A stretch of DNA of 38,867 nucleotides from IMG/VR virus record IMGVR_UViG_3300019132_000060, positions 1-38,867 of that record. One strand, 5' to 3'. Positions 1 to 38,867 of the stretch are shown here, piece by piece (positions within the stretch are counted from its first letter, which is position 1; every line of letters begins with the position of its first letter). The notes beneath the pieces are model-generated. The model did not search any database and was not told the origin of the DNA. It saw only the letters and a program-made list of their open reading frames with translations. The DNA is from a virus. The position numbers were made by a program, and so were the translations under genes.

Positions 1-627
1 CTACAACTCGCTAAAAACCTTGATTTCATTAGGGATGTTCTTGGTCCAGTCCAGGAACATCTTTTTTCTTTTGTCTGAATGGGTAAAGATACATAAGATT
101 GGATTTTGAAATTGTTTTTTAACCTCTGGCCACATATCTAAATATTTTTGTATCTTCATCTTGTTGTCTCTCATCTTTCGAACATTGTCAATCTCGATAA
201 AATAACTATAGCCATTACGCTTAAAATAAGCATCAGAGACAATTTTTGTCTTGTTCGATACATTAATACCTTTTACTTTAATAAAGTTTAAATTAGGCCT
301 ACTTTCAGTGATTTCAATTATATATTCCTTTTTCCAATTTTGGGGACAATCATAATAAATAAATACTTCATTTGTTAACAACATATGTTCAAACAAATTG
401 GATTTTTTAATTTCTTTATCACTTCCAATGAATTCTCTTCCCTCCTTATTAAGGTAAACCATTTTATGTTTGGAACGATCCACGTGAAGATATTTTTCTA
501 ATTGACTCACTATTTTGCAGGTATAACGATAACTACCAATTTTCAAAATGTCATGAAGTTGTTTTACAGACACTACGCCTAACTTATCAATTGTTAATAA
601 AACATACTCATATCGTTCAGTGTTCAT
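1..627 (-). CDS. Replication-relaxation family protein (winged-helix, phage/plasmid type)
   Basis: A 208-aa protein whose N-terminal 60 residues look like a winged helix (a VSVKQLHDIL..YRYTCKIVSQLEKY pattern), followed by a basic alpha/beta domain with an FIEIDN..R motif near residues 143-150, typical of the Replic_Relax family (PF13814). Known members serve plasmid or phage replication and DNA topology; the exact biochemistry is poorly defined. The ATG is preceded by AAAGGA at good spacing. The stop codon is the first triplet of the window, so the gene is complete. It lies downstream of the FtsK-like gene on the same strand, a pairing common in Bacillus prophages and phage-plasmids. The gap between them is packed with GTTCA/TGAAC half-sites, so its expression may be autoregulated. 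The family call is from sequence feel, not a search. Confidence 0.7.
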   Translation of the reverse strand: MNTERYEYVLLTIDKLGVVSVKQLHDILKIGSYRYTCKIVSQLEKYLHVDRSKHKMVYLNKEGREFIGSDKEIKKSNLFEHMLLTNEVFIYYDCPQNWKKEYIIEITESRPNLNFIKVKGINVSNKTKIVSDAYFKRNGYSYFIEIDNVRKMRDNKMKIQKYLDMWPEVKKQFQNPILCIFTHSDKRKKMFLDWTKNIPNEIKVFSEL

Positions 628-650
628 ATCACTTTTCCTTTCACTTAACA

Positions 651-738
651 GTTCATTCTATAGTTCTAATGGTGAACAGTTCACTGTAGAGTTCAAATTA
701 ATTTATTTTAATGTGTTTTTCTTGAACATTTTTGTTCA
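651..738. promoter_or_regulatory. Cluster of GTTCA/TGAAC half-sites (operator or iteron-like)
   Basis: Six copies of GTTCA or its complement occur in 88 bp (651, 673, 679, 691, 723, 734), with two more just inside the downstream gene (615, 622). They include a 13-bp perfect palindrome GTGAACAGTTCAC (672-684) and TGAACA-TTTT-TGTTCA (723-738). The spacing is not that of a LexA box. The position directly upstream of the replication-relaxation gene suggests an operator array or iterons for that protein. Confidence 0.5.
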
Positions 739-752
739 CTTTGATAGGGACT

Positions 753-773
753 GAGAATACTCAGCGTATTCTC
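753..773. terminator. Hairpin after the FtsK-like gene
   Basis: GAGAATAC and GTATTCTC form a perfect 8-bp stem with a 5-nt loop, 12 nt past the stop of the minus-strand FtsK-like gene. A T-rich tract follows only on the plus strand, so as a minus-strand terminator it would be weak; it may instead stabilise mRNA ends or stop plus-strand transcription. Confidence 0.45.
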
Positions 774-785
774 CTTTTCTTCGTT

Positions 786-1901
786 TTACTCAGAAAAGGC
801 ATTTTCAAATTGCATAAACATGTATTTATCATCAAGGTAGGGTACTTGCACTATTCTTTGTTTTTCAATCTTATAAATAGCTCTTCCGGGAATCGGTGGA
901 AGCTCTTCCGCTCCATTTTCATCTAATATGACTTGACTTGCTATTCGAGCTGCAGCTATAAACGACAATCTTGCCACTATGTTCATTTTTACCTGCATAG
1001 GTACAGCTTCTCTTGTTGGATATTGGGTGCAGTAAAATAGTCTATAACCCAACGCTCCTCCAATTCTTGCGATTTCTGATAAAGAAGATTGGCAAAACTT
1101 TGCATACCTCCTTGCATCACCTTCAATAATTTGTGGTGATAAATCCGCCCCTTCATCAACAATTACAAACGTTCTTTTATTAATTGAACTATTCACTATG
1201 TTTGTTATTCCGTTTTCACGAAACCGTTTTTGTCTTTTCTTCAAATCATCAACCAAATATGCTAATACTTCCGTTGCCTCATACACATCACTGGCAACCG
1301 CTTTTACCTGTGGTAATCCCATGTAATGGCCAAACTCCATACCACCCTTCAAGTCTAAAATAAAGAACTCAGACTCGTTCGGTTGATTCATAATTAGAGA
1401 ATAGATCATTTCTTTCAAAAAAACTGTTTTTCCAAAGCGAGTGACTCCACCTACTAAAAAATGAGGATATTTATCAAAGTCATGATATATAACTCCTTCG
1501 TGATTTTGGCCAATCGGCACTTCCCATGTACCAGATCTGACTAGGGTATTATCATAGTTCCATTTTCTTGGAAGCTTGGTGTTAAAAACTCTTATTTTTA
1601 AAGACCCGTTATATTCAATGTCAATGTTTTTGTTTAACGCTTCTTCTAATTCTTCTTGTATGTCCTCCACTTTCTTAGACTTTAACCCAAACGGTAAATT
1701 GTAAATGTATGTTGTATAGTTTCCTAATTCGCTTATGAGAGGTTTATTGATTAACTTTGGGTATACAGTTTCATTATCGTTTTGGATACTAATTCGACAA
1801 TTATGAAACGTTTTGTCAATTACATCTCGTTCATTTATCTTTCCTTTAGGGATAAATGCAGCGCCTATTACTAATGCAGGAGGTATTAACCATTCAAACA
1901 T
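786..1901 (-). CDS. FtsK/SpoIIIE-like DNA translocase ATPase
   Basis: A 371-aa P-loop ATPase. A short hydrophobic stretch opens the protein (WLIPPALVIGAAFI), a Walker A motif GVTRFGKT lies at about residues 153-160, and a Walker B-like stretch (TFVIVDEGAD) at about 245-254, followed by an FCQSSLSEIARIGGALGYRLFYCTQYP segment typical of FtsK/TraB-type motors (PF01580). It lacks the long membrane linker and gamma domain of chromosomal FtsK. ATG with AAGGTGGTGG upstream. It forms an operon with the 60-aa membrane protein just upstream and probably with the replication-relaxation gene downstream. Similar modules occur in Bacillus prophages near the lysis end, and in plasmids, where they are thought to move or replicate the extrachromosomal form; this role is inferred. 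Confidence 0.85.
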   Translation of the reverse strand: MFEWLIPPALVIGAAFIPKGKINERDVIDKTFHNCRISIQNDNETVYPKLINKPLISELGNYTTYIYNLPFGLKSKKVEDIQEELEEALNKNIDIEYNGSLKIRVFNTKLPRKWNYDNTLVRSGTWEVPIGQNHEGVIYHDFDKYPHFLVGGVTRFGKTVFLKEMIYSLIMNQPNESEFFILDLKGGMEFGHYMGLPQVKAVASDVYEATEVLAYLVDDLKKRQKRFRENGITNIVNSSINKRTFVIVDEGADLSPQIIEGDARRYAKFCQSSLSEIARIGGALGYRLFYCTQYPTREAVPMQVKMNIVARLSFIAAARIASQVILDENGAEELPPIPGRAIYKIEKQRIVQVPYLDDKYMFMQFENAFSE

Positions 1902-1917
1902 CTGTCCACCACCTTAT

Positions 1918-2100
1918 TTATAAGAATATTTTTTGAATGTAATCCAGTAAATACAAGATTCCACCTGTCTTTAAAATTTCCAACATTACTTTAACTGCAG
2001 TTTCATTAATCTTTATACCGTAGTTTCCTAGTACATGAATTCCTATTAAACTTCCACCTGCCATTCCAGTAGCCATCATGCCGAATATGAATGGGTCCAT
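1918..2100 (-). CDS. Small membrane protein upstream of the FtsK-like ATPase
   Basis: A 60-aa protein with a glycine-rich hydrophobic helix at residues 5-27 and a second hydrophobic segment near the C terminus (ILYLLDYIQKIFL). The ATG follows AAGGAG at 9 nt. It ends 17 bp before the FtsK-like gene, so the two are almost certainly co-transcribed, and it could anchor or partner the ATPase. No known family is recognised. Confidence 0.65.
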   Translation of the reverse strand: MDPFIFGMMATGMAGGSLIGIHVLGNYGIKINETAVKVMLEILKTGGILYLLDYIQKIFL

Positions 2101-2166
2101 TCAATCACTCTCCTTATCAGTGTTTAATACAGTGTATGCATGATTGTAAATATTATTGCTCGTATA

Positions 2167-2183
2167 TGTAAATTAAATTTACA
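2167..2183. promoter_or_regulatory. 17-bp palindrome TGTAAATT-A-AATTTACA, candidate operator
   Basis: A perfect palindrome in the divergent region between the FtsK-like operon (minus) and the XRE regulator (plus), with a partial copy TGTAAATAT at about 2145. An operator for the adjacent XRE protein is the simplest reading; this is inference from position and symmetry. Confidence 0.45.
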
Positions 2184-2231
2184 AAAGGAGAAAAAATTTT
2201 TAAAGAGAAATAGTAAACTGAGGTGAAAACA

Positions 2232-2441
2232 TTGTTAAAAAGTAACATTGGGGAATTAATAAAAGAAAGAGGTTTAATGAAATCATTTATTGCGCAAAAA
2301 TTAGGAGTAAGTGTCCACCAACTTAGAAACTACGAAACTGGCCATAGTTTAATACCCATGGATAAGGCTTATGCTTTGGCGAGCCTGTTAGGCGTAAAAG
2401 TAGATGATTTATATGAATTTACAGAGGATGAAAAGAAATAG
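2232..2441 (+). CDS. XRE-family HTH transcriptional regulator
   Basis: A 69-aa single-domain Cro/CI-type helix-turn-helix protein. The HTH covers about residues 5-60 (IGELIKERG..KSFIAQKLGVSVHQLRNYETGHSLIPMDKAYALASLLGVKVDDLYEF, quoted here in parts: the recognition helix is VSVHQLRNYE). I place the start at the TTG at 2232, because GAGGTG lies 6 nt upstream; the GTG at 2223 is part of that ribosome site. It is divergent from the FtsK-like operon with a 17-bp palindrome between them, and ends in a strong shared terminator. It probably controls one or both flanking units. Confidence 0.8.
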   Translation: MLKSNIGELIKERGLMKSFIAQKLGVSVHQLRNYETGHSLIPMDKAYALASLLGVKVDDLYEFTEDEKK

Positions 2442-2622
2442 ACCACTCTTGAATTAAGTGGTCTATTTCAGAAATTTTATTTTTTAGTTCATAATATATA
2501 TCTTTAACTGTTTTAATTGTTATTAATTGAAGAATTATTAATGTTGTTGTATAGATACTAGTTAATAATAAGGCCACGATACCAAGTGTTTTAATTCCTC
2601 GAATTAATTTTGTAAAAATCAA
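2419..2622 (-). CDS. Small membrane protein, related to the one at 5926-6078
   Basis: 67 aa from a TTG at 2622 that has GAGGTG 7 nt upstream; the longer reading from 2670 lacks a ribosome site. Residues 1-12 are basic (FTKLIRGIKTLG), then one strong membrane helix (about 12-35), then a polar, possibly coiled tail. The first 45 residues align with the small protein at 5926-6078: FTK....I.KLG, then a T-rich IYTTTLIILQL-type helix and a YY..KN tail. The 3' end overlaps the convergent XRE gene by 23 bp inside a shared terminator hairpin. Function unknown. Confidence 0.55.
   Translation of the reverse strand: MIFTKLIRGIKTLGIVALLLTSIYTTTLIILQLITIKTVKDIYYELKNKISEIDHLIQEWSISFHPL
2436..2468. terminator. 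Bidirectional intrinsic terminator
   Basis: AAATAGACCACT pairs perfectly with AGTGGTCTATTT (12-bp stem, 9-nt loop) exactly where the plus-strand XRE gene and the minus-strand small membrane protein converge. A/T ends of the stem supply a short U tract in either direction. Confidence 0.75.
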
Positions 2623-2723
2623 AATTAGACACCTCATTTTTATGTACAATTTATAATGCTTAAAATACATTATTATAGTTCCATTACGTTTGAAAAAAAT
2701 TCTTTAACGGTAAGGTGATAAAA

Positions 2724-2924
2724 ATGGAATTCGAGTGTAGATTAAAGTACATCTTTTTTGAAAAAAAAATTAAACAAACTGATTTTGCTAAGCAAATAGG
2801 GATAAGCTCATCAGCCATGAGTGGAATAGCAAACGGAAAAACCTACCCAACTTTTCAGGTCGCATATAAAATTTCAGAAGCCCTTAATATGGATATTAGA
2901 GATATATGGATTAAAAAAGATTAA
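2724..2924 (+). CDS. XRE-family HTH regulator (YozG-like size)
   Basis: A 66-aa single HTH domain of the Cro/CI type; the core reads TDFAKQIGISSSAMSGIANGK with a short C-terminal DIRDIWIKKD. The ATG at 2724 has AAGGTG 6 nt upstream; an upstream GTG at 2715 is part of that site. It is transcribed away from the small membrane protein at 2419-2622. Such stand-alone 66-70 aa XRE proteins are common phage regulators; the target is not evident. Confidence 0.8.
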   Translation: MEFECRLKYIFFEKKIKQTDFAKQIGISSSAMSGIANGKTYPTFQVAYKISEALNMDIRDIWIKKD

Positions 2925-2937
2925 AAAATATAAAGAC

Positions 2938-2951
2938 CACTCAATTGAGTG
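2938..2951. terminator. Palindromic hairpin CACTCAATTGAGTG after the XRE gene
   Basis: A 14-bp perfect palindrome 14 bp past the XRE stop codon. It lacks a clear T tract, so it is a weak or Rho-assisted terminator, or an operator. It shares ACCACT with the terminator at 2436-2468. Confidence 0.35.
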
Positions 2952-3044
2952 ATCCTACCAATATATGTGTTGATTAGGTGTTGTAAAATGAGTTATTGGT
3001 TATGGTTAATACCCACTTTCAACACAACTATCTTTAATTAGTTC

Positions 3045-5333
3045 TTAAAAATTATTACGTTCTTTTAGATATTTTCTTTTTAAGTATGTTATTGGAGCTT
3101 CATCAATGAAGTTACCGTCATTAAAGAATCTATTAGCTTTTATCATTAATGAAATTTTATTTAGAATTATGGCTAAATTACTCCTCTCCGTTTCACTAAT
3201 CAAAAATTCAACCCCATATTCAAAAATATTTTCAACAATTTCCTCATACCTCACTATTTTACCAACTAAATTTATTTCATTACCATTCAGTATAGTTTTA
3301 AAACCATAAATAATATTTTCATGTGGTTTTAATCTAAGATGACTTTGAAATCTAATACCCCCAAGTCCAATATCTAGAACCATAATTTCAGTTGTTCCAA
3401 GGTTAACCTTTTTACCATTGAAATTTAAAATTGTCATATTTGTACTCAACGGTAATTCAAAATTGATTCGATAATACTTTCTACGGTTAAATGTCGGTAT
3501 TGACTGATCATTTGGCTGAACTCTTTTAGCTTGAAACCATTTTATTAATTCTTTTGATGAGATTGGTTTACTAAAATAATAACCTTGAACGGTATCACAA
3601 CCATATTTTTTTAAGATTTCAAACTGTTCAATTGTCTCTACTCCCTCTGCAACAATAGTTTTATTAAGCCCTTTTGATAGCTCAATAATTGATTTTACTA
3701 TTATCTGATCTTCTCTATTCAAAGGAAGATTTTGTACAAAAGACCTATCAATTTTCACTGTACTCACAGGAAGTGTTTTTAAATGATTTATGGATGAATA
3801 ACCTGTTCCAAAATCATCTAAAGAAAAGGATAGACCTAGCTTTTCTAATCTATTAATATGATTATGGACCATTTTTTGCTTCTGCAAAACCGTACTCTCT
3901 GTTATTTCTATTTCTAAAAATGAGGGAGAAATATGATACTTCTTCAAAATATTTCTTATTCTATCTTCTAAAGTACTATTTACAAAATCTTTAGCAGAAA
4001 GGTTAATTGAAACCTTTTTAAATACTATACCTTTACTATTCCATTCCCTCATGTCTTTACAAACTGTGTTTATGACAAAATCGGCTATCTCGTTATGCAG
4101 CGAGCTTTGCTCAGCAATCGAGATAAATTCAAGGGGAGATATTTCACCCCAATTAGGGTGCTTCCAACGGACAAGTGCCTCAGCACTTTCTACCACTAGC
4201 CTTTTAATATCTACTTTTGGTTGATATTCAATATACAGCTCCTTTCTTTCAATTGCTCCATATAAATCATTAACTAATTGGAAATGCTTAAACGTTTCTA
4301 TATTCATTGAAGTTGAATACATTAGGAAACTAGATTTATCCGTATTTTTTGCAACCTTCAAAGCTGTTTGAGCATTTTTAATTAGATCAATTTTATTATC
4401 TGCATCGTCTGGAAACACACTTATTCCTATACTAGCAGTCAAATGGATACTAAAGTCTTTAATATGAAATACTTCTTGAATTTTATTAAGGATTTCACTT
4501 GCTATTTTTTTGTAATCCACTTGTCTATAAGATGTCTTCACAACCAAAAACCACTCATCACCTAGAGAACGAAACAGAAAATACTGTTCTTGTACAGTTT
4601 CAGATAGTCTTTTAGAAAGTTTTTTAATAATATCATCTGCTACTTTAAATCCTAAATTTTGAGTAATAAGATTAAAATCATCTATGTTGATGCAAAATAG
4701 AGCAAATCTATTCCTTTTGGCTTTACTTTTTTCAATTAGTTCCTTTAAATAAGCTCTACCATGATAAAAATTAGGAAGCTCTGTTAGCGAATCGTGTGTA
4801 GAAATGTACTTGACCTTATCGTTTAATTGAATATTTTGTGAAATGTCCTCAACAGATCCAACTAGAGAGTTTAATTTCCCCTCATCATCCCTAATGGCAA
4901 TGACTGTTTCTATCAGCCATTTCACTTTTCCTGTTGGTGTAATAATTCGATAGGAATGTCTCATTTTATCCTTTACAGTTAGTTCTGAGTACATATCGTT
5001 TATATCATACTGGTCATCAGGATGTAAAAGACGCTTCCAAATGTCAATGGTAATTTGATTTAGGGGGATTTCAAATATTTCACTCAGCTTTTCTGATGCA
5101 AAATTAATTCTGTTTTCCAGTAAGCTTATAGACCAAACGGCAAGGCCAATTTTATTTAGGATAAACTTAAAATGGGTTAATGCTTCTAGATTCTTTATAA
5201 CATGCGGTAGCTCACTATTAATCAAATGGGATTCTTGATTTTTAATATCACCTTCAAACTTATAATTATCTTTGTTTACACGCACTTTACCCCCTTTTTC
5301 AAAATTCTTTTTAAATAAGTCTACAAATTTCAT
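3045..5333 (-). CDS. PAS-GGDEF-EAL-PilZ cyclic-di-GMP signalling protein
   Basis: 762 aa from the ATG at 5333, chosen because AAAAAGGAG lies 9 nt upstream; a TTG-initiated reading from 5438 is possible but would run through a Spo0A-type box. Order: PAS (about 60-165), GGDEF (about 178-345), EAL (about 355-600), PilZ (about 620-735). The GGDEF signature is degenerate, RSLGDEW, so cyclase activity is doubtful. The EAL half looks intact: EALVRW, SINLSAKDF, LEIEITES, DDFGTGYSS, VKIDRSFV, VAEGVET and QGYYFSKP. The PilZ domain keeps RRKYYR but has DIGLGG where (D/N)xSxxG is usual. Predicted role: cytosolic cyclic-di-GMP phosphodiesterase sensing the nucleotide through PilZ and a PAS ligand. It sits alone between the prophage lysis end and its FtsK arm, so it is either cargo or an engulfed host gene. 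Confidence 0.9.
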   Translation of the reverse strand: MKFVDLFKKNFEKGGKVRVNKDNYKFEGDIKNQESHLINSELPHVIKNLEALTHFKFILNKIGLAVWSISLLENRINFASEKLSEIFEIPLNQITIDIWKRLLHPDDQYDINDMYSELTVKDKMRHSYRIITPTGKVKWLIETVIAIRDDEGKLNSLVGSVEDISQNIQLNDKVKYISTHDSLTELPNFYHGRAYLKELIEKSKAKRNRFALFCINIDDFNLITQNLGFKVADDIIKKLSKRLSETVQEQYFLFRSLGDEWFLVVKTSYRQVDYKKIASEILNKIQEVFHIKDFSIHLTASIGISVFPDDADNKIDLIKNAQTALKVAKNTDKSSFLMYSTSMNIETFKHFQLVNDLYGAIERKELYIEYQPKVDIKRLVVESAEALVRWKHPNWGEISPLEFISIAEQSSLHNEIADFVINTVCKDMREWNSKGIVFKKVSINLSAKDFVNSTLEDRIRNILKKYHISPSFLEIEITESTVLQKQKMVHNHINRLEKLGLSFSLDDFGTGYSSINHLKTLPVSTVKIDRSFVQNLPLNREDQIIVKSIIELSKGLNKTIVAEGVETIEQFEILKKYGCDTVQGYYFSKPISSKELIKWFQAKRVQPNDQSIPTFNRRKYYRINFELPLSTNMTILNFNGKKVNLGTTEIMVLDIGLGGIRFQSHLRLKPHENIIYGFKTILNGNEINLVGKIVRYEEIVENIFEYGVEFLISETERSNLAIILNKISLMIKANRFFNDGNFIDEAPITYLKRKYLKERNNF

Positions 5334-5382
5334 GAATTCAATCTCCTTTTTATTATTTTTGCCGGCCAAGCAATATACAAAT

Positions 5383-5389
5383 TTCGACA
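5383..5389 (-). promoter_or_regulatory. Spo0A-box match upstream of the cyclic-di-GMP gene
   Basis: TTTTGTCGAAA on the minus strand contains TGTCGAA, the Bacillus 0A-box core, 50 nt before the ATG at 5333. It is oriented with transcription. Unlike the three boxes at 8769, 26119 and 27516 it has no neighbouring anti-ribosome-site sequence. Control by Spo0A is inferred from the match only. Confidence 0.4.
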
Positions 5390-5579
5390 AAATATTACGT
5401 TTTTCCTGTTTTATTGACAAGTTATTCCATATATCCAAAGGAATCCCTCTAAATATAGTAGAATGTACCTATGCCTATGAATTCATTAGGATTTTGTAGG
5501 TAAAACAAACCATGTATTATTTTGAAATTTTTATATAATGTATTTTTAGTTTGAAGAACCAATAATAAATAAAAACAAC

Positions 5580-5780
5580 ATGGAACAAGAAAATAGATTA
5601 GTTAGTCAGGAGCAATTTAACAGTTTAATTGAAGGATTTTACAATATGAATATCCATATCACTTTGCATTACATCTGTAGAGGAAATTAGAAGATACATC
5701 GAGGAGAATTCAAAGTAAATTCAATTATGTATAGGGAGGGACCCATTAGTGAAGCTAATAGGATTGTAAAAGTGTGTTAG
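5580..5780 (+). pseudogene. Decayed YolD-like gene with one in-frame amber codon
   Basis: One frame of 67 codons from ATG 5580 to TAG 5778-5780 is broken only by TAG at 5688-5690. The two halves read as one protein, with FNSLIEGFYNMNIHITLHY before the stop and IMYREGPISEANRIVKV after it. This pattern (short helix, ITxxY strand, then DPI..E.RIVKV-like strand) recalls YolD-like phage proteins, usually about 110 aa, which sit beside UvrX-type polymerases. No ribosome site is visible and no partner polymerase is nearby. The YolD link is a remembered pattern, not an alignment. Confidence 0.4.
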
Positions 5781-5925
5781 TCAGCCAGAACGTGAGGAAA
5801 CCGGATTGGAGATTGAGCGAGTTGTATACAACCAAGAACATGACATTACTGATTTAGTAAGCTCCCCCTAAGTTATAGGGGACCTCATTTTTAAAAACTT
5901 TTATGGATTCATTTAATATTTCAAA
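5781..5925. other. Gene-free remnant DNA with a small hairpin
   Basis: No supported gene. One plus-strand frame encodes a short acidic peptide (about 5777-5872) ending at a CCCCTA/TAGGGG hairpin (5865-5881) followed by a T-rich stretch, which looks like the tail end of a deleted gene and its terminator. Confidence 0.35.
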
Positions 5926-6078
5926 TTAATTTTTATTTTTAATGTCATTATAAATGTAGTGTACCATTTGCATTGTTCTTAAACCCAAACCGGTTATTAT
6001 TATTGTGTATATTGTAGTAAGTGCAATGGTCATATAGCCAAGTTTGGTTATACTTCCTGTACTTTTTGTAAATCTCAC
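5926..6078 (-). CDS. 50-aa membrane protein, related to the one at 2419-2622
   Basis: GTG start at 6078 with AAGGAG 8 nt upstream. The protein opens with a basic RFTKSTGSITKLG segment and has one membrane helix (about residues 14-34), then an amphipathic tail ending in NDIKNKN. Its first 45 residues match the layout and several positions of the small protein at 2419-2622, so the two are probably paralogues. Too short for usual gene callers. Function unknown; size and make-up would also suit a type I-toxin-like or regulatory membrane peptide. Confidence 0.6.
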   Translation of the reverse strand: MRFTKSTGSITKLGYMTIALTTIYTIIITGLGLRTMQMVHYIYNDIKNKN

Positions 6079-6331
6079 TATACTCACTCCTTATTAAAAA
6101 TTTTTTATATTTTGTCCTCTAATTTGTGTTCAATTCAATAATAAATAAATTCTTAAAAGGCTGATGGTATTCGAACTTAACCATATAACTACAAAAAAAT
6201 TCCCGGCAGTTAGACCCTAACACCGTTAAAGGGAAGGAGTAGCTAGAGTCTAATGCCAGGGCAGTTTTGTGGAGGTATCCCCCTAAATTTAATTATTTTC
6301 AGTTTTCAATAGTATTATTAATTATTTTTTG
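6079..6331. other. Non-coding stretch with no supported gene
   Basis: Only a 19-codon plus-strand frame behind GGAAGGAG (from about 6254) can be seen, which is too little to call. The segment ends at the hairpin at 6332-6352. Confidence 0.4.
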
Positions 6332-6352
6332 GGGGAATAATCCCCTCTTTTT
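6332..6352 (+). terminator. Intrinsic terminator
   Basis: GGGGA-ATAA-TCCCC followed by TCTTTTT. It would end any plus-strand transcript from the preceding 250 bp and insulates the promoter at 6544. Confidence 0.6.
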
Positions 6353-6364
6353 GTTCAAATAAAC

Positions 6365-6440
6365 ACCTTAGCAATTTAATCTTATCCTCTGTGTGACTGA
6401 ACGGATGTATGATTAGGATAATTAGATTAAATGCTAAGGT
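6365..6440. repeat. Long imperfect inverted repeat
   Basis: Arms 6365-6388 and 6415-6440 are imperfect reverse complements: ACCTTAGC / GCTAAGGT ends, TTTAAT / ATTAAA middles and ATCCT / AGGAT inner ends, separated by 26 nt. It lies in gene-free DNA upstream of the small plus-strand operon. It could be a structured RNA, a protein-binding site or a remnant of a mobile end. Confidence 0.5.
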
Positions 6441-6543
6441 AGGTTCGGAAGTGGGGTACAAAACTACCCATAAATGATTATTTCCAATATGAATATTTAA
6501 TATAAAATATTTAACAAAAATGTAAAAAAATTAAAGGTTATCG

Positions 6544-6572
6544 TTGATATTTTATACTATGCATAGTATAAT
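6544..6572 (+). promoter_or_regulatory. Promoter TTGATA-17-TATAAT with overlapping 20-bp palindrome
   Basis: The -35 TTGATA (6544-6549) and -10 TATAAT (6567-6572) are separated by 17 bp. A perfect 20-bp palindrome centred on ATGCAT (6552-6571, arms ATACT/AGTAT) fills the spacer and overlaps the -10 box, so a dimeric repressor bound there would block RNA polymerase. The next gene starts 25 bp downstream behind AAAGGAGG. Confidence 0.75.
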
Positions 6573-6596
6573 TAAAGTATAGAAAGGAGGTGCAAA

Positions 6597-6734
6597 ATGG
6601 ATAGCTTAGGAAAAATAATAGCTCTAGCAATTTCGATTCTAACACTTCATCAACTTTGGCTCACCAACCGAAAGACGAAATTAGAAATCAAAATGCTAGA
6701 GCAAGAATTAAAACGAAAGAGACGAGGAGGTTGA
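6597..6734 (+). CDS. 45-aa single-helix membrane protein
   Basis: ATG with AAAGGAGG 6 nt upstream and a strong promoter directly before it. One hydrophobic helix (about residues 5-22), then a strongly basic, helical tail ending in KRKRRGG. It leads a compact plus-strand group of three small genes that run against the flow of the late operon. The promoter palindrome implies tight repression. Function unknown. Confidence 0.75.
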   Translation: MDSLGKIIALAISILTLHQLWLTNRKTKLEIKMLEQELKRKRRGG

Positions 6735-6770
6735 ACCTCCCTCTCTTTCCCTAAGTATACCATAAAAATT

Positions 6771-6908
6771 ATGAAAATATTACTGATTATTGTCTGGACA
6801 CTAATTCTTCTCTTAGGAGTTCGTTATCTCTTCTTAAGAAGTACTAAGAAGAAATTACTAAAAGAAAGGGATATATTAAATGGGGAAAAAACAAACAGAA
6901 GCGAATAA
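6771..6908 (+). CDS. 45-aa membrane protein with basic tail
   Basis: One hydrophobic helix (residues 2-20, ILLIIVWTLILLLGV-type) and a Lys/Arg-rich tail, the same plan as the preceding protein. It overlaps the next gene by 29 nt. No clear ribosome site precedes the ATG, so it may be translated by coupling or may not be real. Confidence 0.45.
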   Translation: MKILLIIVWTLILLLGVRYLFLRSTKKKLLKERDILNGEKTNRSE

Positions 6909-7065
6909 GAAATGGGCGGAAAAAAATAAACTCCATGCTAAGTATCTAAGTGATCGTTCTCGTTCCCGTAGCTTTATTAAGAAGCAAGCTACTCTTGAAG
7001 ATATTCATGAATTGAGAGAACTGCTTAATGAGAGAGAAAAATTTTTATTGAAATTTAACTTTTAA
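6880..7065 (+). CDS. Small basic phage protein with ATLEDIHELRELL motif
   Basis: 61 aa, highly charged: a Lys-rich N terminus (QTEANKKWAEKNK), a Ser/Arg stretch (SDRSRSRSFIKK) and a C-terminal acidic helix (TLEDIHELRELLNERE). This combination is familiar from small uncharacterised proteins in Gram-positive prophages, where the fold is thought to be ribbon-helix-helix-like. The ribosome site is weak (AAAGG at 11 nt). It ends 3 bp before a strong terminator shared with the endolysin gene. DNA binding is an inference. Confidence 0.7.
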   Translation: MGKKQTEANKKWAEKNKLHAKYLSDRSRSRSFIKKQATLEDIHELRELLNEREKFLLKFNF

Positions 7066-7068
7066 ATA

Positions 7069-7090
7069 GGGGGAGAATCCCCCTTTTTTT
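7069..7090 (+). terminator. Strong intrinsic terminator between convergent units
   Basis: GGGGGA-GAA-TCCCCC followed by TTTTTTT. It ends the plus-strand small-gene operon and overlaps the stop codon of the convergent endolysin gene. Confidence 0.85.
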
Positions 7091-7778
7091 ATTCCTCAAC
7101 TATATAAACTGGATATCCTTTTGATTGTAAATCTGCAGCTAAACGTTCAGCGTTTTCCTTTACAGCAAATGCTCCCACTTGAACCTTAAATAATTTTCCT
7201 TTATTAGGTTTTGTAGATGGCTTTTGTTTTGATTTTTTCTTTAATTTAAATATTGTAACTAATCCATCAACATGTCCTTGTGCTATTTTTGTTAGAAATG
7301 GATCACTTTTTAAATTGTTTGCATCAGTGACATTATCAATAAAACCATTCTCGGTTAATACAGCTGGCATGAGAGTCTCTCTTATGACTTGGAAGTTAGC
7401 TTGCTTCTTTCCTCTATTATTAAAACTAGTTGCTTTTATAATTGCATCATGCAGAGCATTTCGTTTTTTATCTGTATCCACTTTGGAAGAATATTGTCCA
7501 TTCCAAATAAAACTCTCGAATCCAAAACCGCCACCGGCATTAATGTGAATAGAAATAAAATAGTCTGCATTCCAATCATTAGCCATTTTTACACGTTGAG
7601 AAAGAGAAACAGTTTGATCGCCTTCACGTGACATTTTGGCTTGAATACCTTCATAATCTTGAAGCATAGCTTTAACTTTCTTGGCAATTTTTAACGTTAC
7701 ATCCTTTTCTTTTAGCCCATTGCCAACGGCACCTGGGTCAGTTCCTCCATGACCTGGATCAATAAAGATTTTCACCAT
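7089..7778 (-). CDS. Endolysin: N-acetylmuramoyl-L-alanine amidase (Amidase_3) with SPOR domain
   Basis: 229 aa. The catalytic domain (1-175) is Amidase_3: zinc ligands appear as H10 (DPGHGG), E24 and H78 (SIHINA), with the catalytic Glu in VLTENGFIDN. A basic linker (KKKSKQKPSTKPNKGK) leads to a C-terminal SPOR-like domain (about 193-229, FKVQVGAFAVKENAERLAADLQ), which binds cell-wall glycan. It cuts the amide bond between muramic acid and the stem peptide to release phage. No signal peptide, so it depends on the holin upstream. A terminator separates it from the holin gene, so read-through or a separate promoter must supply it. Confidence 0.93.
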   Translation of the reverse strand: MVKIFIDPGHGGTDPGAVGNGLKEKDVTLKIAKKVKAMLQDYEGIQAKMSREGDQTVSLSQRVKMANDWNADYFISIHINAGGGFGFESFIWNGQYSSKVDTDKKRNALHDAIIKATSFNNRGKKQANFQVIRETLMPAVLTENGFIDNVTDANNLKSDPFLTKIAQGHVDGLVTIFKLKKKSKQKPSTKPNKGKLFKVQVGAFAVKENAERLAADLQSKGYPVYIVEE

Positions 7779-7807
7779 AATTAATCTTCTCCTTTCTAAA
7801 TTTGGAA

Positions 7808-7837
7808 ATTAAAAAGCGACTAAATGAATAGTCGCTT
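7808..7837 (-). terminator. Terminator between holin and endolysin
   Basis: AAGCGACTA-AATGAA-TAGTCGCTT makes a perfect 9-bp stem, followed on the minus strand by TTTTAATTT. It overlaps the holin stop codon and precedes the endolysin start at 7778. Confidence 0.8.
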
Positions 7838-8075
7838 ACTTCGTTAAACCATGTTTTTGTAATACTTCTTTTTGCTTTTTACCTTTGGCTGTGATGTAGT
7901 TATTTTTAAACCATGCCCATGCTGCTGCACCAACGGTAATTCCAGTAGAGATAACTTCTCCCCACTCTTCTTTTGTACCCGGAATAGGATTTAATCCCGT
8001 TGCAACTAAAAACTGATTCCCTAAAGCTAGGGTAAGTACAACCGTTCTAATAAATGTACCTCTGTCCATTTTCAT
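7836..8075 (-). CDS. Phage holin, SPP1 family
   Basis: 79 aa from ATG 8075, which has AAGGAGG 8 nt upstream; a longer in-frame reading to 8150 lacks support. MKMDRGTFIRTVVLTLALGNQFL, a short NPIPGT loop and a second hydrophobic segment ending AAAWAWFKNN are characteristic of SPP1-type holins (Phage_holin). Two membrane helices, charged C terminus. It forms the pore that lets the amidase reach the wall. It follows XhlA by 14 bp. Confidence 0.88.
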   Translation of the reverse strand: MKMDRGTFIRTVVLTLALGNQFLVATGLNPIPGTKEEWGEVISTGITVGAAAWAWFKNNYITAKGKKQKEVLQKHGLTK

Positions 8076-8089
8076 CTTTTTACACCTCC

Positions 8090-8347
8090 TTAAAAATTGT
8101 TTCTGAGTAAGACAAGTAATGTAATTAAAGCAAAAAGCCATCCGCCCCAATTGCGGATAGCTTCTAAGACCGATAATTTCCCTTCTGTTCTTGCTTTCAT
8201 TTCTTCAACGTCATCTTTGATTTTTCCTAATTCTTCTCTTAAACCATTGTACTTTTTAATAATGTTTCTTGTTTCTTGCATTTCATATCGTAAAGCATTT
8301 ATTTGTTCAAACAATTCCTTATTTGTGTACCATTGTTCGCTTCCCAA
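8090..8347 (-). CDS. xhlA: XhlA-like hemolysin/lysis accessory protein
   Basis: 85 aa. A long N-terminal amphipathic helix rich in E, K and R (about residues 10-60) and a single C-terminal membrane helix (GGWLFALITLLVLLRNNF). This is the XhlA pattern (PF10779) of PBSX-type phages, where XhlA works with the holin XhlB in lysis. TTG start with GGGGTGG upstream. It heads the lysis operon after a double terminator. Confidence 0.82.
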   Translation of the reverse strand: MGSEQWYTNKELFEQINALRYEMQETRNIIKKYNGLREELGKIKDDVEEMKARTEGKLSVLEAIRNWGGWLFALITLLVLLRNNF

Positions 8348-8393
8348 TACTATCCACCCCTACTCTATAATCACCCCCCCTTTTGAGGGATTG

Positions 8394-8441
8394 AAAAAAG
8401 CGCCTATATAGGCGCAAAGGAAAAGCATCCCTAGAGGATGC
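8394..8441 (-). terminator. Tandem terminators downstream of the 93-aa gene
   Basis: Two successive hairpins on the minus strand: GCATCC-TCTAG-GGATGC followed by TTTT, then GCGCCTATATAGGCGC followed by TTTTTT. They separate the 93-aa gene at 8459 from the lysis genes. Confidence 0.85.
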
Positions 8442-8458
8442 AGATAATTTAATTGAAT

Positions 8459-8740
8459 TTAGAAATTTAAGTTTTTCCTTGCTGATTTAACCCATTCATG
8501 GTTTTTAATTTTACTCTCAATTATTTCATAACAATTTTGAAGTGTTTCATCTAAAGTGTTATAAACCGTTGATGAAACAAATGGTTCGTTTTCGCAAATA
8601 TTAATAATACCTTGTCCAGCAAACTTACCATCAGCAAAACACAATATTTCTATTTCAGCTGCCACTTTACTAGCAACATAATAACGGAACTTTTTTATTT
8701 CTATTGATTGTGTAATCTTTGCAGTTGCTTCAACATGCAT
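8459..8740 (-). CDS. 93-aa protein of unknown function, monocistronic
   Basis: No family recognised. The sequence is mixed alpha/beta with an internal EIEILCFADGKFAGQGIINI strand pair and a C-terminal helix (EIIESKIKNHEWVKSARK); no membrane segment. The ATG has AAGGAGGTG 7 nt upstream. The gene is isolated between terminators (8815-8843 before it, 8394-8441 after it), so it is its own transcription unit inserted between tail and lysis genes, the hallmark of a prophage moron. Its leader resembles those of the genes at 25160 and 27250. Confidence 0.75.
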   Translation of the reverse strand: MHVEATAKITQSIEIKKFRYYVASKVAAEIEILCFADGKFAGQGIINICENEPFVSSTVYNTLDETLQNCYEIIESKIKNHEWVKSARKNLNF

Positions 8741-8749
8741 ACATTTTCA

Positions 8750-8783
8750 CCTCCTTCTTTTTACACAATTCGACAAAAGGAGG
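8750..8783 (-). promoter_or_regulatory. Leader hairpin able to mask the ribosome site of the 93-aa gene
   Basis: On the minus strand CCTCCTTTT (8775-8783) can pair with AAGAAGGAGG (8750-8759), which is the gene's ribosome site. The same CTCCTTTT can instead pair with an upstream AAAAGGA (about 8789-8796), giving two exclusive hairpins. TTGTCGAA lies in the loop (core 8769-8775). Confidence 0.5.
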
Positions 8784-8814
8784 GATTTTCCTTTTTTAAT
8801 CTCCCTTGAAGCAA

Positions 8815-8843
8815 TATAAAAAGCCCTACTAAGCAGTAGGACT
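8815..8843 (-). terminator. Terminator at the end of the tail operon
   Basis: AGTCCTACT-GCTT-AGTAGGGCT on the minus strand (9-bp stem with one G-U pair) followed by TTTTTAT; it overlaps the end of the gene at 8829. Confidence 0.75.
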
Positions 8844-9050
8844 TTCTAGTAATCTCTCGGAAACTTTTTGTCGTACTAGGGTTGTTAATGTTGTAATGGA
8901 TTCATTCCCAGCATATTCTTCTGGAGTGAGAGGAACATATCCGTTAATATTTATCGTTCTTTGTTGATCATTTCCATTAAAAAATACTTGAACCCCTGAT
9001 ACTTCCCCTTCGTTGTATCGCACGTTGATATTCGTTATTTGGATATTCAT
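8829..9050 (-). CDS. Small phage protein following the DUF1617-like gene
   Basis: 73 aa, soluble. The first 45 residues are beta-rich (IQITNINVRYNEGEVSGVQVFF), the rest is helical (TPEEYAGN..ITTLTTLVRQKVSERLLE). Its ATG shares one base with the stop codon of the preceding gene (TAATG), so translation is coupled. It is the last gene of the tail operon. Comparable small proteins follow the tail fibre in Bacillus siphophages; function unknown. Confidence 0.75.
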   Translation of the reverse strand: MNIQITNINVRYNEGEVSGVQVFFNGNDQQRTININGYVPLTPEEYAGNESITTLTTLVRQKVSERLLESPTA

Positions 9051-9463
9051 TACTCGTCTCCACCTTTCTCAAATTGTTCGCATAGATAATCGTATATATC
9101 TGCTTGTGGGCCACTTAGTTCAACATCACAATTAAGTAATATTTCCTTTACAGTTTTCAACATTTCGTGATAATCTCCACCCTCAATAACCATTTCTTCA
9201 TCATACAATTCTTCTAAATCCTTCTTGAATGCTGCTAAATCTTTGATATCAAACTTGTCGTCAATTACTTTTGGTTCCCCTTTTTCATCCTTGTTGGAAT
9301 GTTCTTTAGCTAGTTCAATACGTTGATCTTCTACCTCTTTTAATCTTTCACTTAATAATTTGATTAACTTTGTACGGTGCCTGCTTTGTTTACCTTTCAA
9401 GGACAAATTAAAAAGCAGGTCAATTGCCTGCCCCAATCTACGGTTTTCTATTTTTACGATCAT
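9050..9463 (-). CDS. DUF1617-like phage protein
   Basis: 137 aa. Strongly charged and helical; the start (KIENRRLGQAIDLLFNLSLKGKQSRHRTKLIKLL) and a following KEVEDQRIELAKE segment match what I recall of DUF1617, a family that follows tail-fibre genes in Gram-positive phages. It overlaps the tail protein by 4 nt (ATGA) and the next gene by 1 nt. Role unknown, perhaps in tail tip assembly. Confidence 0.7.
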   Translation of the reverse strand: MIVKIENRRLGQAIDLLFNLSLKGKQSRHRTKLIKLLSERLKEVEDQRIELAKEHSNKDEKGEPKVIDDKFDIKDLAAFKKDLEELYDEEMVIEGGDYHEMLKTVKEILLNCDVELSGPQADIYDYLCEQFEKGGDE

Positions 9464-12400
9464 GCTACCTTCGCCTCCAGTTCATTTACTCTATTTTCAA
9501 GATATGAAACTTTTTGTTTTAAATATTGGTTTTCTATTTTTAGCCAATTGACTTCATCACTTAGGGAATCAGTTTCTTTAATATGATCTTTTAATCCCTT
9601 CCATAAGAACCCTATGGTTGAATACATATTAATGGTGTCTTTTGTGCTAGCATGTATGATTTCCGGAGCCTCGTCCAGCATCAAACCCAATCTCTTTTTG
9701 TTACCATCATCTTCCCACTTATATAGATACGTATAAACTCTTGATTGCCTAAAAACTTCTAATACATTGTTATCATAAACCTCAATAACTTTCTTTGATT
9801 CCCGTGTAGAATTCGGTGGTAAATAGTCACTTGCCCTAATAGGGATATAACTGGACCCTTGTGATGGCAATGTTGCTCTTATTTCAGTACTTGATTGAAG
9901 ATAAACGATACCACTTCCAGCACGAACAACAACGTATCCACTATCTGAATTAAATGTGGCGTTTGCTCCGCCATAGAAACTACCTACTGCATAAAAGTGT
10001 TGTGCCCTCATAGGTACGTATGTTGAAGTGCTTCCCTTTACTGTTGCACGTAATTCTCCCCCACTTAACGGCCTCACATAAAGATGAACTCCCGAACCAT
10101 TGTGATCTACCGCATTTGTAAATATTGAATTTGCTCCGTCAACATAAATATCTTTTGTATCTAATCTCGTTGAAAACGTAGCACCGGTTTTGGTCAATTC
10201 AAGTAACTTGGTAAATACCCCAGTGCTCTCATCACCACTTGAAATATTAAACTCGAAAATTGCATTACGTAAACCATTAAATTGAACTTTAGGTGGACTC
10301 CAATAGGAATTTCTAATTTCGAGTCCCCCGTGTTCTAATCCTCCCATGGAATCCATTATCAACCTTTGTGGAGACAGAATAAATCGTCTGTCATAAACCC
10401 CATTATAAACATAGCCATCTACCCCGACTGCAGAGTACCGAGTATTAACGCTATAATTATCATATAAACCTGAACCTGTATATTTTGTTCCAGTTATATG
10501 TGTAGAACCATCTTGAATGTTAATTGTTCCCCAACTACCGTTTTGTACTAGCTTTCCACTAAAAGTCGCATTTTGTCCGAATACATGACCGTTAAAATTA
10601 ATTCTACTAGCTTGTATGGTAATCGTTGTTGCCGTTTGGTTGATTAATGAGGCGATAGTGTTTCCGGTGAAATCTGATGTCTTAACTCGTAAATTAATTT
10701 CATTAGCGTGTTGAGTAATAGTCGATTCAGCAGTTGATAATCGTGAATTTATTCCACTTATTGCACCATCCACGTCTTCTGGTGCGGGTGACCAATCGGT
10801 TGCTCGGTTCCCTTTTTCGAGTTTTGCTTCTTTAAAATCAACAATGCTTCTTGTACTTGTATTTGTGTCAAATCTTACAACAAAAACTCTAATTTTATCC
10901 CTGTCACTTGGCATTGTAAACGTAACTTGTGAATAACCTTCCTCACCGGGTTCAATCCAATTTCCGTTAAAATCAGTCCACAAACTTCCATTCCCATCAA
11001 CATATGTTCTAACTCTAATTGAAACTCTTTTTTGATTGCTTGAATCTGATTTTAAATAAACTCTTGCTGTATAAGTTTGACCTTTTTCTCCAAAAATATC
11101 AGGATACGGGTAATGGTCTCCCCATGTTCCTGTCATGTCATATTTAGAAAACTCCTTGTTTGTATTTCTTAATAAATTAGTTCCGCCAAATTCTAAACTA
11201 TTAAACTCTGTACTTGTAACTCTCAATGCTATTTCATCCGCTTGAACACTTAACTGAGAGCTTAAACTAGAAATTTGTGTATTTACACTACCTAATTGCC
11301 CATCTATCTGATTTTTGGTGTAAACATCAGTCGCATTGGCTTTTAAAGCTATTTGTAATGAAGTCTGTTGAATTTCTGTTTCAGCTTGTCCCAACCGAGT
11401 AGTTATTGAGTCAAGACTGTTGTTGATGGTGGTCATATCTTGTTGATATGTGGTGGTACTTACTTTGCTAGATATTTCATTGTTCAAAACACTTATTTGA
11501 GCTGATTGTTGAGTTATCGTCTCCCCTTGGCTTGTGACTGTGTTCTTTAGACTAGAAAATTGAATATCTAGTGTGTTTCCGTCTAAATATACTTTTGAGC
11601 CTAGAATTGTAGTAGTACCTTCGTTAATTTTAGTTACTACTGAAACAATGTTAATCTTTGAACCATCTATATTTGCATTACCTGCAATTTTTTCGTTGGT
11701 TACCGCCCCATCAGTAATACCCTCATTGGTTACACCATTTTCATCAACCAATACTGTCTGCCCGTCTGCACCACGAACACGGAATCCATAAACTGATCCA
11801 TCGCCATTAACATCGCCCAAACTAACTCTCTCGTATAAACTATTGTCAGCTCGATTAGCAAAAACTTGTAATCTGTTTCCTGATAGTTTTAAATGTCCAT
11901 TTGGTCCTTGTATGGTGACTAATGCTGCATTTAAGATTCCTGCATTAATTTTTGCAGCATTCAAATTGCTTATTTCAGCATCACCAATGGAACCCTCAGC
12001 GATTATTCCACTACCAGCAAAAATTGCCCCTGCCATAAAGTTATCTGCAGTTAAATTACCCGCTAATAACGTTTCTATTGTTCCGGTTCTAGCAGATAAA
12101 TTATCAATACTAGCATTTACAGCAGTAAGATCATTTGTATAGATGTTATCTATCCTTGCATTAACTGCAGCTAAATCATCTATGTTCGCCTTATTGATCA
12201 AAGCTTCGTTAATCAATGCCTGTTCATAAACAACTCTCTCCACTTTCCTTGACATAGAACCTGAACTACTAAAAGTATTTTGATTTTCACTTTCACCTTC
12301 TGATTCTATCTCTCCGATTAATCCGCCTTGATAGGAGAGTTTATGTTTCATGATCGGAATTTGAATAATTTCACTGTCAATGGTGGTTAAAGTGACTATA

Positions 12401-13251
12401 TCTCCACATTCTAGTGCTGGATTTCCCTGAAGTTTTACCCAAGTTGGTAAATAAGTGAACCCATTTAACTTATTATAGACATCCGTTAAAATTGTATCTG
12501 TCATAAAAGGGTTCTCAAACCTTACCTCACTGCCACCCGCACTTAAAGTCCCTTTAGATAGAATATTTTCACCAACTTGAACAGATAGTTTATCTATTCG
12601 ATACGGTCTATCCTTTTTCTTGTTGTAGTCGATATAGTGATCGCTACTATAGGTATCTGAAACAGCTGCATAAGATTTAATCGTCAGCTTACCATCTCGA
12701 TTAAACTTTGCAAATCCACCACATAATTGAGCAATGTAACCCACCATTTCACGATAGGTATATCCTTCTGGTTTTATCATAATTTCGTAGTTTGGAAGTG
12801 TTCCTGAGAACTGTATACCTACCTTATTACAAATTTCATTCATTACATTCATAATCGTAGTTGGGTAGGTTAAATTGCTAAAATAAGCCTGTTCTAGCTT
12901 GATCATACCGTCAAAGAGCGTGAGACTTACTACATTCTTTTTCCGCTCAACTTGATCGGCATAAAAAACCCCTAGAGGGACGTATTCAACAACACCGTTC
13001 ACGTCTAAACCGATAAACGGCTTAATAAATAATGTTTCAAACACTTCATTAACATCCATTAATGACAAGATAATAGTAGCGGAAGCAGTACTCCCAATCT
13101 CAAAATTGGTTGAGGGGTTGGACGTATCTTCATAGGATAAATCTATAATATGTTCATCAAAATATGTTCTATCTTCAATCTCTATTTTTGCACTGATCAT
13201 TCTTGAAGGTTGTTTAATAGCATTTTTGAAAGCTTGAGACACATTGTACAT
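9460..13251 (-). CDS. Tail-associated receptor-binding/fibre protein with S74-like chaperone end
   Basis: 1263 aa. Residues 1-320 resemble the prophage endopeptidase-tail/gp37-type hub (EIGSTASATIILSL.., EMVGYIAQLCGGFAKFNRDGKL). Residues 340-690 are repeated coiled-coil/beta segments (INKANIDDLAAVNARID, repeated TITQ/ISS..L). About 700-830 is a jelly-roll carbohydrate-binding type domain ending KLEKGNRATDWSPAPEDV. Then beta-structure, and from about 1148 an S74-like intramolecular chaperone (NSTRESKKV..YKWEDDGNKKRLGLMLDEAPEI) with a C-terminal coiled coil. S74 domains trimerise fibres and usually cleave themselves off. It likely binds the host surface. Confidence 0.85.
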   Translation of the reverse strand: MYNVSQAFKNAIKQPSRMISAKIEIEDRTYFDEHIIDLSYEDTSNPSTNFEIGSTASATIILSLMDVNEVFETLFIKPFIGLDVNGVVEYVPLGVFYADQVERKKNVVSLTLFDGMIKLEQAYFSNLTYPTTIMNVMNEICNKVGIQFSGTLPNYEIMIKPEGYTYREMVGYIAQLCGGFAKFNRDGKLTIKSYAAVSDTYSSDHYIDYNKKKDRPYRIDKLSVQVGENILSKGTLSAGGSEVRFENPFMTDTILTDVYNKLNGFTYLPTWVKLQGNPALECGDIVTLTTIDSEIIQIPIMKHKLSYQGGLIGEIESEGESENQNTFSSSGSMSRKVERVVYEQALINEALINKANIDDLAAVNARIDNIYTNDLTAVNASIDNLSARTGTIETLLAGNLTADNFMAGAIFAGSGIIAEGSIGDAEISNLNAAKINAGILNAALVTIQGPNGHLKLSGNRLQVFANRADNSLYERVSLGDVNGDGSVYGFRVRGADGQTVLVDENGVTNEGITDGAVTNEKIAGNANIDGSKINIVSVVTKINEGTTTILGSKVYLDGNTLDIQFSSLKNTVTSQGETITQQSAQISVLNNEISSKVSTTTYQQDMTTINNSLDSITTRLGQAETEIQQTSLQIALKANATDVYTKNQIDGQLGSVNTQISSLSSQLSVQADEIALRVTSTEFNSLEFGGTNLLRNTNKEFSKYDMTGTWGDHYPYPDIFGEKGQTYTARVYLKSDSSNQKRVSIRVRTYVDGNGSLWTDFNGNWIEPGEEGYSQVTFTMPSDRDKIRVFVVRFDTNTSTRSIVDFKEAKLEKGNRATDWSPAPEDVDGAISGINSRLSTAESTITQHANEINLRVKTSDFTGNTIASLINQTATTITIQASRINFNGHVFGQNATFSGKLVQNGSWGTINIQDGSTHITGTKYTGSGLYDNYSVNTRYSAVGVDGYVYNGVYDRRFILSPQRLIMDSMGGLEHGGLEIRNSYWSPPKVQFNGLRNAIFEFNISSGDESTGVFTKLLELTKTGATFSTRLDTKDIYVDGANSIFTNAVDHNGSGVHLYVRPLSGGELRATVKGSTSTYVPMRAQHFYAVGSFYGGANATFNSDSGYVVVRAGSGIVYLQSSTEIRATLPSQGSSYIPIRASDYLPPNSTRESKKVIEVYDNNVLEVFRQSRVYTYLYKWEDDGNKKRLGLMLDEAPEIIHASTKDTINMYSTIGFLWKGLKDHIKETDSLSDEVNWLKIENQYLKQKVSYLENRVNELEAKVA

Positions 13252-13262
13252 ATATTCACCCC

Positions 13263-13610
13263 CTACTTCTCAATAAAATTCATACTTAGGTTTTCCCAAA
13301 GTATTTCGTTTCCTTTTATTCGATATACTGGGGATGTACGATCTCCAACATAAAATGTTCTTGTGATAAATGTCCCTTCCATAGGGTCTGGGTATTCTAC
13401 CGTAAAATAAACATCCTTTACTGATTTTAATAAAGTAGAAATTTCATTCATCTTTAATGGCGGCCATTCACATTCGAGCCTTCTTTTAATAGCAACACGG
13501 TCACGGATAAGTTCCCCTTTTGCATTACGATTAGATTCACCATCTAAATCTGAAATAGTTACTTTAAATGAAGAAGGAGTGGCTACTACCACTCCGTTTA
13601 CTTTGAGCAT
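13263..13610 (-). CDS. DUF6711-like distal tail protein
   Basis: 115 aa, beta-rich, beginning LKVNGVVVATPSSFKVTISDLDGES and containing RRLECEWPPLKMNEISTLLK and FYVGDRTSPVYRI. This is the pattern of the DUF6711 family, placed between tape measure and tail fibre in Gram-positive siphophages, probably part of the distal tail. ATG with GGGAGTGG upstream; 11 bp before the fibre gene. Confidence 0.72.
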   Translation of the reverse strand: MLKVNGVVVATPSSFKVTISDLDGESNRNAKGELIRDRVAIKRRLECEWPPLKMNEISTLLKSVKDVYFTVEYPDPMEGTFITRTFYVGDRTSPVYRIKGNEILWENLSMNFIEK

Positions 13611-13623
13611 CGTACCACTCCCT

Positions 13624-15975
13624 TTATATTTCGATTAATGTTTTACCTGCTTGTCTTTGAGCTTGGTTAATACCTTCAATAATTCTTCTGAAAATGGTTG
13701 TTCCCCCAAAATTTATAATAATTTCAGTGGTTCCTCCACCACCCTCGCCCAATGCATCCTTAATAGCATTGTAAGTTTGTTCATACAATTTACTTTCTGG
13801 AGCAACAATCTCACCTTCATTTCGGTTATCACCGATTATCGCGAGTAATGGATTGTTAGCACCTACATATCCACCCTGGGCAAGTTTTGGAATTTTAGGG
13901 ATACTAAAGCCGAATTTTTTACCACCTATCAAAGGAACCCAATCAGGTACATCGAAACTAATTTTATTGATTCCGCCTATTAAGGCATTTATTCCATCAA
14001 TAATTAGATTTAATGGGAATTTAACGATTGACCATAATGAATCAAAAACCCCTTTGAAAATATCTTTTACACCATTCCAAGCTTTTTTCCAATTCCCAGT
14101 AAAGACACCTGTTATAAAATCAATTAATCCTCCAAATGTTTTTAATACCCCTTTGACTACATCAGATACAACACCGATTAAAGGTTTAATTACCGATAGA
14201 ACGGTATTAAAAACAGATTTGAAGGTAGGAGCCAGATTTTTAACAAGCCAATTCACAATAGGGAGAATGAATTTATTCCAAATTTCTAATGCGCTTTTTA
14301 CTAATTTCGCTACTAAATCAAGTACGAGTTTAATAATCCCTTTCAAATGGTCATTCCAAATTGTTTTAATGAAATTTAATGCACTTGAAATAATAGGTTT
14401 TAGTAGGTTTTCCCATAAATTAACAATAATTTCTAGAATGGAATTAGCGAACGTTTGCAATCCTTTAACTATATCTTTTCCTTGAACATCCCAAACTTGT
14501 TTGATCGTTTCCCATAAACCTTGTACAATCGAGGTTATTGTACTATTAATCAAGTTCCATACTTCAATCACTGAATTTCTAAAATCTTCGTTTGTTCTCC
14601 AGAGATAAATAATCCCTGCAACAAGAATTCCGATTACTGCCGCTACTGCTAGAATTGGTAAGGAAAGTCCAGTAAATATTCCTCCTAGACTGGCAAAAGC
14701 TTTTCCTACCCCTGCAACAATCGTACTCCAGTTTGATATTATTTTATACGCTGCAAAGGCAGCAACGACTCCACCGATACCGCTAATAATGATGTCTTTA
14801 TGTTTAGATATAAAGTTTGATAGGCTAGCGAATATCTTTTTAACTTTGTTCGCCATTTCTTGTATTTTTTTTGATACTTTTCCTGTGTTTGAGTCTAATG
14901 CCCCTTCATCAATGGTGGCTGACAAAGGTGATGATCCTCCTCCAGATACACCTCCTGATGAATCGGCAGCACTACTATTTTTAATATTCGTTATTTCATC
15001 AAACCCCGCTAATCTACTTTGGGCTTTTGCCGCTTTCTTCGCAGCCTTAGCAGTGTCACTGAGAGCTCCTCCTAAACCACTTACAGAAGACGCTTGTTGT
15101 TGCACCGCTTTTGATTGTTCCTTAGCTTGCTTTTGAGGATTCTTACCAAATAGAGCTTGTGTGAATTGAGCAAATAATCCAGTTACATACTCTAGTTTGG
15201 TCGCCAATGCATTTAAGATTGGTAAGACAACGTTGAGTATAGGTAAAAATGCATTACCTATGTTTAATTGAATATTTTTTAATGTCGCTGTAAACTGTGC
15301 GGTTTTTGAGGCGGTATTATTCGCCACTTCATCTCCAAATTTCTTACTTGCTTGTTCAAGAATGGCGAAATACCTAATTTGTTGTTGTGTTTGGAAATCA
15401 AGTTGGGCCCACGACTTACCATTAGCGAATTTATTAAAAGCCTCTGTAGATTCAATCATGGCAATATTAACGTTAATTCCTAAATCCTCAATAGCCTCCG
15501 TGTTACCTAATAGTCCTGATCGGATCCTTTCAAGCGTATCTTCCATCGTTCTTCCCGTTTTACTAGAAACAACCGCTGCGGCTTTGAGTAGGTCTTCTGT
15601 ATATTTAGCTGTTTGAGCAGTACCGTTTGTAAAAGTACTTAATAGGTTACTAAAAACAGCTCCGTATTGATACGCTTCAGACTTTGACATATTGTAGGCT
15701 TTTGCTTGGGTGTCTGCCCACTCTTTAAAAGCACTGGCACTGGATCCCATCAATCGTTCTATTTGGCCGAGACTGGCTTCCACGGACTTGGCCATATTGG
15801 TGCTATCCTTGATTAATTTCCCTACAGCGAGAGTTCCAAGAACTGCACCGATTTTATTCATGGTGCTACGAACACCACTTTGGAAGTTCTCTAACGCTTT
15901 TTGCGTCTTTTCCATTTCCTTTTTTATGCCGGAAAAATCAGCACCGCCACGAACAATAAGGTTTTTAGTAGCCAA
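13624..15975 (-). CDS. Tail tape measure protein
   Basis: 783 aa. N terminus is helical and coiled (FSGIKKEMEKTQKALENFQSG), followed by a TP901-type tape-measure core (KSEAYQYGAVFSNLLSTFTNGTAQTAKYTEDLLKAA, quoted in part: EDLLKAA), hydrophobic helices near 395-460 (GGVVAAFAAYKII, LPILAVAAVIGILVAGIIYLW), then Trp-rich repeats (IWNLI.., IKTIWNDHLKGI). TTG start behind GGGAGGTG. It overlaps the tail chaperone by 11 nt. Length sets the tail; at roughly 1.5 angstrom per residue a tail of about 115-120 nm is expected. Confidence 0.93.
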   Translation of the reverse strand: MATKNLIVRGGADFSGIKKEMEKTQKALENFQSGVRSTMNKIGAVLGTLAVGKLIKDSTNMAKSVEASLGQIERLMGSSASAFKEWADTQAKAYNMSKSEAYQYGAVFSNLLSTFTNGTAQTAKYTEDLLKAAAVVSSKTGRTMEDTLERIRSGLLGNTEAIEDLGINVNIAMIESTEAFNKFANGKSWAQLDFQTQQQIRYFAILEQASKKFGDEVANNTASKTAQFTATLKNIQLNIGNAFLPILNVVLPILNALATKLEYVTGLFAQFTQALFGKNPQKQAKEQSKAVQQQASSVSGLGGALSDTAKAAKKAAKAQSRLAGFDEITNIKNSSAADSSGGVSGGGSSPLSATIDEGALDSNTGKVSKKIQEMANKVKKIFASLSNFISKHKDIIISGIGGVVAAFAAYKIISNWSTIVAGVGKAFASLGGIFTGLSLPILAVAAVIGILVAGIIYLWRTNEDFRNSVIEVWNLINSTITSIVQGLWETIKQVWDVQGKDIVKGLQTFANSILEIIVNLWENLLKPIISSALNFIKTIWNDHLKGIIKLVLDLVAKLVKSALEIWNKFILPIVNWLVKNLAPTFKSVFNTVLSVIKPLIGVVSDVVKGVLKTFGGLIDFITGVFTGNWKKAWNGVKDIFKGVFDSLWSIVKFPLNLIIDGINALIGGINKISFDVPDWVPLIGGKKFGFSIPKIPKLAQGGYVGANNPLLAIIGDNRNEGEIVAPESKLYEQTYNAIKDALGEGGGGTTEIIINFGGTTIFRRIIEGINQAQRQAGKTLIEI

Positions 15976-16629
15976 CCTTTTTCACCTCCCCGCCAAATAG
16001 AGCATTAAGTTGCTTTACTTTTTCTAGCATTTGTTCAGCAGTCATTGGTTTTGACTTCGATATCCTACCTAATAATTTTTCTAGTTTTGGAGGTTTACGT
16101 TTCCCATACATCCATTGAGCTGTCCACAATGCATTTACGTAAGTTAATACTAACTTTTCTTTCGACTCTTCCATCATTTGCTCATTGTATGCATGAACGA
16201 TGTCAAAAAAATCTCTTGGAGTCATCGTAAGAAAATCCGAATAGGAGATTCCCATCTTGGCGGCAGTTTTCAAAGCTTCCTTTTCGAAATCATATTGATC
16301 GTCTATTTCTTCTTTTTTGCCGCCGCTACTCCGTTTTTTACCCCACCATCATCTGGCTGTAACTCCTCAAGGATCTTAGGTAACAATTCCATTGCACCTT
16401 TTATCCCTAGATGCTTATCGATTAACTCTGTAGTCTTTTCAAGCGTTAACTCTTTGTCTTCGTGAACGAGACCTACGAAAAATATCAGTGGAATAAAGTC
16501 CTCAAAATCTTCATTGTCAAAGTCCACTTTCATCAAGCTTTTTCCAGTAATTTTTTTAAATAGTTTTAGTGCTTGAAATCCTAACAATATGTTTCTAGCT
16601 TTATCTAATTGAACGGGTATGAAATTCAT
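15965..16629 (-). CDS. Tail assembly chaperone, -1 frameshift product (gpGT-like)
   Basis: The downstream frame (ORF to 15965) has no good start of its own; the apparent TTG at 16273 lacks a ribosome site. A -1 shift on A AAA AAG (16312-16318) joins the 108-aa upstream protein to it, giving a 221-aa fusion that continues KKEEIDDQYDFEKEALKTAAKMG. The second domain has helical TPRDFFDIVHAYNEQMM and ALWTAQWMYGKRKPPKLEKLL segments typical of the T part of lambda-type G/GT chaperones that coat the tape measure protein. Place directly before the tape measure gene agrees. Confidence 0.82.
16303..16629 (-). CDS. Tail assembly chaperone, unshifted product (gpG-like)
   Basis: 108 aa, helical, ATG behind GAGGTG. 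It contains ARNILLGFQALKLFKKITGK and a DFEDFIPLIFFVGLVHED segment, and ends AAAKKKK where the slippery site lies. Made in excess over the fusion in such phages; together they hold the tape measure protein during tail assembly. It is separated from the major tail gene by a hairpin. Confidence 0.85.
   Translation of the reverse strand: MNFIPVQLDKARNILLGFQALKLFKKITGKSLMKVDFDNEDFEDFIPLIFFVGLVHEDKELTLEKTTELIDKHLGIKGAMELLPKILEELQPDDGGVKNGVAAAKKKK
16312..16318 (-). promoter_or_regulatory. Programmed -1 ribosomal frameshift site A AAA AAG
   Basis: In the zero frame the codons are GCA AAA AAG AAG AAA TAG. The heptamer A AAA AAG is a classical -1 slippery sequence, positioned three codons before the stop and giving an open downstream frame after the shift. 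Confidence 0.85.
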
Positions 16630-16660
16630 TTCTCTTCACCTCTTCTATTATTTTGAAAAT

Positions 16661-16688
16661 AAAAAAGCCAGGTCCTATGAACCTAGCT
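16661..16688 (-). terminator. Hairpin after the major tail protein gene
   Basis: Minus strand AGCTAGGT-TCATAGG-ACCTGGCT followed by TTTTTATTTT. It would reduce transcription from the abundant tail-tube gene into the chaperone and tape measure genes. Confidence 0.7.
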
Positions 16689-17093
16689 TTACACTCCTGT
16701 TGTTCCTACTGTTAAGGTTGGTTTTCCACTAACTTTTAATGTTGCTTCAAAACTAACTAAATCTTCTAATTCTGCACCGGTTGAATATCCGGTTACGATT
16801 GCACTAAACGACCACTTCGCCCCTAATGCCGGAGGAAACTCGATTGTGTATGAACCAACCGTACCTGATTCAAAATCATCATATAACCCTTGATGTTGGG
16901 TTGGATCTAAGTATCCACTTACAGACACTTCACCTGCATCTTTTAGACCTTGAATAAACGTTCTCCATCCGTCACTAGATAACGTGGTTGTTTCGATCGT
17001 GTCTGCACTTAACTCCAACCCACCAATTGATGTTAATTCGCCAATTTCCGTTGTACCTTTTTTTAACTTTGTCCCTAATGCTTTTTCAGCCAT
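16689..17093 (-). CDS. Major tail (tube) protein
   Basis: 134 aa, beta-rich with a C-terminal VSGKPTLTVGTTGV Ig-like end. LGTKLKKGTTEIGELTSIGGLELSADTIETTTLSSDGWRTFIQG (key residues GGLELSADTIETT) is the signature start of Gram-positive phage tail tube proteins (Phage_tube_2-like). AAGGAGG precedes the ATG at 7-8 nt, fitting high expression. Upstream neighbour is the tail terminator. Confidence 0.9.
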   Translation of the reverse strand: MAEKALGTKLKKGTTEIGELTSIGGLELSADTIETTTLSSDGWRTFIQGLKDAGEVSVSGYLDPTQHQGLYDDFESGTVGSYTIEFPPALGAKWSFSAIVTGYSTGAELEDLVSFEATLKVSGKPTLTVGTTGV

Positions 17094-17095
17094 TG

Positions 17096-17479
17096 TTAGA
17101 CCTCCTTAAACCAAAATGTAACTTCCCAAATACCTCGGTAAAGTTGTAATTCATGTTCAAATGTTTCTGGTGCTTTTTTAATAGATAAATCTGAAACGTA
17201 AATTCCACCTTCACCAATTTCCCTTTTTAAGAAAGTAGAAACAACATCTCCTACTTTTTTTGTTAAATCTTTCATTTCTTCATATGATGAAGCGAGTATG
17301 TTTAATAGGTAACTAGCCTCATAGTTGTTTTTGAAGCCATCTAAAGTCTTTAATTGTTCATAGCGACCTAAATAATAAACGAGATAAGGAGGGTCTTTAT
17401 CCTCAGGGGCATTCGTTGGATAGATTTTATTATAGAGTTCTGTAATTACATTTAGTTCATAACGTAAAGCTTCTTCCAC
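17096..17479 (-). CDS. Tail terminator / tail completion protein
   Basis: 127 aa, mixed alpha/beta. A start in IPEL-type helix (ALRYELNVITELYNKIYPTNAPED), the phrase PPYLVYYLG and a terminal YRGIWEVTFWFKEV strand match the DUF3168/gp17-like tail completion fold in position and layout. GTG start behind GGGGTG. It closes the head-proximal end of the tail tube. Confidence 0.75.
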   Translation of the reverse strand: MEEALRYELNVITELYNKIYPTNAPEDKDPPYLVYYLGRYEQLKTLDGFKNNYEASYLLNILASSYEEMKDLTKKVGDVVSTFLKREIGEGGIYVSDLSIKKAPETFEHELQLYRGIWEVTFWFKEV

Positions 17480-17484
17480 TCAAA

Positions 17485-17931
17485 TCACCCCTTTATTGCC
17501 TTATCTATTTGCTTTCCCATTTCCTTAACAATGGTTTGCTCGATTTTGTTTACATTCTCGGTCAAAGATCTCTCTAAAAAATGATAACCTGGTACATATC
17601 GTCCATTCCTCGTAAAGAATCCGTATTCTTGGGAAGCTGGATAATACCCCGTAACCTTACCCTCTTTATTCTTTTTTTGGAATATATCATTTTTTGCTCG
17701 GTCAAAAACAACTTGATAAACTTTTTTCCCTTTGTGTCTAGATCTTTCTCCAACAAGTTTCATTCCTTTTTTCAGCTCACCAGTATCTACTGGAGCGTTT
17801 GACCTAGCACTCTTTAAAGCTATATTCATTCCTTTTCTTGCTGAAGGTGTTACGGCTTTTTGAGGAACGTCACCAAGCTTTTTTATACTTCTTTGTAATT
17901 CTTTCATTCCCTCAATCTTAAATTTAGCCAT
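17485..17931 (-). CDS. HK97 gp10-family head-tail protein
   Basis: 148 aa, basic. FKIEGMKELQRSIKKLG at the start, then KSARSNAPVDTGELKKGMKL and a YGFFTRNGRYVPGYHFLERSL segment, all typical of the HK97-gp10_like family (tail completion or joining). ATG at 17931 directly abuts the upstream head closure gene. Family call is strong from the DTGxLK and F(L/M)xx motifs. Confidence 0.88.
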   Translation of the reverse strand: MAKFKIEGMKELQRSIKKLGDVPQKAVTPSARKGMNIALKSARSNAPVDTGELKKGMKLVGERSRHKGKKVYQVVFDRAKNDIFQKKNKEGKVTGYYPASQEYGFFTRNGRYVPGYHFLERSLTENVNKIEQTIVKEMGKQIDKAIKG

Positions 17932-18273
17932 TTAATTCAACTCCTTACAAAGGAGCTGAAGCTCGACATTTTTTTCTTGAAAATTAATAGGTGGTCCCGC
18001 TAATTGAAAATAACGTTCTCCAAACTTAATTCTCATATCTGACCTAATCTTTACATGAGGGATGAACCGCATATGAATCTTATGGGTTACTTCACTATTT
18101 ACCTTTTCTGCCGCGTAGAATTCTTTACCGCTAATCGGATAAATCCCAGCTCTTGTGCTAATTACATCAATCCAGTTGTTTATCTCTTCACCATATTTGT
18201 TTTGAGTACGAATCTTCTCTTGGATCGTAATTCTGTGTCGATAGTTACCCGGATTAATTCTAAATTTGGTCAT
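17932..18273 (-). CDS. Head closure protein (phage head-tail adaptor)
   Basis: 113 aa. Beta-barrel type: NPGNYRHRITIQEKIRTQNKYGEEINNW.. then W-DVIST-RAGIYPISGKEFYAAEKVNSEVTHKIHMRF (key residues RHRITIQ, GKEFYAA, THKIHMR), the classic Phage_H_T_join/SPP1 gp16 pattern. ATG behind GGGGGTG. It plugs the connector beneath the portal. Confidence 0.9.
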   Translation of the reverse strand: MTKFRINPGNYRHRITIQEKIRTQNKYGEEINNWIDVISTRAGIYPISGKEFYAAEKVNSEVTHKIHMRFIPHVKIRSDMRIKFGERYFQLAGPPINFQEKNVELQLLCKELN

Positions 18274-18287
18274 AAAAAATACACCCC

Positions 18288-18599
18288 CTATAAGTAATTA
18301 ACGGAGTGCATATCTAAGATTGATTTTACAACCGTGTTTACTTTGTCATTTTCAACTGTAAATGTACGGTTATCATAAAGTTCATTTGATAGTACAAATA
18401 AGGCTACTGTTAAATCCTCATGATCATCTACAGTTTTTGTTATCCCGCTTTCGGGATCTGGAGTCAGTGCTAATCCGGTATACGAACTAATATAAGATTT
18501 ACATGCAGCCAAAATACTTTCAAACAAATGATCATCGACATCATGATAAACGTGAGCGTAATCTTTTAAGTGTTGAATGGTGACCTCACTGATTTTCAT
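18288..18599 (-). CDS. Head-tail connector protein (gp6-like)
   Basis: 103 aa, all helical: VTIQHLKDYAHVYHDVDDHLFESILAACKSYISSYTG (key residues LKDYAHV, DD.L.E..L..C..YI). This matches the phage_gp6-like/QLRG connector family (HK97 gp6, SPP1 gp15). It overlaps the small upstream gene by 14 nt and precedes the head closure gene. Confidence 0.88.
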   Translation of the reverse strand: MKISEVTIQHLKDYAHVYHDVDDHLFESILAACKSYISSYTGLALTPDPESGITKTVDDHEDLTVALFVLSNELYDNRTFTVENDKVNTVVKSILDMHSVNYL

Positions 18600-18762
18600 C
18601 AGCCTTCACCTTCTTTTTTCCCTTGTCTTCATCTTCTTTAATTTCTTCAACATAACCTGCACGTAACAAATCTTTTAAAACAACTTTGTCTTTTATTTCC
18701 CTAACCTCTCCAAATGACATCGTAACTTTTCCTGCAAAACTTTTAAGGGCTTTAACTCTCAT
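18586..18762 (-). CDS. 58-aa capsid-operon protein
   Basis: ATG at 18762 with AAAGGGGTG upstream at 7-8 nt. The protein opens MRVKALKSFAGKVTMSFGEV, continues KDKVVLKDLLRAGYVEEI and ends in a lysine/glutamate-rich tail. Short proteins with this RVKALKSF..G start lie between capsid and connector genes in many Firmicute siphophages. It overlaps the connector gene by 14 nt. Role unknown, perhaps head decoration or assembly. Confidence 0.75.
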   Translation of the reverse strand: MRVKALKSFAGKVTMSFGEVREIKDKVVLKDLLRAGYVEEIKEDEDKGKKKVKADENQ

Positions 18763-18784
18763 AAATGTTCACCCCTTTCAATTA

Positions 18785-18808
18785 AATAAGGTGGGATAAA
18801 CCCACCTA
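18785..18808 (-). terminator. Terminator after the major capsid gene
   Basis: GGTGGG-TTTAT-CCCACC followed by TTATTTAATT on the minus strand, just after the capsid stop codon. It probably acts partially, raising capsid over connector transcripts. Confidence 0.75.
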
Positions 18809-19987
18809 TTAAACACTTGCCATTTGTAATTTAGCAATTTTTTGAGCATTTTCCACTTTGGAATCGATTTCTACATATCCAACTACGCCAATTACGTGTT
18901 GAGTGGCATATTTTTCACGAAGAACTTCAATAGATAAATCTTCGGATACTTTTACAGCTAATCCACTCATATCACCGTAATAAATTGCTGTCTTCCCGGC
19001 TTCCATTCCTGGCATGTTATCGGTTGTGTACACATCTTTACCAAGTAATGTATAACCCCAACGCGCAGTAGCATCTTTGTTTAGCAAATAATTTCCTTGA
19101 CCATCCTTTAATTTACGAATGGCTGTACGAGTAGATTTGTTCATGATCCAAATGGCAGGTCCTTGATAAGCATCCGGAACTGATTCTTGTAAATCTATTA
19201 ATTCATCAGCAGTAATAACTGAAGAACTAGCAGCTGTTACTGATTGTGTTATAGTACTTAACCCTGCTACTTTATCTGCAGTACCATTTAGGAGCTCCTT
19301 TTCAATCCAACGTGCCACCTTTTCCGCCATGTCGTTAATAGTAAAGCTTACAACATCAAATTGGGAATTGTTGATTAAAGACTTTGATATTTTAGTTAAA
19401 ACTCCAGCTAAAAATCCTTTTAATTCAATGCTTAAGAATTTTCCACTTGTCGATTCTAAATCGTTAAATTCAGTTGCATATGCCATTGTAATACTTTGAG
19501 TAGATTCGTCATAGTATGGAATACTTAAAGTTCCACCTACATTATATCGAGTAGCCAATTGGTAAATAGGGCTAATATCATACACTTTTTTAATGATTTT
19601 ATTGGCAATAGATGATGGAATGACTGCCCCATTATCACTTTTTGTTAAATTAACATCCGCACGATCTTCCACAATTCCACGAATATAATTTTCAAAAGCT
19701 CGCTCTTCAGCTACTGCTCTTTCTTCTGTTTCTGATTTTTTGACTAGCTCTTTCTTTTCAAAAGAACGTGCTTCTTCTTCAGCTTTCAATGTTTTATCGA
19801 TTTTTGTTACTTCTGTTTTGATTTCTTCAAAACGGTTACTTTCTTCATCTGTTAAAGCACGTGTTTCCTCTTTGGCTTTATTCAATATTCCTTCCATTTC
19901 ATCAAGCAGATTATTACGTTGCTCTAATAAAGAAGGCATGGAGCGATACTCAACTACTGTTTTAGACAATACATTGTAAAATGTCAT
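18809..19987 (-). CDS. Major capsid protein, HK97 fold
   Basis: 392 aa. Residues 18-110 form a Glu/Lys-rich coiled coil (the delta/scaffold domain) that the prohead protease removes. The mature part begins near ERAFENYIRG and contains VIPSSIANKIIKKVYDISPI, YYDESTQSITMAYATEF and the P-loop/A-domain segments AIWIMNKSTRTAIRKLKDGQGNYLL and LLGKDVYTTDNMPGM, typical of HK97-type capsids (Phage_capsid, PF05065). It overlaps the protease gene by 4 nt. Confidence 0.94.
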   Translation of the reverse strand: MTFYNVLSKTVVEYRSMPSLLEQRNNLLDEMEGILNKAKEETRALTDEESNRFEEIKTEVTKIDKTLKAEEEARSFEKKELVKKSETEERAVAEERAFENYIRGIVEDRADVNLTKSDNGAVIPSSIANKIIKKVYDISPIYQLATRYNVGGTLSIPYYDESTQSITMAYATEFNDLESTSGKFLSIELKGFLAGVLTKISKSLINNSQFDVVSFTINDMAEKVARWIEKELLNGTADKVAGLSTITQSVTAASSSVITADELIDLQESVPDAYQGPAIWIMNKSTRTAIRKLKDGQGNYLLNKDATARWGYTLLGKDVYTTDNMPGMEAGKTAIYYGDMSGLAVKVSEDLSIEVLREKYATQHVIGVVGYVEIDSKVENAQKIAKLQMASV

Positions 19988-20592
19988 GATTTGTTTCCAC
20001 CTTTCATTTTTAAAATTTCTATTTCTTTTTCAAATAAGGAAAAATCCAATTCTCGTTTTTCATGTTTTTCAGAGAGAACCTCAATTTCTGCTTTAAAATC
20101 TTCAATTCTATTTTCGGTTATGATATTCTCCTCTCCCCTTGCTTCAATAGATGTCGCAATGTAGGCAGGAGTTTTGTCTAAAATCGACACCTCTAATAGA
20201 TCAATATCTTCGAGAATACGTCTTTGTATGCCGTCTTGACCATCCTCCCACTTGTCTCTTTTGGCAATAAACCCAAAAGACCATCCCCTAAGTTCACCAT
20301 TTTTAGCTTTTTGTATTACTTCTTCATCTGATACCGTTGCAATGGCTCTTAAACCGATATTATCTTCATAGAGTTGTAGATTTCCCTCTTTCAGCGAGCC
20401 TAATTTTCGGTTTTTGTCGTGGTTAAAACGTAATTCTACGTCATCAGCCTTTTGGATGGCCCTTTCAAAAGTTTTAGGTTTGATTTTTTCTATAAATCTC
20501 CCCCTAGGACTCGGTAATACACGACTTTCCCGGTCAACAGCATTCACATACCCATCAAGCAACACCTGATTTCCCCGAATTTCTATTCGCAT
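19984..20592 (-). CDS. Prohead protease, HK97 family (S78/U35)
   Basis: 202 aa from the ATG at 20592, which has GGGAGGTG 6 nt upstream; the upstream GTG at 20601 lies within that site. Catalytic His is likely in ELRFNHDKNRKLG and catalytic Ser in LRGWSFGFIAKRDKW; EDIDLLEVSILDKTPAY follows as in the family. It cuts the delta domain from capsid subunits during head maturation. Overlaps the portal gene 3' end by 38 nt and the capsid gene by 4 nt. Confidence 0.93.
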   Translation of the reverse strand: MRIEIRGNQVLLDGYVNAVDRESRVLPSPRGRFIEKIKPKTFERAIQKADDVELRFNHDKNRKLGSLKEGNLQLYEDNIGLRAIATVSDEEVIQKAKNGELRGWSFGFIAKRDKWEDGQDGIQRRILEDIDLLEVSILDKTPAYIATSIEARGEENIITENRIEDFKAEIEVLSEKHEKRELDFSLFEKEIEILKMKGGNKS

Positions 20593-21799
20593 CTTCCTCA
20601 CCTCCCTCCATTGTCGAATCTGGATTGTTCATGTCAGCAGTTTTGTTGGTATTAGGCGTGTAAATCGATTTGGTTATAGGGTCATACAAAACATCTTGTA
20701 AACCAAGTTTTATAAAGTCCAATCCTAATGGTTCTAAATCTTCTAAATATCGAATTTCATCAATCTGCATAAATCCGTTTTTACTTGCAATTTCATAAGC
20801 TTTGAAACGTTTTTCAATATCGCCTTTCAGCAAGTCTTTGGTATCGAAAGCAAAATAAAAAGAACCTTTTTCACTAGGTAGTAAAAGGTCCTTATTTAGT
20901 GCCGTTTGAATGGCTGAAAGTATAGGCAAAATACATATTTTTATCCAATTGTTATACACGGTATCATTGGCCGTTCCATCTAAAACAGAAGGAGGAACCA
21001 AAAACATTTTGTATATCTCTGATGAGTTAGTCTTTTTATTTTCATTTAACTGCATTTCTACTGAAGTATTTGAAGCTTCTTGGAATTCTACTCCATTATT
21101 CAAAACAACAACATTTTCCGAATTGTTCCGATAAAGGTTGTTCCATGCTTCTTTCAGGGCTTTAATTGCATCTTCGGACAACCTAGCTTGGCTCTTTAAG
21201 AAACCCTTCTTGTTTCCTCCTGTTTTTACTAAAAGCTCTTCAAAGATTAATGAATTGTAAACAACGGATAATATTTTATTATTCTCGCTGAGAATTCCCT
21301 TACCCGTAACTCCATCCTTGGTTTTTCTAGTAATCTTTAAAAACTCAAAATCCCGATAGTTTCGACCGTAAACTAAAATATCGTAATTTTTAAATATTGG
21401 ATCTGAGTTCATATGAATGGATACTTGTCCGTAATCTACATAATGCAGACTAGTAACGTTGTTTCTCTTACGATTAATATAAGCAAAGCCAGTACCGTTC
21501 AACAGATAGTCAGTTACCCATGCTTTCTTAAACTGATAACCGTCTAAAGTATCTCCGGTATCATCATTTAGAAGATTTACGCGATTATCATTAATGGGCA
21601 TTACCTTCCCTTCCCGTTCTTGATAAAGTAATACCGGTAAGGAAGCAACTGTACTGCTTATTAATTCTACACATGCGCTCACTGCGGGAATATTTAATGC
21701 TTGTTCTTTTGTTATTTCACCATTTACTATGAGTGCCTTCAGTAATAAATCAGTTGCTTCAGCAATGCTCCTTTTTTCCTTACGATTAAATGGCCACAC
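20555..21799 (-). CDS. Portal protein, HK97 family
   Basis: 414 aa. GTG start behind AAGGAGGTG. Signature portions: IPAVSACVELISSTVASLPVLLY, FKKAWVTDYLLNGTGFAYINR, and FLVPPSVLDG..DTVYNNWIKICILPIL (key residues YN, then the crown segment). Phage_portal (PF04860). It forms the dodecameric DNA channel at one head vertex. Directly follows the large terminase as usual. Confidence 0.95.
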   Translation of the reverse strand: MWPFNRKEKRSIAEATDLLLKALIVNGEITKEQALNIPAVSACVELISSTVASLPVLLYQEREGKVMPINDNRVNLLNDDTGDTLDGYQFKKAWVTDYLLNGTGFAYINRKRNNVTSLHYVDYGQVSIHMNSDPIFKNYDILVYGRNYRDFEFLKITRKTKDGVTGKGILSENNKILSVVYNSLIFEELLVKTGGNKKGFLKSQARLSEDAIKALKEAWNNLYRNNSENVVVLNNGVEFQEASNTSVEMQLNENKKTNSSEIYKMFLVPPSVLDGTANDTVYNNWIKICILPILSAIQTALNKDLLLPSEKGSFYFAFDTKDLLKGDIEKRFKAYEIASKNGFMQIDEIRYLEDLEPLGLDFIKLGLQDVLYDPITKSIYTPNTNKTADMNNPDSTMEGGEEDANRNSGKSGVA

Positions 21800-21812
21800 A
21801 ATTTCACCTCCT

Positions 21813-23507
21813 TTAAATTACTTGGGCTCCCCAATCAGCTTCAGGATTCAACATATCTTGTTGTAATAAATAAACGGCATTAATTAAACTGACTACCATG
21901 TCCACTTTTCCTGCAGATTTCTTTTTATTGATGTATTTGTTTAAGTTTGTATCTTCTGTACACTTGGCGTTTTGAAAGTTTATTTCAAGCATTAGATTCT
22001 CATCGTATTTGAACCATTTTTTTAGAATGTATTCTTTTAACAATTTTGTTGGCATGTGCAGGACACTAGAATGTTGTCTGATTTCGACACATTCGTATCC
22101 GTTTGCTTCAAGTTTTTGTACAGTACTTAGCGCGTTATATCTGTCATATCCGATCTGAATTATTTCAACACCATATTTTTCTTCTAAAGTCATAATAAAG
22201 TTTTCTATGAAACTATAATCTATAACTTCATCACCACATTCGAAACATACTCCATCACTTATTAACTTGTTATAATCAACCTGTTCCCTTTTGATTTTAT
22301 ATTCCTTTCGATCCTTAGGGATAAAACCCCAAACCTTGCTGTATATAACTCCGTCTTCTTCAGTAACCATTGTAACAGCTGTATTATCATCTGTTTGTGA
22401 TAAATCTAAGCCAAGATAAACCCTTTTTCCTTTCCAAAAAGATAGATCTTCTTCCTTCTTACACTCTCTAACTTTTGTAATGTCAATATAGCCTTCTACT
22501 CCTAACCCTTTATATTTAATGTTATTGTGTTTACATAAGTAGTTTTCTCTTTTGTTTTCATACAAAATTGCCATAGTACGCATATCTTTAATGGCATCAA
22601 ATATGTGTTTATGAGCAACTGCAACGGGATTACTCTGGTATATAACTAAATCTTCTGTCTGCCATTTGTCATTCACTAGTAAATCGTCATCTGGTTCATA
22701 AAGCAATGAAAATCTTCTCTTGTTTTCAATGAGTCCATCTAAAACCTTTTTGGATATATCAATTTCATCAATCATCACATTATTATCATTGGGATATTGA
22801 GTACTAATGATGATTCCAAGTTTATTAAACAATGTAATTTGAGATGATCTCATAGCTTCAATTGGGTAGCTGTCCATCGCCCCTGCTTCATCAGCCAAAA
22901 ATGCGTTAGCAAGTTTTCCATCCATTCTATCTTCTGAATAAGCTAACGGAATGTATTCACTATCTGTTAGTAAACATCTAATTTCACTTCTTAAAATCTT
23001 AAACACATCTTCTTCTGCTAATACAGGACTAACTTTAATAATCTTTCTAATCGCAAGTTTAAGCTCACTTGATAGTTTTAAATCAGGTGCTACTGAGAAG
23101 AATCGACTAAATTGCGGATCAGTAAGTAGCAATAAAATAAAAATAACCGCAGAATTAAATGTTTTAAAATTCTTACGGCTAATTTCTAATAAAGCTGTCT
23201 CATAATATCTAATGTCTTGGTTTTTATCGTTTTTAAGTTTTGTACAAAAAATAGCAACAATTAATAACCAGGCGTAATCTTCTAATCCCTCATTCATAGG
23301 GCAGCGTAAATCTGGATGAATCATTAATTTTAACAATTTATTTAATTTATCAAACGCTTTATCATCAACAAATGCTTCTGGATCATGCCCATCGACAATA
23401 TCAATCCACGCTTTTGCTTGCTTTTTAACATACTTTGGAACCTTCCTATTCCCATCTAAAATGCACCATTGAGCATACCTATATGCCCTGCTCTTTTTAA
23501 CTTCCAT
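21813..23507 (-). CDS. terL: Large terminase subunit (Terminase_1 type)
   Basis: 564 aa. ATPase half with a Walker A-like ISRKNFKT at about 109-116 (the usual form is RKNGK[ST], so a Gly is replaced by Phe), a Walker B-like NAFLADEAGAM near 200 and SQITLFNKLGIIISTQYPN coupling region. Nuclease half has VYLGLDLSQTDDNTAVT (Asp ligand), then IIQIGYDRYNA and KVDMVVSLINAVYLL. It pumps DNA into the prohead and cuts it. Overlaps the small subunit gene by 11 nt. Confidence 0.93.
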   Translation of the reverse strand: MEVKKSRAYRYAQWCILDGNRKVPKYVKKQAKAWIDIVDGHDPEAFVDDKAFDKLNKLLKLMIHPDLRCPMNEGLEDYAWLLIVAIFCTKLKNDKNQDIRYYETALLEISRKNFKTFNSAVIFILLLLTDPQFSRFFSVAPDLKLSSELKLAIRKIIKVSPVLAEEDVFKILRSEIRCLLTDSEYIPLAYSEDRMDGKLANAFLADEAGAMDSYPIEAMRSSQITLFNKLGIIISTQYPNDNNVMIDEIDISKKVLDGLIENKRRFSLLYEPDDDLLVNDKWQTEDLVIYQSNPVAVAHKHIFDAIKDMRTMAILYENKRENYLCKHNNIKYKGLGVEGYIDITKVRECKKEEDLSFWKGKRVYLGLDLSQTDDNTAVTMVTEEDGVIYSKVWGFIPKDRKEYKIKREQVDYNKLISDGVCFECGDEVIDYSFIENFIMTLEEKYGVEIIQIGYDRYNALSTVQKLEANGYECVEIRQHSSVLHMPTKLLKEYILKKWFKYDENLMLEINFQNAKCTEDTNLNKYINKKKSAGKVDMVVSLINAVYLLQQDMLNPEADWGAQVI

Positions 23508-24036
23508 TAAGTGCCTCGAGTAGTTTGTTTGAAGTTTTCTCAGGTTTTTTAGGTATGCTTCTAAGTGCAGCTTGAATGGTCATGATATTCTCTTTTTCCA
23601 AATCAAACAGCATTTTTCTTTTAGATTGAATTTGTCTATCAAGAGCAATAATTTGTTTTTGCATGTTTGTTTTTATTTTAAAGTATTCAGAAGCACTTAA
23701 TTTTCCGTCCTGGTATTCCTTTTCAAGTTCTTTAAGATCGCCATAGAACTGTTCTCTCTTCTCCTCAAAATCTTTGCACTCAGCCTGTAATAAGCAATAT
23801 CGATTAATGACCGCCTCATAAATGCCATCATTCTTTCCAATCGACTTTAATAGTTTGTTGATTCTCAGAAATTCTTTATGAGCAACCGGATTAGCTTTTA
23901 CTTCAGGTCGTTCCTTCAATGCAACACCTGTAGCCAAAGCCTTTTCAGCTTCTTCTCTCTGTCTTAATTCTGCTTTCGTTCTATGAGATTTTTTTTCATT
24001 TTTTAAAACTACAAACGGTTTTGGAGGTCTTGACAT
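23497..24036 (-). CDS. terS: Small terminase subunit, P27 family
   Basis: 179 aa from ATG 24036 with AAAGGAAGTG 6 nt upstream; a GTG at 24045 is part of that site. Basic N terminus (SRPPKPFVVLKNEKKSHRTKAE), KANPVAHKEFLRINKLLKSIG segment and long charged helices, the P27/Terminase_4 pattern. It recognises the packaging site, which probably lies directly upstream. Confidence 0.9.
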   Translation of the reverse strand: MSRPPKPFVVLKNEKKSHRTKAELRQREEAEKALATGVALKERPEVKANPVAHKEFLRINKLLKSIGKNDGIYEAVINRYCLLQAECKDFEEKREQFYGDLKELEKEYQDGKLSASEYFKIKTNMQKQIIALDRQIQSKRKMLFDLEKENIMTIQAALRSIPKKPEKTSNKLLEALNGS

Positions 24037-24059
24037 TGAATTCACTTCCTTTCAAAAGT

Positions 24060-24143
24060 TATTTTGGGAATATTTTATGCGCTAAGGTGGGCACGTGGTG
24101 TCACGGAATCACTATTATCGACCTATACCCCTAGGGGGGATAT
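24060..24143. other. Candidate cos packaging site
   Basis: The 84 bp between HNH endonuclease and small terminase are gene-free and unusually GC-rich for this genome, with the perfect palindrome CCCCTAGGGG (24128-24137) inside a run of C and G, and CACGTGGTGTCACGG nearby. HK97-type phages with an HNH gene beside terS have their cos site here. The cut position cannot be read from sequence. Confidence 0.45.
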
Positions 24144-24536
24144 CTAGACTGTGTTCTTGACCTCTTGCTCTTCTGCTATTTCGAATAAGACTTGTCTTGG
24201 TATCTGATTTGATTCAGCTAATTCATGATGTATACGGCAAAGACTAATTAGATTGTTGTTGTCTAATCTTAAATTATAATCTTCAATGATAGGTACAATG
24301 TGGTGGACCTGAACATCATCGAAATTGTATTGTTTAAACGGGTTATAAAGTTTGCGTATACACATTTGACATAGATGTTTATCCCTTTGTTTAATGTATT
24401 CTCTTTTAACCTTCCAAGCATTAGTGTTTCTAAAACGATCAGCTTTTGAGTCTCTTTTTCTTCTAACATTTGGTTTACTTGGACATTGTTCTCCACGTCT
24501 ATGAATACGACCACAATAGCTACAGGATTTTAACAA
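24144..24536 (-). CDS. HNH endonuclease of the packaging module
   Basis: 130 aa from TTG 24536, with GGAGTG 6 nt upstream; upstream codons to 24566 lie in a terminator. Two zinc knuckles (CSYCGRIHRRGEQC and CQMC) and an HNH core: VHHIVPI, DNNNLISLCRIHHE. Such proteins are required with the terminase for specific cos cleavage in HK97-like phages. It begins the structural operon, just after a terminator that closes the Rex-like cassette. Confidence 0.92.
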   Translation of the reverse strand: MLKSCSYCGRIHRRGEQCPSKPNVRRKRDSKADRFRNTNAWKVKREYIKQRDKHLCQMCIRKLYNPFKQYNFDDVQVHHIVPIIEDYNLRLDNNNLISLCRIHHELAESNQIPRQVLFEIAEEQEVKNTV

Positions 24537-24551
24537 TTTAATCACTCCAAA

Positions 24552-24575
24552 TAAAAAAGCATCCAATTTGGATGC
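24552..24575 (-). terminator. Terminator closing the Rex-like cassette
   Basis: GCATCC-AAATT-GGATGC followed by TTTTTTATTT on the minus strand, 47 bp past the membrane-protein gene and directly ahead of the HNH gene. Confidence 0.85.
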
Positions 24576-24621
24576 AAAGGTTATATATGTTAGCCTCTTT
24601 TATTATGGGAATTCTGTTATA

Positions 24622-25155
24622 CTATTTATTTTTTAACTGAGGAGTATATACATCTTTATCCTCTATTAATGACTGGTCTTCTTTGTTATTAAAGAAAACT
24701 AAGAAGGAAACAAAAATAAAAATTGCATTCATAAATATAAACATTATAACTAAACTTGACCAGCAGCAATTCATTATTTTCAAATACATTGTTGGTATTT
24801 GGCCATTTGCTAAAAACACCTGATATACTATTGTTGAGATAACGGTTAAAAAACCAATAATTAATGTAGACGATACTACTACAATAAATTCCCTTTTATC
24901 TTCTTTGTCACTCATAATATCCTTTACTACTTTTGTATTAAAAATAGACGCAATTATACTTATACATGCCCCATAAAAACCTAAACTAATACTTGAAAAT
25001 AAGAGAACGCCATCAAGGGCCTTTTCGAAACCCTCGATAAAATAAAAATCAGTAAATACAAAAGATAATATTCCAACGCATATTGAAATTTTTAATGATA
25101 TTAATAGGAAAATATATGATATCCTCATATCCCTGAAAATATATGTCATCCTCAT
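24622..25155 (-). CDS. Four-helix membrane protein, possible RexB-like exclusion partner
   Basis: 177 aa with four clear membrane segments (about 14-34, 48-70, 92-114, 134-160). The loop after helix 2 is charged (NTKVVKDIMSDKEDKREF), and the C terminus is acidic and cytosolic. The layout (four helices, charged loop between helices 2 and 3, small size) matches lambda RexB and also KwaA. It starts 4 bp after the stop of the DUF6731-like gene, so the two form one operon. Start choice is uncertain because an internal ATG (DMRISYIF..) also exists. As a RexB-like channel it would depolarise the cell when triggered; that is inference from layout. Confidence 0.75.
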   Translation of the reverse strand: MRMTYIFRDMRISYIFLLISLKISICVGILSFVFTDFYFIEGFEKALDGVLLFSSISLGFYGACISIIASIFNTKVVKDIMSDKEDKREFIVVVSSTLIIGFLTVISTIVYQVFLANGQIPTMYLKIMNCCWSSLVIMFIFMNAIFIFVSFLVFFNNKEDQSLIEDKDVYTPQLKNK

Positions 25156-25159
25156 ATTT

Positions 25160-26083
25160 TCACATCCTTAAAATTTGCGTCTTAAATCCACCATCATCAT
25201 ACTTATTTTTCATCTCTTCAAAAACACTTATAGGAAGAAGTTGCCTATTCTCTCTAAAGTCAAATTCATGAAAAGTTTGCAACTTATGATCAATTAAATC
25301 AATAGGTTCGACTGCTCCATCCTCTTCTTCTCTTGCGCGAATTTGTAGCTTCTTAACATCATCATCATCAATGTACTCTTCTAATATTTGTTTAGCAAAA
25401 TCTTCGTCAAGTTTGCTCTCCTTTTGAATACTTGAGTTAAATGAAATTTCTATGGAATCTACATTAACATTGTCATTCCCATTTGTTAATCTTTCTATAA
25501 TTCCTTTTGCTTTTAGCCCAAACACTTTTAAGTGTATTTTTCTATATGCTGCTTGATTAAAAGCCCTTCTTCTAGCCGTAGTATCTTTTACAATTGCAAG
25601 ACTAAAAGTACCGTCAATTTCACCTACATATCTATTTATCATAGTATTCAAAAACATCTCTATACCTGAAGGACCTAAAGAAACCTTATTCCTTTGGATC
25701 ATAAAAATATGATTTACAGGATCATAAAGAACGTTAACGTCTAAACCAATATATTCATCGTCATTTAAATCAATTACCTCAGAATCTCCATGTAAAGTTG
25801 TTCTAAAAGGAACTTGATAATCTAACCTTTCAAAAATTAAATGGAAATACTGAGTACTATAATCAACATAAATGTCAGATAATCTTGCAGGCTCATTATT
25901 ATAACTGTAAATTAATTTAAAATTATTCGGTTCATTTTCTTCTGTTATTCTTTGTCTAGCAATAGAATATTCAGTTCTAATTTTTTCGAATATATCTCTA
26001 AAATTAAAAAACCTCCTGTCACCGTTTTCTAATTCAACTATCGGTCTAAAAAAGTTGAATCCAACTGGTTTTCTCTTAGCCAT
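25160..26083 (-). CDS. DUF6731-like cytosolic protein, possible RexA-like sensor
   Basis: 307 aa from ATG 26083 with AAAGGAG 8 nt upstream; an earlier in-frame ATG at 26107 is less supported. Soluble, mixed alpha/beta. I recall this as DUF6731. Points that echo lambda RexA in the same order: LGPSGIEMFLN, a DTTARRRAFNQAAYRKIHLKVFG strand pair, VDSIEISF..SSIQKESKLDEDFAK and IRAREEEDGAVEPIDLIDHK near the C terminus (RexA has LRAKDEAGD there). It is followed by a four-helix membrane protein. The unit is bounded by terminators and has a leader that can mask its ribosome site. Predicted prophage-encoded phage exclusion; Kiwa KwaB is the alternative parallel. Confidence 0.75.
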   Translation of the reverse strand: MAKRKPVGFNFFRPIVELENGDRRFFNFRDIFEKIRTEYSIARQRITEENEPNNFKLIYSYNNEPARLSDIYVDYSTQYFHLIFERLDYQVPFRTTLHGDSEVIDLNDDEYIGLDVNVLYDPVNHIFMIQRNKVSLGPSGIEMFLNTMINRYVGEIDGTFSLAIVKDTTARRRAFNQAAYRKIHLKVFGLKAKGIIERLTNGNDNVNVDSIEISFNSSIQKESKLDEDFAKQILEEYIDDDDVKKLQIRAREEEDGAVEPIDLIDHKLQTFHEFDFRENRQLLPISVFEEMKNKYDDGGFKTQILRM

Positions 26084-26089
26084 CAATAT

Positions 26090-26134
26090 ATCTCCTTTCG
26101 TCTCCATTATTCTCTATTTTCGACAAAAGGAGAT
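26090..26134 (-). promoter_or_regulatory. Leader hairpin masking the ribosome site of the DUF6731-like gene
   Basis: Minus-strand ATCTCCTTTTGTC (26122-26134) pairs over all 13 positions, with one G-U, with GACGAAAGGAGAT (26090-26102), which contains the ribosome site. The loop is 19 nt. The same CTCCTTTT could pair upstream with AAAAGG in the G-rich run at about 26140. Two TGTCGAA sequences flank the block (26119-26125 and 26153-26159, spaced 34 nt). Confidence 0.6.
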
Positions 26135-26171
26135 AATTCCCTTTTTTTACAATTCGACAAATAAAGACAAC

Positions 26172-26200
26172 AAAAAATAGCTTTCCTTACGGAAGCTATT
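26172..26200 (-). terminator. Terminator between the winged-helix gene and the Rex-like cassette
   Basis: AATAGCTTCC-GTAA-GGAAAGCTATT followed by TTTTTG on the minus strand, overlapping the stop codon of the gene at 26196. It makes the downstream cassette an independent transcription unit. Confidence 0.8.
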
Positions 26201-26438
26201 CTAATGATTCAACATAATCAATTCCAAACACAGTTGGTTTATATAATTTTGTCCTTCCTTGAGTACTTAACTGAAGTAACCCTTTTTCAACTAAATAATC
26301 ATATGCTAGCTTTTTTTCAATATTATCATGGTATTCGTCATAACTGACACCTAATGGATTACCATTATTCATGAAATAATGTTGATAAACACTTTTTAAT
26401 AAAACTTCTCTGTATTTTTTTCTCTCATTGTAATTCAC
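26196..26438 (-). CDS. Small winged-helix-like protein
   Basis: 80 aa from GTG 26438, which has GGGGTGG 5 nt upstream. Helical N-terminal half (REVLLKSVYQHYF), then KLAYDYLVEKGLLQLSTQGRTKLYKPTVFGIDYVE, which has the helix plus beta-wing look of a PadR/YjcQ-like domain; YjcQ-type phage proteins are similar in size. Soluble. It follows the lipoprotein gene by about 30 bp. Role unknown; DNA binding is a guess. Confidence 0.7.
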   Translation of the reverse strand: MNYNERKKYREVLLKSVYQHYFMNNGNPLGVSYDEYHDNIEKKLAYDYLVEKGLLQLSTQGRTKLYKPTVFGIDYVESLE

Positions 26439-26468
26439 GTTTTCCACCCCATTTTTTTAATTTTATAT

Positions 26469-26998
26469 TTATTGTATGCTATCTGGATAAACAATGGTTT
26501 TGAATACTTCACCAGTACTCGCATCTTTAACATTTACAGTTACTTTATAATCTTTAACACCATCAAATACTTGATAAAACATTCCGTTCATTCCTAATCC
26601 AAGTGCAGCGAATTCATCCATGCTATTTTCGTACGTTGCTTTATCTACAATCATTGTGAATTCCGTAAAAGAATCATTGTAGGTAATATCTTGAATTGAT
26701 GTAAAAGTAGTATCGTTTTTGATATCCTCGACTGCTTTCTTGGCCCCATCTGCCAATTCCTTCATCATTTCTTGATGTTTAGCTTTTGACATTTTATAAG
26801 TAACAGAACCATCAGCATTTTTGACAGCATCTTTAATGCCGTCTTTCTTAGCCTCTTCTATTGCTTGATCGATATCTTCTCCTTACCCTCTGATGCATTA
26901 ATTTTATCGTCATTTGATGCTTTTTCATTCTCACTGTTACAAGCAGCTAAAAATACTAACATAGAAAATACTAAAGATAATAAATAGATTTTTTTCAA
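26469..26998 (-). pseudogene. Lipoprotein gene broken by a single-base frameshift
   Basis: TTG at 26998 with AAGGAGG 8 nt upstream starts a lipoprotein: KKIYLLSLVFSMLVFLAAC is a signal peptide with lipobox LAAC. This frame stops at about 26857. The second frame overlaps before that and continues EDIDQAIEEAKKDGIKDAVK through the rest of the protein to 26469. Adding one base near 26884 (GGTAAGGAG to GGTAAAGGAG) restores 176 residues. The mature part is acidic and helical, then beta-rich (FTEFTMIVDKATY, YKVTVNVKDA). A sequencing error, real decay or unprogrammed slippage cannot be told apart. It would be a surface lipoprotein, such as a superinfection-exclusion factor. Confidence 0.7.
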
Positions 26999-27087
26999 TT
27001 TAATATCCTCCTTGTATATAAGTATTCTACCTATATACGTTGTTAACTGGAAATCGTTTCAAAAATTTTCATTTCAGATAGTCGCTC

Positions 27088-27210
27088 TCATACTTTATTT
27101 TTTTGATAGAGATATTTACCTTTTACCTGTTGTGGAATAACAAACTCTCTACAATCCCTTTCCCCCATTAGATATAAAGGAGGAGCATTAAGACGGTTAT
27201 TCATAGTCAA
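27088..27210 (-). CDS. 40-aa phage protein
   Basis: TTG at 27210 with AGGAG 5-6 nt upstream; an ATG at 27204 is the alternative. The product reads RLNAPPLYLMGERDCREFVIPQQVKGKYLYQK-like (key phrases YLMGERDCREF and PQQVKGKYLY). Soluble. Too short for routine calling, yet the ribosome site and compact position between neighbours favour a real gene. Function unknown. Confidence 0.55.
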   Translation of the reverse strand: MTMNNRLNAPPLYLMGERDCREFVIPQQVKGKYLYQKNKV

Positions 27211-27249
27211 TCATTCTCCTATAATAAAAAAGAACCCATAACCGATGCT

Positions 27250-27489
27250 TTAATTTTCATTATGTCCTATTGGTTTTGGCATTACTGTCTTCTTTTTAAC
27301 TTCATTAACCTTAACAAGTTTTACATCTCTCATGTTGAAAGAATGTAAGACTCCTCTTTCATCTACAAGTTTTTGATGTTCATCAGATGTTTCATTTATT
27401 GCTATAACTTCCTTAGATACATCAGATTCAACTATTTTACGAACATAAAATTCCTTATCAAAATAATAATAAATAACATATTTTTCCAC
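27250..27489 (-). CDS. 79-aa phage protein with leader hairpin
   Basis: GTG 27489 is chosen because GGGGGTG lies 6 nt upstream. The protein starts with beta strands (EKYVIYYYFDKEFYVRKIVES) followed by a C-terminal strand LHSFNMRDVKLVKV and a Lys-rich tail. No family recognised. Its leader contains two TGTCGAA sequences and a pairing that can mask the ribosome site, as in the genes at 8459 and 25160. Confidence 0.7.
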   Translation of the reverse strand: MEKYVIYYYFDKEFYVRKIVESDVSKEVIAINETSDEHQKLVDERGVLHSFNMRDVKLVKVNEVKKKTVMPKPIGHNEN

Positions 27490-27497
27490 TTTGATCA

Positions 27498-27529
27498 CCC
27501 CCTCTGTCTACTACATTCGACACAAGGAG
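27498..27529 (-). promoter_or_regulatory. Leader hairpin masking the ribosome site of the gene at 27250
   Basis: Minus-strand CTCCTTGTGTC (27519-27529) pairs with GACAGAGGGGG (27498-27508), 10 of 11 positions including G-U pairs, 10-nt loop. The two TGTCGAA cores at 27516-27522 and 27550-27556 are 34 nt apart, the same spacing as at 26119/26153. Confidence 0.5.
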
Positions 27530-27571
27530 ATTTATTTCTATTTCATTTATTCGACAAATACCGACATCCTC

Positions 27572-27614
27572 AATCCCTAGCACTCCCGACCCCTGTACAT
27601 AACAATTAGGGATT
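27572..27614. repeat. Inverted repeat AATCCCTA...TAGGGATT
   Basis: Perfect 8-bp arms (27572-27579 and 27607-27614) enclosing a 27-nt C-rich (plus strand) loop, between the small membrane gene and the gene at 27250. It may be a terminator-like or structured leader element; no U tract follows. Confidence 0.4.
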
Positions 27615-27630
27615 ACTATTTCCACTCATA

Positions 27631-27846
27631 TTAATAAAAATAATTTATTACAATAAAAACCATGCCAAAAAAACTAATTAATGCTGTTAATTTTATAATA
27701 AATTCAAATAAAAAATTAGGTATTTTTAATGTGTTAATTAATACTCCAATAATCAAGGTGATAATTGTAGCAACAATAACACATATTATTAAAGAAATAG
27801 CTATTTTATGAAGTGGTGTTGCATCTACCTTACTAAAATCTATCAT
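27631..27846 (-). CDS. Two-helix membrane protein
   Basis: 71 aa with two hydrophobic segments (about 15-38 and 45-70) and a short hydrophilic start (IDFSKVDATPLHK). ATG behind GGAGGAG. No family recognised. It sits among small accessory genes between late regulation and the Rex-like cassette. Confidence 0.7.
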   Translation of the reverse strand: MIDFSKVDATPLHKIAISLIICVIVATIITLIIGVLINTLKIPNFLFEFIIKLTALISFFGMVFIVINYFY

Positions 27847-27897
27847 ACTAATCTCCTCCCATTATTTAACTATATACAATGGAAGAAATTTTACAAA

Positions 27898-28068
27898 CTA
27901 TTTTCTATTACTTCTTATCGCTCCACCCTTTTTACGACTATATGTATCTCGATTAACTCCCATTAATTCTAGAATGTCTTTTCGAGTTAAACGATCCTCT
28001 TTTCTATTTTCGATTATCTTTTTGAGCTTTTTCTTCTGATCATCGTTAACAAAATATGATAATCTCAC
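27898..28068 (-). CDS. Small HTH-type basic protein
   Basis: 56 aa from GTG 28068 with GAGGGTG upstream; an ATG further up (28110) lies in the terminator of the preceding unit. The product is rich in Lys/Arg and includes RLTRKDILELMGVNRDTYSRKKGG, which has the two-helix spacing of a DNA-binding HTH. Probably a phage regulator; target unknown. Confidence 0.65.
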   Translation of the reverse strand: MRLSYFVNDDQKKKLKKIIENRKEDRLTRKDILELMGVNRDTYSRKKGGAIRSNRK

Positions 28069-28091
28069 AGACTCACCCTCTTTTAAGAAAA

Positions 28092-28120
28092 TAAAAAATG
28101 ACATCCTCAATATGAAGATG
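28092..28120 (-). terminator. Intrinsic terminator
   Basis: CATCTTCA-TAT-TGAGGATG (8-bp stem, one G-U) followed by TCATTTTTTATTTT on the minus strand, between the genes at 28253 and 27898. Confidence 0.75.
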
Positions 28121-28252
28121 CCACTTTCGAATTTTCACCTAATACAAATATACCTTACCTATTACAAAACATTCTTTCAATTTTCCTTCATTTTTCTATC
28201 AAAAATCTGTCATTTTTCAACCCCATTAGAAATAAGTGCTAAAGATACTATT

Positions 28253-28549
28253 TTACCACCATCTTGCTCTTACTCTTTTTTTATTCGCCTTAAACATTTT
28301 ATTAGCTAATTCATGCATTGGATCCGTTTGCTTACACGTCAATAATGGAGTAATGTCTGTTGTAACTAATTTTCTATTCTCATGCCGGTAACCCATTTTA
28401 TTTAATTCCTCTACCACTTTACTAACGCTTTCCAACTGCACATATAGTTTATAAACCCATTGTTCCATTGTTTGAGGTTCATAGTTTTGAAACATATTAA
28501 TGAAGTCCTCGTAATATTTTATTCTTATCTTTGCTTCTTCTATATCCAT
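28253..28549 (-). CDS. 98-aa phage protein of unknown function
   Basis: Helical, charged, soluble. ATG behind GGGAGTG. Notable stretches: EEAKIRIKYYEDFINMFQNYEPQT and YKLYVQLESVSKVVEELNKMGYRHENRKLV. Ends KANKKRVRARWW. Located downstream of the tyrosine recombinase with its own upstream AT-rich region (28560-28700) that has a TATAAT and a repeated TGTACTC. Not recognised. Confidence 0.7.
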   Translation of the reverse strand: MDIEEAKIRIKYYEDFINMFQNYEPQTMEQWVYKLYVQLESVSKVVEELNKMGYRHENRKLVTTDITPLLTCKQTDPMHELANKMFKANKKRVRARWW

Positions 28550-28708
28550 GTTTTCACTCCCTTTAATATAATAAAGAGTACATTATAATACATAGACTGT
28601 TGCACTCGCTAAAGTCTGTAAACCCTTGTATTTTCTGCTTTGATTTAAAATTCTATTTTGAGTACACTCTATATATTTTTTTGTTGTAGTTATATAAAAA
28701 ATAAAAAT
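28550..28708 (-). promoter_or_regulatory. Probable promoter region for the gene at 28253
   Basis: AT-rich gene-free DNA with a minus-strand TATAAT close to the gene and two TGTACTC direct repeats about 100 bp apart. A matching -35 hexamer is not convincing. This is a possible target for the ArpU-type late regulator encoded nearby. Confidence 0.35.
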
Positions 28709-29251
28709 CTAAATCTTGTATTTCATCATGGCCTTGTCCTGTACGTCTTGGTTGATTCCTATATATCTCATTGTTATATCTGGACTGGTGTGGTTGAATA
28801 AGTCTTGTAGCAAAGCAATATCCTTTGTCTGTTGATAAAAATGATAGCCAAACGTCTTACGGAGTGTATGAGTACCTATTTCTTTCAATCCAATAGAATC
28901 TGCAGCTTCACGTAATATCCTATACGCTGTAGATCTGTCTATTGGTCTATTACCTCCTTGCCTTGAAGGAATCACATATTGACCATCTTTCAATGTTTTT
29001 GCGTACTCGATTAATTCTTTTCGTATCGATGGTGGAATTCTTATCCTTTTTGCCTTTCTTGTTTTCTTTTCTTTTATAATAATATGAGTCCCCAATATAT
29101 CTTCTTTTTTTAACTGTAAAATATCTGAAATACGTAGCCCAACACCAATACCGATTAAAAACATGATGTAATCTCTTTGATTTTTCGATTTAAAAATTTT
29201 TTTCATAATGTCGATTTTAACCGGGTCTCTAATTGGTTGAACAAAATTCAT
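28709..29251 (-). CDS. Tyrosine recombinase/integrase, catalytic domain only
   Basis: 180 aa. R40 in GVGLRISD, Lys in the KEKKTRKAKRI beta-hairpin, HTLRKTFGYH (H-x-x-R) and the nucleophile in MRYIGIN. The N-terminal core-binding domain of full integrases (about 150 aa more) is missing. ATG overlaps the ArpU-type gene by 4 nt. Many Bacillus phages have such a protein beside ArpU besides a true integrase. It may resolve multimers or assist DNA processing; the serine recombinase at the right end is the likely integrase. Confidence 0.88.
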   Translation of the reverse strand: MNFVQPIRDPVKIDIMKKIFKSKNQRDYIMFLIGIGVGLRISDILQLKKEDILGTHIIIKEKKTRKAKRIRIPPSIRKELIEYAKTLKDGQYVIPSRQGGNRPIDRSTAYRILREAADSIGLKEIGTHTLRKTFGYHFYQQTKDIALLQDLFNHTSPDITMRYIGINQDVQDKAMMKYKI

Positions 29252-29700
29252 ACACTCACCGCCCCTTCTTCATAAACCTCAATTCTTAATGCAAGTGCAA
29301 GTTTGTAAAATGCTCGTGCTTTGATCCGGTAGTATTTTGATTCACTTAAATGTAATTGGTTGTAAACTTCATAGTCGAATGTATCTTCTTCCATGTATCT
29401 TTTAATAATAATTTTCCTTTCAATCGAGTTCAGTTTATTTACAGCATGAATAAATTTACGAATATAATCCTGTCTTTCAATTTGAAAATCAACGTTTTCT
29501 ATTGCTGTGTTTTCAGTAGATGAAGAAATTTTATTAGTAGTTGAAGGAGGTTCAATCGTGTAGTTTGAAGTAATATTTGGTTGCTTATCTAAACTTTCGG
29601 TTAATAAAAGCATACGATATTTTTCAAGTGCAGCTTCCACTGCTTTTTTAGTTGCCTCTCGTTCTATTGGTGGTAGTTGAAAATTTAACTTTTTCATCAT
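29248..29700 (-). CDS. ArpU-family late gene regulator
   Basis: 150 aa. The C-terminal half has a sigma-like HTH: KLNSIERKIIIKRYMEEDTFDYEVYNQLHLSESKYYRIKARAFYKLA (key: YNQLHLSESKYYRIKARA). The N-terminal part (IEREATKKAVEAALEKYRMLL) is also typical of ArpU (TIGR01637), which turns on late packaging and structural genes. It lies just upstream of those genes in phage order, before the accessory block, and is translationally coupled to the recombinase. Confidence 0.85.
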   Translation of the reverse strand: MMKKLNFQLPPIEREATKKAVEAALEKYRMLLLTESLDKQPNITSNYTIEPPSTTNKISSSTENTAIENVDFQIERQDYIRKFIHAVNKLNSIERKIIIKRYMEEDTFDYEVYNQLHLSESKYYRIKARAFYKLALALRIEVYEEGAVSV

Positions 29701-29719
29701 TTCACCTTACCTTTCTAAT

Positions 29720-29764
29720 AATAAAAGGACACCAAACAACGCTTATAGCGTCATTTAGTGTCCT
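29720..29764 (-). terminator. Long terminator ahead of the ArpU-type gene
   Basis: Minus strand AGGACAC.AAA..ACGCT-ATA-AGCGT..TTT.GTGTCCT, an almost continuous stem of about 15 bp, followed by TTTTATTATT. It ends the nuclease/membrane cassette upstream. Confidence 0.85.
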
Positions 29765-29785
29765 CCAGTTGGCTGGCAGAACTTT

Positions 29786-30259
29786 TTACTTAAATTTCTT
29801 ATGATTCTTATAAATTGTAAGTATTTCTTTTAAATAGGTGTAATTTTCAATTGTAGTTTTATAATTTCTTTCAATATATGGAGCAGCAATTAAAATACTT
29901 ATAGCAAATACGAAGTAAATCATAGCTTTATAAATTATTGATATATCTAAAAGAACGATAAAAAAATTCACTAAAAAAGTAAAAAATAAACTAAGAAAGA
30001 GAGTTGTTAACTGGATTGCCTTACTCTTTTCAATAATTGAATTAATTACAGCAATTAAAATTTCTATATCCAACTTATTAACCTCTGAAGTTTTCTTCCC
30101 ATACCAAAAATTATTCAATTTTAATTCTTTTAATGTTTTATCAATAATATTTTCTATACGCTCGATAGTTAAATTATAGTAAGTCTGTTCTTTCTTTAAT
30201 TGACTTATCTTTTTAACTGGTAAATATGATCTCAAATAATTTAATAAAATTTTTTTCAA
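29786..30259 (-). CDS. Two-helix membrane protein downstream of the MrcB_N-HNH nuclease
   Basis: 157 aa: basic, helical cytosolic part (1-75), two membrane helices (about 84-105 and 111-130), then a helical tail (ERNYKTTIENYTYLKEILTIY). Resembles SLATT-like membrane proteins in plan, though no family is certain. Start ATG at 30259 behind GGGGGAGG. It follows the HNH nuclease gene by 45 bp and ends before a strong terminator, so the pair forms a cargo unit. It could be a membrane effector. Confidence 0.7.
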   Translation of the reverse strand: MKKILLNYLRSYLPVKKISQLKKEQTYYNLTIERIENIIDKTLKELKLNNFWYGKKTSEVNKLDIEILIAVINSIIEKSKAIQLTTLFLSLFFTFLVNFFIVLLDISIIYKAMIYFVFAISILIAAPYIERNYKTTIENYTYLKEILTIYKNHKKFK

Positions 30260-30303
30260 ACTCCTCCCCCCTCTACCTTCTATATCCTTTTAACTTCCTC
30301 ATG

Positions 30304-31395
30304 TTACTTATATAATTCATATAACTGTTCCAATGTTATCTCTATACCAAATTTCTCCATCTTCTCTTTTTTATTCTGATAGAGCTTTTTTATTATCTCT
30401 TTTTTTTGAACAAATGTTGAATGGTGTATCCTCCTATGACAATTAGGACATAGGGAAACAATGTTTCCCGGAACATCTAAACTAACATCAAATAAACTTT
30501 GCAGCCTCAACGGAACAAGATGATGAGCTTCAACAAAGTTTTGACTAGTAATATCTGAGATAAACGTGATATGATTATGGTCAAATTCGCATTTGTAACC
30601 TGCATTAATCAAAGCTTCCTTAGCAATTGCTGGATTCCTATCGTATCCGTGTTTATTAGAATTAATTTTATTTTTTTCAGGAACAGGGTATGGTTTTTCT
30701 TCAGTCACAGATGGTTTCGTTATTAGCACATCCTCTTGATACTTGGTGTCATCCAACTGTTCTTTTAATAGTAGGTCATCTATAACTGTATCTAAAGTAC
30801 GTAATCCTATTAATTTCTTGATTTTATTAACACAGTTAATTAGATTGTTTATATCATTCACTATTAGTTGATCTTGTGGAAAATCTTCTGAACTATAATA
30901 TTTCGCTCCTATATTTGCAGCCATATAATTTTTGGCATTTTTTTGGTCTGAGCACAATTCGATGTTATAAATAAGATTATCAGTAAGTGTCGATAATTCT
31001 CCCCTTAAATTTTCAGCAAGTTGTTTCATCTTAATTCTGGGATAATTACCCTTAAATTTCTTAGATAGATAGGTTGTACCCTGATTTAAGGATAGGTACA
31101 CACCAGTCATATCCGCTTTGAATAAGAAAACAATATAAAAACCTTTTTGTGCAGTATTAGTGATGTCTAGATCAAAAATAGAGATCCAAGGGGTTTCTGT
31201 TAAATTACCAATTCCAATAGAACCAAATACTTTATAATTTTTATCAGTTAATTTCAACTGAACAGTTAACTCGTTTGGTATATTCTTAGTTATTAACTCT
31301 CGCATGTTAATATCATTAATAATTGGTTTTTTTGTCCGGTAAAATACCTTATAATTTTCAAAAACCTGTGAAAACAAAACTCCTAAATTGTTCAA
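30304..31395 (-). CDS. MrcB_N (DUF3578)-like HNH endonuclease
   Basis: 363 aa. Residues 20-160 resemble the MrcB N-terminal domain (DUF3578): WISIFDLDITNTAQKGFYIVFLF and AENLRGEL motifs. C-terminal HNH: CEFD, VEAHHLVPL, PGNIVSLCPNCHRRIHH. This pairing is known in type IV modification-dependent restriction enzymes, where the N domain recognises modified bases. It overlaps the preceding phage gene by 4 nt, so translation is coupled to the early phage operon. Likely a defence function, not packaging, because the packaging HNH is elsewhere. Confidence 0.85.
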   Translation of the reverse strand: MNNLGVLFSQVFENYKVFYRTKKPIINDINMRELITKNIPNELTVQLKLTDKNYKVFGSIGIGNLTETPWISIFDLDITNTAQKGFYIVFLFKADMTGVYLSLNQGTTYLSKKFKGNYPRIKMKQLAENLRGELSTLTDNLIYNIELCSDQKNAKNYMAANIGAKYYSSEDFPQDQLIVNDINNLINCVNKIKKLIGLRTLDTVIDDLLLKEQLDDTKYQEDVLITKPSVTEEKPYPVPEKNKINSNKHGYDRNPAIAKEALINAGYKCEFDHNHITFISDITSQNFVEAHHLVPLRLQSLFDVSLDVPGNIVSLCPNCHRRIHHSTFVQKKEIIKKLYQNKKEKMEKFGIEITLEQLYELYK

Positions 31396-31592
31396 AATTC
31401 TTCCCCCTCTTCTTTTCGCATCCGTTTCACTTTCCCCTGATGTGTAATGATTTTGTATTCACCAAATGGAGGTAACTCTCGCAATTTCGCCTTACCTTCA
31501 CATATCACTATTACACAACTGGTTGGTAAATCCATTATATCAATTTCTAGTTTCATAGTATCAGGATCAATTTTTAATTCTTCTACTTTCAA
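31392..31592 (-). CDS. DUF3954-like small phage protein
   Basis: 66 aa from TTG 31592 (GGGAGTG 6-7 nt upstream). Beta-rich, with LPTSCVIVICEGKAKLRELPPFGEYKIITHQGKVKRM, close to the short DUF3954 pattern (VVK-GK....PP.G..). Its last 4 nt overlap the nuclease gene. Function unknown. Confidence 0.65.
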   Translation of the reverse strand: MKVEELKIDPDTMKLEIDIMDLPTSCVIVICEGKAKLRELPPFGEYKIITHQGKVKRMRKEEGEEF

Positions 31593-31612
31593 AAATCCCA
31601 CTCCCTTTGTGG

Positions 31613-31663
31613 TATAATTACCATAGGTTCAGTAGCTGGGAGTAAGTACTTCCGGCTTTTTTT
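31613..31663 (+). ncRNA. Possible tiny plus-strand RNA or terminator hairpin
   Basis: A plus-strand TATAAT (31613-31618) is followed by a hairpin AGCTGGGAG-TAAGTA-CTTCCGGCT (31634-31657, two G-U pairs) and TTTTTTT. The product would be about 40 nt. The -35 region is poor, so this may simply be a terminator against antisense transcription overlapping the stop of the gene at 31662. Confidence 0.35.
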
Positions 31664-31814
31664 ATGTCATCATTTTATTGATAAGATGCTTGTCCAACGA
31701 GTTCCTCATGATTGTTTCTTTTGAGTTAAAAACCGTATAACAATTCGTACACTCTCTTCTTCGTTTAACCGTATATAAAACGTCTCTCATTTCTCTGTAA
31801 ATTGGGCATTTCAT
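31662..31814 (-). CDS. Zinc-ribbon protein, NrdR-like N-terminal pattern
   Basis: 50 aa starting MKCPIYREM, then VKRRRECTNCYTVFNSKE. This mimics the NrdR zinc ribbon (CPxC..RRRxCxxCxxRFTT.E), though the second Cys of the first knuckle is Tyr. The ribosome site is weak (AGGA at 11 nt). Early phage operon. Such short proteins are frequent in Bacillus phages; function unknown. Confidence 0.6.
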   Translation of the reverse strand: MKCPIYREMRDVLYTVKRRRECTNCYTVFNSKETIMRNSLDKHLINKMMT

Positions 31815-31848
31815 CTTGATCACGTCCTACATAATAAGGTCGAACTGT

Positions 31849-32016
31849 TCAGCAACGTGACTTAATCACTTTGAAAGTAACTTCTTCTTGTTCGAATTTA
31901 GGAGAGACTATACAAAGTTCTCTGCCATCAAGAATAATAAGGATTTCGTCACCGTCTTTCATATTATTGTCAATAGCAAAATCGCATAACCATTCATTGA
32001 TTTCATACTTTTTCAA
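31849..32016 (-). CDS. 55-aa phage protein
   Basis: TTG 32016 with GGAGTG 6 nt upstream. The product starts KKYEINEWLCDFAIDNN and has two strands (GDEILIILDGRELCIVS, EVTFKVIKSRC). Small alpha/beta protein of the early operon; the preceding gene ends 36 bp upstream. Not recognised. Confidence 0.6.
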   Translation of the reverse strand: MKKYEINEWLCDFAIDNNMKDGDEILIILDGRELCIVSPKFEQEEVTFKVIKSRC

Positions 32017-32051
32017 AATTTTCACTCCTTCGCTTTTTCGTTCTACTGTGA

Positions 32052-32222
32052 TCAAACCTTACGTTCATTTACTACCATGCAGGATATACCCTGTCTGTCG
32101 TATTTTAATTCTCCTACAACTTTCCACCCTCTTAATTTGTGAGCATTAAGGTTCTTTTGAAAGTTTGTTTCAGACATTCCAGTGACAATCTTGTATATTT
32201 TACCGTTTTTAACCCATGCCAT
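32052..32222 (-). CDS. 56-aa phage protein
   Basis: ATG 32222 with AGGGTG 6 nt upstream. The product begins MAWVKNGKIYKIVTGMSETNF, then LRGWKVVGELKYDRQGISCMVV. Small soluble beta protein, consistent with coupling to neighbours in the early operon. Not recognised. Confidence 0.65.
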   Translation of the reverse strand: MAWVKNGKIYKIVTGMSETNFQKNLNAHKLRGWKVVGELKYDRQGISCMVVNERKV

Positions 32223-32227
32223 ATTTA

Positions 32228-32497
32228 TCACCCTAGATCAGATTCTTTTAACAAAGTCTCCAAAGTTAAATTTTTTACCTTGCCTATCCTTGCCAAATGG
32301 AATAGTGCTAGAAAAATTTCGTCTATATCTTTTCTTTGAAATACTTCGTTCATTTCTTTGATAGATTTTCCTTGAATGTTCATTCTTGCTAGTTCTTTAA
32401 GTTCGTGTTCGTCCCATACAAAGTCCATATCTTCACAGACTACAACAATCTTCTTTCTTCGAGCAGTCATATAATTAAAGAATACTGGTTCAGCCAT
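32228..32497 (-). CDS. Phage HTH-like early protein
   Basis: 89 aa; the ATG shares one base with the preceding stop (TAATG). Starts with hydrophobic-aromatic FFNYMTARRKKIVVVCE; the second half, LKELARMNIQGKSIKEMNEVFQRKDIDEIFLALFHLARIGKV, has the helix pattern of a sigma-like HTH. Possibly DNA-binding in early control; no family named with confidence. Confidence 0.65.
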   Translation of the reverse strand: MAEPVFFNYMTARRKKIVVVCEDMDFVWDEHELKELARMNIQGKSIKEMNEVFQRKDIDEIFLALFHLARIGKVKNLTLETLLKESDLG

Positions 32498-32700
32498 TAA
32501 AACCACTCATTTTCAGGTTTATCAATCCGTATTTTTGTTGCAGCTAATAGACTTCTAACCTCGTAATATCCTAATTCCTCAAGCGCTTTCCCATTACATT
32601 CAGTGACCCCTAGTGAGTACAATTGCTGAATCATATCTTGTTTTTGCAGATCCTTGCTCATTTCTTTTCTAACGTTATCTGCTTTATATAAGACTCCCAT
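32497..32700 (-). CDS. Small helical phage protein (FbpA-like pattern)
   Basis: 67 aa, with QDMIQQLYSLGVTECNGKALEELGYYEVRSLLA, reminiscent of the short Fur-regulated basic protein family in Bacillus (helix, Cys/Gly turn, then ELxxxEL). Likely soluble helical. Starts 2 bp after the preceding gene and shares one base with the following. Function unknown. Confidence 0.6.
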   Translation of the reverse strand: MGVLYKADNVRKEMSKDLQKQDMIQQLYSLGVTECNGKALEELGYYEVRSLLAATKIRIDKPENEWF

Positions 32701-32702
32701 CC

Positions 32703-32927
32703 TTACGCCCCCATTTTGATATTATTTAATTCAATTGTTTCAGAATCTCTTATGACAATCGCTTTCTCGTATGTATTGTAAAAATCACCGGTACTATTAA
32801 AGCGATTGAGAGCTGTATGTTCCTCGTATTCTGTATAACAAACCGTCTTACTCTTATTAACTCCGTTTCGCTGCCACAGAATGATTGAATATGGCGAAGC
32901 CTCGTTAAATCCAATTAAGTAAATCAT
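32703..32927 (-). CDS. 74-aa early phage protein
   Basis: ATG 32927 overlaps the TGA of the helicase loader by one base, so it is coupled. Beta-rich (IYLIGFNEASPYSIILWQRNG, EKAIVIRDSETIELNN). The longer reading to 32975 runs into the loader and is rejected. Not recognised. Confidence 0.65.
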   Translation of the reverse strand: MIYLIGFNEASPYSIILWQRNGVNKSKTVCYTEYEEHTALNRFNSTGDFYNTYEKAIVIRDSETIELNNIKMGA

Positions 32928-33727
32928 CAAAACATCTCCCGTCTCCGAAAATCTTCCCCTTCCAGTCTTAAACAAGTTGACAAATTTAACATTCTTGAAA
33001 CAATTCTAGGTCCGTTGTTACCGTACTTTTTTTCTAAATCACTTTGTGAATAGTTTGTGGTACAAATATTCGCCTTTTCCATTCGCATATCAAAAATTTT
33101 ATATAAAACATCAGATGCCCATGTCTCATTTCCCTCATCATTTCCTTTGATGTACTCTGACCCAAAGTCATCAATCACAAGTAAATCTAGCTTTTCAATC
33201 ATGTCAAATATTTGTTTTTCAGTGATTGGCGAATGTGGATTATTGAATGTTTGCCTGATTTGATCAAGTAAGTGCGTGCTTTTGATAAATAGAGCATTTA
33301 GCCCTTTACCCCGAATTGCCTTTACAGTTGCATAGGCTAAATGACTTTTTCCTATGCCTGGATCTCCACTAAACACGATCGATTGTTTTGTGTTCGTATC
33401 AAATTTTTTTATATACTGCACGATTAATTGCTTTGCTTTTAATTGTGTTTCCGTTTTAGGTTTATAAGAATTAACGGTTGCTCGTTCAAGGTCGGAGGTA
33501 ATTTTTTCAAAGTTTTGTATAAAGTTTTTTAACTTATCATTTTCCAAATCCTCTAGTGATGGTAGTTTAAAAAAATCTATTGCTGCTCTATCAGAACACG
33601 GCTTACAAGCTCCTAATACTCCTCTTTTTGTTTCATAAAGTTTATAAACTGAACCGCACACTTCACAGTTGGTTTCACCGATTTCTTTTAGCGGAAACCC
33701 TATAGATATTTCTTTAACTGACTTCAT
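32927..33727 (-). CDS. DnaC/IstB-type helicase loader
   Basis: 266 aa. N-terminal zinc-like knuckle CEVCGS..CKPC (about 21-42). AAA+ core: Walker A GDPGIGKSHLAYA (about 120-128), Walker B LLVIDDFGSEY (about 181-191), sensor TNYS, and an Arg finger region in RIVSRMLN. It loads the replicative helicase onto the origin melted by the DnaD-like protein directly upstream. ATG behind GAGGTAGTGG. Confidence 0.92.
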   Translation of the reverse strand: MKSVKEISIGFPLKEIGETNCEVCGSVYKLYETKRGVLGACKPCSDRAAIDFFKLPSLEDLENDKLKNFIQNFEKITSDLERATVNSYKPKTETQLKAKQLIVQYIKKFDTNTKQSIVFSGDPGIGKSHLAYATVKAIRGKGLNALFIKSTHLLDQIRQTFNNPHSPITEKQIFDMIEKLDLLVIDDFGSEYIKGNDEGNETWASDVLYKIFDMRMEKANICTTNYSQSDLEKKYGNNGPRIVSRMLNLSTCLRLEGEDFRRREMF

Positions 33728-33739
33728 ACCACTACCTCA

Positions 33740-34561
33740 CTAAAACCTATCCTTTGAGGGATCATATCGATTTTTAACAGGGGTTCTTTTTTTATTTCTG
33801 CTATTGTAATTCTCTACTTCCTGAGGAGTAAGGATTGATTCATTAACCCAATTTCTTAAAATTCCCTCAACATAGGCCAAGTGTCTTTTATTGTTTTTAC
33901 ATGCTAATTCCATAGCCTTCAAAATCATTTCTTTAGGATTTTTAAATTCAGGTGTATCTAACCACGACAACAACTGTTCTTTTGCGTTTATATTGTTAAA
34001 TCCAAATCCGTTGTCATCCCAAAATTGTATGATTTGCTTTATATCTACTTTTTCTTTTTCTTGTTGTTTTTCTTCTTCTTTTTCTTCTTCTTTTTCTTCT
34101 TCTTTTTCTTGTCCACTTATCGTCAACGTATCGTGTGACGTATCGTAATATAATTCATAAAGTGACTTAATTTCAGGCTTTTCAACTTGTTCGCCAACGT
34201 ATTGGATTAAGGAGGTATCTTTAACCATTTTTAGTTCGGACTCGACACAATCTATTATTGGTTTGCCTCCTCTATTGAAGTTGTATTTACCCCAATTTTT
34301 AATTGCAATTTCTCTTGTTTCTTGGTTGTAACGGATGATTTTATGGTGATTAATGAATCTGTCTAAGATGTTATTGATCGTCTCTAAGGAATATCCCATG
34401 TCAAATGCCATTTGTTTTTTTGTAATTTGATAGATTCCTATTTGAGTAGTATTTGAATTCGTAAGAAGGTACAGAAAAGCAAATTTGTCCTCTGGTGACA
34501 TCTCTTCTACAACTTTTGGATCATTCCAAAATTCTGTATGAATCATTCTAAATTTCGCCAT
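33740..34561 (-). CDS. DnaD-like replication initiator/helicase-loading protein
   Basis: 273 aa from ATG 34561 (the overlapping upstream gene ends at 34548). N-terminal winged helix (AKFRMIHTEFWNDPKVVEEMSPEDKFAFLYLLTN, DLE of replisome organisers), a Glu-rich linker with EKEE repeats (about 165-185), and a C-terminal DnaD domain (IIQFWDDNGFGFNNINAKEQLLSWLD..., ending YVEGILRNWV). It would bind the origin and recruit the DnaC-type loader just downstream. Confidence 0.9.
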   Translation of the reverse strand: MAKFRMIHTEFWNDPKVVEEMSPEDKFAFLYLLTNSNTTQIGIYQITKKQMAFDMGYSLETINNILDRFINHHKIIRYNQETREIAIKNWGKYNFNRGGKPIIDCVESELKMVKDTSLIQYVGEQVEKPEIKSLYELYYDTSHDTLTISGQEKEEEKEEEKEEEKQQEKEKVDIKQIIQFWDDNGFGFNNINAKEQLLSWLDTPEFKNPKEMILKAMELACKNNKRHLAYVEGILRNWVNESILTPQEVENYNSRNKKRTPVKNRYDPSKDRF

Positions 34562-34742
34562 TTTCATCACCATCCCCATTTTTTTTACAAACGGCTACGT
34601 TTTTACTTACAAATAAAAATTCATATTCTGGGTAGTTAATTTTTATATAACTTTTTATTTCAAAAATAAATTGACAACTTAATCTTTTCTTTAACGTTTG
34701 TTCGGGAATATTAACTTTTATAGCATTCATTAAATCGAACAT
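34548..34742 (-). CDS. 64-aa early phage protein
   Basis: ATG 34742 chosen; the longer TTG reading to 34760 has no ribosome site, and GAGGAAG lies 9-12 nt before 34742. Product starts MFDLMNAIKVNIPEQTLKKRLSCQFIFEIKSYI and ends in an acidic tail. Overlaps the DnaD-like gene by 14 nt. Not recognised. Confidence 0.6.
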   Translation of the reverse strand: MFDLMNAIKVNIPEQTLKKRLSCQFIFEIKSYIKINYPEYEFLFVSKNVAVCKKNGDGDENGEI

Positions 34743-34853
34743 CCTATATCGCTTCCTCAAAAATATAATTTTTTTATCCTTGAATCCTTTTTGTTGGTAA
34801 AGTAAAATGTAATTAATCAGAGTTTGTAGCAGTAATCCCTTTCCCCAATCGGT

Positions 34854-34961
34854 TTACTGCTTTTCTTTTTGTCCTTTTTCATCAGCTAATCCCCAAATAC
34901 AGTAGATAATTACTCCAGTAGTTATGATTGTTAGATATGTTACATAAAAAACTTGTTCCAA
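34854..34961 (-). CDS. 35-aa single-helix membrane peptide
   Basis: TTG 34961 with GGGGTGG 7 nt upstream. One membrane helix (VTYLTIITTGVIIYCIW) and an acidic/basic tail. It begins right at the end of the XRE-like gene. Comparable mini-proteins with a CIWGLAD-like end occur in Bacillus phages; function unknown. Confidence 0.6.
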   Translation of the reverse strand: MEQVFYVTYLTIITTGVIIYCIWGLADEKGQKEKQ

Positions 34962-34962
34962 A

Positions 34963-35487
34963 TTAAATCCACCCCTTTGCCTTCCATTCTGGCAAACGTT
35001 TTTTATATCGATCTTTAATACTAATTCCGTACTCTATCGACAAGATGGCATTCAAATTATTAATGGCTGCAACGGCATCTAGAAGTTCATCTATTACTTG
35101 GCCAATCCTTTCTTTCTCTTGATTAGTTGTTTCACCGGGTGGCTTAATTAAGCTTACTTCATCGAGGATCCGAATTGCTTCTTTTGTTTCTTGAATTGCA
35201 AATTCTTCAAGTGCAAGTCTGTGCCATTCAATGGCTTTCCCTTTTAAGACAGGTGGTGTATACCCTCCACTAAATTCATGTAGGATTTCCATAGTATAAA
35301 TCGGACAATCGTATGTATCTAATGATGCTTTTGCAATGTCCTTGTGTAGCCTTCTATGTCCGTTTTTTATATTGCTGAGTAACTGTGGAGATATATTTAA
35401 AGCATTTGCAACCTCAACCCCACTTAAATTTTCTTCTTCTTGCAGAACATCGATAGCATGTCCAGCATAAACAGAATCCTTTAACAA
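34963..35487 (-). CDS. XRE-type HTH early regulator
   Basis: 174 aa. HTH at about 18-55: LSGVEVANALNISPQLLSNIKNGHRRLH (key residues VANALNIS..LLSNIKNG). The C-terminal 100 residues are helical (RLALEEFAIQETKEAIRILDEVSLIKPP.., ERIGQVIDELLDAVAAINNL), perhaps for dimerisation. TTG behind GGGAGAGTG. An early operon regulator; target not visible. Confidence 0.8.
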   Translation of the reverse strand: MLKDSVYAGHAIDVLQEEENLSGVEVANALNISPQLLSNIKNGHRRLHKDIAKASLDTYDCPIYTMEILHEFSGGYTPPVLKGKAIEWHRLALEEFAIQETKEAIRILDEVSLIKPPGETTNQEKERIGQVIDELLDAVAAINNLNAILSIEYGISIKDRYKKRLPEWKAKGWI

Positions 35488-35562
35488 TTTTTATCACTCT
35501 CCCATAATTAGAACTAAAATCGTTCATCAAAGTTCGCAATAATTTCAAAAGTTAATGCCTAT

Positions 35563-35769
35563 TTATAAGGCACCATAAAAATTAATTAACAATCGGACGT
35601 TTCCACAAGAATACCTATCATTGTTGACTTCCAATTCGTTTAATTGGCAGGTAGAACTGACATTAAACTTTTTTAATTGAAGCAATATCCTCACTCCTTC
35701 AAATGCATATTTTCGGAGTTTCATATATGCAGTGTTTACTAGTAAACTAAATTTATATTGCAGCATCAT
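35563..35769 (-). CDS. Small early phage protein, start uncertain
   Basis: 68 aa if started at ATG 35769 (AAGGAGG 10 nt upstream), or 40 aa from an internal TTG at 35685 with AAGGAGTG 6 nt upstream. The second option is as good. A 14-bp palindrome GTTTACTAGTAAAC (35734-35747) lies within the longer reading, so the DNA there may be a control site instead. Content not recognised. Confidence 0.5.
   Translation of the reverse strand: MMLQYKFSLLVNTAYMKLRKYAFEGVRILLQLKKFNVSSTCQLNELEVNNDRYSCGNVRLLINFYGAL
35734..35747. promoter_or_regulatory. 14-bp palindrome GTTTACTAGTAAAC
   Basis: Perfect palindrome in the early region, overlapping a short ORF. Could be an operator for one of the phage regulators; it does not match the operators of the CI-Cro region. 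Confidence 0.35.
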
Positions 35770-35791
35770 TTAACTTTATCCTCCTTTTGAA

Positions 35792-35929
35792 TTAATTATT
35801 TGAATTAGAAATATTGGAATTACTTGTTACTATTTTTCCTTCTTTTTCCAAAATTCTCGGAACACTTGTTTTAAGAAAGAAAAGTAATATTTTTTCTTTT
35901 ACATGATCGGGCATATTATCTTGTTTCAA
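35792..35929 (-). CDS. 45-aa early phage protein
   Basis: TTG 35929 with GGGGGAAG 5 nt upstream, located at the end of the Cro-like gene. The product reads DNMPDHVKEKILLFFLKTSVPRILEKE; the MPDHVKxKxxxFFxKTSVPR pattern is common in Bacillus phages just after cro. Soluble helical. Function unknown. Confidence 0.7.
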   Translation of the reverse strand: MKQDNMPDHVKEKILLFFLKTSVPRILEKEGKIVTSNSNISNSNN

Positions 35930-36157
35930 TTAGACTTCCCCCTTTTTTTGTGTAAAAAATGCACTATTTTCTTCAAAAAAAATGGTCCAATCAAATCCTA
36001 AATTGTGGCCTAAAGCTTTTGCTACTTTAACACTGGGTGTATACCCATTCTCAATTTTAGTGTAATATGACCGATCAATACCAACTTTATTTGCAACATC
36101 TTGGTGCGAATATCCCAATAATTTTCTTCGGTGTTTTAGAATATCAGGTTTCAACAT
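35930..36157 (-). CDS. Cro-like XRE regulator
   Basis: 75 aa, divergent from the CI-like gene. HTH at about 10-60 (HRRKLLGYSHQDVANKVGIDRSYYTKIENGYTPS). ATG 36157 with GTGAGG 5 nt upstream; the GTG at 36163 is part of the site. Acts as the lytic-side regulator behind the promoter at 36189-36217. One of the operator-like sites lies inside its 3' end (35950-35964). Confidence 0.85.
   Translation of the reverse strand: MLKPDILKHRRKLLGYSHQDVANKVGIDRSYYTKIENGYTPSVKVAKALGHNLGFDWTIFFEENSAFFTQKKGEV
35950..35964. promoter_or_regulatory. Operator-like site O4 GTGTA-AAAAA-TGCAC
   Basis: Same 5-5-5 half-site plan as the sites in the CI-Cro intergenic region; here it overlaps the 3' end of the Cro-like gene. 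Confidence 0.4.
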
Positions 36158-36171
36158 TCTCACCTCACTTT

Positions 36172-36186
36172 GTGTAAATTATACAC
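36172..36186. promoter_or_regulatory. Operator-like site O1 GTGTA-AATTA-TACAC
   Basis: Best match to the 5-5-5 dyad GTGYA..TRCAC. It covers the expected start of the Cro-side transcript, 10 nt after the -10 box. Confidence 0.65.
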
Positions 36187-36188
36187 TG

Positions 36189-36217
36189 ATTATATAGTGC
36201 AATTTTTACACTGTCAA
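36189..36217 (-). promoter_or_regulatory. Early lytic promoter TTGACA-17-TATAAT
   Basis: A consensus sigma-A promoter on the minus strand: -35 TTGACA (36212-36217) and -10 TATAAT (36189-36194) with exactly 17 bp between. The spacer is filled by O2 and O1 sits at the start site, so the CI-like repressor should shut it off. Confidence 0.9.
36197..36211. promoter_or_regulatory. Operator-like site O2 GTGCA-ATTTT-TACAC
   Basis: 15-bp dyad filling the spacer of the early promoter; 25 bp centre to centre from O1. Confidence 0.65.
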
Positions 36218-36252
36218 TATTTTTTGTTATTTTTTTGCACAATTATATTTTA

Positions 36253-36267
36253 GTGCATATTTTTCAC
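36253..36267. promoter_or_regulatory. Operator-like site O3 GTGCA-TATTT-TTCAC
   Basis: Third dyad, one mismatch, just upstream of the likely TATAAT (36269-36274) of the CI-like gene; suits self-regulation of the repressor. A weak -35 suggests activation or low basal use. Confidence 0.5.
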
Positions 36268-36305
36268 TTATAATATTAAGTAAATTTAGAGTAGGAGTTA
36301 TTAAT

Positions 36306-36725
36306 ATGAACTATGGTGATAGATTAAAAAATCTAAGAGAAAATAAAAAGTTATCTCAACAACAACTTGCAGATAAATTAAAAATTAATCGATCCACATA
36401 TGCCCGCTACGAATTAAATCAAACGCAACCTGATATTGAGACACTAAAAATGATTGCCGACTTTTATGAAGTTACTACTGACTATATTGTTGGAAGAACT
36501 AATTACATGCAAGAATCTAACAAAAATGTGAGCGTAAATGAAAGTCACGGAACTTATAATTCTTTAGATGAAATTTCAAAATTAATTAAGCAATTTGGTA
36601 TAGAAGATATTGGATTTTTTGATATTGAAAAGTGGAAGAATCTCAAACCAGAAGATGTCGAAGAAATTCGTAAACACTTTGAATGGGTTGCTTATAAAGC
36701 TAAAGAACGCAACAAAGAGAAATAG
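36306..36725 (+). CDS. CI-like XRE repressor
   Basis: 139 aa: HTH at 5-60 (LRENKKLSQQQLADKLKINRSTYARYELNQTQP), a DYIVGR junction, and a C-terminal acidic region (EDIGFFDIEKWKNLKPEDVEEI). No S24 peptidase domain, so it cannot cut itself; an ImmA-type partner follows. ATG behind TAGGAG at 8 nt. It should bind O1-O3 and keep the lytic promoter silent. Confidence 0.88.
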   Translation: MNYGDRLKNLRENKKLSQQQLADKLKINRSTYARYELNQTQPDIETLKMIADFYEVTTDYIVGRTNYMQESNKNVSVNESHGTYNSLDEISKLIKQFGIEDIGFFDIEKWKNLKPEDVEEIRKHFEWVAYKAKERNKEK

Positions 36726-36770
36726 ACACCTAGGACATATTAACTTTATGTTTTAGGTGTTTTATTTATT
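36726..36770 (+). terminator. Terminator after the CI-like gene
   Basis: ACACCTA ... TAGGTGT with an inner ACATA/TATGT stem and TTTATTTATTTTTA after it. Confidence 0.7.
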
Positions 36771-36800
36771 TTTATAAATAAGAACTATACTAAATGAAAT

Positions 36801-36825
36801 AAAACCTCTATTTTACGAGGTTTTT
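36801..36825 (+). terminator. Second terminator before immA
   Basis: AAAACCTC-TATTTTAC-GAGGTTTT, perfect 8-bp stem with an extended T run. Together with the previous hairpin it separates repressor and protease transcription. Confidence 0.85.
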
Positions 36826-36831
36826 CTTTCA

Positions 36832-36860
36832 TTGTAAATAAGAACGTATGTTTGTATAAT
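36832..36860 (+). promoter_or_regulatory. immA promoter with LexA box
   Basis: -35 TTGTAA (36832-36837), 17 bp, -10 TATAAT (36855-36860). Between them, GAACGTATGTTT (36842-36853) fits the Bacillus LexA core GAACRNRYGTTY at every position. SOS derepression of the protease would then trigger induction. Confidence 0.7.
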
Positions 36861-36879
36861 TTTGTTAGGGGGTATGAAA

Positions 36880-37383
36880 ATGTACTTAAAATATTACTAT
36901 ACAACTGCACTTGAAGATTGGGTTTCTAATCTGTATATTCGGTTAAAAATATTGAAACCAGAGGATATAAAAATTGAATATATTGCTAGGGTATATAATA
37001 TTTTTATTCACCGTAAACCTATCCCTTCGTTTTATCAAGTGATAGGTAGATATAAAGGGATCACTATAGATGTTCGCGAAAGTTTAGATAAACAAAGAGA
37101 AATGTTCTTTCATGAATTATGTCATATACTACGCCACGTCGGTGTTCAAAGTATGATGCCTTCTGCATTTAGGGAGCTCCAAGAAAGGGATTCAAGGCAT
37201 TTTACTAAATATGCAATTATTCCATATCATATGCTGAAATTTATTAATTTTGAAGATGAGTATGTTATTGAGCAAATGGCAAGCCTCTTTAAAGCATCAC
37301 CTGAATTATGTGAGGAACGTCTAATGCAAATTCAAAATCGAAAGATGTTTAAATATGAAAATTTAACCAGTAAAACTTTATAA
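36880..37383 (+). CDS. immA: ImmA/IrrE-family metalloprotease, anti-repressor
   Basis: 168 aa from ATG 36880 (GGGGGT 6 nt upstream). Zinc motif HELCH at 78-82 (FFHELCHILRHVG). C-terminal helical part contains YVIEQMASLFKASPELCEERL, common in ImmA. In ICEBs1 the family cuts the ImmR repressor; here the target is likely the CI-like protein encoded upstream. Its own promoter and LexA box separate it from the repressor. Confidence 0.88.
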   Translation: MYLKYYYTTALEDWVSNLYIRLKILKPEDIKIEYIARVYNIFIHRKPIPSFYQVIGRYKGITIDVRESLDKQREMFFHELCHILRHVGVQSMMPSAFRELQERDSRHFTKYAIIPYHMLKFINFEDEYVIEQMASLFKASPELCEERLMQIQNRKMFKYENLTSKTL

Positions 37384-37412
37384 ATCATCTTTACTGAGGA
37401 GGTAATATTGAA

Positions 37413-38867
37413 TTGAAAACAGCAATATATATTCGCGTTTCAACTGAAGAACAAGCAAAAGAAGGATATTCAATATCAGCCCAAAAACAGAGACTAAAAG
37501 CATTCTGTATTGCCCAGGATTGGGAAGTGGTAGGAATGTATGTAGACGAAGGTATCTCAGCAAAAAATATGGAACGACCAAATTTACAACAAATGTTAAA
37601 AGACATTGAGTTGGGAAAAGTAGAATGTGTCTTAGTTTATAGATTGGACAGGCTTACACGTTCTGTATTAGATCTTTATAAAATGTTAGAAATTTTTGAA
37701 AAACATAATTGTAAATTTAAATCGGCAACTGAAGTTTATGATACTACCACTGCTATGGGCAGAATGTTTATTACAATAGTTGCTGCGCTTGCACAATGGG
37801 AAAGAGAAAATATGGGAGAACGAATTAGCATGGGGTATGCTGAAAAAGTTCGCCAAGGAAAATATGGATTGAATTTTAGACCCTTCGGTTATAATCTAGA
37901 CTTAAAAACTGGGAAATTAACAATCAATAAAAAAGAGGCTAAAATTGTAAGATTAATATTTGACCTATATTTAAATGGAAAAGGCGTTAATCAGATTTGT
38001 AAGTACCTTAATGATAGGAATATATCAACTCGTGACGGCAATACATGGAATGATAAACCTCTAATGCAAATGTTAAAAAATCCCCTCTATAAAGGTTCAA
38101 CTCGATGGAAAGACTTCACTGTTAATAATACGCATGAACCTATTATATCTGAAGATTTATTTGAACAAGTACAAAAAACTATTGAAGATCGGAGAACTAC
38201 TGAACCAAGAAGAGTATCAAGTAGGTATATCTTTTCTGGAAAAATTAAATGTTTAAAATGCGGATCTCCTCTAGTTGGATATTATACGACTGGAAAGTTA
38301 GCGAATGGTGAAACCATAAAATATCCTCAATACAGATGTTTAAAAAAGAAGACTGGTCAATGTATTGGTTCTTCTTCTGTTTCAGAAAAAAGACTTGAAG
38401 AAGAATTCATAAGTTTTTTAGAAAAAAGACAGTTTGAGCAACAATATGAACGAGTGATTGAGAAAGGATCAATAGAAAAAAGAGGTATTGCCATTGAGAC
38501 AGACCTTACTGAACTAAAAAAAGAATTAGAAAAATTGGAAGCAAGGAAAAAGAAATGGCAATATGCATGGTCCGAAGACTTAATTACTGATGATGATTTT
38601 AGAAAAAGAATGTCAGAAGCAAAAAAAGAAGAAGAAATTCTTAGGGAGCAAATTAATGCATTAGAAGATAAAGAGGAAAATGATACATTGTCATTTGATT
38701 CTGAACAAATAAAAAAAGTATTAAAAAATATTCGAAAAAACTGGGACCAATTAGATCAACACGAAAAGAAGAATTTAATAAATTCAATTATCAAAGAAAT
38801 AAAGTATAATATTAAAAAGAACGGTAATCAGAACATTATTACAATTGAGAGCATGGAATATGTTTAA
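37413..38867 (+). CDS. Large serine recombinase, phage integrase
   Basis: 484 aa. Resolvase N terminus with nucleophile S10 (YIRVSTEEQ), RLDRLTRS, and GRMFITIVAALAQWERE; recombinase domain about 165-255 (RPFGYNLD..GVNQICKYLNDRN); zinc ribbon KCLKCGS ... RCLKKKTGQC; coiled coil about 355-430. Complete; its TAA is the last codon of the window. TTG start behind GAGGAGG. attP would be expected right beside it, so the right attachment site is probably just outside. Confidence 0.95.
   Translation: MKTAIYIRVSTEEQAKEGYSISAQKQRLKAFCIAQDWEVVGMYVDEGISAKNMERPNLQQMLKDIELGKVECVLVYRLDRLTRSVLDLYKMLEIFEKHNCKFKSATEVYDTTTAMGRMFITIVAALAQWERENMGERISMGYAEKVRQGKYGLNFRPFGYNLDLKTGKLTINKKEAKIVRLIFDLYLNGKGVNQICKYLNDRNISTRDGNTWNDKPLMQMLKNPLYKGSTRWKDFTVNNTHEPIISEDLFEQVQKTIEDRRTTEPRRVSSRYIFSGKIKCLKCGSPLVGYYTTGKLANGETIKYPQYRCLKKKTGQCIGSSSVSEKRLEEEFISFLEKRQFEQQYERVIEKGSIEKRGIAIETDLTELKKELEKLEARKKKWQYAWSEDLITDDDFRKRMSEAKKEEEILREQINALEDKEENDTLSFDSEQIKKVLKNIRKNWDQLDQHEKKNLINSIIKEIKYNIKKNGNQNIITIESMEYV

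Follow-up and report, generated by a model that had tools for sequence, protein, structure and literature searches.

What role could a soluble protein and a small membrane protein, encoded side by side at the edge of the packaging genes, play in a phage? The question is raised by the window analyzed here, a virus record of 38,867 bases taken at its full length, in which a compact two-gene cassette runs along the minus strand. An earlier note on this DNA had read the cassette as Rex-like, and this reading is supported by a RexA-like predicted structure of the soluble protein, by the co-occurrence of the two genes at other loci, and by sequence segments that fall in register with RexA. We consider it likely that the two genes make up a RexAB-type system of abortive infection (phage exclusion), a self-contained moron predicted to reside in a temperate Bacillota phage. 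Its placement among RexAB systems is based on the soluble protein and on the coupling of the two genes. By analogy, such a Rex-type pair probably stops other phages through damage to the cell membrane.

A paper of January 2026 counts only five described RexAB-like systems, in λ, Pseudomonas putida, and actinophages (PMC12894663). If the DUF6731 family, to which the soluble protein belongs, is a relative of RexA, Rex would turn from a curiosity into a widespread type of defence, present in Bacilli, phages, and plasmids. A RexAB system in Bacillota would also bring Rex within reach of Bacillus subtilis genetics, and new partners would then serve to test two 70-year-old questions, the trigger of RexA and the mode of action of RexB.

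Layout of the cassette and its carrier phage

Both ORFs of the proposed two-gene cassette are confirmed on the minus strand, 4 bp apart. From its first in-frame ATG, the soluble ORF spans 25160–26107 (315 aa); the preferred start, at 26083, is preceded by a AAAGGAGA Shine-Dalgarno sequence and yields a predicted RexA-like sensor of 307 aa (25160–26083, minus), identified by Pfam DUF6731, an AlphaFold2 (AF2) model, Foldseek, VIA, and hhalign. The downstream gene (24622–25155, minus; 177 aa) encodes a predicted RexB-like four-helix membrane protein, recognized by the position of its ORF, its AF2 model, and homologous partners elsewhere. Flanking terminators had also been proposed, and a hairpin was found on each side. 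At the cassette end, an intrinsic terminator (24552–24575, minus) consists of a 7-bp stem at 24559–24575 followed by TTTTTTATTT, with a fold z-score of -2.6, while the upstream terminator-like hairpin (~26174–26202, minus) can fold on either strand (z -2.8 and -3.0) and ends the 26196–26447 gene. A stretch of 5.4 kb contains three terminator-like sites where 1.4 would be expected, by itself no strong excess.

The cassette had been thought to lie among the packaging genes, a placement that has to be revised: it sits at the upstream border of the HNH-TerS-TerL group, outside the packaging operon. The HNH gene (24144–24566) is directly downstream, followed by a terminase small subunit-like gene with a weak match (23497–24045) and the terminase large subunit gene (21813–23507). 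The phage genes include a CI-type HTH protein, an IrrE-type peptidase, and a serine recombinase, and are consistent with a temperate phage; the cassette lies ~10 kb from the repressor region (25160–26083 vs. 35930–36725). Phages with related terminase DNA proved too divergent to display the locus without the cassette. Two other features of the window deserve mention: a lipoprotein-like gene with an LAACNS lipobox (26469–27000, minus), apparently frameshifted near 26880, and, at the record end (1–1901, minus), genes for an FtsK/SpoIIIE-type ATPase and, next to it, a weak match to Replic_Relax, both of a plasmid- or ICE-like kind.

The DUF6731 family and λ RexA

The soluble protein is a clear member of Pfam DUF6731 (PF20505), which it matches with an E-value of 2.3e-42 and 145.9 bits (cut-off 27) over model positions 2–290 of 295, and of phrog_10865 (E 4.8e-84), a PHROG without an assigned function. 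Neither cassette protein matches NCBIfam or any PADLOC model, including those of Kiwa and PDC-M67A/B. Taken alone, the window soluble protein stays below the PADLOC and Pfam RexA models, finds no match in the PDB by phmmer, and yielded no relatives in single-sequence pattern scans of two contig collections; a five-sequence alignment was needed to reach its relatives, at 18 viral and 16 genomic loci. Annotated phages with a relative are few, namely Aeribacillus phage AP45 (66% identity), Streptococcus prophage Javan1, and two Listeria phage records, and one plasmid (from Niallia) carries the pair. A Pfam-model search of whole genomes found DUF6731 in 17 of 399 Bacilli genomes (roughly 4%; the class to which a Bacillus locus belongs), in 3 of 391 genomes of the class that includes a Caloramator locus, and in 11 of 299 genomes of one order, all three counts including the seed genomes. 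Methanocaldococcus jannaschii, used as a control genome, matches DUF6731 without reaching the curated cut-off. A literature search found no paper on DUF6731, on PDC-M67, or on SigH/Spo0A in connection with phage defence.

Structure prediction, which the earlier note had called for, points to RexA. The AlphaFold2 model of the soluble protein, built from a 26-sequence input, has a mean pLDDT of 82 and a pTM of 0.71, and a Foldseek search of the PDB returned two matches with E <1e-3, both of them chains of λ RexA (8TWQ; 2.9e-8 and 5.7e-7), making 8TWQ the sole significant PDB entry. A VIA alignment to 8TWQ_B covers 242 residues with a Z-score of 13.5, ahead of CHL4 (9.4), IML3 (8.3), CENP-N (7.7), and RdgC (6.4). 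RdgC, IML3, and CHL4 are themselves reported as RexA relatives in the RexA crystal paper (PMC11077077). The rmsd across both domains is 17 Å; in the model, the domain arrangement is thus different from that of the RexA crystal. RexA has been proposed to undergo a large hinge motion between the closed form seen in the crystal and an open form (PMC11077077), and a rotation of this kind may explain the different arrangement in the model.

Sequence profiles lead to the same protein. Searching the PDB with a DUF6731 profile (hmmsearch) placed RexA on top, with a weak but collinear match (E 0.17), while hhalign of DUF6731 against four enterobacterial RexA sequences gave Prob 92.4 and E 5.2e-7 over 262 columns, end to end. 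The native score of 51.4 (51–53) compares with a mean of 13.6 and a maximum of 21.05 in 100 column shuffles, 11.5 for the reversed profile, and 11.6 for KwaB; identity between the soluble protein and RexA is 13–15%. Three segments that the earlier note had matched to RexA, in order, all fall in register in the profile–profile alignment: GPSGIEMFL with RexA GPTTSDLTDFL, TTARR..RKIHLKV with TTKDD..GRTTVKV, and IRAREEEDG with LRAKDEAGD. The strongest signature common to both proteins, L-x-[DE]-D-E-x-x-G, was absent from that list. It occupies residues 106–113 of the window protein and 82–89 of RexA (L82ADDESLG89), within the family signature DLNDDEYIG (residues 105–113; 25745–25771, minus) that aligns with RexA SLADDESLG, and its residues L106, D109, E110, and G113 are invariant in 26 sequences.

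Further along the alignment, R249 and R251 of the window protein coincide with RexA R219 and K221; the K221 position is Lys/Arg in 23 of 26 family members, and the R219 position is variable. RexA requires R219 and K221 for DNA binding in vitro, and the double mutant loses both DNA binding and T4rII exclusion (PMC11077077). According to the RexA authors, exclusion does not track DNA binding (PMC11077077), so this match supports homology more than mechanism. In PADLOC, one member of the DUF6731 family matches RexA at 1.8e-4, and the PADLOC RexA model had no match in 21 Bacilli genomes, in a search run without a positive control. At the profile level, DUF6731 and the RexA-like proteins of actinobacteria are not similar in sequence, and λ RexA is likewise unalignable with actinobacterial RexA by the same method. 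As judged from the predicted fold and the full-length sequence profile, the DUF6731 protein is a homologue of λ RexA.

The membrane partner, its gene neighbourhood, and the leader

The RexB plan ascribed to the membrane partner agrees with its topology. Four helices are predicted (12–34, 43–71, 84–117, and 122–155), and the AF2 model (pLDDT 78) is also a four-helix structure. The start of the gene is uncertain because of a near-duplicate of ~27 nt at 25090–25160 (minus; MRMTYIFRD then MRISYIF); the AP45 homologue begins at the equivalent of window Met10, and the true start may lie ~27 nt further in. Profile comparison of the partner with RexB, using three query profiles and reversed controls, stayed at chance, that with actinobacterial RexB-like proteins was near the reversed-control level, and that with KwaA gave no significant match. 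Short membrane proteins diverge fast, and four-helix topology is common. P. putida RexB is likewise unrecognized by HHpred (PMC12894663), and given this and the unalignability of the λ and actinobacterial RexA proteins, the null result says little about homology between the partner and RexB. At one planctomycete locus (L034), the partner matches PADLOC RexB at 2.3e-4. The membrane model has its best PDB matches in NINJ1 and oxidase subunits; we set these aside as generic for helical bundles. The best viral fold matches of the membrane and soluble models come from one phage, ctylc9, which, on these models, is a further instance of the pair.

A survey of genomic context, also proposed earlier, found a membrane protein directly downstream at about 40 DUF6731 loci. 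Wherever the downstream sequence could be read, the membrane ORF begins -29 to +56 bp after the DUF6731 gene, even where the partner is unannotated (as in Javan1), so the pairing is more than chance; in one locus (L051), the partner frame looks broken. The closer partners can be aligned with each other and keep an SSI-xx-GF core, and distant DUF6731 members have longer partners of 214–236 aa. In AP45, Javan1, and a Listeria phage, the pair lies upstream of the terminase genes, as in the window. Across 29 non-phage loci, the commonest recognizable neighbours are type I restriction–modification (R-M) subunits (five N6_Mtase and four Methylase_S neighbour proteins), followed by IrrE, terminase, portal, and recombinase families. 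Since genomes carry few type I systems, we infer that finding five type I methylases in the ~5-kb surroundings of 29 loci greatly exceeds what chance would give. For instance, the pair on the Niallia plasmid directly precedes hsdM, hsdS, and hsdR. Upstream of this pair and its type I R-M genes lies a DUF6710 gene (L005, 3272–4064) with the promoter motif described below, a candidate further defence gene.

The leader of the soluble gene contains a sigma-H-like promoter motif, AAAGGGAAT-N11-GTCGAAA (~26116–26144, minus), with its core, AGGGAATTATCTCCTTTTGTCGAA, at 26119–26142. Its TGTCGAA element resembles a Spo0A box. The motif departs by one mismatch from the published sigma-H consensus, (A/G)(A/C)AGG(A/G)(A/T)(A/T)(A/T)-N11-12-(A/G)(A/G)(A/C)GAA(A/T) (PMC4754846). 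The pattern AGGAWWW-N10-TGTYGAA, with the ten middle bases left free, occurs at 18 exact places in the DNA examined, 12 of whose loci had been chosen with a related pattern, and its mirror image at none. In a census near gene starts that excluded the pattern-chosen loci and allowed one mismatch, the motif stood near the start of 11 DUF6731 genes (those of the window and of loci L002, L005, L011, L012, L026, L027, L028, L104, L111, and L114) and of 5 of the remaining ~600 ORFs, and the mirror pattern occurred once. These five are a kwaB gene (L091), two genes of the Niallia island (the DUF6710 gene and a second one, in which the motif falls within the called ORF start), and two small ORFs of the window phage (8459–8740 and 27250–27498). 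A tighter pattern gave one or two sites in 8 of 41 genomes sampled from the order, and its mirror gave none. Within the window, extra copies of the motif at 8769–8792 and 27516–27539 (both minus; the latter departs from the tighter pattern at two positions) are each followed 17–28 nt on by a small ORF (93 and 82 aa) with a Shine-Dalgarno sequence and no known function. The L091 copy, at 2320 (minus), lies just upstream of a Bacillota kwaB ORF (1249–2292, minus), hinting at a promoter type common to different defence systems.

The same leader holds a 14-bp inverted repeat (26089–26135, minus) through which the spacer strand at 26122–26135 can pair with the ribosome-binding site at 26089–26102; the predicted hairpin has a folding energy of -19.2 kcal/mol (z -4.6). 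It is not a catalogued element, as Rfam found no known RNA family in the window. Across the sites, the promoter spacer is often CTCCTTT, able to pair with the ribosome-binding site, and the arms of one site pair better with each other than with arms exchanged from another site (mean -7.6 vs. -6.6, p 0.0015, n = 28), a statistic inflated by some sites being related and some having been chosen by a pattern that contains CTC. One site (L120) has a matching change, CACC/GGTG. We discarded the idea that the hairpin acts as a riboregulator on the mRNA of its own gene: a sigma-H start would leave the upstream arm outside the transcript made from that gene's promoter. Transcription starting a few bases after the -10 element would confine the upstream arm to read-through RNA, so that the hairpin would form in RNA from phage late or neighbouring promoters and shut the ribosome-binding site, with the gene's own mRNA left translatable. 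A sigma-H-type promoter with the Spo0A-box-like TGTCGAA over its -10 element would switch the genes on at the transition to stationary phase. We put forward as a tentative and still rather doubtful generalization that a set of accessory defence genes of Bacillota (DUF6731 pairs, at least one Kiwa, the DUF6710 gene, and other small phage genes) shares a sigma-H/Spo0A-box-like promoter device that silences read-through RNA. If true, a lethal exclusion system would be kept silent during the prophage's own lytic cycle, a possible answer to how a prophage can afford a suicidal defence that might otherwise poison that cycle.

Proposed mechanism, rival readings, and known systems

The described RexAB systems have the same two-gene plan, and in most of them RexA triggers membrane damage through RexB (PMC12894663); those of λ, P. 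putida, and actinophages are the source of the mechanistic analogy drawn here (PMC12894663, PMC6426596). In the lysogen, the sigma-H-like promoter of the pair would drive its transcription independently of the late operon, and transcripts entering from upstream would be poorly translated through pairing of the promoter strand with the ribosome-binding site. The DUF6731 protein would serve as a dimeric, hinge-opening, DNA-binding sensor and the membrane protein as a normally silent channel. A signal from an infecting phage would cause the sensor to open the channel, and the open channel would depolarize the membrane, stopping both growth and phage replication.

A RexA-family pair might instead serve mainly in prophage control, acting through DNA binding on the lysis–lysogeny switch or on induction, with exclusion a by-product. 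Indeed, λ RexA biases the CI-Cro switch, and exclusion is perhaps incidental according to the authors of its structure (PMC11077077). However, the distance of the pair from the repressor region (~10 kb), as well as plasmid and chromosomal pairs that stand beside type I R-M genes with no prophage switch evident, make such a primary role unlikely. A different division of labour has been described for gp30/gp31 of mycobacteriophage Butters, in which the soluble protein acts as the toxic effector, held in check by the membrane protein as its inhibitor (PMC12894663). Strict gene coupling fits this arrangement too, and the present findings do not separate it from the model with RexB as effector; yet the membrane protein is the effector in most other described RexAB systems (PMC12894663), and we regard a Butters-like arrangement as distinctly unlikely.

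The pair could also be a non-defence accessory, such as a membrane complex for phage assembly or DNA metabolism, that shares with RexA only the RexA/RdgC fold. RdgC and kinetochore proteins have this fold and do other jobs, and the cassette adjoins packaging genes. Against such a role stand the patchy distribution (17 of 399 Bacilli genomes), the plasmid and R-M island locations, the pair's own terminators and promoter-like motif, and a RexA match far above that of RdgC, which together render it very unlikely. Kiwa, with a KwaB-like soluble and a KwaA-like membrane protein, had been named as the competing match. It has the same two-part plan of a multi-helix membrane protein and a soluble protein of ~310 aa, and one Bacillota kwaB (L091) has the same promoter motif upstream, but sequence profiles lead us to reject it: hhalign of DUF6731 against five KwaB sequences (PF16162) gave Prob 0.1 and a score of 11.6–12.7, the level of shuffled profiles, the partner compared with KwaA at chance, and PADLOC reported no Kiwa match. 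KwaB is missing from the fold-match lists, a result that excludes nothing by itself and was not used against Kiwa. It is hardly credible that the cassette is a Kiwa system.

The RexAB-type reading can be placed among the named systems as follows. Kiwa (KwaA/KwaB) resembles the cassette in combining a membrane and a soluble protein and differs in having no detected sequence relation to it. PDC-M67A/B, a PADLOC candidate defence system, is reached through distant DUF6731 relatives: L060 and L074 match PDC-M67 models, the L074 pair (1408–3196) at 1e-51 and 1e-40, whereas neither window protein matches them. These matches suggest that PDC-M67 is another, Rex-related branch of the same superfamily. 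The actinophage systems, Sbash gp30/gp31 and CarolAnn gp44/gp43, have the same two-gene plan and four-helix membrane partner, in which the loop between helices 2 and 3 is functionally important, and the Sbash pair also lies away from the repressor; unlike the other likenesses, sequence similarity at the profile level is absent for either protein. Among the weak fold matches of the window partner is an Sbash protein of 165 aa, as long as gp31 (TM 0.54, E 2.9).

RexABpp of P. putida (PP_5643–5644; PMC12894663), likened here by description, is a prophage pair of a RexA-like DNA-binding protein and a four-helix membrane protein. Its link to RexA was likewise made through profile and structure comparison, its membrane partner having no recognizable RexB homology, and it differs in lying downstream of a CI-like repressor. 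With λ RexA/RexB (PF15969/PF15968), the cassette has in common the RexA fold, a full-length collinear profile, the DDE-x-x-G signature, a basic residue at the K221 position, a four-helix membrane gene directly downstream, and a temperate phage as carrier. In contrast, the λ pair is enterobacterial and stands next to cI, whereas the window pair is assigned to Bacillota and lies upstream of packaging genes, with a soluble protein of 307 aa at 13–15% identity, a sigma-H-like promoter motif of its own, and a partner without detectable sequence relation to RexB. The cassette is probably a Bacillota branch of RexAB, unlabelled in Pfam and PADLOC, for which the assignment is new and the plan is known.
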